A stretch of DNA of 64,000 nucleotides from Opitutia bacterium (GTDB lineage Bacteria > Verrucomicrobiota > Verrucomicrobiia > Opitutales > Opitutaceae). Shown here piece by piece: positions 1 to 64,000 of the stretch. The position numbers and the translations under genes were made by a program. Below the pieces are notes generated by a model. It was not told the DNA's origin and made no database searches. It worked only from the letters and a program-made list of their open reading frames with translations. The stretch lies in contig JACPIT010000011.1 in assembly GCA_016187945.1 (NCBI GenBank), forward strand, positions 1-64,000, read 5' to 3'. The stretch's first letter is position 1; each line of letters begins with the position of its first letter.

Positions 1-172
1 CGCTTGAAACCGGAACGAAGTCTGCTGACAGTCTGTCGGAAACCGGGCGTCGGTGACCGTCGCAGGGGATTGTTTCATCACCAACCATTTCAGCAGTTAT
101 CGCGCCCGGTTTCTTTCCTCGCGGTGAAATATCCGGGCTAACGTTGCTCCCGGCGCGGCCGGCAGTCGCGCC

Positions 173-1945
173 CTACCTCACAGAAAAGGCCATTCCCTCC
201 TCCGGCAACAGCGGCGACGGAGCCCGCAAATACTCGCGATCCGTAAGCGTCCGCAAAAACGCCACGAGCGCCGCCTGATCGTCGGCGCTCAACCCGAGCC
301 CGCTCTTCGGATGCTTCGCGAGATTCGGATCGAGGTTCGCCGCACGCTGCATGCCGTGGTCGTAGTGCCCGACGACTTCCTCGAGCGTCTGAAAACGCCC
401 GTCGTGCATGTAGGGCGCAGTGAGCGCGACGTTGCGCAGCGACGGCGTCTTGAAGCGCCCGCGGTCGTCGGCGCGACCCGTCGCGTTCTGCGCGCCGGCG
501 TCGAGCGCCACGAGATCGAGCCCGTTGTTCTTCGCCGCGAAATCGCTGAAGAGCGGGCCGCCGTGGCAATGAAAACAGTCCGCGCCGTTCCGGCCGCGCG
601 CGGGGTCGTATTCCATCATGAACAGCTCGAACCCGCGCTGCTCCTGAGTCGACAGCTTCGTCGTGCCCGCCCGCGCGGCGTCGAAGCGCGAGCGATTCGA
701 CACGAGCGTGAGCAGGAACTGCTCGAACGCCCGGCCGATGCGCTCGCCGGTGATTTCTTCGCTGCCGAACGCCGCGGCAAAATCCTCCCGCACGCGCGGA
801 TCGTCGCTGAGATCGACGACGACGTCGGCCACGCCCGCGTGCATCTCGATCGGATTCGTCATCGCGGCGAGCGCCTGCTCGCGGATGGTTTTCTTCGTGC
901 CGTCCCACGCGTAGGCGGGATGCCACGCGAGATTGAAGAGCGGCATCGCGTTGCGCCGGCCGAGATCGCCTTCGCTGCCGCGGCTGAGCGCGACGCGGTC
1001 GCTGAATGCCGCGCGCGGATCGTGACAGCTCGCGCACGACTGCTCGCCGTTGCGCGAGAGGCGGCGGTCGAAAAACAGATGCTCGCCGAGCGCGACGCCT
1101 TCCTCGGTCAGAGGGTTGTCGGCGGGCAAGCTCGGTTGCGGAAATCCCGCCGGCACCGTGAATGCGAGCGGCGTGCCCGACGTCGCGCGCGTGGCCGGCT
1201 TTTCTTGCGCCGCCACGGCGCACGCGTCGGCCGTCCGCGCCTCGAGCCAGAAAAACGCGCGCTCCGTGCTGCGCGCCAGCGCGCCGGCCAGTGAGTCGCC
1301 GGCCGCCGAGTGCGTGGAGTCGCTGCCGTCGCTCGTCGCGAGCCGGCGGTCGCGAAACAGCGCAGCGACGTTCAGCGCGAGTTCGACCTGCGTCGCCGCA
1401 TCGACTTTGAAATCCGCGAGGAAGCGCACGGTCATGAGCTGCGCGTCCTTCGCGAGATGATAGGAAAAACCGGCGGCATCGCCGCCGCCGGGCTCGCGCC
1501 AATACCCTTCAAGCGCGAGGAAAACATAACCGCCCGACCAGCTCCAGTGTAGCCCGTTGGTTTGTGGATTCAGAGCATGGCCGGGCGGCCAAATTCCAGG
1601 ATCGGCGTGGTTCACCGCGTCGGGCACGCCGATGCGAACCTGCAAACCGCGGTAGTCGCCCGCCGGCACGTTCGCGAGCGCGACCTCCAGCCGTCCGCTC
1701 GCGGCGTCGACGAAGCCGTATTGCCCCTCGAGGCGCACGACCGAGCCGTCGGGCCGCAACAGTTGAAAATCCGACAACAGCGCCGCGAGCCGCGTCACGC
1801 GCACCGTCTGCCCCGCCGCCGTGGCGAACTCGCCCGCCGGCACCGCGAGCGGCGCATCGCCCCAGCGCGGCGCGATCCGCACGCTCAGCTCCGCCGCACC
1901 GAGAGCGACGGCGACGGAGGCAAACAGGCAGACGAGGCGGAGCAT
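173..1945 (-). CDS. MbnP-MbnH fusion: copper-binding protein fused to di-haem MauG/CCP-like enzyme
   Basis: 590 aa with an N-terminal signal peptide (about 1-18). Residues 19-240 resemble the MbnP family: the stretch near W134 and W136, followed by GGYVFLALEG, matches the conserved Trp/Gly/Tyr block of MbnP. Residues 270-575 are a di-haem cytochrome c peroxidase/MauG-type domain with two CXXCH haem sites (C304-H308 and C457-H461) and the PYMHDGR motif at 511-517. In methanotrophs MbnH and MbnP are separate, and MbnH converts an MbnP tryptophan to kynurenine, creating a Cu(I) site. Here substrate and enzyme would be one periplasmic polypeptide (inference). The ATG at 1945 is divergent from the response-regulator gene. 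The TAG stop lies in a GTAG-ended repeat-like sequence. No methanobactin precursor or biosynthesis gene is seen nearby. Family call is firm for the enzyme half and good for the MbnP half. Confidence 0.85.
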   Translation of the reverse strand: MLRLVCLFASVAVALGAAELSVRIAPRWGDAPLAVPAGEFATAAGQTVRVTRLAALLSDFQLLRPDGSVVRLEGQYGFVDAASGRLEVALANVPAGDYRGLQVRIGVPDAVNHADPGIWPPGHALNPQTNGLHWSWSGGYVFLALEGYWREPGGGDAAGFSYHLAKDAQLMTVRFLADFKVDAATQVELALNVAALFRDRRLATSDGSDSTHSAAGDSLAGALARSTERAFFWLEARTADACAVAAQEKPATRATSGTPLAFTVPAGFPQPSLPADNPLTEEGVALGEHLFFDRRLSRNGEQSCASCHDPRAAFSDRVALSRGSEGDLGRRNAMPLFNLAWHPAYAWDGTKKTIREQALAAMTNPIEMHAGVADVVVDLSDDPRVREDFAAAFGSEEITGERIGRAFEQFLLTLVSNRSRFDAARAGTTKLSTQEQRGFELFMMEYDPARGRNGADCFHCHGGPLFSDFAAKNNGLDLVALDAGAQNATGRADDRGRFKTPSLRNVALTAPYMHDGRFQTLEEVVGHYDHGMQRAANLDPNLAKHPKSGLGLSADDQAALVAFLRTLTDREYLRAPSPLLPEEGMAFSVR

Positions 1946-1965
1946 GTCGCGAGCATCGCGCGCGC

Positions 1966-2017
1966 GGGTTAAGTGCGTGTGCGCGCCGCGCCGCGAAATT
2001 GTTAAGCGCGGGTAAAG
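1966..2017. promoter_or_regulatory. Putative operator: paired GTTAAG boxes in the MbnPH / response-regulator divergent region
   Basis: Two GTTAAG boxes start at 1968 and 2001, 33 bp apart (about three helical turns). The second reads GTTAAGCGCGGGTAAA and ends 39 bp before the regulator ATG. The same arrangement recurs before the kinase gene at 4778-4828. OmpR-family regulators usually bind direct repeats, so autoregulation by the neighbouring regulator is a reasonable inference. Not proven. Confidence 0.45.
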
Positions 2018-2055
2018 GTTGCGGCGCCGCGCCCGACGAGCACCATGCTGCCGCC

Positions 2056-2793
2056 ATGGATTCCTCCGCGCCCGGCCGCACGCGGCTGCTGATGATCGAC
2101 GACGACCGCAAACTCTGCCGCCTCGTCGCGACCTACCTCGAGCCGCTGGCGTTCGAGGTCGTCGCCGTGCACGACGGCCGCCTCGGTCTCGAACGCGCCA
2201 CTGACGCGGCGGAGAAATGGCACGCCGTCATCCTCGACGTGATGCTGCCCGGGCTGGACGGCTTCGAGGTGCTGCGCGGCATCCGCCAGAAAAGCACCGT
2301 GCCGGTGCTGATGCTCACGGCGCGCGGCGACGAGACAGATCGCATCGTCGGCCTCGAAGTCGGCGCGGACGATTACCTGCCGAAGACTTTTTCGACGCGC
2401 GAACTCCTCGCGCGCCTCCGCGCCGTGCTGCGCCGCGCGGCGACCGCCACGACGCCAGCGAGCGCGGCGGCCGCGCCCGTCCAGGAACTCGTGGTCGGCG
2501 ACCTGCGCGTGAATCTCGACGCCCGCAGCGCCGCGATGGGCGCGACGGCGTTGGTGCTGACGCCGGTCGAGTTCGACTTGCTGGCGAGTCTCGCGAAGGC
2601 GCGCGGCCGCGTGAAGACGCGCGAGGCGCTCCTCGACGAGTGTCGCGACCGCAACTACGACGTCTTCGACCGCTCGATCGACGTGCACATCTCGGCGCTA
2701 CGGAGAAAGCTCGGCGACGACGCGAAGCAGCCGCGCTTCATCCGCACGCTGCGCTCTACGGGCTACATGCTCGTCGATCCGCGAGCGGAGTAG
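2056..2793 (+). CDS. OmpR/PhoB-family response regulator
   Basis: 245 aa. Receiver domain at 9-123 with the acidic pair at D15-D17, phosphoacceptor D61 in ILDVMLPGLDG, T88 and K110 (KT instead of the usual KP after the lysine). A winged-helix DNA-binding domain follows a Thr/Ala-rich linker and fills about 150-240, with the typical LTPVEFDLLASLAK and VDVHISALRRKLGDD-type motifs. It would act as a cytoplasmic transcription factor phosphorylated by the kinase at 4870, its likely partner although a divergent gene lies between them. The ATG at 2056 was chosen because the receiver begins right after it; the reading frame stays open far upstream, but that part is antisense to MbnPH. TAG stop sits at the start of a GTAGGGCCGG sequence. 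Confidence 0.9.
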   Translation: MDSSAPGRTRLLMIDDDRKLCRLVATYLEPLAFEVVAVHDGRLGLERATDAAEKWHAVILDVMLPGLDGFEVLRGIRQKSTVPVLMLTARGDETDRIVGLEVGADDYLPKTFSTRELLARLRAVLRRAATATTPASAAAAPVQELVVGDLRVNLDARSAAMGATALVLTPVEFDLLASLAKARGRVKTREALLDECRDRNYDVFDRSIDVHISALRRKLGDDAKQPRFIRTLRSTGYMLVDPRAE

Positions 2794-2817
2794 GGCCGGC
2801 CGGCACGGCTGCCTTGA

Positions 2818-2894
2818 TGTAGGAGCGACTTTACGCCGCGACCGGTTACGGCGGTGGCAACACGTTCGCATCGCGGCGTAAAGCCGCTCCTACA
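2818..2894. repeat. Palindromic repeat, family A (GTAGGAGCG...), copy 1
   Basis: 24-base arms at 2818-2841 and 2871-2894, complementary except for one base (core TTTACGCCGCGA / TCGCGGCGTAAA). Same family at 12326-12405 and, degenerate, at 29106-29189. REP-like intergenic element between the regulator gene and the convergent YHYH gene. Confidence 0.85.
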
Positions 2895-2953
2895 GGTCAC
2901 GCAATCAGAACGTGGCGCCTGCTCCGACGGGTGCGTCGCTGCGACGATCGGGG

Positions 2954-3014
2954 GTAGTGCGGTGCTTCAGCCCGCACTGCAAATTTTTCGGCGCGGGCTG
3001 AAGCACCGCGCTAC
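2954..3014. repeat. Palindromic repeat, family B, copy 1; contains the YHYH gene stop codon
   Basis: Arms at 2954-2975 and 2993-3014 (GTAGYGCGGTGCTTCAGCCC and its complement) around a short AT-rich loop. The TAG stop of the YHYH gene (3011-3013) lies in the terminal GTAG of the right arm. A second copy is at 12429-12490. Confidence 0.85.
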
Positions 3015-4744
3015 TTTCCGAGCTTCCGGCCGCCGAGCCGCACCGCACGCGCGAACGCGATCAGCGAGAACGCCGCGAGGAACCAGCCGCTGGGCGCGCC
3101 CCCGCCTCCGCCGCCGGAGGACGCGCTCGCGGCGGCGGCGGGCGACGTGGTCGTCGTCGGGGTGGTTGTCGTGGTCGTGGTGGTCGAATTTGCCGGCGTG
3201 CTCGCGCCGTTGGTCGCGCCGGTGGCGGTGCTGCCGGTGCCGGTGTAGTGGGGCGTGGCCGTCGTGCCGACGGGGGTGCCGACGGTGGCGTTGGTGTCGT
3301 AGGTCGCGATCGCGGTGAGCGTGACGCGGAAGTAAGCCGCCGTCGCCGCGGTCGTGTAGCTCGTCGTCGCGCCGCCGCTCGTGATCGAGGAACTGAGCGT
3401 CGCGAACGTCGCGTTGTCGGACGACGACTCCAGTTTGTAGGTCGCGCCTTCGGCGGAGTTCCACTGGAGCGCGACGCCGCTGCCGGACGCGGTGCCGGTG
3501 AGCGTGAGGGCGGCGGCGGGGGCGCCGCGGTCGTATTCGGTGACGGTTTCGCTCACGCTCGTGACGGCGCCGCCGGTCGGATTGCCGTAGAACCAGCGGC
3601 CGATGAGGTGCGGGAATTTCGGCGTGCCGTCGGCTTCGATCGTGACGAAGTAGGCGTAGGTGCCGCTCGGGAATTCGGGCGTCACGCAGAAGCGGCCGTT
3701 GAATTGGTCGAGGTCGAAGTCGACGCCCTGCATCCGGCCGAGGTCGCCGAGGTAGTCGTAGTCCTCGAGGTAGTGGCCGAGCGCGTAGGTCGTCGAGACG
3801 GCGGGGCCGTATTGTGCCGCGGTGAGCGTCGTGCGGTTTTGCGCGCGCTGCGCCCACGCAGGCAGCGTCGTGCGGCCGGTGGCGCTGAGATTGGTCGTGC
3901 CGGTGCCGCCGTTGCGGAGGACGTAGCCGGACGTGAGACGGCGCACTTCGCTCGCGGCGCTGAGCGGCGACGAGTAGCCATAGGGGCCGTAGATCGGATA
4001 GCCGTCGGCCATCCAGCCGAGGATCGGCGAGTGCTTCGTGACGGCGGTCGCGCTCTCGCGGTAGCTGCGCGTGGTGGCGTCGTAATCGACGTGGTCGCCG
4101 ACGAGGTGGCGGAGCGCGGGCGTGTTGGCATGGTAGTGGTATTGCGCGCCGGCCTGGTGCGCGTAGGCGGGATCGAAGGTCTGGCCTTCGTTCGCGTAGG
4201 CTTCGCGATTCCAGATGCCGTCGCCGCGCGCGGTGCTGCCGGGCTCGGCGTCGGTCCCGCTCGCGTTGGTGTAGGAATACGTGTCGCGGTTGTCGAAGAG
4301 CGCGACGCCGTCGATGCCGTAGCCGATCGCGCCGGCGCTCGTGAGCGTCTTCGTCGCGGGCACGGTCGGATTGCGCGGCAGGCGATAGAGCACGTTCGTG
4401 TTCGCGGGGAAATTCGGGAACGTCTGCGTGTGCGCGGCGTTGCCATACCACGGCCCCATCGTGTGGTAACCGAGGCCGGTCGAGCGCAGGTAGACCCAAT
4501 CGCTCGAGTAGGAAACCTGCGTGACGCCCGCGTAGGCCGGCGAGGATTGCGTGCCGGAGCCGCGGCTCCACGTGGTCGAGGCGGTGCCGGCGGATTTCGC
4601 GGCGTCGCTCTGGTAGAGGCGCGCGTAGTTGCCGGCGGCGTCGGCGAGCCACGACGTGATGCGCGGATCGGTGACGTTTTGCGCGGCGAGCGGCGCAGCG
4701 AGAGAAACGAAAACAGCAAGGCGGGACCAGCGAAGCGGGTTCAT
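3011..4744 (-). CDS. Secreted YHYH-domain protein with Gly-rich C-terminal sorting-like tail
   Basis: 577 aa. Signal peptide at about 1-21. A YHYH domain spans roughly 70-400: the literal YHYH tetrapeptide is at 202-205, followed by HSPILGWMADGYPIYGPYGY at 238-257, the hallmark of the family. The function of YHYH proteins is not established; the conserved histidines suggest metal binding. A fibronectin-III-like stretch follows, then a Thr/Ser-rich linker. The C-terminus is a Gly6 run, a hydrophobic segment (WFLAAFSLIAFARAV) and a basic end, resembling a GlyGly-CTERM-type surface-sorting tail. The gene is divergent from the histidine kinase gene and shares its GTTAAG-box intergenic region, suggesting common control with MbnPH. 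The TAG stop falls inside a repeat arm. Confidence 0.85.
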   Translation of the reverse strand: MNPLRWSRLAVFVSLAAPLAAQNVTDPRITSWLADAAGNYARLYQSDAAKSAGTASTTWSRGSGTQSSPAYAGVTQVSYSSDWVYLRSTGLGYHTMGPWYGNAAHTQTFPNFPANTNVLYRLPRNPTVPATKTLTSAGAIGYGIDGVALFDNRDTYSYTNASGTDAEPGSTARGDGIWNREAYANEGQTFDPAYAHQAGAQYHYHANTPALRHLVGDHVDYDATTRSYRESATAVTKHSPILGWMADGYPIYGPYGYSSPLSAASEVRRLTSGYVLRNGGTGTTNLSATGRTTLPAWAQRAQNRTTLTAAQYGPAVSTTYALGHYLEDYDYLGDLGRMQGVDFDLDQFNGRFCVTPEFPSGTYAYFVTIEADGTPKFPHLIGRWFYGNPTGGAVTSVSETVTEYDRGAPAAALTLTGTASGSGVALQWNSAEGATYKLESSSDNATFATLSSSITSGGATTSYTTAATAAYFRVTLTAIATYDTNATVGTPVGTTATPHYTGTGSTATGATNGASTPANSTTTTTTTTPTTTTSPAAAASASSGGGGGGAPSGWFLAAFSLIAFARAVRLGGRKLGK

Positions 4745-4777
4745 GGGCGTGGAGGGTTGGCCGAGTGAACCGCGCGG

Positions 4778-4828
4778 CGGTTAAGCGCGGATGTGGCGCG
4801 CGGCGCTTTTTGTTAAGGCCGGGTAAAT
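4778..4828. promoter_or_regulatory. Putative operator: paired GTTAAG boxes in the YHYH / kinase divergent region
   Basis: GTTAAG boxes start at 4780 and 4812 (32 bp apart). The second reads GTTAAGGCCGGGTAAA and ends 42 bp before the kinase start. It mirrors the 1966-2017 region in box order, spacing and distance to the start codon, so the two regions look like duplicates under the same regulator. Confidence 0.45.
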
Positions 4829-4869
4829 GGGCGGGATTTTTCGCGCGCGCCCGCTAGCTTCGGCGACGC

Positions 4870-6333
4870 TTGAAGCTCTCCCCGCCCCTCTGGATCAAAG
4901 TCTGGCTGCTGCTCGCCGTGAATTTCGCGCTGCTCGCGACGCTCGGCGCGGCGTGGTTCTTCGCGCGCAGCGAGCGCGGCTGGGAACGGATCGCGCTCGG
5001 GCCGCTCGGCGATCGCGTCGCAGCGATCGCGGACGACATCGCCGACCGTCTGTGGTCCGCGCCGCCGGAAGAAGCGGCAGCGGTGCTGGACGCCGAGGCG
5101 AGCGAGCGCGGAGTGGATTTCCTGTGGCTGCGCAACGACGGACTCGTGCTCGCGGGACCATCGCTGCCGCTGCCGGCGCCGGTGCGCGACGAGCTGCGGC
5201 GGCGCGGACCGCTCGACGCCGAGATGCGTGGCGGCCGACCGCCGGAGGACGACGTTCCGCGACCGCGCGGCGAACGCCTGCCGCCGGGGCAACTCCGCGG
5301 CGGGCCGGGACGGTTTTTGTTTCGCGTGGACGGCAGCTACTGGTTCGGCCTGCGTCTGCATCCCGCGCCGGAACAGGTGCGCGAAGACGACTTGCCGCCG
5401 CGCACGACGCTGGTGATCCGCGCGCGCTCGACGTGGAGTTTTGCCCGGCTGCTCGGGCTGCATTGGTGGGTCGGCGTCGCGGCGGGCGCGCTCGGGCTGT
5501 CGGTGCTGTTCTGGCTGCCGTTCGTGCGTTCGATCACGCGGCGGCTCGACGCGCTCACGGCGGCGACGGACCGGCTGGCCGAGGGGAAATTCGCCACGCG
5601 CGCGCCGGTCGGCGGCGCGGACGAGATCGGCCGGCTCGGCGGCGCGATCAACGGCATGGCGCAGCGCCTGGAGTCGCACGCGGAGGCGCAGAAACGTTTT
5701 CTCGGCGACGTCGCGCACGAACTCGGCTCGCCGCTCGGCCGCCTGCAAGTCGCCGTCGAACTCCTCGAGCAGCGCGCGCCCGGTCCGCTCCAGCCGGCGG
5801 TTGCGGACGTGCGCGAGGAAGTGCAGCAGATGGCGGAACTCGTGGGCGAACTGCTGGCGTTCACGCGCGCCGGATTGCAAGCGCCCGCGGCCGCGCGCGC
5901 GCCGGTGCCGCTGGCGCCGCTCGTCGCGGAGGCGCTCGCGCGCGAGAACGCGGACGGCCGCGTCGCGGTCGGCGTGCCCGCCGATCTCGTCGTGCTCGGC
6001 GACGCGGCGCTGCTGCGGCGCGCGATCGGCAATCTCGTGCGGAACGCGCTGCGCTACGGCGGCGGCGCGGTGCGCGTCGACGCGGAACGCGTCGCCGATC
6101 GCGTGCTCGTGCGCGTCGACGACGATGGCCCGGGCGTGCCGCCCGAGGCGTTGGCGCGGTTGGGCGAGCCGTTTTTCCGGCCGGAGAGCGCGCGGGCGCG
6201 CGACACCGGCGGCGTCGGACTTGGGCTCACGATCGTGCGCTCGAGCGCCGCGGCGTGCGGCGGCGAAGTGATTTTCGCGAACCGCGAGCCGCGCGGGTTT
6301 CGCGCGGAGTTGCGGCTGGCGGCGGCGGAGTAA
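4870..6333 (+). CDS. Two-component sensor histidine kinase
   Basis: 487 aa from a TTG start; the first membrane segment begins nine residues later, which supports this start. Topology: TM1 at about 11-31, a periplasmic sensor of about 160 residues rich in Arg/Pro/Gly near 110-145, TM2 at about 199-218, then HAMP (about 219-272). Phosphoacceptor H283 lies in AHELGSPL (H-box with G-S where R-T is common). ATPase domain with N392 (N box), DDDGPGVP at 417-424 and GGVGLGLTIV at 447-456. It probably phosphorylates the regulator at 2056-2793; the pair is split by the divergent YHYH gene. The signal is unknown; copper or an oxidant is suggested only by the MbnP-MbnH neighbour. Confidence 0.88.
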   Translation: MKLSPPLWIKVWLLLAVNFALLATLGAAWFFARSERGWERIALGPLGDRVAAIADDIADRLWSAPPEEAAAVLDAEASERGVDFLWLRNDGLVLAGPSLPLPAPVRDELRRRGPLDAEMRGGRPPEDDVPRPRGERLPPGQLRGGPGRFLFRVDGSYWFGLRLHPAPEQVREDDLPPRTTLVIRARSTWSFARLLGLHWWVGVAAGALGLSVLFWLPFVRSITRRLDALTAATDRLAEGKFATRAPVGGADEIGRLGGAINGMAQRLESHAEAQKRFLGDVAHELGSPLGRLQVAVELLEQRAPGPLQPAVADVREEVQQMAELVGELLAFTRAGLQAPAAARAPVPLAPLVAEALARENADGRVAVGVPADLVVLGDAALLRRAIGNLVRNALRYGGGAVRVDAERVADRVLVRVDDDGPGVPPEALARLGEPFFRPESARARDTGGVGLGLTIVRSSAAACGGEVIFANREPRGFRAELRLAAAE

Positions 6334-6431
6334 GGCGGGGAGCGCGCTCGCCGTGGCTCGTTGAGGCGCGGCGCGGCTCGTTGAATTTTTCGAGAGTGCG
6401 GAGACGCGTGGCTGCCCGCGGCGACGGTTGC

Positions 6432-6455
6432 CAGCCGACTGACGTCGGCTGCTAC
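6432..6455. repeat. Palindromic repeat, family C, single arm
   Basis: CAGCCGACTGACGTCGGCTG followed by CTAC: one arm of the family C element seen complete at 12172-12254. The arm is itself nearly palindromic. Located just after the kinase gene. Confidence 0.7.
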
Positions 6456-6540
6456 GAAATGGCGGGGCGCTTACGCGAGCTTAACAAAAATCCCGCGCGG
6501 GCTTCATACGGCGGTTACGCGCGGAGAGTTTAATGGCGCC

Positions 6541-6714
6541 ATGTTCCCCGCCATGAATTCCGCCGACAACTCCTCCGCTTCCGTTTCGTCCACCGCGACC
6601 GCGACGCCGGTCGTCGCCGTCCCGCAGATCAACGCTTTCAACTGGCTGCTCGTGCTCGGTTTTCCGGCCGAGGTCGCCGCCGCCGTCGTGCGCCCGGATA
6701 CGTTCGCGCGCTGA
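6541..6714 (+). CDS. Small unrecognised protein
   Basis: 57 aa from the ATG at 6541, or 53 aa from the ATG at 6553. Two halves: a Ser/Thr/Ala-rich N-terminus (about 1-27) and a hydrophobic C-terminal half (about 30-50, with FNWLLVLGFPAEVAAAVV) that could be one membrane segment or an amphipathic helix. It follows the kinase by about 200 bases. The upstream DNA has GCGGTTACGCGCGGA, close to the GTTAAG box A sequence, and CTTAAC (reverse of GTTAAG) at 6480-6485, so it may belong to the same regulon. No family recognised. It is too short to rule out chance. Confidence 0.4.
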   Translation: MFPAMNSADNSSASVSSTATATPVVAVPQINAFNWLLVLGFPAEVAAAVVRPDTFAR

Positions 6715-6725
6715 AGCGCTTCGAG

Positions 6726-6751
6726 GTAGGGCGAGTCGTCCCGACGAGCCG
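6726..6751. repeat. Palindromic repeat, family D, single arm
   Basis: GTAGGGCGAGTCGTCCCGAC followed by GAGCCG; complete inverted copies at 9813-9887 and, inside recD2, 27490-27561. Confidence 0.75.
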
Positions 6752-6794
6752 CCGTCGGCGGCGCGGCGGGAAATCCCGGCGCGCGGCAACGCCC

Positions 6795-7691
6795 TCAGGC
6801 GACGAGCAGACGCCGGCGCGCGAACACCCCGAGGAGCGCCAAGGCGCCGAACGCCGCAGCGAGCGCGGCAGGCTCGGGCACGACGGTGAGGTTGACTGTC
6901 GTGCGAAGCTCGAACAGCGACGCGGAAAACGCCGAGCCGTAGACGGAGGCGGGATTCTGGATGTCGTCGTAGCTCGCCTCGATCGTGTAGCTTCCGGCGG
7001 CGAGCTGGCCCGCGCCGACGATGAACGCAGGCGGCGTCGAGGGATAGTTGGCGGCGGCGTTCGTCGTCGGATCCCAGTTGGCGAAGTCGTTCGCGCCGTC
7101 CATCGAGGTGGAGCCGTTGATGCGCGAGTCGAAGTGGAATCCGTCCGTGGCGCCGGGCGTGCCGGTGAAGACGGCGTTGAAAGTGACCGTGAGCATCGCG
7201 GTGTTGCTGATCACGTAGCTGCCGCCGACCCACGAGCCGCCGCTGAGCGTGAGCAACGGGATGTTGAGCAGCGACGCGGCGAAGCTGCCGACCGTGACGG
7301 TCGCGGTGCCGCTCGGCGTGCCGGTGGGCGTGAAGGTGTAGCCGCCGGTGCCGTAGGTGGCGTTGAGGTTGGCCATGCTCGTGGGAGTGGTGTCCTCGAA
7401 CTGCCATTGCTTGTCGCCCGTGTTGAAGGTCATCGACGTCGCGCTGCCGCCGGGCGGCGTGACCGTCACCGCAGTCCACGGATTCGTCGCGGTGGTGCCA
7501 CTGTCGCCTTCGACGGCGGCGCGAAAGCGGAACGGCGTCGTCGGATCGGCGCTGAGATCGGAGACCGTGGCGCCGGTCTGCACGTAGGCGGCTTGGCGGG
7601 TGACGCTGACGAACTGGATCGTCTGAGCGGAAGCGGCGGCGGCAAAACCGAGAAACGCCGCCGCGAAGGCGTGGATACGACGCGTGGACAT
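6795..7691 (-). CDS. PEP-CTERM sorting-domain secreted protein
   Basis: 298 aa. A signal peptide at 1-22 ends AASA-Q. The mature region is Thr/Gly/Ser-rich and predicted beta-rich, with no recognised enzyme motif. The C-terminus (271-298) is a PEP-CTERM signal: VPEPAALAAAFGALALLGVF followed by an ARRR basic end. Such tails are recognised by the exosortase/EpsH system, which exports and processes proteins usually linked to exopolysaccharide. No exosortase gene is in the window. Single gene, minus strand, no close operon partner; the OPT gene ends 110 bp upstream on the same strand. Function unknown beyond export. Confidence 0.85.
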   Translation of the reverse strand: MSTRRIHAFAAAFLGFAAAASAQTIQFVSVTRQAAYVQTGATVSDLSADPTTPFRFRAAVEGDSGTTATNPWTAVTVTPPGGSATSMTFNTGDKQWQFEDTTPTSMANLNATYGTGGYTFTPTGTPSGTATVTVGSFAASLLNIPLLTLSGGSWVGGSYVISNTAMLTVTFNAVFTGTPGATDGFHFDSRINGSTSMDGANDFANWDPTTNAAANYPSTPPAFIVGAGQLAAGSYTIEASYDDIQNPASVYGSAFSASLFELRTTVNLTVVPEPAALAAAFGALALLGVFARRRLLVA

Positions 7692-7801
7692 GGCGCAGAG
7701 GTGTAAGAAAAACCGCCGCGCGCGCTACCTTGCAGTTTGGAATCGCCCGCCCGGCCAGCCGCCGCCGCGCGTCGGGCGGCGGCGACGCGCGGCCGCGCCG
7801 C

Positions 7802-9751
7802 TCACTCCGCGCGGCAGGCGCTGCGGCAGGTGCGGTAGAGCGCCACGATCGCGCCGACGAACACGACGCAACCGATCACGATGCCCGGTTTCTCGAAAGC
7901 GTCGCCGACGACCGCGAGCGGCGTGTCGGTGCCCGCGGCGGCCACGATGCCGGCGAACGCGACGCCGAAGAGACTCTCGCCGACGATGAGGCCCGTCGCC
8001 GCGAGCACGCCCATGCGTTTCACGAACTCGGCATTCGGGTGGCGGTCGGCCCATTTTTCCCAGTAGTGGCCGATCACGGCGCCGACGGGGATGAGCAACG
8101 TGAGCGCCATCGGCAGGTAGATGCCCATGCCGACGCAGAGCGGCGGGAGACGCATCTTCCCGGCTTTGCGCAGGATCTCGTCGAGGACGATCACGGCCAC
8201 GCCCAACACGGCGCCCCCCCCGATGAGGCTCCAGTTGATGTCGCCGCCGAGCACGCCTTTCGCGAGTGCGGAGATGAGCGCGGCTTGCGGCGCCGCGAGC
8301 GCGTGGTCGCCCGCGCCCGGCGCGCCGGCGAAGCCGAAGGCTTTGTTGAGCAGATCGAGGACCGGCGGGATCACGAGCGAGCCGAAGATCACGCCGTAAA
8401 CCAGCGCGAGCTGCTGCCGCCACGGCGTCGCGCCGACGAGCTGGCCGGTTTTCAAGTCCTGCAAGTTGTCGTTCGAGATCGTCGCGATGGAGAACACGAT
8501 CGCCGTCGTGAACAGCGCGTAAGCGACCAGCGCCTGCGTCTGCGCCGCGTCGTGCGCGTGACCGTAGAAGAGCACGAGCAGCACCGACGCGCCGAGCACC
8601 GCGAGGATGCCGACGCCCGACACCGGGCTGTTCGACGCGCCGATCAAGCCGGCCATGTAGCCGCAGACCGACGCGATGATGACGCCGATCACGATCACGT
8701 AGACCAGCGAGCCCGCGATGACCGGAGCGATGCCCGAGGCGATCGCCGTGCCCGAGGTGAAATACCAGAGCAGTCCGGCGATCGGGAGGAGCAGCGCGAC
8801 GATGCTGCCGCCCACGATGCCGATCGGCAGATCGCGCTCGACGAGCGGGAGCGCTTCGCCGGCCTGGCGCGCCTTTGCCGCGGCCATGGAGCCGCGAATG
8901 CCTTTCACGATCGGACCGAGAATGCGGAACAAGCTCCACAACGCCGCCACGCCGATCGTGCCCGCGCCGATGAAGCGCACTTCGCTGCGGAAGGTCGAGT
9001 TGACCAGCGCGGCGACATCGCCGGAGAGGCCGTGCCGCGCCGTGAGCCACGGCACGAGACCCACCCATGCGATCAGCATGCCGACGAGCATCGCCACGCC
9101 GACGGAGAGGCCGACGAGATGGCCGACGCCGATCAACGCCATCGAGAGGCTCGTCGAAACGGCCGTCGCCGCCGAGCCGACCGTGAACGCCTTTGCGACT
9201 TCCGCCGCGGCGAGGCGCATGGCGGCGAGCAGCGCGTAGCCGGCGGAGATCAGCGAGCCGACGACGATCATGCGCAGGCCTTTTTTGTTTTCGCGTTCAC
9301 CCTCGGCCGAGCCGAAGCCGACCTTCAGCACCTCGGCCGCCGCGACGCCTTCCGGATACGGCAGATCGGAGCCGGTCACGAGCGCACGGCGCAGCGGCAC
9401 GGAAAACATCACGCCGAGGATGCCGCCGATCGCGCACACCGCGACGGTTGTCCAGTAGGGGAAACCTTGCCACCAGCCGACCATGATGAGGCCGGGCAAC
9501 ACGAAGATGATTGCGGCGAGCGTGCCGGCGGCGGACGCGATGGTTTGAACGATGTTGTTCTCGAGAATGTTCGATTTCCCGACGAGGCGCAGCACCGCCA
9601 TCGAGATGACGGCGGCGGGGATCGAGGTGGCGAACGTGAGGCCGACCTTGAGGCCGAGGTAGACGTTGGCGGCCGTGAACAGCAGCGTGATGACGCCGCC
9701 CAGGATGACGCTGCGAACCGTCAGTTCGCGCAAACCGTGGTCTTTGTGCAT
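7802..9751 (-). CDS. OPT-family oligopeptide (or metal-chelate) transporter
   Basis: 649 aa, about 14-16 hydrophobic segments throughout, starting with ILGGVITLLFTAANVYLGLK, typical of the OPT superfamily N-terminus, and containing NNIVQTIASAAGTLAAIIFV near residues 60-80, the family's NxxQTxASAA motif. OPT proteins are inner-membrane, proton-coupled carriers of peptides or, in YSL relatives, metal chelates; the substrate cannot be told from sequence. The length agrees with bacterial OPTs. The ATG at 9751 fits the conserved N-terminal helix. A run of eight C at about 8213-8220 keeps the frame. It precedes the PEP-CTERM gene on the same strand but is probably transcribed alone, since repeats lie on its upstream side. 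Confidence 0.88.
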   Translation of the reverse strand: MHKDHGLRELTVRSVILGGVITLLFTAANVYLGLKVGLTFATSIPAAVISMAVLRLVGKSNILENNIVQTIASAAGTLAAIIFVLPGLIMVGWWQGFPYWTTVAVCAIGGILGVMFSVPLRRALVTGSDLPYPEGVAAAEVLKVGFGSAEGERENKKGLRMIVVGSLISAGYALLAAMRLAAAEVAKAFTVGSAATAVSTSLSMALIGVGHLVGLSVGVAMLVGMLIAWVGLVPWLTARHGLSGDVAALVNSTFRSEVRFIGAGTIGVAALWSLFRILGPIVKGIRGSMAAAKARQAGEALPLVERDLPIGIVGGSIVALLLPIAGLLWYFTSGTAIASGIAPVIAGSLVYVIVIGVIIASVCGYMAGLIGASNSPVSGVGILAVLGASVLLVLFYGHAHDAAQTQALVAYALFTTAIVFSIATISNDNLQDLKTGQLVGATPWRQQLALVYGVIFGSLVIPPVLDLLNKAFGFAGAPGAGDHALAAPQAALISALAKGVLGGDINWSLIGGGAVLGVAVIVLDEILRKAGKMRLPPLCVGMGIYLPMALTLLIPVGAVIGHYWEKWADRHPNAEFVKRMGVLAATGLIVGESLFGVAFAGIVAAAGTDTPLAVVGDAFEKPGIVIGCVVFVGAIVALYRTCRSACRAE

Positions 9752-9812
9752 GGGCGAAGACGCTGTGGAGCCACCCGCGCCGCGGCAAGCCTGCGGAGGC
9801 GACGCAGGAAAG

Positions 9813-9887
9813 GTAGGGCGAGTCGTCCCGACGAGCCGGCGCCGCGCCGCGAGAACACGGCGGCTCGTCGGGGACGACTCGCCCTAC
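9813..9887. repeat. Palindromic repeat, family D, complete copy
   Basis: Arms at 9813-9838 and 9861-9887 (GTAGGGCGAGTCGTCCCGAC / complement). Lies between the OPT start and the M13 peptidase end, both minus strand. Confidence 0.85.
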
Positions 9888-9935
9888 CGATTGGTCGTTC
9901 TGCGCGCGCAGAAGACCGGAAAGGCGTCCCGTCCG

Positions 9936-9992
9936 GGTGGAGCGCGTTGACCTCAACGCGCTCGGAGCGGATTGAGGTCAATCCGCTCCACC
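9936..9992. repeat. Palindromic repeat, family E, copy 1
   Basis: GGTGGAGCGCGTTGACCTCA ... TGAGGTCAATCCGCTCCACC: inverted arms, each with an internal GTTGACCTCAAC palindrome. Same family at 15771-15846 and 49997-50080. With 9813-9887 and the single family F arm at 10028-10053 it fills the 300-base gap 9752-10054; nothing else is seen there. Confidence 0.85.
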
Positions 9993-10027
9993 TTCGCGGC
10001 GCCCACCGGTGCGCGAACGTCGCTGCG

Positions 10028-10053
10028 GCGGGGCCGGCTGAAGCCGGCCCTAC
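10028..10053. repeat. Palindromic repeat, family F, single arm
   Basis: GGGGCCGGCTGAAGCCGGCC followed by CTAC, two bases before the end of the M13 peptidase gene. Family F pairs occur at 17486-17577, 26438-26531 and 62634-62690. Confidence 0.75.
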
Positions 10054-10054
10054 T

Positions 10055-12100
10055 TCACCAGATCGTCACGCGCGCTTCGCCGGTGCGGCGCATCGGCGCG
10101 CCTTCGGGGATGTCGAACGCCGCCCAGAATTCCTCGAGGTTCGAGAGCGGGCCGTTCACGCGCCACACGCCGGGGGAGTGCGGGTCGACGTTCACGCGAC
10201 GGCGTTGCTCCTCGGGGCGCTGGAGGTCGCGCCAGATGTTGGCGTAGCTGAGGAAGAATCTCTGCTCCGGCGTCCAACCGTCGATCTGCGCGCGCGGTTT
10301 GCCGTCGAGCGCTTTTTGGAGCGCGGCGAAGGCGACCTTGATGCCGCCGAGGTCGGCGATGTTTTCGCCCTGCGTGAGCTCGCCTTTCAGGTGCAGCGTG
10401 CCGTCGAGGACGGTGTAGCCGTTGAACTGCTCGACAACCTTTGCGGCGCGTTTGTTGAACTCGTCGCCGGACTCCTTCGACCACCAGTCGACGAGATTAC
10501 CGGCGAAATCGTAGCGGCGGCCGGAGTCGTCGAAGCCGTGCGTCATCTCGTGGCCGATGACGGTGCCGATGCCGCCGTAGTTGGAGGCGTCGTCGGCCTT
10601 CGGATCGAAGAACGGCGGCTGGAGAATGCCTGCGGGGAACGTGATCGCGTTCGCGGACGGGCTGTAGGACGCGTTCACCGTCGGCGGCGTCATGCCCCAC
10701 TCCGTTTTGTCGGTCGGCTGGCCGAGGCGGGCGGCGTTGCGCTTCTGCTCGTATTGCGCGATGCGAAGCTGGTTGAGCACGTAGGGGCCGCGGTCGAGTT
10801 TGAGCGCGCTGTAGTCCTGCCACTTGTCGGGGTAACCCATCTTGACGGAGAACGCGGCGAGTTTCGCCAGCGCCTTCTCCTTCGTGGGCGCGTCCATCCA
10901 CTCGAGCGCGCGGATGCGGTCCCCGAGCGCGGCGCGAAGATCCTCGACGAGTTTGAGCACGCGCGTCTTCGCCTCGGGCGGGAAATACTCGGCGACGTAG
11001 AGCTGGCCGAGCGCCTCGCCGAGGCCGTTGTCGGTGGCGCTGACGATGCGGCGCCAGCGCGGCTTGCGCTCCTTCACGCCGGCGATGACGCCGCTGTAGA
11101 AACGGAAATTCTCCTCCTCGAACGGCGCGCTGAGGGACGGCGCGAGGCCGGACAGCACGCGCCAGCGCAGGTAAGCCTGCCAGTCGGCCGCGGGCGCCTC
11201 CGCTACCAGCTTCGCGAGACCGGCGTAGAATTTCGGGTGCGCGAGGTTCATCTCCTTGAACTCGCCGAGACCGACCGCGCGGAAGTAGCCGGCCCAGTCG
11301 AGGCCGGGCGCTTTCGTGGCGAGGTCGGCGACGGCGATCTTGTTGTAGCTCGCGTAGGGATTGCGCAGCGCGGCGCGCGGGAGCGAGGCGTCGGCGAGCG
11401 CGGTCTCGATGCGCATCGCGCCGGCGGCGCCGGCTTGCGCAGCGGCGGCGTCCCAGCCGGAGAGTTCGAGCATCTTCGCGATGTGCGCGACGTATTGCTC
11501 GCGGATTTTCACGGAGCGCTCGTCGGTGTTGAAATAGTAGTCGCGATCCGAGTCGCGGCCGCCGCCGGGGAGGCCGATGCCGCCCTGGCGGAGCTGGAAG
11601 ATTTGCACGTTGCTGTCTTTCGCGTCGGGGCCGACGAAGCCGCCGAACGCCGGGCGCACGCCCTGCGCGTGCAGGTAGCCGATCGCGGCGAAAATTTCCG
11701 CGGGCGACTGCGCCGCGGCGATGCGGTCGAAGAGCGGGTGGAGCGGCGCGACGCCGGCGGCGTTGATCGCGGCCTCGTCCATGCCGCTCGCGTAGAAATC
11801 GCCGACGAGCTGCTCGATGGCGGTGCCGGATTTGCCCTTCGCGGCGGCGCGCTCGGCGATTTGGTGGAGCGCCTCCATGTTGCGCTCGGAGAGGATCGTG
11901 AACGTGTGCCAGCGCGCCTGGTCGGCGGGGATCGCGGTGTTCTTGAGCCAGGTGCCGTTGACGAAGCGGTAGAAGTCGTTCTGCGGCGAAACGGAGCGGT
12001 CGAAGTTCGCCGGGGTGATCTCGGCGTGCGCGACGAGACCGAGCGCGCCAGCGGCGACGGCGGCGAGCGAGAGGAACGAGCTGAGTTTCAGAAAACGCAT
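10055..12100 (-). CDS. M13-family zinc metallopeptidase (neprilysin/PepO-like)
   Basis: 681 aa from the ATG at 12100, followed by a signal peptide (MRFLKLSSFLSLAAVAAGAL...AHA). The frame extends 38 codons upstream but those encode repeat-derived sequence, so the inner ATG is preferred. Peptidase_M13_N fills about 30-430 and the catalytic domain about 460-681. Zinc site HEMTH at 517-521, with the third ligand E579 in GENIADLGG, and NAFYSP-like NASYSPSANAITFPAGILQP before it, all hallmarks of M13. It would be a periplasmic or secreted oligopeptidase, normally cleaving peptides below about 40 residues. It ends in VTIW, consistent with the family's terminal Trp. Flanked by repeats on both sides, so monocistronic. 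Confidence 0.93.
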   Translation of the reverse strand: MRFLKLSSFLSLAAVAAGALGLVAHAEITPANFDRSVSPQNDFYRFVNGTWLKNTAIPADQARWHTFTILSERNMEALHQIAERAAAKGKSGTAIEQLVGDFYASGMDEAAINAAGVAPLHPLFDRIAAAQSPAEIFAAIGYLHAQGVRPAFGGFVGPDAKDSNVQIFQLRQGGIGLPGGGRDSDRDYYFNTDERSVKIREQYVAHIAKMLELSGWDAAAAQAGAAGAMRIETALADASLPRAALRNPYASYNKIAVADLATKAPGLDWAGYFRAVGLGEFKEMNLAHPKFYAGLAKLVAEAPAADWQAYLRWRVLSGLAPSLSAPFEEENFRFYSGVIAGVKERKPRWRRIVSATDNGLGEALGQLYVAEYFPPEAKTRVLKLVEDLRAALGDRIRALEWMDAPTKEKALAKLAAFSVKMGYPDKWQDYSALKLDRGPYVLNQLRIAQYEQKRNAARLGQPTDKTEWGMTPPTVNASYSPSANAITFPAGILQPPFFDPKADDASNYGGIGTVIGHEMTHGFDDSGRRYDFAGNLVDWWSKESGDEFNKRAAKVVEQFNGYTVLDGTLHLKGELTQGENIADLGGIKVAFAALQKALDGKPRAQIDGWTPEQRFFLSYANIWRDLQRPEEQRRRVNVDPHSPGVWRVNGPLSNLEEFWAAFDIPEGAPMRRTGEARVTIW

Positions 12101-12171
12101 GGCGCGCACGCTCGCCGGTATGACACGGCGGCGCAATGCGGAATCGATCAACGCGGAGGGGCGCGAAAATT

Positions 12172-12254
12172 CGTAGCAGCCGTCGTGAGACGGCTGGGGC
12201 GAAGCGGAAGGCAAGCCGTGCCGCGCGCCCAGCCGACTAACGTCGGCTGCTACG
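12172..12254. repeat. Palindromic repeat, family C, complete copy
   Basis: Arms at 12172-12196 and 12230-12254 (CGTAGCAGCCGNCGT... / complement). Just upstream of the M13 gene. Confidence 0.85.
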
Positions 12255-12325
12255 AGGACGAAATGAAGGCGGAGCCATCAGCCCCGCGCGGCACGTGCGT
12301 CGGAGCCGTGACGCGTGGCGGTCTT

Positions 12326-12405
12326 TGTAGGAGCGGCTTTATGCCGCGATTCGCTCGGACGCGGCATGCGCTGCGCAGCAATCGCGGCGTAAAGCCGCTC
12401 CTACA
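12326..12405. repeat. Palindromic repeat, family A, copy 2
   Basis: Arms at 12326-12349 and 12382-12405, nearly identical to 2818-2894. Families C, A and B stand side by side here and fill the 12101-12505 gap. Confidence 0.85.
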
Positions 12406-12428
12406 ATTCACGCGAGCGACAGCTCGGG

Positions 12429-12490
12429 GTAGCGCGGTGCTTTAGCCCGCGTCCGAGAATCCTTCGGCGCGGGCTGAAGCACCGCGCTAC
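12429..12490. repeat. Palindromic repeat, family B, copy 2
   Basis: Arms at 12429-12450 and 12469-12490 match 2954-3014. In both places an A element precedes a B element, so A+B may move or duplicate as a unit. Confidence 0.85.
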
Positions 12491-12505
12491 TCCTCCCGCC
12501 CGCGT

Positions 12506-13462
12506 TCAGCGTTTCTTCTTCGTGTTCTTCCGCGCGGCGAGGCGGTGGCGGATCAGCCAGTAGAGCATCTCCATCCGCGGCACGGAGGCGCCGACGGACT
12601 TCGCGCGGCGCACGGGCTCGCCCCAGATTTCCTCGAGTTCGAGTTCCTTGCCATACTCGAAATCGATCAGGCTCGAGGGGCGATAGGCGTCCATCTTGGC
12701 GGTGCGCTCGAATTGCAGATCGATGAACGAGCGCGGGATGACGTGGCCGAATTTCGCGGCGGTCTCGACGACCTCCTCCATCAACCGGCGCGCAAGCGTG
12801 CGCAGGCCATCGTCGGCCATAATGACGTCGGTTGTCACGCCGCCGGCGGCGATGGCGAGGCCGTTGAAGGGGACGTTCCAGACGAGTTTGCGCCAGCGCA
12901 TCTCCTCGAGGTTGTCCTGCGCTTCGCATTTCACGCCGGCCTTGGTGAACATCGACGCGACGGCGTGCGTGCGATCGCCGGCGGGTTTGCCGAACTTGCC
13001 GATCGTCATCACGCCGGGGAAGCGGCACTCGACCACGCCGGGCTCGCGGCGCTCGCAGGCGATGTAGCACAGCGCGCCCATCACGCGATCGGGCCCGGCG
13101 ACTTCAGCCACGGGCTCCTCGACGCCGAGGCCGTTTTGCAGCGTGAGCAAGAGCGTCGACGGACCGAGCAGCGGCGGGAGAAGTTTTTTGAGCGCGTCGT
13201 TCGAGGTGGCTTTGAGGGCGACGAGCACGAGATCGCACGGGCCGATCTCCTCGGTCGATCCGTAGACCGGCACCTTCTTGAGCTGAAACTTTTCCGTCGG
13301 CGTCTTCACGCGGAGACCGCGCGCAAGCACGGCCGCGCGACCGGTGCGCACGAGGAAATGCACGTCGTGGCCCGCGCGCGCGAGGTAGGCGCCGTAGTAG
13401 ATGCCGAGGGCGCCGGAGCCGACGATCGCGATGCGGGGTTTGGCGGGAAAGGGGGCGTTCAC
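12506..13462 (-). CDS. panE: 2-dehydropantoate 2-reductase
   Basis: 318 aa from GTG at 13462; another in-frame GTG at 13477 would add five residues. N-terminal Rossmann fold with IAIVGSGALGIYYGAYLARA (the GxGxxG NADPH loop) and a C-terminal helical ApbA domain containing KLVWNVPFNGLA and LEEIWGEPVRRA-like segments. The enzyme reduces 2-dehydropantoate to pantoate with NADPH in pantothenate/CoA synthesis. The neighbouring panC uses the product. It ends KKRNTKKKR-like, a basic tail. Both genes are on the minus strand but separated by about 420 bases, so a shared transcript is uncertain. Some ApbA proteins act on other 2-oxo acids; the panC neighbour favours pantoate. Confidence 0.88.
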   Translation of the reverse strand: MNAPFPAKPRIAIVGSGALGIYYGAYLARAGHDVHFLVRTGRAAVLARGLRVKTPTEKFQLKKVPVYGSTEEIGPCDLVLVALKATSNDALKKLLPPLLGPSTLLLTLQNGLGVEEPVAEVAGPDRVMGALCYIACERREPGVVECRFPGVMTIGKFGKPAGDRTHAVASMFTKAGVKCEAQDNLEEMRWRKLVWNVPFNGLAIAAGGVTTDVIMADDGLRTLARRLMEEVVETAAKFGHVIPRSFIDLQFERTAKMDAYRPSSLIDFEYGKELELEEIWGEPVRRAKSVGASVPRMEMLYWLIRHRLAARKNTKKKR

Positions 13463-13880
13463 GACCGCAAAACACACCGGCGGCCGCGAAAACTCAACTC
13501 CGCTCTCCCGATCGTTCGCGGACGCTCCCGGTATGCGAATAGCGGGAATTCCTCACATCGCGCCAGCGCGGTCGCGAAGGCGAAGATTCCGCCGCCACTC
13601 GGGAGGCTGGCCGGGCCGTCTGGCCGGGTGCATCCGGAGGACGCCCTTGGCCGCGCTCCGAGGCTCGCGGCGCTGTTTTTCAGGCACTTGCACGGCATGC
13701 TCGCGCGCTTGCAGCGAGTTAGCTCACTCGGCGATTTTTTGCCATTGTCACAGCGCGGTCACAACCGCCGCCGGGTCACCACGACTCCGGGGAGCGCGTT
13801 CGAGTGGGTCCGCTCTCGGCGGAGCGGTCGATTCGCGCGGCTACCGACAAGTTATTCACAGCCCTGCCGAGGGGCGTTTT
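13463..13880. other. Gene-free spacer between panC and panE
   Basis: About 420 bases with no convincing gene, repeat family or hairpin terminator. It holds one TTATTCACA (13852-13860), close to a DnaA box, alone and so not taken as an origin. Weakly different in look from the surrounding DNA only in having a few T-rich tracts (13735-13742). Confidence 0.5.
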
Positions 13881-14723
13881 TCAGAGCGGCATGTTGTCCG
13901 TCAGGCGGACTTCATCGACCCAGAACGCGACCGCCATCAGCGACACGCCGGGCACGACTTCGCGCATCGGCTCCATCGTCTCGCGGTGCACGACGGCGAT
14001 GTAGATCACGCGCAGGCGACGCTTCGCGGACATGATGTGCGTGGCCTCGGCGACGACGCGATCGGCACTGCGCACGCCGGCGTCGACCATCTCCTTCGCG
14101 CGCTTGAGCGCCTGGTGAACGGCGAGAGCCTCGTCGCGCTGGCCGGGCGTCAGGTAGCTGTTGCGCGCGCTGAGCGCGAGGCCGTCGGCGTCGCGCACGG
14201 TCGGCCCGGTGACGATCTCCACCGGCACGCCGAGGTCGGCGAGAGATTTGCGGACGACGGCGACTTGCTGGAAATCTTTCTCGCCCATCACGAGCGCGTG
14301 CGGCTGCACGACGTTGAGCAGCTTCAACCAGCACGTCAGCACGCCCTTGAACAACACCGGCCGCGACACGCCGCACAGCGGCTTGCTCACGCGGTCCTCG
14401 AGCACCGTCGTCGAAAAATGCTTCGGAAACATCTCCTCGACCGCCGGCGCGAAAAACACATCGACGCCCTCGCGCTCGCACAGCGCCGCGTCGGCGGCGG
14501 GACTGCGCGGGTATTTCGCGAGATCCTCGCTCGCGCCGAACTGCAGCGGGTTCACGAAGACCGACACCACGACCGCATCGCCGCGCTCGCGCGCGAGGCG
14601 GATCAGGCTGAGGTGGCCCGCGTGCAACGCGCCGAGCGTGGGAATGAGCGCAAGCCGGCGCCCCGAGGCGCGCAACTCCGCGGCGCTGGCCCGCATCGCC
14701 GTGAGAGAGTCGATTTTTTGCAT
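13881..14723 (-). CDS. panC: Pantoate-beta-alanine ligase (pantothenate synthetase)
   Basis: 280 aa, the normal family length. The nucleotidyltransferase signature PTLGALHAGHLSLI (HIGH-like HAGH) is at about 29-42, FVNPLQFGASEDLAKYPR follows, and LSARNSYL and MGEKDFQQ come later. The enzyme joins pantoate and beta-alanine using ATP, the last step to pantothenate, in the cytoplasm. Oddity: the usual RPGHFxGVxTVV loop reads RPVLFKGVLTCW, so the GH pair is missing, and the KDxQQ motif is preceded by MGE instead of FG. The overall fold motifs still make PanC the best call. The ATG at 14723 has no obvious ribosome site. Divergent from dapD. Confidence 0.88.
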   Translation of the reverse strand: MQKIDSLTAMRASAAELRASGRRLALIPTLGALHAGHLSLIRLARERGDAVVVSVFVNPLQFGASEDLAKYPRSPAADAALCEREGVDVFFAPAVEEMFPKHFSTTVLEDRVSKPLCGVSRPVLFKGVLTCWLKLLNVVQPHALVMGEKDFQQVAVVRKSLADLGVPVEIVTGPTVRDADGLALSARNSYLTPGQRDEALAVHQALKRAKEMVDAGVRSADRVVAEATHIMSAKRRLRVIYIAVVHRETMEPMREVVPGVSLMAVAFWVDEVRLTDNMPL

Positions 14724-14865
14724 GACCGGGAAGTGACTTGAACTAACCCGGAGCCAGCCGCTTTATCAAGCCTCCTCGCCTCGGCTCACCCGAGGACGAG
14801 CCCCACCGCCGCGCTCCGCGCACGGACGCGGGTTCGCCCGGAGGAAATTCATCCGCGCTTTACGC

Positions 14866-15720
14866 ATGTCCACCACGCCCGATTTCGCCGCTCTCCGCTC
14901 GCAAACCGAGCAACTCTTCGCCGCCGGCCCCGCCGCTGACAAGGCCGCCGCTCGGGCCCTCTGGGCCGAAGTCCGCGCCGCGCTCAACGCCGGCGCCGTC
15001 CGCTCCGCCGAGCCCGACCCGACCTCGCCCACCGGTTGGAAGGTCAACACCTGGGTGAAGCAGGCAATCCTCCTCGGCCTCCGCCACGGCGACATGGCCG
15101 ACGTCAGCGGCGCGTTTCCCTTCTACGACAAAGACACCCTGCCCGTCCGCCGCCCTGGCCTCGCCGCCGGCGTGCGCATCGTCCCCGGCGGCTCGTCGAT
15201 CCGCGAAGGCGCCTACGTCGCCCGCGGCGTCATCTGCATGCCGCCGATGTATATCAACCTCGGCGCCTACGTCGACGAAGGCACGATGGTAGACTCGCAC
15301 GCGCTCGTCGGCTCCTGCGCGCAGATCGGCAAACGCGTCCACCTCTCCGCCGCCGCGCAGATCGGCGGCGTCATCGAGCCCGTCGGCGCACTGCCCGTCA
15401 TCATCGAGGACGACGTCCTCGTCGGCGGCAACACGGGCATCTACGAGGGCGCCATCGTGAAAACCCGCGCCGTCATCGGCGCCGGCGTCGTGCTCACCGG
15501 CTCCACCCCGATCTACGATCTCGTCAACAAGACCATCATCGCTCCCGCCGCCGGCCAGCCGGTCGTCGTGCCGCCCGGCGCAGTGGTCGTCCCCGGCGCG
15601 CGCACGGTGAAACGCGAGCCCGGCCCCGAGTGGGGCTTGTCCGTCGCCACGCCGGTCATCGTCAAATACCGCGACGACAAGACCGACTCCCGCACCGAAC
15701 TCGAAAGCTGGATCCGATGA
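14866..15720 (+). CDS. dapD: 2,3,4,5-tetrahydropyridine-2,6-dicarboxylate N-succinyltransferase
   Basis: 284 aa, close to the family's usual 274. An N-terminal helical domain (1-100) is followed by a left-handed parallel beta-helix built of hexapeptide repeats (about 105-250), including YINLGAYVDEGTMVDSHALV and GSCAQIGKRVHLSAAAQIGG, the strongly conserved DapD core. It transfers succinyl from succinyl-CoA in the lysine/diaminopimelate pathway, cytoplasmic trimer. The C-terminal stretch TDSRTELESWIR is family-like. The following M20 deacylase would act later in the same succinylase branch, but a family E repeat separates the genes. Confidence 0.96.
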   Translation: MSTTPDFAALRSQTEQLFAAGPAADKAAARALWAEVRAALNAGAVRSAEPDPTSPTGWKVNTWVKQAILLGLRHGDMADVSGAFPFYDKDTLPVRRPGLAAGVRIVPGGSSIREGAYVARGVICMPPMYINLGAYVDEGTMVDSHALVGSCAQIGKRVHLSAAAQIGGVIEPVGALPVIIEDDVLVGGNTGIYEGAIVKTRAVIGAGVVLTGSTPIYDLVNKTIIAPAAGQPVVVPPGAVVVPGARTVKREPGPEWGLSVATPVIVKYRDDKTDSRTELESWIR

Positions 15721-15770
15721 ACCGCGCCATGCCGCCGAACTTTCCCTTCGCGCCCGACATCGCGCCCGCG

Positions 15771-15846
15771 AGGCGGAGCGCGTTGACCCCAACGCGCTGC
15801 ACGATTCCCGCTCGCGAGAAGCGCGTTGAGGTCGACGCGCTCCACC
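15771..15846. repeat. Palindromic repeat, family E, copy 2
   Basis: Arms GCGGAGCGCGTTGACCCCAA and GTTGAGGTCGACGCGCTCCA facing each other. Sits in the 152-base gap between dapD and the M20 gene. Confidence 0.8.
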
Positions 15847-15872
15847 CCCAACCGCCGCGACACCGCTAAACG

Positions 15873-16886
15873 ATGCCCGCCCACCATTCTTTCGACGCCG
15901 TCGCGTTCGCGCGCGGCCTGATGGACATCGAGTCGACGACTGGCAAGGAAGCCGCGTGCGGCCAAAAACTCGCCGCCGACCTCCGCGCGCTCGGCTGGAA
16001 CGTGCGCGAGCAACCGGTCGCCGGCGACCGCTTCAACATCCTCGCGACAGTCGGCGAGCCGCGCGTGACGTTCTCGACGCACTTCGACTGCGTGCCCCCG
16101 TTTTTTCCGAGCAGCCTCGCCGGCGACAAGCTCGTCGGCCGCGGCGCGTGCGACGCCAAAGGCATCCTCGCCGCCCAAGTCGCCGCCGCCGAGCGCCTCC
16201 GCGCCCGCGGCGAGACGCGCGTGGCGTTGCTCTTCGTCGTCGGCGAAGAGCGCGGCAGCGACGGCGCCAAGCTCGCCAACACCCTCCCGAATCAGTCGAA
16301 GTTTCTCATCAACGGCGAGCCCACCGACCTCCGCCTCGGCACGGCCACGCGCGGCGCGATCCGCCTGCGCCTGCACGCCGCCGGCAAGGCCGCGCACTCC
16401 GGTTACCCCGAGCTCGGCGAGTCCGCCACGGAGAAGCTGCTCGATTGCCTCGAAGTGCTCCGCCGCGCCGAGTGGCCCACCGACCCGGTGCTCGGCCGCA
16501 CGTATTTCAACATCGGTCTGCTCAGCGGCGGTGTCGCGCCGAACGTCATCCCGCCGCACGCGCAAGCGGAGCTGTTCTTCCGCACCGTCGGCGACGCCGA
16601 CATCATCCGCCAGCGCGTGCACGAGCTCGTCGGCGCACGCCTGCAAGTCGAGGAGACGGCGTTCGTGCCGCTCGTGCGCTTGCACACCGTCGCCGGTTTC
16701 GAGAAGGCGGTGTTCTCCTACGCGACTGACGTGCCGTTCCTGGACAACTGGGGCACGCCGCTGCTTTTCGGGCCGGGCTCGATCCACGTCGCACACACGG
16801 ACCACGAGTTTCTCTCGGTCGCCGAACTCCACGGCGCCATCGACGGCAACGTCCGCCTCGCGACAGAGTTGCTGGCGACGGCGTAA
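15873..16886 (+). CDS. M20-family deacylase, probable succinyl-diaminopimelate desuccinylase (DapE-like)
   Basis: 337 aa, slightly shorter than E. coli DapE (375). Metal ligands of M20 peptidases are visible: H70 and D72 (STHFDC), D94 (GRGACDAKG), general base E125 with E126 (GEERG), E149 (NGEPTD), and H308 (AHTDHEF). The dimerisation domain fills about 155-270 and includes HAAGKAAHSGYPELG. It would hydrolyse N-succinyl-diaminopimelate to diaminopimelate and succinate with two zinc ions. The alternative is acetylornithine deacetylase (ArgE), a close relative. Position right after dapD favours DapE. Start ATG 15873 is clear. Confidence 0.82.
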   Translation: MPAHHSFDAVAFARGLMDIESTTGKEAACGQKLAADLRALGWNVREQPVAGDRFNILATVGEPRVTFSTHFDCVPPFFPSSLAGDKLVGRGACDAKGILAAQVAAAERLRARGETRVALLFVVGEERGSDGAKLANTLPNQSKFLINGEPTDLRLGTATRGAIRLRLHAAGKAAHSGYPELGESATEKLLDCLEVLRRAEWPTDPVLGRTYFNIGLLSGGVAPNVIPPHAQAELFFRTVGDADIIRQRVHELVGARLQVEETAFVPLVRLHTVAGFEKAVFSYATDVPFLDNWGTPLLFGPGSIHVAHTDHEFLSVAELHGAIDGNVRLATELLATA

Positions 16887-16915
16887 CGCCGAGGAACGCA
16901 TTCGGTTTTCGTCGA

Positions 16916-16942
16916 GGAGCGGCGAAATAATATCGCCGTTCC
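16916..16942. terminator. Hairpin downstream of the M20 gene
   Basis: Stem GGAGCGGCGA / TCGCCGTTCC (one G-T pair) with loop AATAATA. There is no T tract after it, so it may be a Rho-dependent or structural hairpin and not a classic intrinsic terminator. Confidence 0.4.
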
Positions 16943-16999
16943 GGAGCGGCGACGTCGCGACGCAAGGGCGCTTGCCGAAACTCGCCCCCCTTCGGCGAA

Positions 17000-17089
17000 G
17001 GGCCGGTCTGTGACCGGACCCATCGAATCAACGCTCGCAGATGACGAGCGCGACCGCAGCCGCAACCAGGCCAGTCACAGACTGGCCCC
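17000..17089. repeat. Palindromic repeat, family F variant
   Basis: Arms GGGCCGGTCTGTGACCGGAC and GGCCAGTCACAGACTGGCCC; each arm is itself a palindrome. Lies between the convergent M20 gene and the small gene at 17112. Confidence 0.75.
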
Positions 17090-17111
17090 ACTCAAACGCG
17101 TCGCCGCCGGC

Positions 17112-17414
17112 TCACTTCAGCAGCCGCTGATTGCTCACGTGCTCGTGCACCCAGAAACGGTGCACGGTGAGCGGGCCGAGGCGCAGGTCGTAGCCCCATT
17201 CGGTATCGACGATCGTCGGCGAGCCGAACGCGCCCGTCTCGCGGATGCGACTGCGCGTCTCGTTCGCGAGGCAGCGGGCGTTGTGGAACGCTTCCTCGAC
17301 CGAGACGTAGGAACCCCAATTCGTCGAACGTTGCGTCGGCTGGCTGTCCGAGCCGGTTTCCAGCGAAAACTGGATCACCGTGAACGTGGAAGAAATTTCC
17401 CCCGGCTGGGCCAT
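17112..17414 (-). CDS. Small protein of unknown function at the end of the Mla-type operon
   Basis: 100 aa from the ATG at 17414. The frame runs further upstream but there encodes family F repeat sequence, so the inner start is preferred. No signal peptide, membrane segment or known motif. Composition is mixed and hydrophilic with aromatic clusters (WGSYVSVEEAFHNARC, DTEWGYDLRLGPLTVHRFWV), giving the look of a small globular cytoplasmic domain. It is last on the minus strand after the phospholipid-transport genes, 159 bases downstream of the lipoprotein gene and separated by a repeat, so operon membership is uncertain. Confidence 0.6.
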   Translation of the reverse strand: MAQPGEISSTFTVIQFSLETGSDSQPTQRSTNWGSYVSVEEAFHNARCLANETRSRIRETGAFGSPTIVDTEWGYDLRLGPLTVHRFWVHEHVSNQRLLK

Positions 17415-17485
17415 GGCGGAAGTGATAGCCAGCCGCGTGCCAGCGGCCAGCGCAAAGTGCGGTATGGCCCACGCGCGCGTCCCGC

Positions 17486-17577
17486 GTAGGTCCGGCTTCA
17501 GCCGGATCGAGACGATAACCACTCGGACGTGGCGACCGCGAAACACGACAGGCAAGGCCGGCTGAAGCCGGCCCTAC
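17486..17577. repeat. Palindromic repeat, family F; contains the lipoprotein gene stop codon
   Basis: Arms at 17486-17506 and 17556-17577 (GTAGGTCCGGCTTCAGCCGG / GGCCGGCTGAAGCCGGCCCT). The TAG stop of the neighbouring gene (17574-17576) is inside the right arm. Confidence 0.8.
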
Positions 17578-18161
17578 TTTTGCGGCACGCTCGCGAGCAC
17601 TTCGTCGGCAAGCGCCGCCACGGCGTCGCTCAAGCCGCGCGCGAGCTGGCCGTAGTCGTTGCGCCAGGCCGCCGCCGGCGCCGTGAACTCGCGGCGCACG
17701 ACCAGCTCGGGCTTTTCGCCGACGCGGAGCAATTCGATCACCGCGACGAAGCGCACGCCGTTCGCCGCGCCCTCGGCGCTCAGCACGCGCACAGTCAGAT
17801 CGTAATCGCGGGGCAGTTGCGCGGGGAAAGGATACGGCAGCACGCTCGCGTGCGCGGCCAGATTCTCGCGCAACACGCGCGCGATGCCGGCGTCGAGCGG
17901 CTCGGCCCAGAACGCGTCGTGCGCGTAGCGCACTTCGTTGTCGGCCACGCGCGTCGCGATCGCCTTGCCGCGCAGGTAGGTCGCCACCTCGATGGGGCGC
18001 AGCCCGAGTTTCACCGCGCCGGCGGACGGCGCGGAGGCGGCGGGCTTGGATTCGAGGACGTAGTGCCGCGCGCTCTCGGGGCGGGCTTCGGGGAGAAGGC
18101 TGCAGCCGGCGAGGAGGGCGGCGGCGGCGAAAACAAGCATCGCATGCGAGAGAGTTTTCAC
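17574..18161 (-). CDS. ABC-transport auxiliary lipoprotein (PqiC/MlaD-partner family)
   Basis: 195 aa from GTG 18161; the ATG 21 bases further in (18140) is also possible. The lipoprotein signal VFAAAALLAGC ends at a lipobox cysteine. The mature part carries family features such as HYVLESKPA near the start, LGLRPIEVATYLRGKAIATR, and AHDAFWAEPLDAGIARVLRENLA, all like the ABC-type transport auxiliary (PqiC) family. These lipoproteins sit on the inner face of the outer membrane and dock the MCE tunnel. Fourth gene of the operon, 91 bases after the MCE gene. The stop codon lies in a repeat. Confidence 0.82.
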   Translation of the reverse strand: MKTLSHAMLVFAAAALLAGCSLLPEARPESARHYVLESKPAASAPSAGAVKLGLRPIEVATYLRGKAIATRVADNEVRYAHDAFWAEPLDAGIARVLRENLAAHASVLPYPFPAQLPRDYDLTVRVLSAEGAANGVRFVAVIELLRVGEKPELVVRREFTAPAAAWRNDYGQLARGLSDAVAALADEVLASVPQK

Positions 18162-18172
18162 GGCGGACCTTG

Positions 18173-18229
18173 GGGTGGAGCAGGCGTCCCGCCTGCTCGG
18201 GGAGGCAGGCAAAACGCCTGCGCTGCTCG
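18173..18229. repeat. Palindromic repeat between MCE and lipoprotein genes
   Basis: GGAGCAGGCGTCCCGCCTGC and GCAGGCAAAACGCCTGCGCT, two adjoining stem-loops of the GGAGCAGGC type. It fills most of the intergenic gap within the operon. Confidence 0.65.
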
Positions 18230-18252
18230 GACTGTGTTTCGCGTTCATGCCT

Positions 18253-19266
18253 TTAGCGCGGCGCGCCTTCGTTGTTGTGTTTGCGGCCGACGAGCAGCGC
18301 GTTCGGGTTGCGCTCGAGCATCTCCGCGAGGCGCTGGATCGCGGCGGCGGCTTCGGAAACCTGCTGCAGCGTGCGCGTGACGTCGTCGCCCAGGTAGCCC
18401 TGCGATTGCACGAAGCGCCGCGTCGTCGCCGCGGCGGCATCGATTTGCTTCAGGGCGGCCTGCGCGTCGGCGAGGGTCTTCTTGAGTTCGCCGCTGACGG
18501 GGTCGACCTGCGTGTCGAGTTTCGCGATCAGTGCCTGCGTGTCGGCGAGCGTCTTGTTGAGGCTGGCCATGACGGCCCTCGCGTCGGGCGAACTGGTGAA
18601 TTTCTCGACGGAGTCCGCGGCGCGGCCGACGCGTTCGGAGAGCGCCTTCACGTCGAGCTCGGCGACTTTTTGGTTGGTCGTCGTCAGGAGCGTTTTCAGC
18701 TCTTTGCCGAGGCCGGCGAAGTCGACCTTTTTGATGTCGGCGACGATTTCGACGATGCTGCTCTGCACCTCGGCGATCGGCGATTTGATCGCGGGCACCG
18801 CCGGATACGGATCGGTGCCGGCGCGTTTCGCCATGGGATACTCGCGCGGATCCTCGAAGCTCAGCTCGACGAACAACAGGCCGGTGATGCCCTGGAGGTT
18901 CAGCTTCGCGCGCATGCCGCGCTCGATGAGGTTCTGCAGCTCGACGGGATTGGTCAGCTCGATGGTGTTGCCGTCGCGATCGGTCAGGACGTTGCGGTCG
19001 ACTTCACAGATGGTCTGGACGAGGGCGCTGCGCGTGGCGGAGTCGTAGCGGACATTGATGGCGGCGACGCGGCCGATGCGCACGCCGTTCACCTTCACCG
19101 CCGCGCCGGGATCGAGGCCGCTGACGGACTCGTCGAAATAGACGACGAAGCGCGTGGGCTTGGAAAAGAAATTCGTCCCGCCGAACGAGATGAACGCCAG
19201 CATGGCGAGCAGCACGGCTCCGAGCACGAACATGCCGACGGCGGCAGGACTGAAACGGGATTTCAC
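18253..19266 (-). CDS. mlaD: MCE-domain protein of a lipid transport system (MlaD-like)
   Basis: 337 aa from GTG. Single membrane anchor at about 9-30, then one MCE domain (about 38-125: RFVVYFDESVSGLDPGAAVK, VNGVRIGRVAAI). The remaining 200 residues are mostly helical and Ala/Lys/Asp-rich (about 185-320), a long coiled-coil-like extension longer than in E. coli MlaD (183 aa), as in Mce/PqiB-like proteins. MCE rings form the hydrophobic channel for phospholipids between membranes. The start overlaps the ATPase stop (GTGA), so translation is coupled. Confidence 0.88.
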   Translation of the reverse strand: MKSRFSPAAVGMFVLGAVLLAMLAFISFGGTNFFSKPTRFVVYFDESVSGLDPGAAVKVNGVRIGRVAAINVRYDSATRSALVQTICEVDRNVLTDRDGNTIELTNPVELQNLIERGMRAKLNLQGITGLLFVELSFEDPREYPMAKRAGTDPYPAVPAIKSPIAEVQSSIVEIVADIKKVDFAGLGKELKTLLTTTNQKVAELDVKALSERVGRAADSVEKFTSSPDARAVMASLNKTLADTQALIAKLDTQVDPVSGELKKTLADAQAALKQIDAAAATTRRFVQSQGYLGDDVTRTLQQVSEAAAAIQRLAEMLERNPNALLVGRKHNNEGAPR

Positions 19267-20075
19267 GACGTTGAGACTCCTTTTTGCCCGGTGGGCTCCA
19301 TGCGTCTATTCAAAAACTCCCGCACGCGCGCGTCCTCGCTGCGGTCGCGCAGCTCGCGCGGGTCGCCCTCGGCGATCACGCCGCGCGTCTCGCGGTCGAG
19401 CATGACCACACGATCGGCGATGCCGTAGATGCTGGCGAGCTCGTGCGAAACGACGACGATCGTCGTGCCGAGCGTGTCGCGCAGTTGCAGGATCAACTCG
19501 TCGAGTTTCAGCGACGTCACCGGATCGAGGCCGGCCGACGGCTCGTCGAAGAACACGATGTCCGGATCGAGCGCGAGCGCGCGCGCGAGGCCGGCGCGTT
19601 TCTTCATGCCGCCGGAAAGTTCGGCCGGGTAATAGTCCTCGTAGCCCGCGAGGCCGACTTGGGCGAGTTTCAGACCCACGATGCCGGCGCGCTCGCGGCG
19701 CGAGAGATCGGTGTAGAGTTCGAGCGGCAGCGCGACGTTTTCGCCGACGGTCATCGAGCTCCACAGCGCGCCGCCTTGGTAGAGCACGCCGAACGAGCGC
19801 AGGAAGGCTTTGCGGTCGCTCACCGGCGCGTGCGTGAAATCTCGCCCGAAGTAGCGCACGCTGCCCTTCGGCGGGTGCTGCAGGCCGATCAGGTTGCGCA
19901 GCAGTGTGCTCTTGCCGCAACCGGAGCCGCCGATGACGAAGAACACTTCGCCGCGTTTCACGGCGAACGACACGCTCTCGAGGATCACGCGCTCGTCGTA
20001 ACGCGCCTGCAGGCCCTCGACTTCGATGGCGAATTTTCCGGCGGGCGGCGGGGAGATTTTCGGGTCGTCGCTCAT
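19263..20075 (-). CDS. mlaF: ABC transporter ATP-binding protein (MlaF-like)
   Basis: 270 aa, usual length for MlaF. Walker A GGSGCGKST at 49-57, Q-loop near YQGGALWSSMTV (100-110), ABC signature LSGGM at 153-157, Walker B IVFFDEPS at 173-180 and VVSHEL later. The YQ-GGALxSSxTVxEN pattern is specific for the MlaF/Ttg2A subfamily. It powers lipid movement with the MlaE permease. One base separates it from the permease gene and it overlaps the MCE gene by four bases. Confidence 0.93.
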   Translation of the reverse strand: MSDDPKISPPPAGKFAIEVEGLQARYDERVILESVSFAVKRGEVFFVIGGSGCGKSTLLRNLIGLQHPPKGSVRYFGRDFTHAPVSDRKAFLRSFGVLYQGGALWSSMTVGENVALPLELYTDLSRRERAGIVGLKLAQVGLAGYEDYYPAELSGGMKKRAGLARALALDPDIVFFDEPSAGLDPVTSLKLDELILQLRDTLGTTIVVVSHELASIYGIADRVVMLDRETRGVIAEGDPRELRDRSEDARVREFLNRRMEPTGQKGVSTS

Positions 20076-20076
20076 G

Positions 20077-21222
20077 TCACCAGCCGAGGATGTTGAAGAT
20101 CACCGCGAACACCGCATCGAGCACGATGATCAGCAGAATGCCCGTCACCACCGCGCTCGTCGCCGCCGCGCCCACGCCGGCCGCGCTGCGCTCCGCCTGC
20201 AAACCGCGCAAGCAGCCTGACAGCCCGATGATGATGCCGAACACGCCCGCCTTGATCAGGCCGACGAACAAGTCCGAGAGGTCGACGATCGTTTTCGTTT
20301 CCGACCAGTAGAGACTCGCCGGGATGTCGAGGATGCCCGCCGAAATCACGAGGCCGCCGAGGATGCCGAGCACGTTCGAGTAGAGCGCGAGCAAAGGCAT
20401 CATCAGGAACAGCGCCGTCATGCGCGGCATCACGAGGAAATCCACCGGCGACACGCCGAGCGTCTCGAGCGCGTCGATCTCTTCGTTCGCCTTCATGTTG
20501 CCGAGCGTCGCCGCGAACGCCGCGCCCGTGCGGCCCGCGAGCACGATGCCCGCCATCAGCGCGCCCATCTCGCGCACGACCGCCACGCCCACCATGTCCG
20601 CGACGTAGATGTCCGCGCCGAATTGCCGGAGTTGCACCGCGCCCTGATACGCGAGGATGATGCCGACGAGAAAACTGATCAGCCCCACGATCGGCAGCGC
20701 CATCGCGCCGCAGAGCTGCATTTCCGTGATGCAATCCCGCCACCGAAACTGCGCCTGCCCGCGCACGAACCGCCCGATGCTGAACACGCACTCGCCCACC
20801 AGCCGCGCGATGTCGCGCAATTCCCCGCCGAGCCCCGTCGCAAAAACGCCGACCGCGGTGAACACGTCCGGCAACGCCGGCTCCTCGTGCTTCGGCGCCG
20901 GTCGCGCCGCGAGCTGGTGCACGAGCTGGTCGACGCCGTGCGGCAAGTCCACCGTCTCGAACTGCGCGTGAATCGACTCCGCCCCGCGCATCGCCTCGCC
21001 GACGAAAAGCGGCAGCGAACTGTCCCAGCTCGTCACGTCGCGTCCTTGCACGCGGATCAGTCGCGGCGGCTCCTTCGTGCCGGCCGCGTGCATCGTTTTC
21101 TCCGCCAGATCGCGCCAGTCCGGCCGGTCGCCCACGATTTGCCAGCAACCGCCCACGACGACCGTCAACACGCCGCCCGCCAGGTGCGCTTCGGCTCGGG
21201 CGGTGACGGCGACATCGGACAT
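20077..21222 (-). CDS. mlaE: MlaE-family permease with N-terminal STAS-like extension
   Basis: 381 aa from the ATG at 21222 (preceded by GGCGGG); longer starts exist at 21276 and 21318. Residues 1-110 form a soluble domain with a STAS-like pattern (LTVVVGGCWQI, LIRVQGRDVTSWDSSL), as found in many MlaE permeases outside the enterobacteria. Residues about 150-381 are the permease with five or six hydrophobic segments and the family block ISFLVGIILAYQGAVQLRQF, VVREMGALMAGIVLAGRTGA and NEEIDALETLGVSPVDFLV. It is the inner-membrane part of the phospholipid transporter that maintains outer-membrane lipid asymmetry. First gene of the operon. Confidence 0.9.
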   Translation of the reverse strand: MSDVAVTARAEAHLAGGVLTVVVGGCWQIVGDRPDWRDLAEKTMHAAGTKEPPRLIRVQGRDVTSWDSSLPLFVGEAMRGAESIHAQFETVDLPHGVDQLVHQLAARPAPKHEEPALPDVFTAVGVFATGLGGELRDIARLVGECVFSIGRFVRGQAQFRWRDCITEMQLCGAMALPIVGLISFLVGIILAYQGAVQLRQFGADIYVADMVGVAVVREMGALMAGIVLAGRTGAAFAATLGNMKANEEIDALETLGVSPVDFLVMPRMTALFLMMPLLALYSNVLGILGGLVISAGILDIPASLYWSETKTIVDLSDLFVGLIKAGVFGIIIGLSGCLRGLQAERSAAGVGAAATSAVVTGILLIIVLDAVFAVIFNILGW

Positions 21223-21368
21223 CCCGCCACTTTCGCCGCCCCGACGCGCCGGCTCCAGAACTTTTTGTCGCGGCATGCTCGTCCCAGACCCCGCAAGCTT
21301 CGCCGCGGTGCCGTGCACGCTCGTCTTTTCGGTGTCGCGCCTCCGGAAAAATTCCCAGCCTCGATCCG

Positions 21369-22268
21369 ATGAAACTGCCCCCGCTCGTCGTCCTCGTTCC
21401 CGCTCTCGCCTGCGCCGCCCTCTCGCTCCGCGGCGCGGAAAAGCCCCTCTCGCTGCACGACGCCGCCGCGCGCTTCCACGCCGCCACCGCCGAAAACCTG
21501 CCCGCCGCCTACCGCGCCGCGTTCGCCGACGACGGCATCCTGATGTTTCTCCATGCCCGCGGTCGCGCCGAACTCGACGCCGCGATCGCCCACCGCATGT
21601 CCCCGACCGCGAAATTCACCGCCACGCCCGCCGAGGAAATCGAAGCCGCGTCGCACGACCTCGGCTTCGTGCGCGGCGACTACCGCCTCGAGTTCACACG
21701 CAAAACCACCGGCGAGCACCTCACGACCAACGGCCGCTTCGTCGAACTCTGGAAAAAGAACGCCGCCGGCGAGTGGCAGCTCTGGCTGACGAGCTGGGCC
21801 GGGGGCCAAGCGCCCGATGCTAACGCGATGCCGCTCGACCTGCCCGACACGCCGCCCGAGTTGCGCGGGACACTCGCCGACGCCGAGCAGCATTTCCTGC
21901 AACAGGCCGCGACCGACGGCATTCGCCCGGCGTTCCTCGCCCACCTCGCGGAGGACGCGACGATCCTGTTCCTCGACGCCCACGGCCGCGAAGCGATCCG
22001 CCGCGCCGTGAACAAAATCCCCGCCGACGCGCACACATTCGGCGAAGCCGCCGTGCTCGTCGAATCCGCCGCGCACGACCTCGGCTGGGCGTGGGGCCCG
22101 TATCGCTTCGCCGCGACAGTCGACGGCAAACCCTTCGAGTCGCACGGCAAATTCATCACCGTCTGGAAACGCTCCCCCATCGACGGCTCCTGGCGCATCG
22201 CGCTCGACCACGGCGCGCAAGATCCGGCGCCGCCGACGCCGGCCCCCGCAGCCCCAAAAAAGAGCTGA
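21369..22268 (+). CDS. Exported protein with two NTF2/SnoaL-like domains
   Basis: 299 aa. Signal peptide at about 1-22 (ACAALSLRGA-E). Two repeats of a DUF4440/NTF2-like fold: about 28-150 and 165-285. Each has the pattern AAFADDGILMFL / LAEDATILFLDAHGREAI, a middle SHDLGFVRGDYRLE / AHDLGWAWGPYRF block and a final GRFVELWKKNAAGEWQLWL / GKFITVWKRSPIDGSWRIAL strand, so it arose by internal duplication. NTF2-like domains bind small hydrophobic ligands or act as dimers; the role here is unknown. Proline-rich C-terminus. It starts about 150 bases from the divergent Mla operon. Confidence 0.8.
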   Translation: MKLPPLVVLVPALACAALSLRGAEKPLSLHDAAARFHAATAENLPAAYRAAFADDGILMFLHARGRAELDAAIAHRMSPTAKFTATPAEEIEAASHDLGFVRGDYRLEFTRKTTGEHLTTNGRFVELWKKNAAGEWQLWLTSWAGGQAPDANAMPLDLPDTPPELRGTLADAEQHFLQQAATDGIRPAFLAHLAEDATILFLDAHGREAIRRAVNKIPADAHTFGEAAVLVESAAHDLGWAWGPYRFAATVDGKPFESHGKFITVWKRSPIDGSWRIALDHGAQDPAPPTPAPAAPKKS

Positions 22269-22293
22269 GCCTTGGAGTGATGCCGCAGAGCGT

Positions 22294-22318
22294 CGTAGCA
22301 GCCGACGTAAGGAGGCTG
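22294..22318. repeat. Palindromic repeat, family C, single arm
   Basis: CGTAGCAGCCGACGTAAGGA followed by GGCTG, between the NTF2-like and HAD genes. Confidence 0.7.
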
Positions 22319-22465
22319 GAAACCCCGTTGCGGGCAGATCGCGCACTCGCGCGTAACTTGTCCGCCCATCACCGCAAGCCACGACGCCCTCCGCTCCCGA
22401 CACTCCTCGCCGACAGATTTCTCTCTCGCGCCGCGCGCCGCCCCGGCGAATGCTGCACGCTCCTC

Positions 22466-23116
22466 ATGCGCCTGCGCACCGTCCTCTTCGACCTCGACGG
22501 CACTCTCGTCGACCAGTTCCAAGCGATCTACCGCTGCCACGTCTTCGCGATGCGGCAGATCGGCCTGCCGGAGCCGACCTTCGAGCAGGTGAAGCGCGCC
22601 ATCGGCCGCGGACTCGACGACGCCATCCGCGACCTCGCCGGCCAGGAGAACGTCGCGCGCATCCTCCCGATCTACCTCGACCACTGGAACGCCACGAGTC
22701 TGCACGACGCCGGCCTTTTCCCGGGTTCGACCGAGCTGCTCGCCGCCCTGCGCGCCCGCGGCGTGCGATGCGCCGCGCTCACCAACAAGCGCGGCCAGGC
22801 CTCGCGGGAAGTGTGCGCACACCTCGGCCTCACGCCGTTGCTCGACGGCATCTTCGGCGCCGGCGACACGCGCTGGCTGAAACCGCAACGCGAGTTCGCC
22901 GAACACGCGCTCCGCACGCTTGACGCCACCGCCGCGGAGGCGGCCCTCGTCGGCGACTCGATCTACGACGTTGCCGCGGCGCTCAACGCCGACCTCGCCT
23001 TTTTCGGCGTCACGACCGGCACGCACGACGCCGCAGCGCTGCGCGCCGCCGGTGCAAAAGAAATTTTCCCTGACCTCGCCACTGCGACGCCCGCCATCCT
23101 CGCCCGCGTGCAGTAA
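22466..23116 (+). CDS. HAD-superfamily phosphatase, phosphoglycolate-phosphatase-like
   Basis: 216 aa from ATG 22466. HAD motif I FDLDGTLVD (nucleophile D9, acid D11), a helical cap domain (about 17-85), motif II LTNKR near 110, motif III lysine in WLKPQREF and motif IV VGDSIYDVAAALNADL. This pattern fits the Gph/PGP subfamily, which removes phosphate from 2-phosphoglycolate, or related small-molecule phosphatases; the substrate is not provable. The upstream frame is open but lies in a repeat-containing spacer, so the internal ATG just before the nucleophile motif is used. Confidence 0.88.
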   Translation: MRLRTVLFDLDGTLVDQFQAIYRCHVFAMRQIGLPEPTFEQVKRAIGRGLDDAIRDLAGQENVARILPIYLDHWNATSLHDAGLFPGSTELLAALRARGVRCAALTNKRGQASREVCAHLGLTPLLDGIFGAGDTRWLKPQREFAEHALRTLDATAAEAALVGDSIYDVAAALNADLAFFGVTTGTHDAAALRAAGAKEIFPDLATATPAILARVQ

Positions 23117-23152
23117 GGTTCGCGCAATAGACTGACGCGCACGACGCGGAAG

Positions 23153-23247
23153 GTAGGGCGGACCGGCCCGCTCCGCCGCGAGAGTGCTGCCGCGATCCCG
23201 GCGCACCGGGCCGGCGACGAGTGCGATGCCTCGGCGGTGCGCTCTAC
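23153..23247. repeat. Divergent palindromic repeat with GTAG ends
   Basis: Starts GTAGGGCGGACCGGCCC and ends GTGCGCTCTAC, with CCGGGCCGG and its partner in the middle. Related to families D/F but degraded. Confidence 0.55.
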
Positions 23248-23421
23248 CTGTCAGTCTGATATGCGAGGCACAGTAAAGAACCCGTGACCGCGTCCGCTGA
23301 CCCACCGGCCAGCCCGCCCTCGCCAGTCGCCCCGCCCGTCGCGCCCGCCCTCCCACGCGCGCTCCCCCGCCACCGCGACGCCCGCAAAACCACCCGCCAA
23401 GCGCCCTTCGCCCCCAAACAC

Positions 23422-23446
23422 GTTCGTAGTCTAATAGACTACAAAC
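23422..23446. repeat. GTTTGT/ACAAAC palindrome, copy 1
   Basis: GTTCGTAGTCTA, one A, TAGACTACAAAC: 12-base arms with a single mismatch. Lies in the gap between the convergent HAD and DUF2721 genes (23117-23572). See copies at 23493, 46254 and 59086. Confidence 0.8.
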
Positions 23447-23492
23447 TCCCAGCGCCGGCTTCCCCTTTCCCGAGCGGAACGCCCGGCGCGTC

Positions 23493-23515
23493 TTGTAGTC
23501 TATCAGACTACAAAC
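23493..23515. repeat. GTTTGT/ACAAAC palindrome, copy 2
   Basis: TTGTAGTCT ATC AGACTACAA plus AC: nine perfect pairs with a three-base loop, 46 bases after copy 1. The rest of the 23117-23572 gap is Pro/Arg-rich-looking GC sequence without a convincing gene. Confidence 0.75.
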
Positions 23516-23572
23516 CGGCTCGGATGCGCCATCGACCCGGCCCGCACGGCGCAGCCCCGGCACCGCGCGTCG

Positions 23573-24025
23573 TCACTTCCCCTGGCGCGACCACGCGACT
23601 TCGGAATCGAGCGCGTGGAGCGAGAGCACGATGTCGCGCACGAAATAAACCAGCGACCCGAAGAGCAGTCCGATGCTTGCGACAAAAAATGCCAGCAGCA
23701 GCGCGTCGCCCTCAAAGCGTAACCGCGCCGTCGCGAAAATCGCCAGAATCAGCAGGCATGCCGACAGCATGCTGAGCACCGCCCACATCACCGACGAGCG
23801 AATCAGTCGCGTGCGGCGCGTGAGAATCGTGAGCTGCTCCTCGATGCGCGGGTTCGGCTCGCCGTGGTGTTCGCGCAGCTCCTTCGCCAGCGCGCGGGTG
23901 CGATCGACCGTGCGTCCGAGGCGGTTGGTGAGCGTCAGCAGCAACATGCCGGCGCCCGAAATCAAAATCACCGGCGTGATCGAAGCCTGAATCACCGGCA
24001 ACATGCTCGAAGGAATTGCGTCCAT
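23573..24025 (-). CDS. DUF2721-family membrane protein, paralogue 1
   Basis: 150 aa from the ATG at 24025. Three hydrophobic segments (about 10-32, 75-98, 105-128) with the family opening IQASITPVILISGAGMLLLT and the cytoplasmic NRLGRTVDRTRAL motif between TM1 and TM2. DUF2721 proteins are small inner-membrane proteins of unknown role. The next gene upstream on the same strand is a paralogue, so these two arose by tandem duplication. Confidence 0.85.
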   Translation of the reverse strand: MDAIPSSMLPVIQASITPVILISGAGMLLLTLTNRLGRTVDRTRALAKELREHHGEPNPRIEEQLTILTRRTRLIRSSVMWAVLSMLSACLLILAIFATARLRFEGDALLLAFFVASIGLLFGSLVYFVRDIVLSLHALDSEVAWSRQGK

Positions 24026-24176
24026 GACTCGCACTTTACCGCCGCTCCCCCGGCGCGCAACGCCCGCATCCGTCACCGACGCGCACCGGTTGCCGAACCC
24101 AGCGCATGCCCTGCGTTGCCCGATGAATCACCGCGCCCGCTCCGGCGGCGCACCGCGTATCGGCCGTCCGCTCGAC

Positions 24177-24632
24177 TCATCGCCGGTGCTGCGCCTTGGC
24201 GCGGTCGATCTGCAGCTTCAGCGCCTGCAACGCCATGAAGATGTCCCGCAGAAACTGCACGAGCGACGCCACGAGCAGCAGGATGCTCGCGCCAAACAAC
24301 GCCAGCACCACCTCGCGCATCCGCCACTCGAGCAGCGCGCCGCAAAACAGCGCCACGATCAGCAAACACGACAGCAGCATGCTCAACCCCGCGGTCGTCA
24401 CCGCGCGCCGGATGATCAGCGAGCGCTCCCACATGATGTCGAGCTGGTCGGCGAGATGTTGTCGCTCTTCGCCCTCGCACACCGGGATCGCCTCGGCGAG
24501 CTGCCGCGTGCGATCGACGATGCGCCCCATGCGATTCGTCAACACGATGAGCAACGCGCCCATGCCCGAGATCAAAATCACCGGCGTGATCGCGAGCTGG
24601 ATGATCGGCAGGAGCGACGAAAGCGATTCCAT
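24177..24632 (-). CDS. DUF2721-family membrane protein, paralogue 2
   Basis: 151 aa. It shares with the neighbour the opening IQLAITPVILISGMGALLIV, NRMGRIVDRTRQL and the RSLIIRRAV segment. Three membrane segments at equal positions. The C-terminus is more basic (LQIDRAKAQHRR). 151 bases separate the two genes, so they could be co-transcribed. Function unknown. Confidence 0.85.
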   Translation of the reverse strand: MESLSSLLPIIQLAITPVILISGMGALLIVLTNRMGRIVDRTRQLAEAIPVCEGEERQHLADQLDIMWERSLIIRRAVTTAGLSMLLSCLLIVALFCGALLEWRMREVVLALFGASILLLVASLVQFLRDIFMALQALKLQIDRAKAQHRR

Positions 24633-24679
24633 GCGCGCGAGTGTGCGGGCGAGCGCGGTGCCGGCAATCCGGTTTCAGG

Positions 24680-25042
24680 TCACCGCGCCGCGAAGCTCAG
24701 CAACAGCGCCACCGCGCCCGGCAGGGCTTGGACGAAAAGAATTTTGCGGCTCGCCGTCGCGGCGCCGAAGACGCCCGCCACCATGACGCAACCGAGAAAA
24801 AATACGCGCACCGCGAAACCCAGTTCGCCTCCCGCCGCGAGCCCCCACCCGAGCCCCGCCGCGAGGAAGCCGTTATACAGCCCCTGATTCATCGCGAGCT
24901 TCCGGCTCGCCGCGGCGAACTCCGGCGTCAGCCCGAACGTGCGCCGCCCATACGGCGTGTTCCACAGGAATATCTCCAGCACGAGAAACCAAACGTGAAG
25001 CAGCGCGACGAGCGCCGTGAGCAGCGTGGCGGCGAGGGGCAT
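24680..25042 (-). CDS. DUF1304-family membrane protein
   Basis: 120 aa from the ATG at 25042. Four hydrophobic segments; family blocks LLTALVALLHVWFLVLEIFLW, NQGLYNGFLAAGL and GCVMVAGVFGAAT are all present. The family has no proven function. It starts 158 bases from the divergent DUF2059 gene and precedes the DUF2721 pair on the same strand, so the three small membrane proteins may form one transcript. Confidence 0.88.
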   Translation of the reverse strand: MPLAATLLTALVALLHVWFLVLEIFLWNTPYGRRTFGLTPEFAAASRKLAMNQGLYNGFLAAGLGWGLAAGGELGFAVRVFFLGCVMVAGVFGAATASRKILFVQALPGAVALLLSFAAR

Positions 25043-25199
25043 GCCTCGTCTCAATCCGCCTTCGCCATCCGAGGCAAGCGCGGCGCCAAAATCCGCATCA
25101 CCGACTTTGCCCGTCGCGGCCAACGCCGGATTGTGTTCGGCGCCGCTTTGCGCTTCAGTCCGGCTTCACGCGCTCGGGCCAGCGCGCTCCAACTCCCCC

Positions 25200-25793
25200 A
25201 TGAAACACCTGAAAGTTCTCCTCTCCTCGCTCGCGCTCTCCAGCCTGGCGCTCGCGCAATCCAACGCGCCGCAAGCGGCTCCCGCCGCTCCGGCTCCGAC
25301 CGTCGCCGCTCCTGCGGTCGATGCCGCCAAGCTCGCGCTCGCCCGCGAAGTCATCGCCGCCATGCAGGCCGACAAGATGCTCGATCGCATGACCGCGCAG
25401 ATGAAACAAATGGCGATGCAGATGACGGCCTTGCCGTCGGACACGCCGCCCGCGAAGCGCGCGAAAGCCGAAGCGCTTTCCAACAAGATCATGGACCTCT
25501 CGATGGAAGCCGCGAAAGGCATGATCGCCAAAATGGACGCGCTCTACGCCGAGGTTTACAGCGAGGCCGAGCTGAAGGCCATGAAGGCGTTCTTCGCCTC
25601 GCCCGAAGGCCAATCGATGCTCGCGAAGCAGCCGCAAGTCATGCAGCGCGTCATGCCGCTCGCGCAGGCGATGCAGACCGAGCTGATGCCGAAAATCCAA
25701 CAGCTCGTTCAACAAGCCCAGGCCGAGGAAGCCGCTGAAGCCGCCGCCGCGACCGAAACGCCCGCGGCCAAAGCCACCGAGCCCGCGAAGTAA
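25200..25793 (+). CDS. DUF2059-domain exported protein
   Basis: 197 aa. Signal peptide 1-19 (ALSSLALA-Q), an Ala/Pro-rich linker to about 40, then a helical Met-rich DUF2059 region (about 45-165) with LYAEVYSEAELKAMKAFFAS and SPEGQSMLAKQP, the family's core. Ends in an Ala/Glu-rich low-complexity tail. Family function is unknown; members are periplasmic. It is followed by an intrinsic terminator at 25847-25875. Confidence 0.88.
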   Translation: MKHLKVLLSSLALSSLALAQSNAPQAAPAAPAPTVAAPAVDAAKLALAREVIAAMQADKMLDRMTAQMKQMAMQMTALPSDTPPAKRAKAEALSNKIMDLSMEAAKGMIAKMDALYAEVYSEAELKAMKAFFASPEGQSMLAKQPQVMQRVMPLAQAMQTELMPKIQQLVQQAQAEEAAEAAAATETPAAKATEPAK

Positions 25794-25833
25794 TCGCTCC
25801 GCCGCCAAGTGTAGCGCCGGCCGAAAAGCGGCA

Positions 25834-26391
25834 CTACTCCGACCGACCCGCCGCCGATCGCGCGGCGGGTTTTTTCCTGGGCGGATACGGCACGACGCCC
25901 ATCCGTCGCAGCCGCGCCTGCACGCACGCCTCCGGATCGCGCTTGGCCCGCCGCAACGCCGCGCTCACCCCGGCGCGAAATTCCGGGTGGCGCTGCGCCA
26001 GCAGCCACAGCGCGTTCAAGCTGCACACGCGCACCGTCGCCTTCGGGTCGCCCAATCCACGGCGCAGAAACGCGGCGACTTCCTCCACCGCCGTCTCCAT
26101 CCGCTCCGGCTGCTCCACCCACAACTGGCAAAGCGTCAGTCGTGCGAGGTGCGAGCGCACGCCGTCCAAGCCATCGATCAGAATCGCCCAGGCCGCCGCG
26201 GTCGGCAGGCCGCCTTCTTTCAGCCAACGGCGCAACATCCATGCGCCCGCGAGTTCGAGCCGCGGCGAGCCGCTGACGATCGCCTCCGCCAGCGTGAGCG
26301 CGTAACGCGGATGCCCGCGGTTCCGCTCGTGCCAGCGACCCATCTGCGGCACGGAAAGCCTCGGATCCGACTCCAACTCGTCGAGCAACAT
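25834..26391 (-). CDS. HEAT-repeat-like protein
   Basis: 185 aa from ATG 26391. All-helical pattern with repeated motifs of the form RLELAGAWMLRRWLKEGG, VRSHLARLTLCQLW and ATVRVCSLNALWLLAQRHPEF, resembling two or three HEAT/DNA-alkylation-repeat units, which usually act as protein-binding scaffolds. The C-terminal KKPAARSAAGRSE is encoded by the reverse strand of the DUF2059 terminator. No signal peptide. Partner unknown. Confidence 0.7.
   Translation of the reverse strand: MLLDELESDPRLSVPQMGRWHERNRGHPRYALTLAEAIVSGSPRLELAGAWMLRRWLKEGGLPTAAAWAILIDGLDGVRSHLARLTLCQLWVEQPERMETAVEEVAAFLRRGLGDPKATVRVCSLNALWLLAQRHPEFRAGVSAALRRAKRDPEACVQARLRRMGVVPYPPRKKPAARSAAGRSE
25847..25875 (+). terminator. Intrinsic terminator of the DUF2059 gene, inside the convergent coding region
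   Basis: Stem CCCGCCGC / GCGGCGGG with a seven-base loop and six T after it. It ends plus-strand transcription from 25200 and at the same time encodes the last residues of the minus-strand HEAT-like protein. Confidence 0.8.
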
Positions 26392-26437
26392 GGAGCCTTT
26401 GTGACCAAATCCGCCGGCGAAAGCGACGCTGCGTGCA

Positions 26438-26531
26438 GTAGCGCCGGTCTCCGACCGGCGAAGCTCAGCGCGGCGCGCAAACTTCACCCGCGAGAGACCG
26501 TCAAACCCAGCCGGTCGAAGACCGGCTCTAC
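26438..26531. repeat. Palindromic repeat, family F variant
   Basis: GTAGCGCCGGTCTCCGACCG and CCGGTCGAAGACCGGCTCTA as facing arms, upstream of recD2. The recD2 reading frame runs through it, but the GTG at 26590 downstream is the likely start. Confidence 0.8.
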
Positions 26532-26589
26532 TCCTCCCGCCACGCGCGAGCTTGCTCGCGCGTCCGCGCCCGCTAACCGTTCTCCGCGC

Positions 26590-29076
26590 GTGGCCGCACC
26601 TTCCGCTAACTCCCTCACCGGCGTCCTCGAGCGCATCATTTTCTTCAACGAGGAAAACCACTACACCATCGCGGAGCTGCGCCCGGAAACGGCGAAATCC
26701 GCGGACGACCGCGTCACCATCGTCGGTCCACTCCCGGGCGTGCAATGCGGCGAAACCCTCGAACTCACCGGCGAGTGGACGAAGCACGCGCAACACGGCG
26801 CGCAGTTCAAAGTCACCGGCTTTAAGAGCGAGCTGCCCTCCTCCGTCTACGGCATCCGCAAATACCTCGGCAGTGGCCTCGTCCCCGGCATCGGCAAAGT
26901 TTACGCCAACAAGATCGTCGACGCGTTCGGCACCGACACGTTCCGCGTGCTCAGCGAAGAGTCTGGCAAGCTCCGTAAAGTCCCCGGCATCGGCAAAGTC
27001 CGCGCCACCGCGATCAAAGCCGCGTGGGACGAGCAGAAAACGCTCCGCGAAGTCCACATCTACCTCCAGACCTATGGCGTCACGACTTCGCAGTGCGTGA
27101 AGATCGTGAACAAATTCGGCGTCGCCGCGCCGCAAGTCATCCGCGAGGAGCCGTATCGCATCGCGCGCGAGATCGACGGCATCGGTTTCAAGACCGCCGA
27201 CCGCCTCGCGATCAACCTCGGCTTCGCCAACGACGCCGCACCGCGCCTCGACGCCGGCCTGATCTACGCGCTCGAGACGCTGCAGGAGGAAGGCCACACC
27301 GCCTACCCGCGCGAGGACCTCGTCACCTACACCGCCACGCTGCTCGAGACTTCCGCCGAACGCGTCGAGGCCCGCATCGACGCGCTCATCGCCCAGAAAG
27401 CCATCGTCGCGCACCTGCCGCCGGGATCGGGAGTAGGGCCGGCTTCAGCCGGCCCGATTCGTGTGGAGGGCGCCGCTCCGTCGGCGCCGGTAGGTCGAGT
27501 CGTCCCCGACGAGCCGAAACGTCGCGATGCCCCGCGGCTCACCGAGGACGGTTCGCCCTACCCGCAGGAAATCCCAAACCCCAAATCCCAAACCGGCCAG
27601 CGCGCAGCGCCTCCGCCCAATCCTCCGGCCATTCCGCAATCCGCATTCCGCAATCCGCAATCGTTCCTCCAGCTTCCCGTCAACTCCCGCGCCGAACAAA
27701 AAATCGCCGACACCGTGCGTCGTCTCGGCGTCGCGCCGAGCGGCCTGCCACCGATCAAAGTCGATGCGGCCGTCACATGGGCGCAGGAGAAGGCCGGCTT
27801 CGAGTTCCACGGCCTGCAATCCGCCGCGATCAAGAACGCGCTGCTCCACAAGTTTTCCATCCTCACCGGCGGACCCGGCACCGGCAAAACCACGATCCTC
27901 CGCGCGCTCGTCGATATTCTGAAGGCGAAGAAAGTCCGCGTGACGCTCGCCGCGCCCACCGGCCGCGCCGCGCAGCGCCTCGCCGAGACGACCGGCGGCT
28001 TCGCGTCGACGATTCACCGCCTGCTGAAGTTCGAGAACGGCGCGTTCACCGTGAACGAGTCGCACCCGCTCGCGACCGATTTTCTCATCGTCGACGAAGC
28101 CTCGATGCTCGACGTGCGCCTCGCCGCCGCGCTCCTCCAAGCCGTGCCGAACCGCGCGCATCTGCTCCTCGTCGGCGACATCGACCAGCTCCCCAGCGTC
28201 GGCGCCGGCAACGTGCTGAAGGATCTGATCGCGGTCAGCGGCGAACTGCTCTCCGCCCCTCAACTCTCAACCCTCAACTCTCAACTCACCGCGCCCGGCG
28301 CGGTGCTCCCCGTCACCCGCCTCTCCTTCGTTTATCGCCAGGGCAAGGAGAGCGCGATCGTCACGACCGCTCACGCGATCAACGAAGGCGTCGCTCAACC
28401 GCCGCCGGTGTTGAGCGAAGTCGAGAAGGCGCAGACGTGGAGCGACCTGAACTTCATCGCCGCGACCGACGCCGAGGATTGCCTCGCAAAGATCGTCGAG
28501 CTCACGACGCGTTTCATTCCGACGCATTTCCAGTGGTTTAACCCGATCACCGACGTGCAGGTGCTCGCGCCGATGCACAAGGGCACTGTCGGCGTCGGCA
28601 ACCTCAACACGCGCCTGCAAGCCGCGCTCAACCCGCACCAGAAAGGCCTGCGCGCCGTGAGCGGCGAGTATCGGCCAGGCGACAAGCTCATCCAACTGCG
28701 CAACAATTACGACAAGGGCCTCTTCAACGGCGACATCGGCACCGTCGTCAGCACCGATCTCACGAAGGGCACGCTGATCGCCGATTTCGACGGCGACCAG
28801 CACGTGTTCGAGCGCGGCGAGTTCGGCGACGTCGCCCTTGCCTACTGCATCAGCATCCACAAGTCGCAAGGCAGCGAGTATCCTGTCGTCATCGTGCCGC
28901 TGTTGAAGGCGCACTTCATGATGCTCCAGCGCAACCTCGTCTACACGGCGATCACGCGCGGGAAGAAAAAGGTTTTCGTCGTCGGCGAACCGGCCGCCTA
29001 TTCGATGGCTGTGCGCAACGCCGAATCGAAGCAGCGCTGCACGCATCTCAGAGAGAAGATTCTGGCCGGCTTCTGA
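26590..29076 (+). CDS. recD2: RecD2-type ATP-dependent DNA helicase with in-frame repeat insertions
   Basis: 828 aa from GTG 26590 (RecD2 is usually about 720-750). The N-terminal OB/helical region begins SLTGVLERIIFFNEENHYTI; two helix-hairpin-helix motifs contain VPGIGK (about 98 and 133). Walker A GGPGTGKTT is at 427-435, Walker B IVDEASM and VGDIDQLPSVGAG follow, and the C-terminal UvrD-like domain has SIHKSQGSEYPVVIVPL and YTAITRGKKKV. It unwinds DNA 5'-3' in repair. Oddities: residues about 279-359 are encoded by a string of repeats (27430-27660), and 557-570 and 603-615 by two further repeat types, all without breaking frame. These regions would be loops. Whether the helicase works is unknown. 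Confidence 0.9.
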   Translation: MAAPSANSLTGVLERIIFFNEENHYTIAELRPETAKSADDRVTIVGPLPGVQCGETLELTGEWTKHAQHGAQFKVTGFKSELPSSVYGIRKYLGSGLVPGIGKVYANKIVDAFGTDTFRVLSEESGKLRKVPGIGKVRATAIKAAWDEQKTLREVHIYLQTYGVTTSQCVKIVNKFGVAAPQVIREEPYRIAREIDGIGFKTADRLAINLGFANDAAPRLDAGLIYALETLQEEGHTAYPREDLVTYTATLLETSAERVEARIDALIAQKAIVAHLPPGSGVGPASAGPIRVEGAAPSAPVGRVVPDEPKRRDAPRLTEDGSPYPQEIPNPKSQTGQRAAPPPNPPAIPQSAFRNPQSFLQLPVNSRAEQKIADTVRRLGVAPSGLPPIKVDAAVTWAQEKAGFEFHGLQSAAIKNALLHKFSILTGGPGTGKTTILRALVDILKAKKVRVTLAAPTGRAAQRLAETTGGFASTIHRLLKFENGAFTVNESHPLATDFLIVDEASMLDVRLAAALLQAVPNRAHLLLVGDIDQLPSVGAGNVLKDLIAVSGELLSAPQLSTLNSQLTAPGAVLPVTRLSFVYRQGKESAIVTTAHAINEGVAQPPPVLSEVEKAQTWSDLNFIAATDAEDCLAKIVELTTRFIPTHFQWFNPITDVQVLAPMHKGTVGVGNLNTRLQAALNPHQKGLRAVSGEYRPGDKLIQLRNNYDKGLFNGDIGTVVSTDLTKGTLIADFDGDQHVFERGEFGDVALAYCISIHKSQGSEYPVVIVPLLKAHFMMLQRNLVYTAITRGKKKVFVVGEPAAYSMAVRNAESKQRCTHLREKILAGF
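27433..27561. repeat. Family F arm plus complete family D element inside recD2
   Basis: 27433-27455 GTAGGGCCGGCTTCAGCCGG-type arm; 27490-27516 and 27535-27561 are the two arms of a family D element (GTAGGTCGAGTCGTCCCCGA ... CGGTTCGCCCTAC). Translated in frame without stop codons. Confidence 0.85.
27572..27662. repeat. Short tandem repeats inside recD2
   Basis: ATCCCAAACCCCAAATCCCA followed, after a GC spacer, by ATTCCGCAATCCGC repeated about twice. Unit lengths near 7-9 bases; unlike the surrounding codon use. In frame. A third patch, 28258-28288, repeats CTCAACTCTCAA, and 28408-28428 is GTTGAGCGAAGTCGAGAAGG. Confidence 0.8.
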
Positions 29077-29105
29077 CCCGCGCCGCGCGAACCTGGCGCT
29101 CGCGG

Positions 29106-29189
29106 TGCAGGAGAGGATTTGCGCCGCAATCCCCGCGTGCTGCGTTCTTACTGTCCTCGCCACCCTCGCGACGTGAAGCGGCTCCTGCA
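29106..29189. repeat. Palindromic repeat, family A, degenerate copy
   Basis: TGCAGGAGAGGATTTGCGCC at left and GACGTGAAGCGGCTCCTGCA at right; several mismatches to the 2818 and 12326 copies. Between recD2 and the STAS-like gene. Confidence 0.6.
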
Positions 29190-29303
29190 ATTTCGGCGAA
29201 CGTGGGCTCGCAGTCGCGCGTCCACCGTTTGCGTTCGATGCCGAGTTGGGCAACGTCTGCGGTGGCCGCCGTTTCCTACCGCACGAGCCGCCACTCGTTC
29301 TCG

Positions 29304-29705
29304 ATGCCGCAAGAACTCCACATCGACGAGACCCAACGCGTCGTCTGGACCCGCTGCTGGGGGACGTTGACCGACGCGGACATCACCTCGCAGCAAGCGG
29401 CGTTGCGCGCCGATCCGCGTTTTCGCGCGACGTTTTTCCAGCTCGTCGACACGACCGACGTCGTGGAAGTGGACGTCTCCGCCCGCACGATGCTCGCGCT
29501 GGGCCAGAGCCAGCTTTTCGCCACGACGGCGAAACGCGCCTACGTCGTGCAGCGCGACGTGATCTTCGGCCTCGTGCGCATGTATGGCCTCTATCAGGGG
29601 CTGCGCGGGCGCGCGGAGATTCAGGCCTTCCGCACACGCGCCGAGGCCGTCGAGTGGCTCGGCGTGACCGACCCGGACTCGCGCCCGGCCGAGACGAACG
29701 GCTGA
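29304..29705 (+). CDS. Small protein, possibly STAS/SpoIIAA-like
   Basis: 133 aa from ATG 29304. Opens with a beta-rich segment (LHIDETQRVVWTRCWGTLTD), then alternating helices and strands (ATFFQLVDTTDVVEVDVSAR; KRAYVVQRDVIFGLVRMYGL), a pattern that fits a STAS/SpoIIAA-like fold where the protein carries an effector-binding helix after strand 3. It ends EAVEWLGVTDPDSR. No membrane segment or catalytic motif. Monocistronic. The function is unknown and the fold call is an inference from pattern only. Confidence 0.65.
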   Translation: MPQELHIDETQRVVWTRCWGTLTDADITSQQAALRADPRFRATFFQLVDTTDVVEVDVSARTMLALGQSQLFATTAKRAYVVQRDVIFGLVRMYGLYQGLRGRAEIQAFRTRAEAVEWLGVTDPDSRPAETNG

Positions 29706-29814
29706 CGCAGAAGCGCCCGGATGCGCCAGAGTCGCGCAGAAGGCGGCTCGCCTTCAGTGAGTCGCGGGCCACCGCCAGGGGCGCGGCAAGACTGCGGCCC
29801 CGCCGCTCCCGGCC

Positions 29815-30705
29815 TCACTCCGCGCGCAGCGCGAGCGCGAGCGCTTTCCAAATCAGCGGCGGATGATTGGAAATGATGCCGTCCACTCCGAGATCGAGCA
29901 TTTGCCGGGCAGTCGCGACGTCGTTGACGGTGTAGACCCAAACCTTGAGCCCGCGCGCGTGCGCCTCGCGCACGGAATCGTGCGTCACGTGGTCGCGGCT
30001 CCACGCCGCCACGCTCGCGCCGGCGGCGGCGAGGCGGTCGAGCTGCTGCGGGCTGAGTGCTTTTTCGGCATCGGTGAACGGCTGGCCCTTCGCGGGCGCG
30101 ACGGGGCCGAGCGCGGCGAGCACCTGCTCCGGGGCGAGCGCGTGGAAGTCGCGCAGGTAATCCCAGTCGAAGCTTTGCACGACCACGCGGTTGATCCAGC
30201 CACGGTGGCGCAGCAACTCGACGCACGTGCGAGCATCGCCGGCCTTGCGCTCCACCAGAGTGACGGCGTGGGGCGTGATGAGCTCGATCGCCTCGGTGAG
30301 CAACGGCAGCCGCGTGCCAGCGAAGCGCCCGTCGAACCAGCGGCCGGCGTCGAGCGACTGCAGCTCGGCGAGCGTGTGCTCGCTCGCGCGAATTTTCTCG
30401 CCGCCCCAACGTTGGCGCGCGTCGGTGGTGCGATCGAGCGTGGCGTCGTGCAAGACGACGAGCGCGCCATCGCTCGTGTGGTGATAGTCGAGTTCGACCA
30501 TGTCGGCGCCAGCGAGCGTGGCGGCGGCGAAGCTCGGCAGCGTGTTCTCCGGCGCCGCACCGGAATACCCGCGGTGCGCGATCACCAGCGGCCGCGTGAT
30601 GCGCAAGAGCTCCGGCGCGGCGGGCGGCGGCGTATCGGCCGCGGCGAAGGAAGCACCGAACAGAATGACGTGGCAGAGCAGAAGCGACAGCGGGCGGATC
30701 AGCAT
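29815..30705 (-). CDS. Exported glycerophosphodiester phosphodiesterase (GDPD)
   Basis: 296 aa from ATG 30705, with a signal peptide (1-23). GDPD TIM-barrel catalytic residues: H44-R45 (IAHRGYSG), E71 and D73 (VELDYHHT), H86 (VVLHDATLDRT), and the closing GVDGIISNHP. It hydrolyses glycerophosphodiesters such as glycerophosphocholine to glycerol 3-phosphate and alcohol with a divalent metal, in the periplasm. It lies downstream of the TonB-receptor cassette 31205-36375, separated by 500 repeat-rich bases. A second, longer GDPD is at 47404-48432. Confidence 0.92.
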   Translation of the reverse strand: MLIRPLSLLLCHVILFGASFAAADTPPPAAPELLRITRPLVIAHRGYSGAAPENTLPSFAAATLAGADMVELDYHHTSDGALVVLHDATLDRTTDARQRWGGEKIRASEHTLAELQSLDAGRWFDGRFAGTRLPLLTEAIELITPHAVTLVERKAGDARTCVELLRHRGWINRVVVQSFDWDYLRDFHALAPEQVLAALGPVAPAKGQPFTDAEKALSPQQLDRLAAAGASVAAWSRDHVTHDSVREAHARGLKVWVYTVNDVATARQMLDLGVDGIISNHPPLIWKALALALRAE

Positions 30706-30928
30706 GCGATGACGAAAACGCTCGGAGCGCGGCGGGACAATACGGTTTGGCGGGAAAAAGCCCCGGCCCGTCCACGTGTGGAAGCGGCAAAACAAGCCTG
30801 ATCCCCACCGCTTCGGGCGACCGCGCGACCGTCTAAAGCGCGCGATCCGTGGACAGGCCGGGAAACGATTTCGTGGCGAGAGCGGTGTGATTTCACGCAG
30901 GTTGAGGTTCGCGCTGAAAGCGGGTGCG

Positions 30929-31163
30929 GGTGGAGCGCGTCGGCGCGCGCGTGGCGAGCAAGTCCCAGCCGGAGCGACGCAATCGCAGGTGGAGCGTGTC
31001 GACCGCAAGACGCGTTCCGCGAACGAACGTTTTTGAGCGAGTCGATGCGCTAAACTGGTTCATGGGTGCCACGGCGATTCGGCAGATGCAGGGCCGAGCT
31101 CCTGCGAGGCCGTTGGTATCCGAGGCAGGCATCGCGTTCGCGGCCTCGCGGGAGCTCGGCCCT
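30929..31163. repeat. Repeat-rich spacer between the first TonB receptor and GDPD genes
   Basis: A partial family E arm (GGTGGAGCGCGTCGG, about 30930) and a separate inverted pair at 31090-31112 and 31141-31163 (AGGGCCGAGCTCCTGCGAGG / complement, here called family H). The rest of 30706-31204 has no gene that can be supported. Confidence 0.65.
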
Positions 31164-31204
31164 CCACCGGGCGATAACCAGGAACGGCGGTTTGAAGACA
31201 TGCC

Positions 31205-34200
31205 CTAGAACGTGATCGTGGCCGTCAGCGAGTAGGAGCGCGGTTGCAGGTAGACGAAAGTCGTCGGGACGGTCACGCGGTCCGGGCGCGTGACGTCGCC
31301 GTCGCGGGCGCGCAGGCCGGTGCTGATGTAGACGAGATCGGTGTTGTTGAGCGCGTTGCCGACGCGGAAATTCAGATCGAGCAGCATGCCGTGCGAGAGC
31401 TTCATCTGGTAACCGGCGGTGAGCGTCGCGGTGTAGTAGGCGTCGCGGTAGATGCGCGTGGTGGCGTCGACCGCCGGGTCGTCGATCGCGGCGAGCGGAT
31501 TGGCGGGGTTGACGATCGTGTCGGCGCCGCGGTTGCCGATGGCGGTGCGGCCGATGTATTGCACGCCGCCGCCGACGCGGAGATTTTTCAGCAGACCGTG
31601 GTCGAAGCGGTAGTCGGTGTAGATGTTGGCGGTGATTTTGGGCAGGTCGTTCTCGGTGATGAGCGTCGGGCTGTTGGTGGCCTTGAAGGTCTGGATGCTG
31701 TTCCAGGCGGCGACGGCGGCGGAGACGTCGGGCGAGCGATTGCCGACAGGCACGGAGAGGTCCACGGTGGCGACGTTGGCAGAGTCGATCAGGCCGCCGG
31801 CGTCGAGCACGATCTGTTTGAGCGTGGCTTCGTTGGCGGCGAGGTAGGCGAACTCGTCCTTGCGCGCGTTCAGGCTGCGGGTTTTCGGCAGGCCGGCGTT
31901 GGCGGTGAGGCGGCAGTTGCGGGTGAGGTTGGCAGTGATGTCGATCTCGTAGCCCTCGCTTTCCTGATCGGAGAAATCGAAGGTGACGGTCGAGAGCGGC
32001 GCGAGACCGCGGGTGTTCATGCCGTTGGCGCTGAGGTCGCCGATCTTGTTCGCATCGACGATGGTGGCGTATTTGCGGGTGTTGCCGGTGTTGTCGAAAG
32101 CGCCGTCGAGCTGCTTGCCGGCGTATTTGCCGAAGGAGGCGTTGACGCGACCGTCGAGGAACGTGAATCGCAGGCCGGCGTCCCAGCCCTCGCCGGAGGA
32201 GACCGGCAGCGACTGGCCGGTGATCGTGATGCCGGCGCCGGGCGGACGAAAGGATTCGGCGTAGTTGGCGTAGGCGCTGATCCACGAAACCACGTGCGCG
32301 ACGGCGCCGTAGGTGACGGTGGTGGCGCTGACGTCGACGGCGGGCGCGGAGTAGTCGTCGCGAAAGCGGTCGTTCGCGTATTGCGGGAGCGGCTTGAAGT
32401 TCGCGTCGCGCGGACGCGAGGCGGCGTCGAGGTAAGCGCCGGTCGTGAGGTTGCCGGCGGCGTCTTTCTGCTGATACTTCAGGTTGAAGTAGTCCGCGGG
32501 GCCGATCGGGCGGTAGTAGATCGTCTGGCCGTCCCAATCGGTCGGGTAGTCGGCCATCGAGTTGTTGGTGTTATTGCCGGAGTAGTTGAGCGCGTGCACG
32601 CGATCGCGGCGCACGCCGCCGACGAGATTCAGGTGGTCTTTGAAGAGTTTGGCCGTGAAAGCGGACTGAAGATAATCGAACGTCGTGTCGGACGCGCGCA
32701 GCGTGCCGATGCTGCGCAGGTCGATGACCTTGGAGACGTGATAGGTGTTGGTCGCGCCGGAGATCGGGTCGACGTAGCGAACGCTCTCGGGATAGAGATT
32801 CGCGATGTCGAGGCTGTCCCAGTAGAAGCGGTAGGTGAAGTTGTCGTCAACGGAGCGGCGGCGGATGTCGGGATTGCGGTCCATCACGGCCGTGTAGGCG
32901 AAGAGGTTGTTGCGGACGTTGCGGCTGCCGGCGATGACGTTGGCGCGGAAGTCGCCCCACTTCGTGTTGTCGAAGACGAGGGCGAGCGCGGCGCGGCCTT
33001 CGCCGATTTTGTTTTTGTAGTAGAACGACGAGGCGAGCGCCTCGCTGTAGACTTTGCCGAAGTTCGGGTTGGTCTGGCCGTTCGGGAGCGTCTGGTTCAC
33101 GTCGATGGTGGCGTTGCCCATGCGCGATGCGGCGGTCTCGACGTGCTTCTTCGTGTCGGCGTAGTTGAAGGCCGCTTCGAGGAACACGTGCTGGCCTTGC
33201 TGGTGCTCGAGGAAGACCGCGCCGTTATGGAAACTGTATTCGAGCGTGGGCAGATCGGGCTGGATGACCGTGTCGCGCGTCGGGCGGCGAAAGGACGAGC
33301 CGGTTTCTGCGAGGCCGAAAAGCTGATCGGCCGAGTAGTAGCTGTCGATCATCAGGCCGCCGTTGACGTTCAGGTTTGCGGTGGAGAGGGCGAGCTTGCC
33401 GCCCACTGGCACGGCGGCGTTGGCGGCGCCGCCCTGCGTGCGCCAGGTGTTGGCCCAGTTCATCACCGTGCCGGCGTCGCTGGCGGGAATGTAGAGATTG
33501 AACGGCGTGGTGCTCGAGCCGAGGCGTGCGAGACCTTTCGCATCGGAGTTGGCGATCGCAGCGACGGGCGACGCGACCACGCTCACGCCATCCCAGCCGG
33601 AGATCGACTCCGACATGGATTCGCGTCCCATGATGGTGCTCTGCTTGTAGTGCTCGTATTCGGCGCGGAGCTGCGTGTGGCGCCACGGCCGATAGGTGCC
33701 GGCGAGGTGCACGCCCTGGCGGTTGTCGAACTCGAGGTCGCGCCACGTCTGTGCGTCTTGCAGCAGGAGGTTCGCGCGCACCGCGAATTTTTCGCCGATG
33801 CGGCGGTTGAGATCGACCGTCGTGCGCAACTTGCCCCACGAGCCGATTTGCACCGAGGCCTTGTAGATGTCGCTGTCGAGCCGGGCGCGCTTGGTCATGC
33901 CGCTGACAACGCCACCGAGGCCGCTCGTGCCGATGAGCAGGGCGTTCGGGCCGCGCGCGAAGTCGATGCGCTCCTGGCTGTAGGTGTCGGCGTTGAGGCC
34001 GAGCAGAAAAAAATTCCGCTGCGCCCCGTTCGTCCAGACGCCGCGCGAGACGACGCTCGATCCGCCCTCGTTGTCGTTGTAGCGATACGCGCTCAGCGCT
34101 GCGATCGGCATGTAGGAGCCGACGGACCAGGTGAGGGCGGCCTCCTGGTTATCCAAGCTGAGGGCATCGAGAAAATCGCGCGTGAGCACCGAGTAGGCCA

Positions 34201-34714
34201 GCGGCGTGTCGCGCAGCGGCATCGACATCCGCCCGCCGGCGAGCGAACTCGCGGCGACGAATCCGTCGTCGCGATCCGTCACGACCGTGAACGGCGAGAG
34301 CGTGAGCACCTTGCCGTCGTCGCCGTTGACCGGCGCCACCGCTTCGGAGGAACGCGGCGCGGGCGCGGGCTTCTCCGCGGGCGCGGGCGGCTTCGCGTCG
34401 CGCCGCACGGCAAACGCACCGGTCTTCGCGTCTTGCGTCGCGACGAGTCCGCTGTCGCTCAGCATCAGATCGAGCGCCTCGCGCGGCGTGAGTTCGCCTT
34501 TCACGGCGTTGGTCTTTTTTCCGGCCACAGCGGCCGGAGCGAACACGATCTCGCGGCCGGCCTGAGCCGCGAATTGCTTCAACGTCTGCGCGGCCTCGCC
34601 GGCCGGGACGTCGAACGGGTGCGTGCTGTCGGCGGCGAGAGCCGCGACCGCAAAGCAAATGGCAGGAAGCGCGAGCGCGAGGGCCCGGCGGAACGAAGAG
34701 CGGAGAAAACTCAT
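31205..34714 (-). CDS. TonB-dependent outer-membrane receptor with STN domain (cassette 1)
   Basis: 1169 aa. Signal peptide 1-27 (AVAALA-A). The STN (secretin/TonB short N-terminal) signalling domain is at about 32-105 (FDVPAGEAAQTLKQFAAQAG ... KGELTPREALDLML), then a TonB-box region and plug (about 150-275, with RGVWTNGAQRNFFLLGLNAD and IDFARGPNALLIGTSGLGG), then a 22-strand barrel ending in SLTATITF. The plug motif is like siderophore-type receptors. STN receptors pass an occupancy signal to FecR in the inner membrane. The sigma and FecR genes lie directly upstream on the same strand. The substrate is unknown; the nearby GDPD hints at phosphodiesters only weakly. Confidence 0.9.
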   Translation of the reverse strand: MSFLRSSFRRALALALPAICFAVAALAADSTHPFDVPAGEAAQTLKQFAAQAGREIVFAPAAVAGKKTNAVKGELTPREALDLMLSDSGLVATQDAKTGAFAVRRDAKPPAPAEKPAPAPRSSEAVAPVNGDDGKVLTLSPFTVVTDRDDGFVAASSLAGGRMSMPLRDTPLAYSVLTRDFLDALSLDNQEAALTWSVGSYMPIAALSAYRYNDNEGGSSVVSRGVWTNGAQRNFFLLGLNADTYSQERIDFARGPNALLIGTSGLGGVVSGMTKRARLDSDIYKASVQIGSWGKLRTTVDLNRRIGEKFAVRANLLLQDAQTWRDLEFDNRQGVHLAGTYRPWRHTQLRAEYEHYKQSTIMGRESMSESISGWDGVSVVASPVAAIANSDAKGLARLGSSTTPFNLYIPASDAGTVMNWANTWRTQGGAANAAVPVGGKLALSTANLNVNGGLMIDSYYSADQLFGLAETGSSFRRPTRDTVIQPDLPTLEYSFHNGAVFLEHQQGQHVFLEAAFNYADTKKHVETAASRMGNATIDVNQTLPNGQTNPNFGKVYSEALASSFYYKNKIGEGRAALALVFDNTKWGDFRANVIAGSRNVRNNLFAYTAVMDRNPDIRRRSVDDNFTYRFYWDSLDIANLYPESVRYVDPISGATNTYHVSKVIDLRSIGTLRASDTTFDYLQSAFTAKLFKDHLNLVGGVRRDRVHALNYSGNNTNNSMADYPTDWDGQTIYYRPIGPADYFNLKYQQKDAAGNLTTGAYLDAASRPRDANFKPLPQYANDRFRDDYSAPAVDVSATTVTYGAVAHVVSWISAYANYAESFRPPGAGITITGQSLPVSSGEGWDAGLRFTFLDGRVNASFGKYAGKQLDGAFDNTGNTRKYATIVDANKIGDLSANGMNTRGLAPLSTVTFDFSDQESEGYEIDITANLTRNCRLTANAGLPKTRSLNARKDEFAYLAANEATLKQIVLDAGGLIDSANVATVDLSVPVGNRSPDVSAAVAAWNSIQTFKATNSPTLITENDLPKITANIYTDYRFDHGLLKNLRVGGGVQYIGRTAIGNRGADTIVNPANPLAAIDDPAVDATTRIYRDAYYTATLTAGYQMKLSHGMLLDLNFRVGNALNNTDLVYISTGLRARDGDVTRPDRVTVPTTFVYLQPRSYSLTATITF

Positions 34715-34789
34715 CTGGGGTGAGCGGGGTTCGGAAGCTAGACCCGCGACGGCCGCACTTCCGTGAAAAAAACTTTTCGCGGCCCGCGG

Positions 34790-35836
34790 CTATTTCCGGC
34801 GCAGCGCGATTTCCATCTCGCCGCGCCACTCGGCCTGCATGCCGAAATCGGATTCCATCAGTCGCACGAAGCCTTCCACGTTGTCCGAGCGGAAGCTGGC
34901 CGTGAGACGCAGCGATTCGAGCGTGGGATCGGCGAGCACGAGGCGCACCGAATTGCGGCGGTTGAACTCGGCGACGATTTCCTCCAGCGGCTGATCCGTG
35001 AAATCGAGCAGCCGCGGCTGCCAGGCCAGGCGCCGGTCCAGTTCCGTCGGCCCGAGCTTGCTCACGAGCGCCGGCCCGGCGAGCCCGCCCAACTGCACGA
35101 CCGCACGCTCGTTCGCGACGAGATAGGTCGGCGCCGGTTGCGCCTCCGCGCTGGCGACGGCGGAGTCCGACGGACGCTGCACGCCGACCTTGCCTTCGGT
35201 CACGACGACCTCCACCTCGGCGTGACCGAGCCGCACGTTGAAAACGGTGCCGACCGCGCGCACGTCGACGCCGCCGGCGTTCACGATGAACGGGCGCGCG
35301 GGATTCTTCGCCACGGTGAAATTCGCCTCGCCGCGGAGCAATCGCACGCGCCGCTCGGCGGCCGTGAACGCGGTTTCCAACACCGCGCCGCGATTCAGGG
35401 CGACGACGGAGCCGTCCTCGAGCAGACGCTCCTCGATCGGCGCCGCGAGCGCGTAGGACGGCGCGGGCACGCTCGGTTCCCGCGTCCCGCTTGCCGGCGG
35501 CCACCAAAACACCACGGCCACGGCGGCGGCCGCCGCCAATGTGACGACGTGCGGCAGAAAGCGTAGCCGGCGCCCGCGCACCGGCGGCGGCGGCGCGAGC
35601 AAATCCGGATCCGGCCGCGCGTGCACCGAATCCTGAATGCCCGCGAGCCGGTCGAACTCGTCCCAACCCCACCGGTGCTCGGCCAGAGCCTCGCGGTGCC
35701 GCGAGTCGGCGGCGAGCCATTGCGTGTAGGCATCCTGCTCGGCCGGCGTGAGCCCGCGATCGAGGCGCAGCACCCATTCGGCAGCGGCGCGCGCGACATC
35801 GGGCGAGTTTTCCGGAGCTGGATCGGAATGCTTCAT
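34790..35836 (-). CDS. FecR-family anti-sigma/signal transducer (cassette 1)
   Basis: 348 aa from ATG 35836. A DUF4880 cytoplasmic domain is at about 12-65 (AAEWVLRLDRGLTPAEQ, LAADSRHREALAEH), one TM at about 96-112, and the periplasmic FecR domain at about 140-235 (VRLLRGEANFTVAKNPARPF, VDVRAVGTVFNVRL). A C-terminal STN-like domain (270-348) contacts the receptor. It holds the cognate sigma factor until the receptor signals. Its ATG overlaps the sigma stop (ATGA), so translation is coupled. The receptor gene starts 75 bases downstream. Confidence 0.92.
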   Translation of the reverse strand: MKHSDPAPENSPDVARAAAEWVLRLDRGLTPAEQDAYTQWLAADSRHREALAEHRWGWDEFDRLAGIQDSVHARPDPDLLAPPPPVRGRRLRFLPHVVTLAAAAAVAVVFWWPPASGTREPSVPAPSYALAAPIEERLLEDGSVVALNRGAVLETAFTAAERRVRLLRGEANFTVAKNPARPFIVNAGGVDVRAVGTVFNVRLGHAEVEVVVTEGKVGVQRPSDSAVASAEAQPAPTYLVANERAVVQLGGLAGPALVSKLGPTELDRRLAWQPRLLDFTDQPLEEIVAEFNRRNSVRLVLADPTLESLRLTASFRSDNVEGFVRLMESDFGMQAEWRGEMEIALRRK

Positions 35837-36375
35837 GGGCGGGCGACGCGGGTGTGGCCCCGACGTCGGAAAAATTCGATGCACTTCCTCAGTCCGATCG
35901 CGCCCTGCGCTTCCACGGTGTTTTCCGAGATGCCGAGGCGTTCCGCGACTTCCTTTTGCGAAAGGCCGTAGATCTTGCGGAGGGTCACGACCTGGCGGCA
36001 GCGATCGGGCAGCGACTGGACGGCCTCGATGAGGAGCTGAAAATCTTCGCGATGCGCGAGCACCTCGGGCACGCCGAGCGCGTCGTCGACCACGCTCAAC
36101 GGATCGATGTCCGCGCTCCCCGCGGGTCGCTCGTAGCCTTGGTGGCGCAGGCGGTTCAGCGCGAGATTGCGCACGGTGATGAAGAGAAACGCCTTCGGGT
36201 TGGCGATCGGCCCGGAGGCATGCGCGCCCAGCAACCGCGCGTAGGCGCTCTGCACGACATCGTCGAGATCGGCGACGGCCGGAAAACGTGCGCGCGCCCA
36301 CGCCCGCAATTTGGGCTCATGCGGGAGCACCTCGTCGACGAACCAACGGGCTTGGGCGGTATTTTCCGGGGGCAT
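35833..36375 (-). CDS. ECF sigma factor, FecI-like (cassette 1)
   Basis: 180 aa from ATG 36375, which gives MPPENTAQARWF, matching the start of the other two sigma factors. Region 2 contains FPAVADLDDVVQSAYARLL and region 4 the helix-turn-helix LSQKEVAERLGISENTVEAQ. It directs RNA polymerase to a small regulon, presumably this cassette and perhaps the GDPD gene. Overlaps FecR by four bases. Confidence 0.92.
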   Translation of the reverse strand: MPPENTAQARWFVDEVLPHEPKLRAWARARFPAVADLDDVVQSAYARLLGAHASGPIANPKAFLFITVRNLALNRLRHQGYERPAGSADIDPLSVVDDALGVPEVLAHREDFQLLIEAVQSLPDRCRQVVTLRKIYGLSQKEVAERLGISENTVEAQGAIGLRKCIEFFRRRGHTRVARP

Positions 36376-36544
36376 GGGGCAACAGCAGCGCACGAGGCGC
36401 CAACTTCCGGAGACACGCGAGTCCGGCGGTTCCGTTAAGGCAATCGCCGAAAATCCGCTTTCCGCCCGCGCGGCGCGCGCCTCTCCCTTGATCGAGGTCG
36501 GCCGGTTGTCCACGCCCTGAAGGCAGCCGGCCGGCGGGCGAAGC

Positions 36545-37654
36545 TCAAAGCCCCAGCGCGCGCCGCACCTGCGCCTCGAGCGCCTCGCCGCGCGCTTCGG
36601 TGGACACCACCTTGCCGTCCTTGCCGATCAGGAAAACTGCGGGGATCGACTTGATCCCGAAGCGCTGGGCGAACTCGTTTTTCCAGCCCTCATTGGCGAA
36701 GTGCTGCGGCCACGGCATCTCCTCGCGCTTGAGGAACGCAAGGAAATCCTCGCGCGTCTTGACGCCGGATTTGATTCCTTTGGTGATACCGCCGCCGTCG
36801 AGTGAAATGCCCACGATCTCGAAGCCCTGGGCGTGAAACTTCGCGTAAACGGCTTTCACGTTCGGCATTTCGTTCATGCATGGGCCGCACCAGGTGGCCC
36901 AGAAATCCACCAGCACGACCTTGCCGCGCAGTGCCGCGAGATCGACCTCCGTCCCATCCGCCGCGGTGAACTTCATCTCCATCGTCTGGCCGACCAATCC
37001 GAGTTTGCGCACCCAGTCCTTCCCCACCTGGGCGAGCGGACCGGACGTCGCCGCCAAGCGCTCAGCGCGTTCGAGACCGAGCGCGCGATCGGACAGGGAG
37101 AGAACCGCGAAGAGCATCTGCTCGAGCCGGGCCCGGTTGCGAGAATCGGGGTAGGTCTCACCAAACTCATCGAGGCGCGCCGCGAGCGCGCGGCTGTCGA
37201 CTGTATGGTCGTGAGTGAGTGCCGACCTGGCGGCATCGATCTCGACCGAGATCAATTGAGCCTGCGCTTGATCACGCAGTTCGATCGGCGCCTCGTTGCT
37301 GGTCGCGGTGCGGGCGAGCCAGTCGCGGTGCCGGGCCTGGCTGGCGGCGCGTGCGGCCTCGTCCGGCCATTGCAGCCAGCGGTCCATTGGCACCGTGCGC
37401 AGCATCACCTCCCACCTCCGGGCGTCCGCCGGGTGTGCGGCGAGGAATTGCTGGGCCAGCGCGTCGAGGTCGCCGGCTTTTCTGGTCCAGAACGCGTCCT
37501 GCGCGGCTCTGTCGCCCCGCGGCACGACGTCGCGCGGCGAGCGTTCGTAGACGGATTTCCACGCGGCGTAATCCGCGTCTGCGTCCGCCGCGAATGCGGG
37601 CAGAAATAAAACGGCCAAGGCGAGCGCGAGGGCGGCGAGGAAGCGTTTTTTCAT
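36545..37654 (-). CDS. TlpA/ResA-like exported thiol-disulfide oxidoreductase
   Basis: 369 aa from ATG 37654. Signal peptide 1-22 (LPAFA-A). An all-helical N-terminal domain (about 30-215, rich in Ala/Arg) has no known motif. A thioredoxin fold of the TlpA/ResA/AhpC-TSA type (225-369) carries the active site WCGPC (C256, C259) in VVLVDFWATWCGPCMNEMPN and the cis-Pro in SIPAVFLIG. It would reduce disulfides in the periplasm. The gene begins 12 bases after the second TonB receptor's stop, so it is probably co-transcribed and serves that receptor's substrate or a cargo protein; the nature of this is unknown. Confidence 0.9.
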   Translation of the reverse strand: MKKRFLAALALALAVLFLPAFAADADADYAAWKSVYERSPRDVVPRGDRAAQDAFWTRKAGDLDALAQQFLAAHPADARRWEVMLRTVPMDRWLQWPDEAARAASQARHRDWLARTATSNEAPIELRDQAQAQLISVEIDAARSALTHDHTVDSRALAARLDEFGETYPDSRNRARLEQMLFAVLSLSDRALGLERAERLAATSGPLAQVGKDWVRKLGLVGQTMEMKFTAADGTEVDLAALRGKVVLVDFWATWCGPCMNEMPNVKAVYAKFHAQGFEIVGISLDGGGITKGIKSGVKTREDFLAFLKREEMPWPQHFANEGWKNEFAQRFGIKSIPAVFLIGKDGKVVSTEARGEALEAQVRRALGL

Positions 37655-37665
37655 CGGCGGGGAGG

Positions 37666-40600
37666 TCAGAGGGTTTTCTTCACTTCGAGGGAGATGTAGC
37701 GCATGCGCGGATCGGAGAAGCGGCTGTAGTAACCGCTGGAATACCACGGCGGCATGCGGTTGAAGGCGTTGTTCACCACCAGCCGCCACGCCGTGCCGGA
37801 CAAGATGCCGCGCCAGCCGCGCTTCTGGTTGCCGTAGGCAACGCGGTAGCCGACCTGAAAATCCCACGTGAGATCGGAAGCGATGTGCGCACCATCGGCG
37901 CCGCTGGCGGTCGGATACTGCGTCGACGGAGCCGTGGTGCTGGTGTGGAACGAATCGATGTAGCGCGCGGTGACGCCAGCGCGCCAGGCGCCCTTTTCCC
38001 AAAACAGCGATGCCGTGCCGCGCCAGTTCAGCGCGCCCTCGTTGGTGCCGACGCGTTCGACGGGCCGCGCGGCGGGCGAGACGCGCGAGCGGACCTTGTC
38101 GGTGTAGGTGGCGCGGCTGCTGAACGTGATCTCGCCGAGCGCGCGCGTCTGCGCGCGATAGCTGGCGTTGAGGTCGTAGCCGTCGGTCTGGACCAGCGCC
38201 ATGTTGATCATGCGCGTATCGAAAGCCGTGATCGGACCGGCCCAGCCGGCGGGATCATCGGGAATCGGGGCCGCGCGCGTGATGCGGTCGGGAAACTCGC
38301 CTTCGTTGAGCAACAGGTCCGAAAAACTCGGGGAACGGATCGCGTCGTGCTTCTTGATATCCCAATAATCGATGCTGAAACGCAGTCCGGTCAGCCAGCG
38401 CGGCGTGAAGATGATGCCGAAATTCGCTGCCTTGGATGTCTCCGGGCGCAGGCCGGGATTCGGGCCGGTGTTGACGTCGACGGTGTAGGTCTGGCTCGTG
38501 TTGCCGCGACGCGGATCGGTGACGGTGGTGGTCGACGTGAAGAAGGTCGAGAAACCGTAGTCCGACGTGAAGAGGCTGCCCTGCTCCGGCGGAAAAAAGC
38601 CTTCCGTATAGGAGGCGCGGAACGCGACATCGCGCGTCATCGCGAGTTTCGCCGCGACGGCGGTGGTGACGGCGGCCTTGGAATCGTCCGCGCTTTCGTG
38701 GCGCGCGCTGAAGTTGAGATCGAGGCTTTCGACGGGCAACGGGCGCCAGCGCTTGCTGATCACGGGCACGACGAGTTCGCCGAAGACGGCGTCGGTCCGG
38801 CGCGACTGCCGGCTGTAGGCGATGTCGCGCGGGAGGCTCGTGCCCATGATGTCCGCGAGCGTCTTCGGGTAGATGTAGGGACGCTTGCCCTCGTATTGCC
38901 ACCAGTAGGCCTCGGCGCCGAGCGAGGTCTTCACCGTGCCGGCGCGCCAGTCGTAGACGTCGCCGGAGAAGCGCGCGATAAGGTTCGAGGCGTATTGCCA
39001 GTAGCGCTGCTGCGCGACGACGTTGAAGTAGTTCTCGTTCACGCTCGCCGCGACGGGATTGGCGCGGTGATCGGCCAAGGGCTGGTAGAGCGCCCAACGA
39101 TCGGCGAACGTCGCGGGATTGGCGACGGCGCTGAAGAAGCTCGCGAGGTTGATGTTGTCCGCGCCGACCTGCGAATCGCCGCGGATCACGGCGACCTCGC
39201 TCGTGCCGTCGAGCGACCAGTCCCATTTTTCGCCGAGCTTGCCCTTGAGCCCGGCGACGGCGCGGTAAGTGTCGCGCTTCATCGCGGTCGTGCTCGGGCG
39301 GGCATCGACCATCAGGAGATTCACGGCGACGCTGCGACCGATGAAGCCAGGCGTCACGCCGGTGCGGAACGGATTGAAGGGATGCGTCGCGCTGAGCGTG
39401 AGCGTCGTGCCGGTGCCGTAGAACTTCGGGTTCTCGATGTCCTGGCGGTTGGCCGTGAAGATGAATTCACCGTAGGCCGTGAGGCAGTCGGGCACGAGCT
39501 GATGCTCGCCGCTGAAACTCGCCGTGAAGGCCTTGCTGGGTGTGTAGAGGTAATTGTTTTTGAACCGCTCGAAGGTCGGCGTGAATTTGCCGGCCGTGGC
39601 GACGAAATCGGCCGGCGTGAGCGCGTTGGCCTGCGCGAGCGTGAGACCCGCCGGCAACATCGCGTAGCGGATGCCGCTCCGGCCGGGAATGCCGAGATCG
39701 CCGGTGGCGGCGGTGACGCGGATCATGCCGGGCATGTCGGTGAACGCGCTGATCGCGCTCTCGGTGGCGAGGTGCGCGAGCGCGCGGTTCAACATGTCGG
39801 GCCGATCGGCGAAAGTCAGCGGACCGCGGTCGCGGTAGTTGAGCGTGAACGTGCCGGTCGTGCGGCCATCGTGCACGGAAAAGCCGTGCAGGTAGGTCGC
39901 GTTGAATTCCGTGCTGCCGCCCTCGGTGCTGGTGCCGAACTGCGTGGTGAGTTCGCGGCCGGAATAGTTTTTGCGCAGGATCACGTTCACGACGCCACCG
40001 ATCGCGCCGCCGCCATACATCGCGGAGCCGGACATCGGCATGATCTCGATGCGTTCGATCGCGGAGAGCGGGATGCGCGAGAGGTCGCCGCTCGACGCGC
40101 CGACGAGATTCGGGAACTGCGAACGTGCGACACGCCGGCCGTTGATCAGCACGGTCGTCTGCTGCGAATCGAAGCCGCGCAGGCTCAGATTGGAGGACAG
40201 GCTGCTCGGACCGACGATCTGGACGACGGACGCCTCCTGGTTGGCCGAGCTGTAGCCGGTGAGTTCGGGCGTGTTGCGGATGACTTCCTCGACGTTCGTC
40301 GCCCCCATGCGCTCGATGTCGATGCGATCGATGACGTCGTGGTAGATCGGCGCATCCTCGTTCGTGGGAATCACGCCTTTGTTGATCAGGCCGTCGACGC
40401 GTGACGAGCGGACCTCGAAGTTGCCCAGCATCACCGGACCGTCCTTCGGCGCCGCCTTCGCGTCAGCGAGGCGGCTTGGGGCGTTTTTTGATTCAGCGGA
40501 GTATCCCCGTCGCACCGCGACCGCACCGGTCTTGGTGTCGATCGAGGAGATCAGACCGGTGCCCCCGAGCAGCGCCGCGAGGGCCTCCTGCGCGGTGAGT

Positions 40601-40812
40601 TCGCCCTTCACGGCGGACGTCTTCACGCCGCGAACCGTCTCGGCGGCAAAGAGCGTCTCGCGTCCGGAGAGGGCCGCGAAGCGCTTGAGCGCGACCACGG
40701 CATCGCCGGCCGGGATGTCGTAATTTTTCTTTTGTTCGTCCGCCGCGAAAACAACGGCGGTCAGGAAAGCGCCGAACACGAAGGCGCGCAGGAGGTGACG
40801 AAGGGTTCGCAT
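37666..40812 (-). CDS. TonB-dependent outer-membrane receptor with STN domain (cassette 2)
   Basis: 1048 aa. Signal peptide 1-23 (VVFA-A). STN domain about 30-105 (YDIPAGDAVVALKRFAALSG ... KGELTAQEALAALL), plug about 150-290 (VIDRIDIERMGATNVEEVIR, LRGFDSQQTTVLINGRRV, IERIEIMPMSGSAMYGGGAI) and a barrel to the C-terminus, which ends RYISLEVKKTL. The plug signature is the large 'Carboxypeptidase-free' TBDT type common in Opitutaceae and sphingomonads. It shares cassette architecture with 31205-36375. TlpA-like gene follows after 11 bases. Substrate unknown. Confidence 0.92.
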   Translation of the reverse strand: MRTLRHLLRAFVFGAFLTAVVFAADEQKKNYDIPAGDAVVALKRFAALSGRETLFAAETVRGVKTSAVKGELTAQEALAALLGGTGLISSIDTKTGAVAVRRGYSAESKNAPSRLADAKAAPKDGPVMLGNFEVRSSRVDGLINKGVIPTNEDAPIYHDVIDRIDIERMGATNVEEVIRNTPELTGYSSANQEASVVQIVGPSSLSSNLSLRGFDSQQTTVLINGRRVARSQFPNLVGASSGDLSRIPLSAIERIEIMPMSGSAMYGGGAIGGVVNVILRKNYSGRELTTQFGTSTEGGSTEFNATYLHGFSVHDGRTTGTFTLNYRDRGPLTFADRPDMLNRALAHLATESAISAFTDMPGMIRVTAATGDLGIPGRSGIRYAMLPAGLTLAQANALTPADFVATAGKFTPTFERFKNNYLYTPSKAFTASFSGEHQLVPDCLTAYGEFIFTANRQDIENPKFYGTGTTLTLSATHPFNPFRTGVTPGFIGRSVAVNLLMVDARPSTTAMKRDTYRAVAGLKGKLGEKWDWSLDGTSEVAVIRGDSQVGADNINLASFFSAVANPATFADRWALYQPLADHRANPVAASVNENYFNVVAQQRYWQYASNLIARFSGDVYDWRAGTVKTSLGAEAYWWQYEGKRPYIYPKTLADIMGTSLPRDIAYSRQSRRTDAVFGELVVPVISKRWRPLPVESLDLNFSARHESADDSKAAVTTAVAAKLAMTRDVAFRASYTEGFFPPEQGSLFTSDYGFSTFFTSTTTVTDPRRGNTSQTYTVDVNTGPNPGLRPETSKAANFGIIFTPRWLTGLRFSIDYWDIKKHDAIRSPSFSDLLLNEGEFPDRITRAAPIPDDPAGWAGPITAFDTRMINMALVQTDGYDLNASYRAQTRALGEITFSSRATYTDKVRSRVSPAARPVERVGTNEGALNWRGTASLFWEKGAWRAGVTARYIDSFHTSTTAPSTQYPTASGADGAHIASDLTWDFQVGYRVAYGNQKRGWRGILSGTAWRLVVNNAFNRMPPWYSSGYYSRFSDPRMRYISLEVKKTL

Positions 40813-40906
40813 GGGGTAGGTCGAGGTGTCGCCGGCGAGAGCCGGTTAGGTAACACGACGAAGTTTGGCCACAAACCCGTAACTTTTTCGGCGCGGCGAC
40901 ACGCGC

Positions 40907-41923
40907 TCAACGTGCGCGGCGCAATACGGTCCGGTTTTCACCGGCCGGCTCGGCGCGCACCGCAAACGCCGGATCCGCCACCAGCATCCGGATGAAGCCC
41001 TCGATGTTGTCCGGTCGGAACGTGCCGCCGATACGCAGCGCGCCGAGCGCGGGATCGCCGAACTCGATCTGGTGCCGGTTGAGGCGGTTGAACTCCGCCA
41101 CCGCGTCCGCGAGCGGCGTCTCGTTGAACTCCAAACGCGGCGCCTGCCACGCGAGTTCGCGCGCGATATCCTCGGGCGTGACGAACGCGATCGTGGGAGA
41201 CGCCGCCGTTTCGAGCGGCACCTTCGCCGTTTCTCCGACGGAAACGAATGCCGGAGGCGTCGCCGGGACCGCGGGCTGCTCGACCGTCACGCGGCCCTCG
41301 GTGACGAGCACCTGCACGTCGCGCGCGCCGAGTCGGACATTGAACGCCGTGCCGACCGCGCGCACCTCGACGCCGCTGGCCTCAACGACGAACGGACGCG
41401 CCTTGTCTTTCCAGACGGAAAAATGCGCCTCGCCGCCGGTCAGTTTCACGCGGCGCTCGGTTTCGGAATACTGAACGACGAGCTGCGTGCCATCCTTCAA
41501 CTCAACGCGCGAGCCGTCGGGGAGCGCGAGGCGTTCGTTGACTCGCAGGTGGGACTTCGGAGCGGTCGCCAGGGCGTTGCTCTCCGCCGTCGGACGCGTG
41601 AATACGAACACGAACGCGATCGCGGCGGCGGCGGCGAGTCCAGCGTAAGCCCAGCGCCGCCCGGCACGACTGCGCGCGGGCGGCAGGGCGAACAAATCGG
41701 GGTTCGGCTCGGTGTCGTTCGCCGGCGTCCACTCGTAGAGCTGCATCATCCGCTCGAGCGCGGCGGCGTGCTGCTGGAGCGCTTCCGCGTGGCGCGGGTC
41801 GGCGCGCAGCCACTGCATATAGTCGTCCTGCTCGGCGGCGCTCAGGCCGCGGTCGCGGCGCGCGAGCCAGGCGGAAGCCGTCTCGAGGATTTCCGCGGGA
41901 ATCGGTTGATGCGGGTCAGACAT
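40907..41923 (-). CDS. FecR-family anti-sigma/signal transducer (cassette 2)
   Basis: 338 aa from ATG 41923. DUF4880 domain at about 10-55 (ASAWLARRDRGLSAAEQDDY, ADPRHAEAL), TM at about 92-109, FecR domain about 150-230 (VKLTGGEAHFSVWKDKARPF, VEVRAVGTAFNVRL), and a C-terminal STN-like segment. Role as for the cassette 1 protein. The sigma gene ends 129 bases upstream, unlike the overlap in cassette 1; the spacer holds a short repeat (42013-42043). Confidence 0.92.
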   Translation of the reverse strand: MSDPHQPIPAEILETASAWLARRDRGLSAAEQDDYMQWLRADPRHAEALQQHAAALERMMQLYEWTPANDTEPNPDLFALPPARSRAGRRWAYAGLAAAAAIAFVFVFTRPTAESNALATAPKSHLRVNERLALPDGSRVELKDGTQLVVQYSETERRVKLTGGEAHFSVWKDKARPFVVEASGVEVRAVGTAFNVRLGARDVQVLVTEGRVTVEQPAVPATPPAFVSVGETAKVPLETAASPTIAFVTPEDIARELAWQAPRLEFNETPLADAVAEFNRLNRHQIEFGDPALGALRIGGTFRPDNIEGFIRMLVADPAFAVRAEPAGENRTVLRRAR

Positions 41924-42012
41924 GACGCACCTCCTCGCCTTCAGCCCACTCCGCTCTCGACTTGGAAGGCGACGCTTCGTCGCCATTGCAAGCCACTACC
42001 GGCCAGTGCGCC

Positions 42013-42043
42013 GGCCCTTGGCCCCTGGCCGTTGGCCCTTGGC
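42013..42043. repeat. Short tandem repeat GGCCCTTGGC between sigma and FecR genes
   Basis: About 31 bases of GGCCCTTGGC / CCCTGGCCGTTGGCCC units. Nearby 41968-41984 is a small hairpin GGCGAC-GCTTC-GTCGCC. Both lie in the 129-base spacer that separates the cassette 2 sigma and FecR genes. Confidence 0.6.
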
Positions 42044-42052
42044 ACTCCTCGT

Positions 42053-42583
42053 TCATCGCGCACCTCCGCGCGCGAAAAACGCGGCGCACTGGCGGATGCC
42101 GGCGGCCATCTGTTTTTCGACCGTGCTTTCGGAGACGCCGAGTTTTTCGGCGATCTGTTTCTGCGTAAGACCGTAAGCCGTGCGCAGCGTGAAAATCTGC
42201 CGCACGCGCTCGGGGAGCGCCTGAATGGCCTTGGTCAAGAGTTCGAGTTCCTGCTGTTTGGTGACGGAGGCGACGACATCCGCCGCATCGGTTAAGACGG
42301 TCGGATCGGTGTCGTCCGTAATCGGCTCGAATGCCACCACGCGCTGCCGGCGCACGGCATCGAGCGCGAGGTTGCGCGCCGTCGTGAACAACAGCGCCCG
42401 CGCCGAGCGAATCGGACTCACCTCCCTCGCCTGCACGAGGCGTGCGAGGCTCTCTTGCACGACATCATCGACATCGGGCAGGGTCGGGAAACGCGCCAGC
42501 AACCAAGCCCGCAACGCCGGACGGTGCGGCTGCACCTCCGTGGCGAACCAGCGGGTCACCTCAGGACTGGCATCGGGTGGCAT
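42053..42583 (-). CDS. ECF sigma factor, FecI-like (cassette 2)
   Basis: 176 aa from ATG 42583 (MPPDASPEVTRWFATEVQPH). Region 2: FPTLPDVDDVVQESLARLV and ALLFTTARNLALDAVRR. Region 4 helix-turn-helix: LTQKQIAEKLGVSESTVEKQ. A longer in-frame extension upstream has no support. It would control the receptor and TlpA genes downstream. Confidence 0.92.
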   Translation of the reverse strand: MPPDASPEVTRWFATEVQPHRPALRAWLLARFPTLPDVDDVVQESLARLVQAREVSPIRSARALLFTTARNLALDAVRRQRVVAFEPITDDTDPTVLTDAADVVASVTKQQELELLTKAIQALPERVRQIFTLRTAYGLTQKQIAEKLGVSESTVEKQMAAGIRQCAAFFARGGAR

Positions 42584-42730
42584 GGGAACGGCTGCGACTA
42601 TCAGCCGAACGCTCCAGAAATCCAGTCCCATGGCAGCAAGGGAGCGCCGGGGAAAAATTTCGTTACGGCATCGGACCGCTCGTTCGTCGTTGGCGCGTCC
42701 GTCGCACCCCTCCTGATTTCCGCGGAAGAA

Positions 42731-42848
42731 TTAACCACGGATGGCGCGGATGGAGGTTTTTCAGGAAAATTTTCGCCGCCGGGGAACACACCCATCGAGT
42801 GAAGCCGCACCGGCGAGGATGCCGTGATTCATCCGTGCCAACCGTGAT
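42731..42848. repeat. Degenerate inverted repeat ACCACGGATGGC... in the uxaA-sigma spacer
   Basis: 42731-42753 (TTAACCACGGATGGCGCGGA) faces 42827-42848 (ATTCATCCGTGCCAACCGTG). It differs from the GTAG families. The 42584-42971 spacer contains this and a terminator and no gene. Confidence 0.6.
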
Positions 42849-42893
42849 CCCGCCGGCGGAATTTAGGTTCATTCTGTTCCCCTCGAAAATGAT

Positions 42894-42923
42894 CCCGCCG
42901 GCCGGATTGCTCCGGCCGGCGGG
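42894..42923 (-). terminator. Intrinsic terminator of uxaB-uxaA
   Basis: Perfect 13-base stem CCCGCCGGCCGGA / TCCGGCCGGCGGG with tetraloop TTGC (plus-strand reading). On the minus strand it is followed by ATCATTTTCG, a short T-rich tract. It starts 49 bases after the uxaA stop. Confidence 0.75.
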
Positions 42924-42971
42924 TAGCCGATGGCTCTGGTCCGCCTCCACGCCAGCGGTTGGCGAGCTCGG

Positions 42972-44462
42972 CTAAAGGGTCACGCCGTCCTTGAAGATCG
43001 CGATCTCGTGAAAACCATTCGCCTCGTTGTGCGTGCGCCGCCCGCTCGCGGTCACGAGCACGAGGTCGAGCAACTCCTCGGCCGCCGCCTCGAGCGACAG
43101 GCCGCCAATCACGCGGCCGGCGTCGAAGTCGATCCAGCCGGTCTTGCGCGCGGCGAGGTCGGAGTTCGATGCGATCTTCAACGTCGGCACCGGACCGCCG
43201 AGCGGCGTGCCGCGTCCGGTCGTGAAGAGCACGAGATGCGCGCCCGACGCGGCGAGGGCCGTAAGCGAGACGATGTCGTTGCCCGGCCCAGTGAGAAAAT
43301 TCAGCCCGGTCTTCGCGAGGCGTCCGCCGTAGGGCAGCACCGCGACCACCTCGGACGTGCCGCCTTTTTGCAGGCAGCCGAGCGATTTCTCCTCGAGCGT
43401 GGTGATGCCGCCCTCCTTGTTGCCGGGCGACGGGTTCTCGTAGACGACCTGGTTGTAGCGCAGGAAGTATTCCTTGAAGCCGTTGATCATCGCCACGCAG
43501 TCGTCGAACACCGCGCGGCTCGCGCAGCGGTTGAGGAACAGCGCCTCGGCGCCGAACATCTCGGGCACCTCCGTCAGCACCGTCGTGCCGCCGGCGGCGA
43601 CGAGTCGGTCGGAAAACGCGCCGACGACCGGGTTCGCCGTGAGGCCGGAGAAACCGTCCGAGCCACCGCACTTCAGGCCGACGCGCAGGCGCGCGAGCGG
43701 TTGCGGCGTGCGCTGGAACTGCGCGGCGTGGGCGGCGAGTTCGCCGAGGAGTTTCGCACCCTCGGCCATCTCGTCGGGCGATTCCTGCACGCTGAGAAAA
43801 CGATAGCGGCCAGAGTCGGCGTCGGGCAGCAACGCGCGGAAACTCGCCATCGTGTTGTTCTCGCAACCGAGGCCGATCACGAGCACGGCGCCGGCGTTCG
43901 GGTGCATCGCGAGCCCCGCGAGGATTTGCTGCGTCGATTCGTGGTCGGTGCCGAGCTGCGAGCAGCCGTGCGGATGCGAGAACGCCTGCACGGCGTCGAC
44001 GCCGGCCGGCAGTCCCGCGGCACGGAGATTGCGCGCGAGCGCTTGCGCGACCTCGTTCACGCAGCCGACGGTCGGGATGATCCAGAGTTCGTTGCGGATG
44101 CCGACCTCGCCGTTCGGGCGCGCGTAGCCGGCGAACGTGCACGGCGCGACCGCGGGCAACTTCGCCACCGGCTGCGGCGCGAACGTGTAGTCGAGCACGC
44201 CCTCGAGATTCGTGCGGACGTTCTGCGTGTGCACCCACGCGCCGGCGGCGATGTTCTCTTTCGCCGATCCGATCGGCTGGCCGAATTTCCGCACCGGCTC
44301 GCCGGCGCGGATCGCGACGCGCGCAAACTTGTGACCGCACGGAATGTCCGTCGCGAGCGTCACAGCGATGCCGCCGGCCTCGATGCGCGTGCCGGCGGCG
44401 AGGCGACGGAGCGCGATCGCGACGTTGTCGGCCGGATGAATGAGCAGCACGCCGGAGTTCAT
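42972..44462 (-). CDS. uxaA: Altronate dehydratase
   Basis: 496 aa from ATG 44462, family length. N-terminal SAF domain (about 1-85, LIHPADNVAIALRRLAAG, GHKFARVAI) and a UxaA catalytic domain (about 95-496) with HPHGCSQLG, GLGCENNT, LKCGGSDGFSGLTANP and GNKEGGITTLEEKSLGC. It dehydrates D-altronate to 2-keto-3-deoxygluconate, using iron or manganese, in galacturonate breakdown. Second gene after uxaB, five bases apart. A hairpin terminator follows. No uxaC, kdgK or regulator is in the window. Confidence 0.95.
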   Translation of the reverse strand: MNSGVLLIHPADNVAIALRRLAAGTRIEAGGIAVTLATDIPCGHKFARVAIRAGEPVRKFGQPIGSAKENIAAGAWVHTQNVRTNLEGVLDYTFAPQPVAKLPAVAPCTFAGYARPNGEVGIRNELWIIPTVGCVNEVAQALARNLRAAGLPAGVDAVQAFSHPHGCSQLGTDHESTQQILAGLAMHPNAGAVLVIGLGCENNTMASFRALLPDADSGRYRFLSVQESPDEMAEGAKLLGELAAHAAQFQRTPQPLARLRVGLKCGGSDGFSGLTANPVVGAFSDRLVAAGGTTVLTEVPEMFGAEALFLNRCASRAVFDDCVAMINGFKEYFLRYNQVVYENPSPGNKEGGITTLEEKSLGCLQKGGTSEVVAVLPYGGRLAKTGLNFLTGPGNDIVSLTALAASGAHLVLFTTGRGTPLGGPVPTLKIASNSDLAARKTGWIDFDAGRVIGGLSLEAAAEELLDLVLVTASGRRTHNEANGFHEIAIFKDGVTL

Positions 44463-44467
44463 GGCGG

Positions 44468-46003
44468 TCAGGTGCAGCGCGGGGTGTCGACGACGAGTTT
44501 CTTGAGCGTCTCGCGCATGCCGAGACTGGCGATGCGCTCGAGCGCGATCGCGACCGTGAAGGTCAGACCGGGAATCTCGTTCAGGTCGCGGCCCCAGAAC
44601 TGGGTTTGCGCGAGGGCGTTTTTCGTGAACTGGAAACGGTCGTCCGTCTCCTCGACCAGCGCCCACTCGCGCGCGAAGAAATCGAGCACCGCTTCGTCGT
44701 CGCGGATCGGATAACGCTCGTCGCCGCGCCGCCCGAACACGGTGCCTTCAGGCTCGCGATGGCCGCGGTAGAACCACAGCAGCGCCGCGAGAGAGAACGC
44801 CAGCAACGGCGTCACCGTGCGATTCGCCGCCACGGCGTCGAGCAGCGACGGCAGCACGCGCACTTTCCATTTCGAGACGGAGTTGAGCGAGATCGAGAGC
44901 AGCTCGTGCCGCACGAACGGATTGCGGAAACGCTCCAGCACCGCCTCGGCGTAGGCGTGGCGCTCCGCCTCCGGCAGCGCGAGGCGCGGCACGATTTCGT
45001 CGAACACGAGGCGATGCACGAACGCCTCCGTCAGCGGATCGTCCATCATCTCTTTCACGGTCGACGCGCCGGCGGCGAACGCCGCGAGCACGGAGCCGGT
45101 GTGCGCGCCGTTCAGCACGCGCACCTTGCGCGTGCGGTAAGGCGTGAGGTCGTCGGTCCACACGACGTTGAGTCCCGCGCGCGCGAACGGCAGTTCGGCC
45201 TCGATCTCCTTCGGCCCTTCGATCACCCAGAGATGAAAATGCTCCGAGGCGACGAGCAGGCGGTCCTCGTAACCGAGTTTCTTGGCCACCGCGGCGACCT
45301 CCGCCTTCGGGTAACCCGGCACGATGCGGTCGACGAGCGTGTTGAGAAAGACGTTGGCCTCGCTCACCCACTTTACGAACTCCGCCGGCAGCGCCCACGC
45401 CGCCGCGTGCTGCAACACGCACGCACGGAGCTGCGTGCCGTTCTTCTCGATCAACTCGCACGGCACAAACACCAGTCCGCGCTCCGGGTGACCGCGCACC
45501 GCTTGGAAGCGCGCGTAAAGCAGCGTCGCGATCTTCGCGGGAAACGATTCCGGGCAACGTGCGGCGTCGAACGGCTCCGGCGCGTAGGCGATGCCGGCCT
45601 CGGTCGTGTTGGAGACGACGAAGCGCAGATCGTTGCTCTCGAACGTCGCGACGAGTTCCGCCCAACTCGCGTAAGGATCGAGCGCGCGACGCACGGCGGT
45701 GACGACGCGTGGCGATTCGACGACCTTGCCGTTCTCGGTGCCGCGCACGAGCACCGTGTAGAGTCCGTCCTGCGCGTTGAGCTGCGCTGCGAGACCTTGG
45801 CGGATCGGTTGCACGACGAGCACCTGGCTCTGGAGGAGGCCGCGCGCGTTGAGTTCGTCGATCATCCAATCGGCGAAGGCGCGGAGAAAATTACCTTCGC
45901 CAAACTGCACGATGCGCTCGGGAAACGTGGCGAGCGGGCCGCAGGCGACGCCGGCGGGGAGCGCGGAGGTTTTCGTGAGAAAGGAGCGAGTGAGAGTGGT
46001 CAT
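44468..46003 (-). CDS. uxaB: Tagaturonate reductase (altronate oxidoreductase)
   Basis: 511 aa from ATG 46003. Belongs to the mannitol-dehydrogenase-like polyol family: N-terminal NAD-binding region with IVQFGEGNFLRAFADWMIDE and FVVSNTTEAGI, middle CELIEKNGTQLRACVLQHA, and C-terminal domain with KVRVLNGAHTGSVLAAFAAG and FVRHELLSISLNSVSKWKVR. It reduces D-tagaturonate to D-altronate with NADH. Next comes uxaA. An 11-codon upstream extension is possible but unsupported. Confidence 0.95.
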   Translation of the reverse strand: MTTLTRSFLTKTSALPAGVACGPLATFPERIVQFGEGNFLRAFADWMIDELNARGLLQSQVLVVQPIRQGLAAQLNAQDGLYTVLVRGTENGKVVESPRVVTAVRRALDPYASWAELVATFESNDLRFVVSNTTEAGIAYAPEPFDAARCPESFPAKIATLLYARFQAVRGHPERGLVFVPCELIEKNGTQLRACVLQHAAAWALPAEFVKWVSEANVFLNTLVDRIVPGYPKAEVAAVAKKLGYEDRLLVASEHFHLWVIEGPKEIEAELPFARAGLNVVWTDDLTPYRTRKVRVLNGAHTGSVLAAFAAGASTVKEMMDDPLTEAFVHRLVFDEIVPRLALPEAERHAYAEAVLERFRNPFVRHELLSISLNSVSKWKVRVLPSLLDAVAANRTVTPLLAFSLAALLWFYRGHREPEGTVFGRRGDERYPIRDDEAVLDFFAREWALVEETDDRFQFTKNALAQTQFWGRDLNEIPGLTFTVAIALERIASLGMRETLKKLVVDTPRCT

Positions 46004-46253
46004 CGGAGCGAGCGCGCGAGCACCCGCACGCGGCACTACGACGAAACCCGCCGCGCGCGACGATGCCGCGCGCTGTCATGACGCATGGTTTCATTTCCGT
46101 GCTGATTTCGCGCGTCGTGCGCTACTGACTCGCGCCATGGCGAGCGATTCGCAAACGATGCAAAGCGCGCCGGGCCACATTCGCGCTACGCTGGATTCAT
46201 TTCGCCGGACGAGACGCCGGGACAGTTTCCCGTCCTCGGTCATCCCCAAGCCG

Positions 46254-46278
46254 GTTTGTCATCCAATGGATGACAAAC
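46254..46278. repeat. GTTTGT/ACAAAC palindrome, copy 3 (different core)
   Basis: GTTTGTCATCCA, one A, TGGATGACAAAC: perfect 12-base arms. The outer six bases equal the other copies, while the inner six (CATCCA) differ but remain complementary. It lies in the 354-base gap 46004-46357, otherwise without a supported gene. Confidence 0.85.
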
Positions 46279-46357
46279 AACCGCCCGGTCGCTTACGCGG
46301 GCGGGAAGGCGACAACGTTCGCTGCCTCGGGGCGGGCGCGCGCCCTGCGAGTTCCGC

Positions 46358-47407
46358 TCAGCGGCGCTCCGGCTTCAGAGCAGCGAGGTCGATCTCGAAG
46401 ATCACGGGGAAAAACGTCGGCGAGGAGAGCCAGCGGCGCGTGCCGCATTCGCCGATCGACCAGAGGCGATCCGCGCCCGCCTGCACCAAGCCCTCGATTC
46501 CCGCGGGCATCGCGTGACGCGCGAGCACGCGCCCGTCGTCGAGCGCGAGTTGGTAGAGCCATCCTTCCTTTTGCAGACTGGCGGAAACCCACAGCCGCCC
46601 GCGCCCGTCGAACGCGACGCCTTGCGCCAGCACCGGCAGCGGCAGACTGTGCGTCGCGTCGCGCGGATCGAGCGGCGGGAGATTTCGCGCGCCGAAAATC
46701 CGCTCGATGGGCACGCGGTAGAGTCGCGGCGCGGCGGCCGCCTCGCGCACGAAGCACCCGAACCACAACGCGTCCTCGTGGAATGTCACGAACGATGGAC
46801 CCATCGGCTTCGCCACGGCGCGACGGCCAGTGATGACGGCGCGACCGGACGCGAGCGAACGCGCGAGATCGACGCGCAGCAGCGTGCCGAAGTTCACGAC
46901 GTAGAGCGTCGCGCCGTCGCGCGCCAAACCGCCGGGGTGCGCGAATTCCTCCGGGAGCGCGAAGCTCGCGCTCACCGCGCCCGTCGACGGATCGACGGCG
47001 AACACGCGGCTCGGGCCGAAGGCGTTTTTCTCATCGGCGCTGCGATAGGCGACCACGAGTGCCCGATCGCCATCGAGCGCGATCCCCTGTGGCACAAAGC
47101 CGTCGTCGAGTCGCGGCGACCAGCAGCGCACGCGTAGCGCCGCGGCGTTGGGCACAGCGGAGAGCGTCTTGTCGGTGTAGCTCGGACGCGGGCCGGCAAC
47201 GACCAGCTCGCCCGGCGTCGTGGCGACGGCGACGCTCGCGCAACCAAGCAGAAAAGCGAGGCAAAGGCGGATCGACGCAGTCGAAATGCGAGCAGCGTCG
47301 TAGCAGCCGAGGTGACGAGGCTGTGCCGCGACATTCACCTCCGGCTCAGCCTCCTCACGTCGGCTGCTACGTCCGGCAGTATTGTCACGGCCAAAGCACG
47401 CACTCAT
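46358..47407 (-). CDS. Exported beta-propeller-like protein (SMP-30/YncE type)
   Basis: 349 aa from ATG 47407, which overlaps the glpQ-like stop (ATGA), suggesting coupled translation. The first 45 residues are encoded by a family C repeat (47299-47371); only after them comes a hydrophobic lipoprotein-like segment LCLAFLLGCASVAVA. The mature part has repeated propeller blades (GFVPQGIALDGDRALVVAYR, HPGGLARDGATLYVVNFGTL, QGVAFDGRGRLWVSASLQ). Function unknown; a lactonase or ligand-binding role is possible. Which start is used, and whether the signal still works, is uncertain; GTG 47335 is an alternative. Last gene of the glycerophosphodiester cluster. Confidence 0.75.
   Translation of the reverse strand: MSACFGRDNTAGRSSRREEAEPEVNVAAQPRHLGCYDAARISTASIRLCLAFLLGCASVAVATTPGELVVAGPRPSYTDKTLSAVPNAAALRVRCWSPRLDDGFVPQGIALDGDRALVVAYRSADEKNAFGPSRVFAVDPSTGAVSASFALPEEFAHPGGLARDGATLYVVNFGTLLRVDLARSLASGRAVITGRRAVAKPMGPSFVTFHEDALWFGCFVREAAAAPRLYRVPIERIFGARNLPPLDPRDATHSLPLPVLAQGVAFDGRGRLWVSASLQKEGWLYQLALDDGRVLARHAMPAGIEGLVQAGADRLWSIGECGTRRWLSSPTFFPVIFEIDLAALKPERR
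47299..47371. repeat. Palindromic repeat, family C, inside the propeller gene 5' end
   Basis: Arms at 47299-47323 and 47347-47371 (CGTAGCAGCCGAGGTGACGA / complement). It is read through in frame by the gene above if the ATG at 47407 is used. Confidence 0.85.
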
Positions 47408-48432
47408 CGGGAGTATCCTTGCCGATACGCGCGCACGACGTCCGGCTGATCGGCGAAGATCCCGTCGACGCGCAATTCGCCGAACAGCAGCGAGAGCAGC
47501 GCGCGCGCGTCGGATGAGAATTTCGGCAGCGCGTCCGTGCGAAACGTGTAGGGGTGCACCACGAGCCCGAGCGCGTGGGCGCGGGCGACGACATCGTTCG
47601 GTTGCGCGTGACCGGTCGCGTCGACGGCCACGAGGTGCGCGAGCGACGGGCCGATGCCGTCGGCGTAGCGCGCGACTTCGGCGAGGCGCGCGGGCGCGAG
47701 CAGGTCGGAGTTGTCGCGCGCGTCGTCGGTCGCGGCTTGTTCATTTTCTCCGGCGCCGTAGCGGCCGACGAGTTGCACGATCTTGCCTTGGAAACCGAGC
47801 TCGCGGCGCAGGCGCTGCACCTCGGCGAAGTCGAAGCATTGCAGGTAGAAGTTGTCGGCCTTCGTGCGGTAGCCGTAGCGCGCGAGCACCTCCAGCACGA
47901 TGGCCGAGATGTCGTGGCCCTGCGCGCGGTGCCACGCGGGCGCTTTGATCTCCGGGTAGATGCCGGTGTCGCGGCCGGTGCTGCGGTTGAGGCCTTGGAT
48001 GAATTGCAGTTCCTCTTCGAGCGTCGGCACGGCGAACGTCGATTGTCCGATCGGAAAGCGGCGCGGGTAGACGGGCCGACCGGTCTTCGGATCGCAGCGT
48101 TCGTGCGCGCGGAGCTGGCGGATTTCTGCGAGCGTGAAGTCGATCGCGTAGAAATGCCCGTTGGCGCGCTGGCGGCCTGGAAAGCGCGTCGCGACGTCCG
48201 TCACGGTATCGATCTCGATGTCGTGCAGCACGAGCGGCACGCGGTCCTTGCTGAGGACGATGTCCTGCTCGAGATAGTCGGCGCCCAAGGCGTGCGCGTA
48301 GGCGACGGACGGCAGCGTGTGCTCCGGCAGATAGCCCGACGCGCCGCGGTGCGCGATGACGACGGGACTCGGCGCGGCGCCGGTCGCGAGCGCGCTCGTG
48401 GACAAGAGGAGGTGAAGCAGAAGAGTTTTCAT
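47404..48432 (-). CDS. glpQ: Periplasmic glycerophosphodiester phosphodiesterase, GlpQ type
   Basis: 342 aa, near E. coli GlpQ (358). Signal peptide 1-20. Catalytic residues H28-R29 (IAHRGASGYLPEHT), E55 and D57 (YLEQDI), H70 (LVLHD). The long insert with FYAIDFTLAEIRQLRAHER is the GlpQ subfamily mark, distinguishing it from the shorter GDPD at 29815. It releases glycerol 3-phosphate from glycerophosphodiesters in the periplasm, and the neighbouring GlpT can import it. Gap of about 190 bases to glpT, filled with repeats. Confidence 0.93.
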   Translation of the reverse strand: MKTLLLHLLLSTSALATGAAPSPVVIAHRGASGYLPEHTLPSVAYAHALGADYLEQDIVLSKDRVPLVLHDIEIDTVTDVATRFPGRQRANGHFYAIDFTLAEIRQLRAHERCDPKTGRPVYPRRFPIGQSTFAVPTLEEELQFIQGLNRSTGRDTGIYPEIKAPAWHRAQGHDISAIVLEVLARYGYRTKADNFYLQCFDFAEVQRLRRELGFQGKIVQLVGRYGAGENEQAATDDARDNSDLLAPARLAEVARYADGIGPSLAHLVAVDATGHAQPNDVVARAHALGLVVHPYTFRTDALPKFSSDARALLSLLFGELRVDGIFADQPDVVRAYRQGYSR

Positions 48433-48442
48433 CTGGAGAAAT

Positions 48443-48599
48443 GCAGTTGAAGCGCGGAGGCCGCGGAGATCGCGGAGGACCGCTCAACGTCGGGATTTTC
48501 CTATTCTAGTCACAGAGACGGAAGGAGCTGCACAGAGACCACGGAGGAGAAGAAAAGTTTTTGATACTCTGTGGCTCTCTGGTTTTCTCTGTGTCGATA
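48443..48599. repeat. Repeat block (GCGGAG and CACAGAG types) between glpT and glpQ
   Basis: GTTGAAGCGCGGAGGCCGCG followed by CACAGAGACCACGGAGG and an inverted CTCTGTGGCTCTCTGGTTTT. Same types as 57157-57360 and 62451-62596. Confidence 0.6.
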
Positions 48600-48624
48600 C
48601 TCACTTCCGCGGTTGAATTCGTGC

Positions 48625-49965
48625 TTATTGGGCCGCGGAGGTTGTGCGGTGGCCGAGCGTGAGCGCGCTGAAGCCCATCGTGAGCACGCAGCAGACGATC
48701 ATCGTGCCGAACACGCCGCTCCAGCCCCAGTGGTCCGCGATCCAGCCCACGCCGGTGCCGGCGATGGCGGAGCCGAACACGTAGCCGAAAAATCCGGTGA
48801 AGCCCGCCGCCGTGCCCGCGGCTTTCTTCGGCACAAGATCGAGCGCGTGCAGGCCGATGAGCATGATCGGACCGTAGACGAAGAAGCCGATCGCGATCAG
48901 CGAGACGATGTCGATCCAGAGCGGGCCGTGGCGGTTGAGGCCGTAGACGACCAGGGCCGCGAGCGTGAGCGCCATGAAGAGGATCGTCGCGGGCGCGCGC
49001 CGGCCCTTGAAGACCTTGTCCGAGACCCAGCCGCACAGGATCGTGCCGGGGATCGCGGCGTATTCGAACGCCGCCCAGGCCCAGCTCGATTGCTCGAACG
49101 AGAAACCCTTCGCGGTTTGCAGATACGTCGGAATCCAGTCCACGACGCCGTAGCGCACGAAGTAGACGAAGGCGTTGGCGACCGCGATGGCCCAGAGAAA
49201 GCGGTTGCGGAAGATGTGCTCGAAGAAAATCTCGCGGAACGTGAACGTCCGCTCGTGCGCCTCGGAGTAGTCGGGCGGGTAGTCGTTCTTGTAGCGTTCG
49301 ATCGGCGGGAGCCCGCAGCTCTGCGGCGTGTCGCGCAGCAGCCACGCCACGATCAGCGCGCAACCGGCGGCGACGAGGGCGTTGAAATAAAACTTCGCGC
49401 CCCAGTCGTGGAACAGCGTCACACCGAGCAACGCGAGGCCCGCCACAAGACCGCCGCCGACGTTGTGCGCGACGTTCCAGAACGCGACGGTCACGCCGCG
49501 CTCTTTCGTGGAGAACCAGTGCACCATCGTCTTGCCGCACGGCGGCCAGCCCATGCCGTTGAACCAGCCGTTGAGGGTCTGCAGCACGACGATCAGCGTC
49601 AGCGAACCGTAGATCGCCGGCACGGCACCGAAGGCAAATGTCACCGCGCTGGTGAGCAGCAGACCGAGCGTCATGAACCACCGCGGATTGCTGCGATCCG
49701 ACACGGAGCCCATGATGAATTTCGAGACGCCGTAGGCGATCGAGAGGCCGGTCATGGCGGAGCCGAGCGCGGCCTTCGTGTAGTGCGGGTAGTCGCGCAG
49801 GATGTCGGGAATCGCGAGCGCGAGGTTTTTTCGCACGAGATAAAACGCCGCGTAGCCGATGAAGATGCCCGCGAACACCTGGATGCGCAGCCGGCGATAT
49901 TCGGGATCGATGCGCTCCGCCGGCAGCGGCGACGCTGGCGGACGGGGGCGGAGAAAGGAAATCAT
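48625..49965 (-). CDS. glpT: Glycerol-3-phosphate transporter (MFS antiporter)
   Basis: 446 aa, 12 hydrophobic segments. Substrate-binding arginines R45 (FYLVRKNLAL) and R271 (FVYFVRYGVVDW) and H167 (NVAHNVGGG) correspond to R45, R269 and H165 of E. coli GlpT. The GWGPCGKT-like motif reads GWPPCGKTMVHWFS, as in organophosphate:phosphate antiporters. It imports glycerol 3-phosphate in exchange for phosphate in the inner membrane. Flanked by glpD upstream and glpQ downstream on the same strand. Confidence 0.95.
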   Translation of the reverse strand: MISFLRPRPPASPLPAERIDPEYRRLRIQVFAGIFIGYAAFYLVRKNLALAIPDILRDYPHYTKAALGSAMTGLSIAYGVSKFIMGSVSDRSNPRWFMTLGLLLTSAVTFAFGAVPAIYGSLTLIVVLQTLNGWFNGMGWPPCGKTMVHWFSTKERGVTVAFWNVAHNVGGGLVAGLALLGVTLFHDWGAKFYFNALVAAGCALIVAWLLRDTPQSCGLPPIERYKNDYPPDYSEAHERTFTFREIFFEHIFRNRFLWAIAVANAFVYFVRYGVVDWIPTYLQTAKGFSFEQSSWAWAAFEYAAIPGTILCGWVSDKVFKGRRAPATILFMALTLAALVVYGLNRHGPLWIDIVSLIAIGFFVYGPIMLIGLHALDLVPKKAAGTAAGFTGFFGYVFGSAIAGTGVGWIADHWGWSGVFGTMIVCCVLTMGFSALTLGHRTTSAAQ

Positions 49966-49996
49966 GTGCTCAAAATTTGCGAGAGAGGCTGCCCGA

Positions 49997-50080
49997 GGTG
50001 GAACGCGTCGACCTCAACGCGTCCGAGAATTTTCGCCGCGGACTGGATGCTCGAGCACATTGAGGTCAATGCGCTCCACC
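49997..50080. repeat. Palindromic repeat, family E, copy 3, forming the glpD 3' end
   Basis: GGTGGAACGCGTCGACCTCA ... TTGAGGTCAATGCGCTCCAC arms. The glpD reading frame enters it and stops at 50014, so the last 20 or so codons are repeat-derived. Confidence 0.8.
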
Positions 50081-51551
50081 TTGGCGACCTCAGCCAGCTC
50101 GACCTCCGCGCGATACGCCGCGATCTCGTCGGCGCGCCGCGCTTCCGACCAGCCCGCGACGCGCGCCATCCATGTGGCGACCTCCTCGACGCGCCGCTCG
50201 GGGGCGCGCTCGTAGTAGTGCCAGCCAGCGCGGCGCACCATCACGTCGGCGAGGTGCGCAGCCCACTCGCGATCCACGTAGTGGCGCACGGCGTTTTCGG
50301 TGCACGGCGGCGGCGTGACGCCGCTGAACGCCGCGGCGTCCGGCCCTTCGAGCAACGTCTCGCGCGCCGTGCGGCAGCGTGGCAGTTCGCGCGCGAGGTG
50401 CCGCGCGATCGCGTCGACCGCCTGCTCGGCATGAGCCGGTAAGTGGTGAGCTTGCCTCCGGTGATGTCCCACCAGCCCGGTCGCGGGCTGCGGATTTCGT
50501 GCGCGCGAGAAATGTCGGATGGCGAACCGTCGGCGTTGGCGACGAGCGGGCGCAGGCCGGCCCACGCGCTCACGATGTCGGCAGCGACGAGCCTCGTGCG
50601 GGGGAAGAAGTTGTTCACGGTGCGCAGGACGTAGGCGACGTCGTCGGGTTCGACCGACACGTCTTCCGGCGCGCCGCGATAGTCCGTATCGGTCGTGCCG
50701 ACGATCACTCGCTTGCCCCACGGCAGGACGAAGAGGATGCGCTTGCCCTCGGTGATCACGACGGCCGACGGCACGCGCAAGCGCGACGCGTCGACGACGA
50801 GGTGGATGCCTTTCGTGAGTCGCAGGCGCACCTCGCTGCCGGGCAGTTGATCGGACCACGGACCGGTGGCGTTGACGATCGTGTGAGCCCGCACGGTCAA
50901 CCTGCCGCCTGCGACGCTGTCCTCGAGCGCGCAACGCCACGTCTCGCCGTCGCGGACCGGGTGCGCGAAACGCGTGTAGTTGAGCACGTGCGCTCCGTGT
51001 CGCTCGGCGGAGCGCAGCGTATCGAGAACGAGGCGCGCGTCGTTGGTCAGCGCATCGAAGTAGCGCACGGCGCCGGCGAGGCGCTCGGTGCGCAGATCCG
51101 GCAGCAGCGCGCGCGTGGCACCGAGGGCGAAGGCGCGCGACGGCTGGAAATTCCGGCCGGAGCAAAGCAGGTCGTAGAGCTTCACGCCGATGCGCAACTG
51201 CCAGAGCGGCGGACCTTCGCCGCGATAGGACGGAAAGATGAACCCGAGCGGCTGCGCGAGGTGCGGCGCAATCGCGGCCAGCGTCCGCTTTTCCAGACTC
51301 GCCTCGCGCACGAGGCCGAGGTGGCCCTGCGCGAGGTAACGCAGGCCGCCGTGCAACAGGCGGCTCGAGCGGCTGCTGGTGCCGAAGGCGAAATCGTGTT
51401 GCTCGACGAGGCCGACGCGGAGCCCGCGCATCGCGGCATCGCGCGCCACGCCGGCGCCGACGACGCCGCCACCGACGACGAGGACGTCGAGCGGGCCGGC
51501 GGCAAGTTGTGCGAGACGTTGATCGCGGGAAAAGAAAACGGAGTGGATCAT
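50014..51551 (-). pseudogene. glpD: Glycerol-3-phosphate dehydrogenase with a one-base frameshift
   Basis: From ATG 51551 the frame gives a FAD-dependent GlpD: VLVVGGGVVGAGVARDAAMR at 24-43, SRSSRLLHGGLRYLAQGHLG, IVNATGPWSD, and GGKLTTYRLM near 365-374. Right there (about 50430/50431) the frame is lost; the alternative frame continues AEQAVDAIARHLARELPRCR, exactly the expected next segment, to a stop at 50014. Inserting one base at GGC^ATG restores a full-length protein of about 510 aa. Either a real inactivating deletion or a sequencing error. GlpD oxidises glycerol 3-phosphate to dihydroxyacetone phosphate at the inner membrane, passing electrons to quinone. It follows the LamG-type gene by 25 bases. 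The last residues derive from a family E repeat. Confidence 0.88.
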
Positions 51552-51576
51552 CGAAAAAATGCGAACGCCACGGGGC

Positions 51577-53400
51577 TCAGAGCGAGACGCCGAAGAGGAA
51601 CGGATAAAGGTCATCCCACGGCGCTGGGCTCGTGCGCTTCTGATAGTAACGGGCGCCAGACTCCGAAATCGTCCACGGCATCGTGCCGGCCATCGTCATG
51701 TCTTCGAGGCCGAAGGGGCCTTCGAAGACTTTGGTCGAACTCTGGGCGGCGGCGACGCCCTTCACGTAATGCACGCGGTAGATTTCGCTCGGGTTCGTGC
51801 TGTAGCTGGTGGCGATGTAGAAATCGAGTGTCGTGGCTCCAGCGGCGTAGCAGGTGACGCCCTGTGTTTTCAGGACCGGGAGCGTGAACGTGTAGCGCGG
51901 TGTGGCGGCGATGTTGCCGTTGGCGTCGATGGGGTAACCGAGGAGCTTGCGGTAGGTGCTGAGGTCGAAGTCGGCGACCCAGAAGATCGGCGTGCCGTCG
52001 GAGTCGGTCGCGATGTCCATGCACGAGATGTCCACGTTCGTGGAAATGTTCGGCGTGTAGGTCGCGTAGGCGGGCAACGGATTCTGGTCGCCGCGCGCAT
52101 TGGCGAACGTCGCGGCGTTGAAGAGGTAGTTCGGCGCGGGCGCGTCCTGCAGGCGATAGCGGTAGATCGTGGTGCCTTCCTTCGTGTAGAGGCTGCCGTT
52201 GTGATACGCTAGGCCGCCGATGTGGCCGTCGTGCCACACAACCGGACTGACGCCCGAGGCGGACAACTGGAGTTGGAACGTCCGGCGCAGCGTCTTCGTC
52301 GCGGCGTCGATCTCGGCGACGATCGAGGGCGCGCCGTGCAGCGTGCCGGCTTCGTCTTTCCAGTAATAGCCGACGTAGAAGCGTCCGTTCGTCGCGTCGT
52401 AGGTGAGCCCTTGCGGAATGTAGTAATCGTTCGCGAACGGCCATTCCATCCGATCGACGACCTTGTTGCTCGTGCCATCGGGATCGACGTCGGGATAGAG
52501 TTTCACCGTGGCGTGGATACGAAAATCGGTGCTCGCGGTCGTGCTGAGGTAGTCGTGATACGACGGCGAGCCGAAGTAGCGACCGCCGTCGCGCACGACG
52601 GGGAGCTTCACGTAGTTGTTGAGATAGATGTCGTGGTTGCTGACGACGACGGCGTAGATCTGACCGTCGAAATAGTCGCCGCTCGCCGTGCCGCCGCTCG
52701 GCTCGGCGCCGACCATCGGGAGTTCGGTGCACTGGCGAACGCCGTTGTAGAGCGACGCGGTGTTGAGCGAACCGATCTTCACGCCGTCGAGGTAGAGGCG
52801 GAGTTCGTAGTAACTCGCCTGCTTGCGGCAGTGCAGCACGGCGTAATACCAGCGGCCGGTCGCGAGCGCGGGCGTGCCGGCGTCGGGATCGACGGTCACC
52901 GAGACGTAGGACGAGCCGTTGGCGAAGCGCACGAGGCCCTGCAACTGGCCGGCGTTGAGGCGCAGCGCGAAGCCGCGGTAGCTCTCGGTATTGGAGAAAA
53001 TGCTGCGCAGCCCGGTCGTGCTGTCAGCTTTGAACCATGCCTCGACCGTGAACGAATCGTTGCCCGCGCTGTCGGTCGTGTCGAGCGCGGCGCTGCCTTG
53101 CACGAACTCCGTGCTGCCGTCGAAGTCGGTGACGATCGTGTCGTCGAAACCTGTGCCGCGCGCGATCGTCACGATGTCGGTCGAGCCGGCGGCGAAACTG
53201 ATGCCGCCTGCCGAGGTGAGCGGCGACACGTAGCTCGGTCGCGTGCCGCTGAACGTGCGATAGCGGAAGATGACTTGGTGATTGTCCGGTTCGGTGATCT
53301 GAGCGGAGGCGACGGTGGCAAACGAGGTCGCGACGAGGAGCGAGCCGAGCATCTTCCGAGCGAACCGTGAGGCGGCGCCCGAGCAGCGTGGAGTTTTCAT
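51577..53400 (-). CDS. Exported LamG/concanavalin-like protein with C-terminal propeller-like region
   Basis: 607 aa from ATG 53400, with signal peptide (about 10-33, ATVASA-Q). Residues about 93-265 show a LamG/ConA-like lectin pattern (DSFTVEAWFKADSTTGLRSI, YYELRLYLDGVKIGSLNTAS). Residues about 300-600 have repeated blade-like segments (PQGLTYDATNGRFYVGYYWK, HIGGLAYHNGSLYTKEGTTI, CMDIATDSDGTPIFWVADFD). No catalytic motif recognised. Placed between a TonB receptor and glpD on the same strand, it may be a surface or periplasmic binding protein that supplies the receptor; that is inference. Confidence 0.8.
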   Translation of the reverse strand: MKTPRCSGAASRFARKMLGSLLVATSFATVASAQITEPDNHQVIFRYRTFSGTRPSYVSPLTSAGGISFAAGSTDIVTIARGTGFDDTIVTDFDGSTEFVQGSAALDTTDSAGNDSFTVEAWFKADSTTGLRSIFSNTESYRGFALRLNAGQLQGLVRFANGSSYVSVTVDPDAGTPALATGRWYYAVLHCRKQASYYELRLYLDGVKIGSLNTASLYNGVRQCTELPMVGAEPSGGTASGDYFDGQIYAVVVSNHDIYLNNYVKLPVVRDGGRYFGSPSYHDYLSTTASTDFRIHATVKLYPDVDPDGTSNKVVDRMEWPFANDYYIPQGLTYDATNGRFYVGYYWKDEAGTLHGAPSIVAEIDAATKTLRRTFQLQLSASGVSPVVWHDGHIGGLAYHNGSLYTKEGTTIYRYRLQDAPAPNYLFNAATFANARGDQNPLPAYATYTPNISTNVDISCMDIATDSDGTPIFWVADFDLSTYRKLLGYPIDANGNIAATPRYTFTLPVLKTQGVTCYAAGATTLDFYIATSYSTNPSEIYRVHYVKGVAAAQSSTKVFEGPFGLEDMTMAGTMPWTISESGARYYQKRTSPAPWDDLYPFLFGVSL

Positions 53401-53482
53401 GGGGGTGACGGGAGGGAAAGCGCGCGCGAACACTGACGCGCGCTCGCGCGGGGAGCGGCGCGCGTCCGGTGCGGACGGGAAC

Positions 53483-56400
53483 TCAGAACTTCCGGCTGAG
53501 TTCGATGCCGAACTGACGACCGCGGACGTTGGCGGTGCCGGCCATGTAGCCGAATTGCTCGTCGGCGAGCGGCGGAATCGTGTCGAAGACGTTGTTTACG
53601 GAGCTGCGCACGGTCACGTCGCGCAGCCAGCGCGGGCCGCGCTCGAAGCGATAGGAGAGCGAGGCGTTATGGTTGATGAACGGCTCGACTTTGTAGAGGT
53701 AGCGCGTGACGCCGTTGTCGTTGAAGACCGAGATGTAATCCGGCCGGCCGAGCGCCGTGTAGACGGCCTCGGTGGTCGCGGCGGAGGTGTCGACGAACGA
53801 ACCAAAGTAGCTCGTGAACCAGCGCGCCGACCAGGGGCCGCGGCGCCAGCCGAAGCTCGCGTTCGCGCGCCATTTCGTGCGGCCGTTGCGGCCGAGTTCG
53901 TCGAGTTCCGCGGCGCCGGGCTCGGCTTGCGAGCGACGGAGAATGTAGTGCGTCGAATCGGCCTCGAGGGTGAATTGCCCGAGCGAACTTTTCGGCGAGC
54001 GCCACTCGAAGCCGAACTCGTAGCCCTGAATGTCGCGGCCGCTGAGATTGATGTAGTCGTCGACCACGCTGACGATCTCGCCGACGGGGGCGCGCTTCGT
54101 GGCGTTGGTCGGCTGGGCGGCGTTGTAGGTCGCGAAGGCCGCGCGGTCGGCGTCGCTCACGGGTTTGCGCGTGACTTTCGAGTAGCCGAGGTAGTTCGCG
54201 GTGCCCGAGCCGAGGTCGACGGTGTCGATCGACTTGCCGGAGGCGAGCGCGGCCTGGACGGCGAGGTCGAGCAGCAGTTCGTCGCGATCGATCACCGCCT
54301 GCGTGCCCATGTTTTCGATCACCTTGTTTTGGTTGATGCTGAAATAGTCGAACGTGAGCGAAAGGCCGCGGACCTTCGGCACGTCGAGGACGAAGCCGGC
54401 GGTCCACGTCTGCGCCTCTTCGGGCACCAGGTTCTGGTTGCCCTGCCGATAGCTCGTGCGCTGCGCGGTGCCGTCCGAGGCGAGCGCGGTGACGCCGAAG
54501 CGATACGGATCGTCGGCGGAGATTTGCCGACGCAGCGCGGTGACGTTGGTCTGCACGAGATTCGGCGCGCGGAACGACTCCGCGACCGACGCGCGGAACT
54601 TGAGCCAGCGGGCGGGATTCCAGAGCAGGCTGGCTTTGGGCTTCGTCGTCTGGCCGAAGATCGAGAAATGCTCGAAGCGGCCCGCGAGCGTCAACTCGAG
54701 CGCGTCGACGAGCGGCTTGCGGTTGGCGGAGGTGACGAATGGCAGCGCGACTTCCGCGTAGCCGGCGTAAACGGTCTGGTGCGCGCTGATCGGCACGTTC
54801 GAGCTGAGCGCGAGGAAGTCGTTATCGTTCTCGCGCAGGAAGGGGAACTGCGCGCCCGAGCCGGGCGGATTCAGGCCGGAGTAGGTCGAGCGTTTGTCGG
54901 CGTAGGTTTCGTAACGCACCTCGACGCCGCTCGCGACGCCGATCTCGCCGCCGCTGAAGAGGCGGCCGAGGCGACCGTTCACCTTCGCGTCCCAGAGGAA
55001 GAGATTCGTGCGACCGAAACGATCTTCGTCGTCGTAGAGCGGCTCGAGGACCGAGGCGGGATTCTCGTAGACCTTGTCGACGACGATCTGGTTGTTCGCG
55101 ATTTTGAACGTGACGGGGAACGGATTGAACGCCGTGACCGGATCGGTGCGAGCGAGCGCCTCGCGCAGGCGCGACTCGCGGACTTGGAAGTGTTCGTATT
55201 CGTGCGTCTGCGCGCCCGAGGCGAGCAGGCCGCTCTCCCACTCCCAGGTCTGGCCGAACGTGCCGCGGAGGCCGGCGAGCGCGCGGTAAGAATAACTGAA
55301 CACCTCCGTCTCGCGCGGGCGGAAGCCGTAGCCGGAGTTCTGACCGGGCGAGATGCCGGTCCACAGCGAGACGTCGGCGGGCGTGCCGACGAGGCGCGGC
55401 GTGCCGTCGGCGTTGGGCGCGCCTGTCGGGCTGTAGAAACGCGTGCCGAACGGGTTGAAGGGATTGCTCGCGGGCAGGTAGATGCCCTGGTCGTCGGTGT
55501 TCTTGAAATTCGTCGGCTCGCGACGCGTGACGGAGTGCGCCGCGTAGAAGAGCAGATCGCCGAAGAAGCGGATGCGCTCGTTGAGCGGGCGATCGACGAA
55601 GGTCGCGAACTGCAAGCGATCGGTGCGCGGCACGAGCGTCTTCCAGTTGTTCCAGTTGGAGAACGTGGCGTTTTCCGCGTTATCGATGTTCTTCGACGGA
55701 GCGGTCTGCTTGAAATTCACTGCGCCGTTCGCGCCCGGGATGAGGTAGAACATGCCGCTGCTCGCCATCGTCGCCACGCCGGCGGGCGGCGTCGTGCTGG
55801 TGGTGATGCCGACGTTGCCGGTCGGGCGCGAGCCGACGAACGTCAGATAATCGGGCTGGATGAAGCCGCGCTGCCACTGACCCCACTGGTTCACGCTGTT
55901 GGTGTTGGCGAAATCGTTATCGCGAACCGTCGCGCCGTTCGCATCGACGATCGGCTGACCGTTCCACGGCGCGGGCAGGTCGCGATTGACGCGCAGGTCG
56001 GCGTTCTTCGCCCAATCGCGGTCGCGCGCGGCGAGCAGGTCGCGATGAAACACATCGACCGAGACGGAGAGGTTCGTTTTGCCGGTGCGGAAGCTGTCGT
56101 AGAGCGTGGCGCCGACTTCGTTTGCGCCGCCGTGCTGCGTGACCGAAGCGGAGAACCGCGCGCCTCGTCCCTGTCCGGCGGGCGTGATGATGGTGTTGAT
56201 CACGCCGGCCGCCGCGTCGGCGCCGTAGATGGCGGATGCGCCGTCGCGCAGGAGTTCGACGCGGGTGACGAGCGCGCGCGGCACGGAGTTGATGTTTGCG
56301 GCGAGCGACGGCACGCCGTTCTCGGCCATCGAAATCGGGTGCGGCGCCATGCGCCGGCCGTTGATGAGCGCGAGCGTGCTGCCGGAACCGATGCCGCGCA

Positions 56401-57055
56401 AGTCGACCGACGCCACGTCGCCGCGCGCGAGCTGCGGGCCGTTGTTCAACTCGCTGATCGCGGACGGCTCGGCGAAGCCGATCGTCTCGAACAACTCGGC
56501 CATCGTCGTCGCTCCGCGCGCGTCGAGGTCGTCGCGCGTGAGCTTCGTGACCGGCAGAGCCGTCTCGCCGTCGACGCGGCGGATATTCGAACCGGTGACG
56601 GTGAACGTCTCGAGCTTCAGCACCTGATCGCCGTCCTCACGCGCCGCCCCGGCTTTCTCGACGGGGCGGCTCGCGACGTTTTTTTCGGAAGGGGCCACGG
56701 GTTTCGGCACGCGCGTGATGCGGAGGACGCCGCTCGCGGCGTCGCGCACCGCCTGCAGCTCCGTGCCCGCTAGCAGACGCTCGATCGCCTCGCTCGGCGG
56801 CAGTTCGCCGCGCACCGCGTTGGTGCGCACGCCGCTCGCCGCCTCGGTCGAGAACAACAGCTCGACGCCCGACTGCGTGGAGAAGGCCTTCAGCGCGTTC
56901 TCCGCCGGCCCGGCAGGAATGTCGAACGCGCGCGCCGGCTCGGCGGCGTGCAACGCGCCGACGAGGAGCGCCGCCATGGCGAGCGAGCGGAGAAACCGGG
57001 GAACGCAAAACAAGGTGGAGAAGCGGCGTGAGCGCGCCAGAAGCGGTGGGGTCAT
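53483..57055 (-). CDS. TonB-dependent outer-membrane receptor with STN domain (cassette 3)
   Basis: 1190 aa from ATG 57055; the frame is open further upstream but there overlaps the FecR gene. Signal peptide to about 39. STN domain about 44-117 (FDIPAGPAENALKAFSTQSG ... RGELPPSEAIERLL), TonB box and plug about 150-290 (LETFTVTGSNIRRVDGETAL, VDLRGIGSGSTLALINGRRM, RVELLRDGASAIYGADAAAG, typical of large TBDTs), barrel to the terminal GIELSRKF. It would take up a substrate too large or scarce for porins; the downstream glp genes suggest a glycerophosphodiester or phospholipid head-group compound, which is not shown by the receptor itself. Confidence 0.92.
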   Translation of the reverse strand: MTPPLLARSRRFSTLFCVPRFLRSLAMAALLVGALHAAEPARAFDIPAGPAENALKAFSTQSGVELLFSTEAASGVRTNAVRGELPPSEAIERLLAGTELQAVRDAASGVLRITRVPKPVAPSEKNVASRPVEKAGAAREDGDQVLKLETFTVTGSNIRRVDGETALPVTKLTRDDLDARGATTMAELFETIGFAEPSAISELNNGPQLARGDVASVDLRGIGSGSTLALINGRRMAPHPISMAENGVPSLAANINSVPRALVTRVELLRDGASAIYGADAAAGVINTIITPAGQGRGARFSASVTQHGGANEVGATLYDSFRTGKTNLSVSVDVFHRDLLAARDRDWAKNADLRVNRDLPAPWNGQPIVDANGATVRDNDFANTNSVNQWGQWQRGFIQPDYLTFVGSRPTGNVGITTSTTPPAGVATMASSGMFYLIPGANGAVNFKQTAPSKNIDNAENATFSNWNNWKTLVPRTDRLQFATFVDRPLNERIRFFGDLLFYAAHSVTRREPTNFKNTDDQGIYLPASNPFNPFGTRFYSPTGAPNADGTPRLVGTPADVSLWTGISPGQNSGYGFRPRETEVFSYSYRALAGLRGTFGQTWEWESGLLASGAQTHEYEHFQVRESRLREALARTDPVTAFNPFPVTFKIANNQIVVDKVYENPASVLEPLYDDEDRFGRTNLFLWDAKVNGRLGRLFSGGEIGVASGVEVRYETYADKRSTYSGLNPPGSGAQFPFLRENDNDFLALSSNVPISAHQTVYAGYAEVALPFVTSANRKPLVDALELTLAGRFEHFSIFGQTTKPKASLLWNPARWLKFRASVAESFRAPNLVQTNVTALRRQISADDPYRFGVTALASDGTAQRTSYRQGNQNLVPEEAQTWTAGFVLDVPKVRGLSLTFDYFSINQNKVIENMGTQAVIDRDELLLDLAVQAALASGKSIDTVDLGSGTANYLGYSKVTRKPVSDADRAAFATYNAAQPTNATKRAPVGEIVSVVDDYINLSGRDIQGYEFGFEWRSPKSSLGQFTLEADSTHYILRRSQAEPGAAELDELGRNGRTKWRANASFGWRRGPWSARWFTSYFGSFVDTSAATTEAVYTALGRPDYISVFNDNGVTRYLYKVEPFINHNASLSYRFERGPRWLRDVTVRSSVNNVFDTIPPLADEQFGYMAGTANVRGRQFGIELSRKF

Positions 57056-57156
57056 TGAGGTGATGCGGATCGCGCGGCCGATTTGCCGGGCGTCTTGCCT
57101 TTGTTGGACGCCGCAACCGGCACGAAACCCCACAGAAAATTTTTGAACCGGACTGA

Positions 57157-57360
57157 CCACAGAAAACACAGAACACACGGAAATCCACGAAGCGACGCCA
57201 CAGCCGAGCAGCGACCGCCCAAAGTCGCCGCATCGGAGCGCAGCGACAACGTGGCCACGCGTGGCCGATTCTCGCTTTGCTCGGAAAACCTTTGGTTCAA
57301 GCGCGTATCCCGGACACCAGACACGGAAAGCCTTCTGTGTCTTCCGTCTGTTCTGTGGTT
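57157..57360. repeat. CACAGAAAACACAGA-type inverted repeat between FecR and receptor genes
   Basis: ACCACAGAAAACACAGAACA (57157-57180) and TTCTGTGTCTTCCGTCTGTT (about 57334-57360) face each other. The 353-base gap 57056-57408 holds this and no gene; the equivalent gaps in cassettes 1 and 2 are 75 and 94 bases. Confidence 0.65.
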
Positions 57361-57408
57361 CTGCTCTGGGCAAATTCACCGCGGCCCGCGCGGTTACCCC
57401 CCCGCAGC

Positions 57409-58338
57409 TCAGCGCGCGGCATGCAGGACGATGCGTCCATCGCTGCGATCCGCGCGCACGCCGAAATCCGTCTCGACCATCGCGACGAGCGCCTCGACGC
57501 GATCGGCGCGCAAGCTGCCGCTCACGCGCAATCGGCCGAGCGGCGCGTCCGCGAGCACGAATTGCGTGCGATTGTGCCGGTTGAACAGAGCGATGACCTC
57601 GGCCAGCGGCGTGCCGGAAAATTCGAGGCGCGGCACGCGCCACGAAAGCCGGTCCGCGACCTCGGCGGCGGCGAGTTCGCGCACCTCGGTCGGCGCCGCG
57701 CCGACTTTTTCCACGACCACCCGATACCCGGCGGTGAGCGAGGCGAGCAAGCGCGGCGGTTCCGCCGGCGTCGGCGCGGATGCGGTGGCGGCAGCGGACG
57801 CGGGCGCCGGTTTTTCCACCGCGACCTTGCCCTCGGTGACCACGACTTCGACGGCGGACTGGCCGACCTGCACCGCGAAGGCGGTGCCGACCGCGCGCAC
57901 CTCGACGCCGTCGGCGCGAACGATGAACGGCCGCGCCGGGTTCTTCGCGACGGCGAAATGCGCTTCGCCCCGCAGCAACGCGACGCGACGGAACTCGGGG
58001 CTGAAATCGATCTCGATCTGCGCGCCGTCGCGCAACTCCACCACCGAGCCGTCCGGCAGCGTGCGCCGTTCGGGCGCGTGCACGACGACGTCCGTCGCGG
58101 CGAGCGTCGTCTCGGGCGCGACCGGCGGAGTGAATTTCTGCGTCCACAGCAAACCGAGCGCGAGCACCGCCGCGAGCGCACCGGTCGCGGCGAGCCGTCG
58201 GTGGCGGCGACGACGCGCGCGCGACTCGAGTCCACGCAGGATCTCGTCGGTCGCGCCGGCGTGGCGCGGCCAGTCGAATTCGGTGCGCCCTTCCTCCGCG
58301 TCCGCGGAGCGGGAGCCGGGAATGAAATCAGGTTTCAT
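57409..58338 (-). CDS. FecR-family signal transducer lacking the DUF4880 domain (cassette 3)
   Basis: 309 aa. TM at about 49-65 after an Arg-rich stretch, FecR domain about 110-200 (VALLRGEAHFAVAKNPARPF, VEVRAVGTAFAVQV) and a C-terminal STN-like segment (LEFSGTPLAEVIALFNRHNR). Unlike cassettes 1 and 2 there is no DUF4880 segment at the N-terminus: only 45 acidic or basic residues precede the membrane helix. It may hold its sigma factor differently. Overlaps the sigma gene by 11 bases. Confidence 0.9.
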   Translation of the reverse strand: MKPDFIPGSRSADAEEGRTEFDWPRHAGATDEILRGLESRARRRRHRRLAATGALAAVLALGLLWTQKFTPPVAPETTLAATDVVVHAPERRTLPDGSVVELRDGAQIEIDFSPEFRRVALLRGEAHFAVAKNPARPFIVRADGVEVRAVGTAFAVQVGQSAVEVVVTEGKVAVEKPAPASAAATASAPTPAEPPRLLASLTAGYRVVVEKVGAAPTEVRELAAAEVADRLSWRVPRLEFSGTPLAEVIALFNRHNRTQFVLADAPLGRLRVSGSLRADRVEALVAMVETDFGVRADRSDGRIVLHAAR

Positions 58339-58879
58339 CGTCGAAGAGACTCTGCACGCCGCGCTTCCGGAGAAATTCGCGGCAGCGCGCGAGCCCGCGG
58401 GTCAGTTGGATTTCCACGCCTTTCTCCGAGATGCCGAGGCGGAGCGCGACCTCGCGTTGCGGCACGAACTTGAGTTTGCGCAGCACCACGACCTCGCGGC
58501 ACTTGGGCGGCAGGTCGTCGATGGCGGCGATGAGGAGCTGGATTTTTTCATTGCGACTGACCGTCGCCGGCACGGCGGGTCTTTCTTCTGAGACGTCCAA
58601 CCGCGCCAAATCCCCCACAGTCTCGACGGGCGAGCGGCGGTCATGACGCAGATGGTCGATCGCGAGATGCCGCGCGACTTTGAAGAGGAATGCCCGCGCC
58701 GACTCGATCGGCTGCGCCGCCCTCGCCCGCCAGACGCGCAGGAAAGACTCCTGGACGACATCGTCCACGTCCCGCACGGCCGGAAACGAACCGTGCAGAT
58801 ACGAGCGCAGCGAAGTTTCGTGCGGATGCATTTCCTCGGCGAACCAGCGGGCGTGGTCCGTTTCGGGCGGCGGGGTCAC
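58328..58879 (-). CDS. ECF sigma factor, FecI-like (cassette 3)
   Basis: 183 aa from GTG 58879, chosen because it puts DHARWFAEEMHPHE at the same distance from the start as in the other two sigma factors; an ATG at 58981 would add 34 residues. Region 2: FPAVRDVDDVVQESFLRVWR and FLFKVARHLAIDHLRHD. Region 4: VPQREVALRLGISEKGVEIQ. Presumed to activate the receptor, LamG-type and possibly glp genes downstream. Confidence 0.9.
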   Translation of the reverse strand: MTPPPETDHARWFAEEMHPHETSLRSYLHGSFPAVRDVDDVVQESFLRVWRARAAQPIESARAFLFKVARHLAIDHLRHDRRSPVETVGDLARLDVSEERPAVPATVSRNEKIQLLIAAIDDLPPKCREVVVLRKLKFVPQREVALRLGISEKGVEIQLTRGLARCREFLRKRGVQSLFDDET

Positions 58880-59085
58880 GGGGTCAGCAGGGGGTGGAGG
58901 CGACGAGGACAAGACTCGCGTGAAGTCATGTCGGTGCGGTGTGAATGCGAACCAAAAGCCGGCGGCGCGAGCCGATTTCACTCATTCGTCGCAAAAAAAA
59001 GCTGTGGGGATTCCGCACGCTCGGGCGTCTGAACCCGATGCCCATTCCCCGTCCGCAAAACGGACCGGTCTGCGACGCCGATCCG

Positions 59086-59110
59086 GTTTGTAGTCTATTA
59101 GACTACAAAC
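59086..59110. repeat. GTTTGT/ACAAAC palindrome, copy 4
   Basis: GTTTGTAGTCTA, one T, TAGACTACAAAC: perfect 12-base arms. The flank ACACGTTTGGGACGCTTGGC resembles the reverse complement of the sequence before copy 1, so the element may be longer than the palindrome. Confidence 0.85.
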
Positions 59111-59164
59111 ACGTTTGGGACGCTTGGCGCACGCGGTGGAGTGACGCGCCCCGACGCGCGTCGG

Positions 59165-59980
59165 TCATGCAAGCGGCCCGTCGATCCACACGCCGACGTC
59201 GTGGACGCGGTGAAAATCGGCGGACCACTCCGGAATCGGCGCGAGGTTCCAGCGCCACGTGCGATCGGGCGGGCGCAAGCCGAAGCGCGTGTAGAGCGTC
59301 TCGGTTTTCTGAATCGTCACGCCGTCCGGCGCGAGGTCGAGGCGCGCGGCATCGACGAGCAGCACGCGCACGGCGGTGCGCCGCTCGGCCAGCCAGTCGA
59401 GGTGGCGGCGCGCGGCGACTTTCGCGCAGCGATCCGGGAGGCCCTTGTCTTTCTCCGCCGCCGGGAGCGAGTGCGCCGGCACGAGACCGAGTTGCGAGAG
59501 GCAGTTGGCAGAGACGACGAAATCCGGCTCGCCGCCCGGCGGCGGACCAGGATCGGCTTCGGCAAAAAGCTTCGGCACGTCGGGCGCCGCGAGCGCGTCG
59601 CGTAAGACGGCGAGGCGCGCGAGCGCACCGGTGGCGTCCCACTGCACGCAACGCACGCGACCGGGAAAACGTTTCGCGAAATCCTTCGCGGTGGCGCTGA
59701 CGACGATGTCCGCGAGCGTCACCTGCGCGAACTGCTCCGCGAGTTCCGCCACGGGCACGTCGAGGCAATCGCCCGCGCCGATCACGAGCGCGCGTTCGCG
59801 GCGCGCACAGCGCACGGCGGCCGCGAGAATCGCTTCGCGACTCGCGCGGAGGTGCGGCGCCCATTCGGCACGGACGCGCGCGTGGCGCGTCGCGATCGCA
59901 AAGTGCTCGCGCACGAGCCCGAGATTCCGCGCCCAGCGCGGCGAGTCGGTGCGGAGGCGACGAAGGAGTGCGGCGAACAT
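59165..59980 (-). CDS. Putative SAM-dependent methyltransferase-like protein
   Basis: 271 aa from ATG 59980; a TTG 15 bases upstream is possible. A Rossmann-like motif I ALVIGAGDCLDVPVAELAEQ at about 64-83 followed by VTLADIVVS (acidic residue after strand 2) and DFVVSANCLSQLGLVP (motif IV-like) suggests a class I SAM methyltransferase fold. The target is unknown. No membrane segments. Monocistronic, downstream of the sigma gene on the same strand, separated by 185 bases containing the palindrome. Confidence 0.65.
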   Translation of the reverse strand: MFAALLRRLRTDSPRWARNLGLVREHFAIATRHARVRAEWAPHLRASREAILAAAVRCARRERALVIGAGDCLDVPVAELAEQFAQVTLADIVVSATAKDFAKRFPGRVRCVQWDATGALARLAVLRDALAAPDVPKLFAEADPGPPPGGEPDFVVSANCLSQLGLVPAHSLPAAEKDKGLPDRCAKVAARRHLDWLAERRTAVRVLLVDAARLDLAPDGVTIQKTETLYTRFGLRPPDRTWRWNLAPIPEWSADFHRVHDVGVWIDGPLA

Positions 59981-60072
59981 CGTTTTAGAAACCAACCACA
60001 GTCAGACCGATTCACACCGACGAAGAAAAGGACTCACACGGCCATCGCGTGAAGCCGCGAAGCCCTTTGGGC

Positions 60073-60204
60073 GTAGGGCCGGGTTTCAACCGGCCCAAGG
60101 ACGCTCGCGCGCGTTGGGGCCTCCGGTCGGACCGGCTAATTCGACGCTCCCGGATGACGCGCGCGATCATAGCCCCAACTGGGCCAGTCGAAGACTGGCC
60201 CTAC
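60073..60204. repeat. Palindromic repeat, family F variant pair
   Basis: GTAGGGCCGGGTTTCAACCG at left and GGCCAGTCGAAGACTGGCCC at right, with a third CCGGTCGGACCGG palindrome between. Lies between the methyltransferase-like and S9 peptidase genes. Confidence 0.7.
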
Positions 60205-60278
60205 CCTTGCAGCGCAGCGTGATCGTCATTCGCGTGAATTCGTGTCGATTCGCGGGAGGCGCTAGCCGGCCCTACCGT

Positions 60279-62381
60279 TCACTTCAAATACTCCGCCAGC
60301 CAGGCGAAGACTTCCTTGTGCCAGAGTTCGCTGTTCTGCGGCTTCAGCACCCAGTGGCCCTCGTCGGGGAACATGATGAGTTTCGACGGCACGCCTTTGC
60401 GCTGGAGCGTCGTGAAGAGTTCCATGCCCTGGTTGATCGGCACGCGAAAATCGCGCTCGTTGTGAATGATCAGATTCGGCGTCTTGAAGGCCGCGGCGAA
60501 TTTGTTCGGCGAGAACTTGTCGGCGTCGGGCGTCTCCCACGGGATGCCGTGCTCCCACTCGTCGAACCAGACCTCCTCGGTTGTGCCATACATGCTCGAG
60601 AGGTTGAACACGCCGCAGTGCGTGATGAGCGTGCGGAAGCGGTCGGTGTGGCCTTGGAACCAGTTCATCATGTAACCGCCGTAGCTGGCGCCCGCGGCGG
60701 CGGCGCGCTTGGTGTCGATGAACGGCTGTTTATCCAGCCAGTCCATGCAGTTCATGAGGTCGGTGAAAACCTTGCCGCCCCAATCGTGCGAAATCTCGTC
60801 GGTGAACTTCTGGCCGAAACCGGTCGAACCGCGCGGATTCGGCATCGCGAGCACGTAGCCTTGCGCAGCCCATATCTGCGGGTTCCAGCGCGTGCTCCAC
60901 GCGTCCATCCACGCGCCTTGCGGGCCGCCGTGCACCCAGAATACGAGCGGGTATTTTTTCGCAGGGTCGAAGCCCGGCGGTTTGAGCAACCACATCTGCA
61001 CCGGCGTGCCGCCTGCTCCCGAAACAGTGACGGACTCGAGTTGGTTCATCTCGATGCCGGCGAGCAGCGCATCGTTCGCGTGACTGAGCGCGCGCGGCGC
61101 CGCGGCATCGGCGGCACCGACGACATTCATCGCGGCGACTTCGGGCGGGCGCGTGGAACTTGCCTGCGTGAAGGCCAGCACGCCGCCGTCAGCGGTGATG
61201 CTGAGGCTCCCGAACACACCGCCGCCGCGGGTGACGCGTGCGGGCACGGTGCCGGCGCCGGACGCATCAATCGCCCACACGGGCTCGATGCCGGCGTCCT
61301 GCGCGGTGAAGTAGAGTTTCTTGCCGTCGGGCGCCCACACGAACGCGTCGGCGGAGCGATCCCACTTCTGCGTGAGGCTGCGCGACTGGCCGGTGGCGAG
61401 GTCGAGCACCTTCAACTCCCAACGCTCGGCCTCGAAGCCGCTGCGCTCCTGCGCGCGATAGGCGAGCGTCTTGCCGTCCGGCGAGAAGCGCGGAAAGCCC
61501 TCTGCGCCCGGCGCGCTGGTGAGGCGGCGGCGCTCGAGCGTCTCGAGGTCGACGAGCCAGATGTCGTGGTTGGTGCTCCACGCCTGCTCGCGCGTCGGCA
61601 GTGGCGGCGCAGTGAACGCGAGCGATTTGCCGTCGGGCGAGAAGGTGAACTCGTCGCCCGCGCTGAACGTGTCGGACGTCGGCACGGCGTCGTTCTCGCC
61701 GGGCGTGACGTTGCGCGGCTCACCGACCGCGGCGCCGTCCTTCACGGCGACGACGAAGAGTTGCTGGCGCTTGTCTTCGACCCACGAATCCCAGTGGCGG
61801 TAGAGGAGCTGCGTGGCGACGTGCGCCTTCACCTTGCTCTTCTCGCGCGCCTCGAGCTTTTCCTTGTTCAACTTGTCCGCCTCGGCGAACGGCTTCGCGG
61901 AGAACTCGGCAAACACTTCCGACACGAACGCGATCTGGTCGCCTTGCGCCGACCACACGGGCGAGGTCGCGCCGGTCGAGAGCATCGTGATCGGCCGCGC
62001 CTCGCCGCCGTCGGTCGGCAGCACGAAAACCTGGTAGTCGTCGCCGGCGCGGTTCGACTCGAACGCGATCCATTTGCCGTCGGGCGACCAGCGCGGGTGA
62101 CGCTCGTTTTTGGGTGTCGAGGTGAGCGCGCGGACGTTGCCGCCCGTCGTGTCGGCGATCCACAAGTCGGACTGCGTGCGGTTTTCCGCGAAGAGAACTT
62201 CGCTGACGACGTAGACGACATGCCGGCCGTCGGGCGAGATTTGCGGATCGGACACGCGCTTGAACTTGAACATGTCGTCCAGCGACAGCGGGCGTTTTTC
62301 GGCCGCGACGCCGACGAGCGCGACCGCGACGAACGAGAACCAGAGAGCGGCACAGCGGCCGCGAAGGAGGCGGGGAAGCAT
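60279..62381 (-). CDS. S9-family serine peptidase (prolyl oligopeptidase / dipeptidyl aminopeptidase type)
   Basis: 700 aa from ATG 62381, with signal peptide (ALVGVAA-E). The N-terminal half is a WD/PD40-type propeller (repeated SPDGRHVVYVV, SPDGKWIAFES, SPDGKTLAYRA blades); the C-terminal alpha/beta-hydrolase domain has the catalytic triad S566 (GASYGGYM), D644 (HNERDFRVP) and H676 (DEGHWV). Periplasmic or secreted peptidase that removes dipeptides or acyl-peptides, often from Pro- or Ala-ended peptides. The upstream frame extension of 15 codons is unlikely. A repeat-filled gap lies before it. Confidence 0.93.
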   Translation of the reverse strand: MLPRLLRGRCAALWFSFVAVALVGVAAEKRPLSLDDMFKFKRVSDPQISPDGRHVVYVVSEVLFAENRTQSDLWIADTTGGNVRALTSTPKNERHPRWSPDGKWIAFESNRAGDDYQVFVLPTDGGEARPITMLSTGATSPVWSAQGDQIAFVSEVFAEFSAKPFAEADKLNKEKLEAREKSKVKAHVATQLLYRHWDSWVEDKRQQLFVVAVKDGAAVGEPRNVTPGENDAVPTSDTFSAGDEFTFSPDGKSLAFTAPPLPTREQAWSTNHDIWLVDLETLERRRLTSAPGAEGFPRFSPDGKTLAYRAQERSGFEAERWELKVLDLATGQSRSLTQKWDRSADAFVWAPDGKKLYFTAQDAGIEPVWAIDASGAGTVPARVTRGGGVFGSLSITADGGVLAFTQASSTRPPEVAAMNVVGAADAAAPRALSHANDALLAGIEMNQLESVTVSGAGGTPVQMWLLKPPGFDPAKKYPLVFWVHGGPQGAWMDAWSTRWNPQIWAAQGYVLAMPNPRGSTGFGQKFTDEISHDWGGKVFTDLMNCMDWLDKQPFIDTKRAAAAGASYGGYMMNWFQGHTDRFRTLITHCGVFNLSSMYGTTEEVWFDEWEHGIPWETPDADKFSPNKFAAAFKTPNLIIHNERDFRVPINQGMELFTTLQRKGVPSKLIMFPDEGHWVLKPQNSELWHKEVFAWLAEYLK

Positions 62382-62450
62382 AGTTTCGCGGCAACGTAGC
62401 GAGCGCACGTCATAAGGAAAGCGCACGTTTTCGGGTAAACCTTAATTCCG

Positions 62451-62596
62451 CAGTTGAAACGCGGAGAGCGCGGAGGACGCGAAGTAGAACGCGGGAAAAT
62501 CAGCCCCCCCCGAAGGTTCACCTGCCGGGTGAATGTCCGCGGAACAGAGTGATCGAAGTCTCTCCTCTGTGCTCTCCGCGTCCTCCACGTTTCAAC
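62451..62596. repeat. Inverted repeat GTTGAAACGCGGAGAG...
   Basis: CAGTTGAAACGCGGAGAGCG (62451) against GCTCTCCGCGTCCTCCACGT (62571). Related to 48443-48599. Contains a run of eight C at about 62503-62510. Confidence 0.75.
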
Positions 62597-62633
62597 GGCG
62601 TTCTTTGGGGCGACGCGACCGGCCTCGCCCGCC

Positions 62634-62690
62634 GTAGCGCCGGCTTCCAGCCGGCATCGAAGCGCGGAGCAGGCTGGAAGCCTGCGCTAC
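62634..62690. repeat. Palindromic repeat, family F variant
   Basis: GTAGCGCCGGCTTCCAGCCG and GCAGGCTGGAAGCCTGCGCT arms. With the previous element it occupies most of the 62382-62766 gap. Confidence 0.8.
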
Positions 62691-62766
62691 TTTCCCGCAA
62701 CGTGCCGCGCTCCGCTTGCCGTCCATCGTCCTCCGTCCTGAGTTTTCCGAACTCTGCTTTCCACCC

Positions 62767-63099
62767 ATGCCCGCCGTCCTCTACACCGTTCGCGCCTCGT
62801 GCCAAGACCTCCAACAACGCGGCCGTTTCCTCTCGTGGCTGACGCCGAACCACGTCGCCGAAGTGATGACCGGCGGCGCGACGTCGGTGCGCATCGTGCT
62901 GCCCGACCGCGAGAGCGAAACGGCGCCGGCGGTGGTGGAGACGCAATACGTGTTCCCGTCGCGCAAGGCCTTCGACACCTACGTGCGCGACCACGCACCG
63001 CGCCTGCGCGCGGACGGCCTAAAGCATTTCCCGCCCGAGAGCGGCGTCACCTACGCGCGGCAAGTGGCCGAGATCGCAACGGAGCTGAGCGCCGAGTGA
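62767..63099 (+). CDS. DUF4286-family protein
   Basis: 110 aa from ATG 62767. Pattern of the DUF4286 family: VLYTVRASCQDLQQRGRFLS, WLTPNHVAEVMTGGATSVRI, and the ETQYVFPSRKAFDTYVRDHA / APRLRADGLKHFP segment. These are small cytoplasmic ferredoxin-like-fold proteins with no known function. Short, complete, no signal peptide. Isolated gene on the plus strand. Confidence 0.82.
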   Translation: MPAVLYTVRASCQDLQQRGRFLSWLTPNHVAEVMTGGATSVRIVLPDRESETAPAVVETQYVFPSRKAFDTYVRDHAPRLRADGLKHFPPESGVTYARQVAEIATELSAE

Positions 63100-63288
63100 G
63101 TGAATCCTGCCGCCTCGCGTTGCGGCAGCCACCGGCCAGATCGAAGACGCAGACGGCAACACGACGGGACGCCGCTCGTCTCGAATCGCATCGGCATCCC
63201 GGCACGGCGCAGCATGGTCCGGCTGGTCGACGAATTCCCCCGTTCCGGTTCGCTTTCGGGCACGAACGTTGCTGAGCTTCGCAGCGCC

Positions 63289-64000
63289 ATGCCACGCCCT
63301 TGGTTATTCGTAGGCTTCACCGGCCATCGAAAACTGGCAGACCCACCACGCACTGCCGCCGCGATCCGACAGGCGCTTGTGCTTCTCTCGCGGCGCACCG
63401 GGGCTCCACTCGCGGCGGTCTCTTCCGCTGCTGCCGGCGCTGACACGCTATTTGCGGAGGCAGCCGCCGAACTCGCCCTGCCGTGGACGCTCCTGTTGCC
63501 GGCTTCGCTGGAAAATTTCCGCGTCGACTTTACGCCCGCCGAGTGGGCCCGCACCGAACGGCTGCTTCCGCGCGCCATCCAAACACACGTAGAACCGCCC
63601 GGCGCCGCACGACGGATGGCCTTCCTGCAGTGTGGCATTCGAGTGGTTGAGGAGTGCGATGTCCTGGTCGCCTTCTGGAACGACGAGCGCGGCCCGACTC
63701 CCGGCGGCACCGGAGACGTGGTCGCTTATGCGCGCGCGCTTGGGAAGCCGCTGCTGTGGATTCACGCCGGCACCTTCGCGCTCCACGAAGAGAACCTCTC
63801 TGCGCTGCCGGTTTCTCTTCCGGCCGGCCAAGCCGCCGTAGCGGCCGGTGCGACCGGCATCGCCGCGGCCCGCCAGTTATTCGACCAATTCAGCACCCAA
63901 GCCAAGAAGCACCGCCCGCTCGCTCTCAACCTCAACCTTTCCCTCGTAGTTCTCCATCAACTGGCGACGCTCGTGGCCGTCGCCGCGCTTCTGTGGTCAG
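63289..64000 (+). CDS. SLOG-like nucleotide-sensor-type protein with membrane segment (partial, runs off the window)
   Basis: Open from ATG 63289 to the end of the window, 237 aa visible. N-terminal Rossmann-like pattern with GFTGHR (9-14), AAGADTLFAEAAAE (about 50), LQCGIRVVEECDVLVAFWND and GGTGDVVAYARALGKPLLWI, which match SLOG/DprA-like nucleotide-binding proteins. At about 216-237 a hydrophobic segment (VLHQLATLVAVAALLW) starts a membrane region. SLOG domains bind nucleotides or derivatives and occur in bacterial conflict systems with TM effectors (established for the family; role here is inference). The 3' end and partners are outside the window. Confidence 0.75.
   Translation, partial: MPRPWLFVGFTGHRKLADPPRTAAAIRQALVLLSRRTGAPLAAVSSAAAGADTLFAEAAAELALPWTLLLPASLENFRVDFTPAEWARTERLLPRAIQTHVEPPGAARRMAFLQCGIRVVEECDVLVAFWNDERGPTPGGTGDVVAYARALGKPLLWIHAGTFALHEENLSALPVSLPAGQAAVAAGATGIAAARQLFDQFSTQAKKHRPLALNLNLSLVVLHQLATLVAVAALLWS

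Follow-up and report, generated by a model that had tools for sequence, protein, structure and literature searches.

A verrucomicrobial open reading frame joins an MbnP domain to an MbnH-type di-haem domain and may encode a self-maturing copper protein

In Methylosinus trichosporium OB3b the di-haem enzyme MbnH reportedly oxidises the first tryptophan of the WxW motif of MbnP, and copper binding by MbnP is said to require that tryptophan. The window, by which we mean the whole 64,000-nucleotide stretch of DNA from an Opitutia bacterium that was analysed, holds an open reading frame that was originally predicted to join these two proteins in one. Does this frame indeed encode enzyme and substrate as a single chain, does the arrangement recur in other genomes, and what might such a protein do? 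The frame and its domains are laid out as follows.

173..1945, reverse strand: fused MbnP-MbnH protein, one uninterrupted open reading frame with an ATG start, 590 amino acids
1892..1945, reverse strand: signal-peptide-like start, residues 1-18, recognised by eye, cleavage site approximate
1331..1891, reverse strand: MbnP domain PF20243, residues 19-205 (Pfam, 3.2e-32; Foldseek, 7l6g)
1145..1231, reverse strand: inter-domain linker, residues 239-267, variable, limits set by eye
245..1141, reverse strand: MbnH/MauG-type di-haem domain, residues 269-567 (Pfam, NCBIfam, sequence and fold matches)

The N-terminal half matches the Pfam MbnP family PF20243 across residues 19-205 with 112.4 bits against a cut-off of 27, and this excludes the outcome that had been named in advance as fatal to the prediction, a failure of that domain to match MbnP profiles. 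It lies below the stricter curated cut-off of TIGR04052, the NCBIfam model of WxW-containing MbnP (36.4 against 140 bits). The other half of the original prediction, that a MauG-type di-haem domain is part of the same protein, also holds: within the one frame CCP_MauG PF03150 is found at residues 282-429 with 1.8e-50, the strongest single Pfam match of the protein, and a cytochrome c match to the second haem half (residues 456-567) is marginal at 21.4 against a cut-off of 21.3 bits. The MbnH model TIGR04039 scores 242.1 bits, which is below its cut-off of 362.85 and yet the best score among the NCBIfam models listed; the MauG model TIGR03791 scores 165.8 bits. The domains had been called directly joined. 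They do share one open reading frame, but a linker of 29 residues separates them, and among 34 fusions this segment is variable in sequence and measures 19-42 residues, with a median of 29. In its own genome the frame at 173-1945 was the sole PF20243 match found.

Structure prediction returned both known halves with unequal clarity. The AF2 model, built from seven sequences, has a mean pLDDT of 55.7 and a pTM of 0.45; pLDDT is below 50 across most of the haem domain and at residues 134-138, the WxW segment, while the N-terminal domain is fair, with values of 84-92 for residues 21-110 and lower, uneven values beyond. Foldseek places MbnH (6e1c) first and MbnP (7l6g) fourth. The match to 6e1c rests largely on sequence, because its TM-score by target is 0.33 and its rmsd 13.1; by sequence, 6e1c, the MbnH of Methylosinus, is the closest solved chain (3e-48). 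The link to 7l6g relies on the fold search (best E 9.5e-9, probability 1.00, TM-score by target 0.41-0.52 over six chains, 17-18 percent identity), since a sequence search of the PDB with the N-terminal domain alone gave weak matches only, the best at 0.2. Viral contigs yielded no related loci for the AF2 alignment by homology search or by one pattern; three loci with partial haem-domain matches in such contigs were left out of the AF2 input.

The fusion is a recurrent arrangement. When 57 genomes, its own included, were searched with the whole protein, seven of the others proved to have full-length matches, the lowest identity being 42 percent, and one of these seven carries two copies. A public genome collection supplied six further loci, of which L032 seems, by its equal length, to be the same contig as G035. 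PF20243 exceeds its cut-off at 26 places, spread over 22 of the 387 genomes of a phylum sample, and at 67 places in 62 of the 384 genomes of a class sample; all 67 were checked (24 and 43). MbnP and haem domain lie in one open frame at 66 of these 67 places, two of which (G541 and G156) are frame-broken further along or before; at the remaining place, G628, the match ends with the contig. The search for other fusions that the original prediction had called for gave 76 fusions, which have been aligned. An assembly artefact is rejected as their origin, as the fusion recurs in 76 proteins of which the closest pair is 90.9 percent identical. An intact standalone MbnP was seen in neither the phylum (387) nor the class (384) sample. 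A candidate for one in a distant member of the phylum (G168, locus L058) was rejected: judged by eye, it is a broken copy beside a YHYH gene, in which the start of an MbnP domain gives way to transposase-like sequence.

A tree of 47 haem domains, rooted at its midpoint and drawn without MauG and the classic peroxidases, groups all 34 fused domains of the first set together (98/95). Seven unfused MbnH-type enzymes form a group of their own (96/88) beside the fused one, the two being joined at 97/82 under the midpoint root; an MbnP gene lies near six of these seven, and none was seen near the Diaphorobacter enzyme. Four other verrucomicrobial di-haem proteins in the tree fall outside the joint group. 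Two unfused domains sit on long branches: L011 adjoins the fused group (98/94), and L010, a verrucomicrobial haem domain that has no MbnP half, lies inside it. L010 looks like a protein that has lost its MbnP half, and the tree would be read most simply as a single gain of the fusion followed by one loss. The haem domain alone may also be useful, because L010 stands within the fused group without its partner.

Beyond the phylum, fusions were sought in plasmid records and in one close-relative scan of genome contigs. The whole protein matches 370 plasmid records, of which only that of D. grandis covers at least 80 percent of it, and there the genes are separate; the N-terminal domain matches six plasmid records, and in all five inspected the genes are separate too. 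At six plasmid loci (D. grandis, D. radiodurans, Methylocystis, Ideonella, Paracoccus and Trichormus) P and H are separate genes with P first; in five of them the two overlap by 4 bases or lie 2-78 bases apart, and in D. grandis two genes stand between them. The neighbours of these pairs include copC/copD or a copper resistance gene, SCO and PCu(A)C, TonB receptors, or mbnB/mbnC. In the plasmid annotation of four loci (L066, L094, L095 and L096) MbnH-like di-haem proteins are labelled 'methanobactin export MATE transporter MbnM', a label that is evidently wrong. Our search for an earlier description of an MbnP-MbnH fusion covered parts of PMC3912023, PMC3621798, PMC12607021 and PMC10167746, though not the two main MbnH/MbnP papers, and found none; one may be in print.

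The fusion had been said to occur without any methanobactin gene, and the genome bears this out. Its one MbnB-family match is a bufferin maturase, scoring 338.4 bits with the BufB model (cut-off 310) and 35.2 bits with the MbnB model (cut-off 325), and a profile search of the genome for MbnC, run without a positive control, gave no match. According to part of PMC3621798 the MbnP/MbnH pair is conserved far beyond methanobactin producers, so the missing genes are unsurprising. This maturase, a BufB-class MNIO enzyme, belongs to a bufferin-type cluster in the C1:340058 region (L088), where it stands beside a short peptide with Cys-containing KGKDGC repeats and a DUF2063/HvfC-like protein.

Residues were compared in both domains. 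Counts were taken over the 76 fusions, 34 from the first set and 42 added later, and single out the following positions.

1538..1546, reverse strand: W134-x-W136 motif, W134 being the predicted kynurenine (alignment of 76 fusions)
1547..1549, reverse strand: His133, possible copper ligand, in 76/76 fusions; another residue in 6/6 standalone MbnPs
1457..1459, reverse strand: His163, best candidate ligand, in 76/76 fusions and 6/6 standalone MbnPs
1310..1312, reverse strand: His212, second candidate ligand, in 76/76 fusions; Met of C-M-S in 4/4 classic MbnPs
1022..1036, reverse strand: first haem c motif CASCH, residues 304-308, in 76/76 fusions
563..577, reverse strand: second haem c motif CFHCH, residues 457-461, in 75/75 alignment rows with letters
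362..364, reverse strand: Tyr528, at the haem ligand position, in 74/74 rows with letters

The tryptophan block lies where it had been claimed, as W134-S-W136. Its first tryptophan is present in every fusion and the second in 75 of the 76; the exception, L057, retains W134 and is a natural test of which tryptophan of the motif matters. D217 is likewise invariant, and H123 is found in 64 of the 76. In the haem domain Tyr528 aligns with the tyrosine of MbnH, which in turn aligns with the methionine of ordinary di-haem peroxidases, and W341, W347 and Q357 (76/76) and E367 (75/75 rows with letters) are equally constant; W347, Q357 and E367 presumably correspond to Trp93, Gln103 and Glu113 of MauG. 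The conservation of W134 together with Tyr528 fits a chemistry that would convert tryptophan to kynurenine.

A candidate copper site emerges when the fusions are set against six standalone MbnPs, four of which we call classic (Methylocystis, Ideonella, Paracoccus and Trichormus) and two of which come from Deinococcus. W134, W136 and H163 are common to all six; H133 and H123 occur in none. Where the four classic proteins have C-M-S...D the fusions have T-H-S...D, on which two alignment settings agree, and among the columns printed that of H212 is the only methionine column retained in all four. The Deinococcus proteins have T or Q in this column and a histidine three columns further on. No methionine of the N-terminal domain is invariant across the 34 fusions examined, and the methionine of the classic C-M-S is missing from the fusions; because of its absence the copper site, if there is one, differs from that of classic MbnP. 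The alignment of H212 with that methionine suggests a His-for-Met change in the predicted site. In OB3b MbnP the Cu(I) ligands are reportedly a histidine, a methionine and water, near the kynurenine, and the WxW, histidine and methionine-column positions of the fusions fit such a site. If the OB3b ligand is the C-M-S methionine, the fusions would have a kynurenine site with two histidines, comparable to the H64, H114 and Kyn62 given for the copper site of CorA in part of PMC3912023.

Several known systems share parts of this picture. With MbnP and MbnH of OB3b (7l6g, 6e1c) the fusion has in common the WxW motif and His163, a match to MbnP in profile and fold, a pair of haem c motifs, the tyrosine at the ligand position and the order of P before H; it differs in being one chain where OB3b has two genes, in occurring without a methanobactin operon, in its invariant His133, in having His212 for methionine, and in scoring below the TIGR04052 and TIGR04039 cut-offs. 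Both of its halves match a Deinococcus radiodurans locus (L065) that encodes an MbnP-family protein and a cytochrome-c peroxidase with CopC and CopD; this locus is also without the C-M-S methionine, but its two genes are separate and lie 55 bases apart. MauG is a di-haem enzyme with a tyrosine ligand that oxidises tryptophan of a partner protein, methylamine dehydrogenase, at a distance. Its product differs, being tryptophan tryptophylquinone, and its partner is separate. In the CorA/CorB and MopE/SACCP systems of methanotrophs, as described in the available part of PMC3912023, a kynurenine lies beside Cu(I) with two histidines and a di-haem peroxidase is encoded with the copper protein, its role there being only suggested; CorA and MopE have W-x-H (Kyn62, His64) where the fusion has W-x-W, and they are separate proteins.

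We think it probable that the fusion binds copper after export and brings its own maturation enzyme with it, as a tethered and self-maturing kynurenine protein. Once the chain had been exported and haem attached (cytochrome c assembly proteins are present in the genome), the C-terminal MbnH-type di-haem domain would react with peroxide and reach a high-valent state, such as the bis-Fe(IV) state characteristic of MbnH. The high-valent domain would then convert Trp134 in the N-terminal MbnP domain into kynurenine, which would complete a site outside the cytoplasm in which His163 and His212 (or else His133) would bind Cu(I), a two-His site replacing the His-Met site of classic MbnP. The modification had been predicted to be intramolecular. 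The linker of 19-42 residues may act as a flexible tether that would hold enzyme and substrate at 1:1 and within reach of each other, and with such a tether the reaction could take place either within a chain or between the chains of a dimer.

A maturase that acts once has no need of a 1:1 hold, yet 66 of the 67 places in the class sample are fused. This observation, together with the invariance of the haem motifs, Tyr528, W341, W347, Q357 and E367 in rows with letters, is what might be expected if the di-haem domain, besides maturing the copper site once, stayed active there, exchanging electrons with copper or using peroxide as a standing redox enzyme. Neighbouring genes in P-H order would also give a fusion simply, however, and no sequence feature was found that points to electron exchange with copper. 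We regard such a standing role as unlikely, if worth keeping in mind.

Three genes lie upstream of the fusion.

2056..2793, forward strand: OmpR-type response regulator, divergent from the fusion (Pfam, NCBIfam)
3011..4744, reverse strand: YHYH-family protein PF14240, a conserved neighbour (Pfam)
4870..6333, forward strand: sensor histidine kinase, start codon uncertain (Pfam, NCBIfam)

In a gene-cluster comparison of 27 loci, two of them from one genome and all counts being lower bounds, the response regulator cluster was present in at least 13, the kinase in at least 9 and three YHYH clusters in at least 12, 4 and 3. No known copper gene adjoins the fusion of the window among the neighbours scanned with Pfam and NCBIfam. 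Elsewhere a cation efflux gene occurs at one locus (L075) and a cupredoxin-like domain protein at another that has a YHYH gene (L085), and among 17 flanking proteins scanned, ten of them from loci that lack YHYH, we saw no common partner. The YHYH protein itself found no PDB chain by sequence (E up to 1) and no plasmid record (E up to 1e-5), and its model has a mean pLDDT of 32.8. The window also contains an inverted repeat with 22-base arms (TAGGAGCGRCTTTACGCCGCGA) in two copies, at 2820-2892 and 12328-12403; it is REP-like, with 4 matches against 0.01 expected.

The association with YHYH raises the question of whether the main substrate of the di-haem domain is another protein, for which the YHYH protein is the obvious candidate, the MbnP domain then serving for docking or to supply copper. 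A profile search puts a YHYH gene within 5 kb at 19 of 31 places, a count that includes the broken G168 and G156 copies. Every one of the 22 genomes with PF20243 in the phylum sample has such a gene somewhere, against a total of 48 among the 387 genomes (hypergeometric 7e-23, kinship ignored), and in four loci the two open reading frames, whose start codons were assigned mechanically, share 1-4 bases. But 12 of the 31 places have no YHYH gene within 5 kb, some of the genes in the per-genome count are copies of different length that lie far away, the genomes share ancestry, and W134 is conserved just as strictly as the haem motifs. An external substrate seems to us rather improbable. We prefer to see the fusion as a tethered, self-maturing protein that probably handles copper outside the cytoplasm with the neighbouring YHYH protein and under the control of the adjacent two-component system.

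Finally, the strongest single Pfam match (PF03150) might suggest a standard di-haem cytochrome c peroxidase whose MbnP domain has decayed or been repurposed. We find this very improbable, as the protein has tyrosine and not methionine at the haem ligand position, the MbnH model outscores MauG and the other NCBIfam models listed, and the N-terminal domain is not decayed, WxW and the three histidines being found in 75 or 76 of the 76 fusions.

The MbnP and MbnH pair is already known, and the fusion is not a new type of system; what is new is the arrangement of the two in one chain. A bolder idea, which we offer tentatively and think rather unlikely, is that of a self-maturing copper redox enzyme in which the di-haem domain would first build the two-His kynurenine site and then remain to exchange electrons with it, acting jointly with the YHYH protein in an as yet undescribed response to copper or peroxide. 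For the self-maturing copper-binding protein that we favour, the covalent join would fix the stoichiometry of enzyme and substrate, and kynurenine formation could be tested after purifying just one protein, which is harder when MbnH and MbnP come apart. The fusion also lends independent support to the view that MbnP and MbnH act together in bacteria that do not make methanobactin. A His-for-Met variant of the copper site is predicted from it, and it links the YHYH family to this putative kynurenine and copper chemistry.
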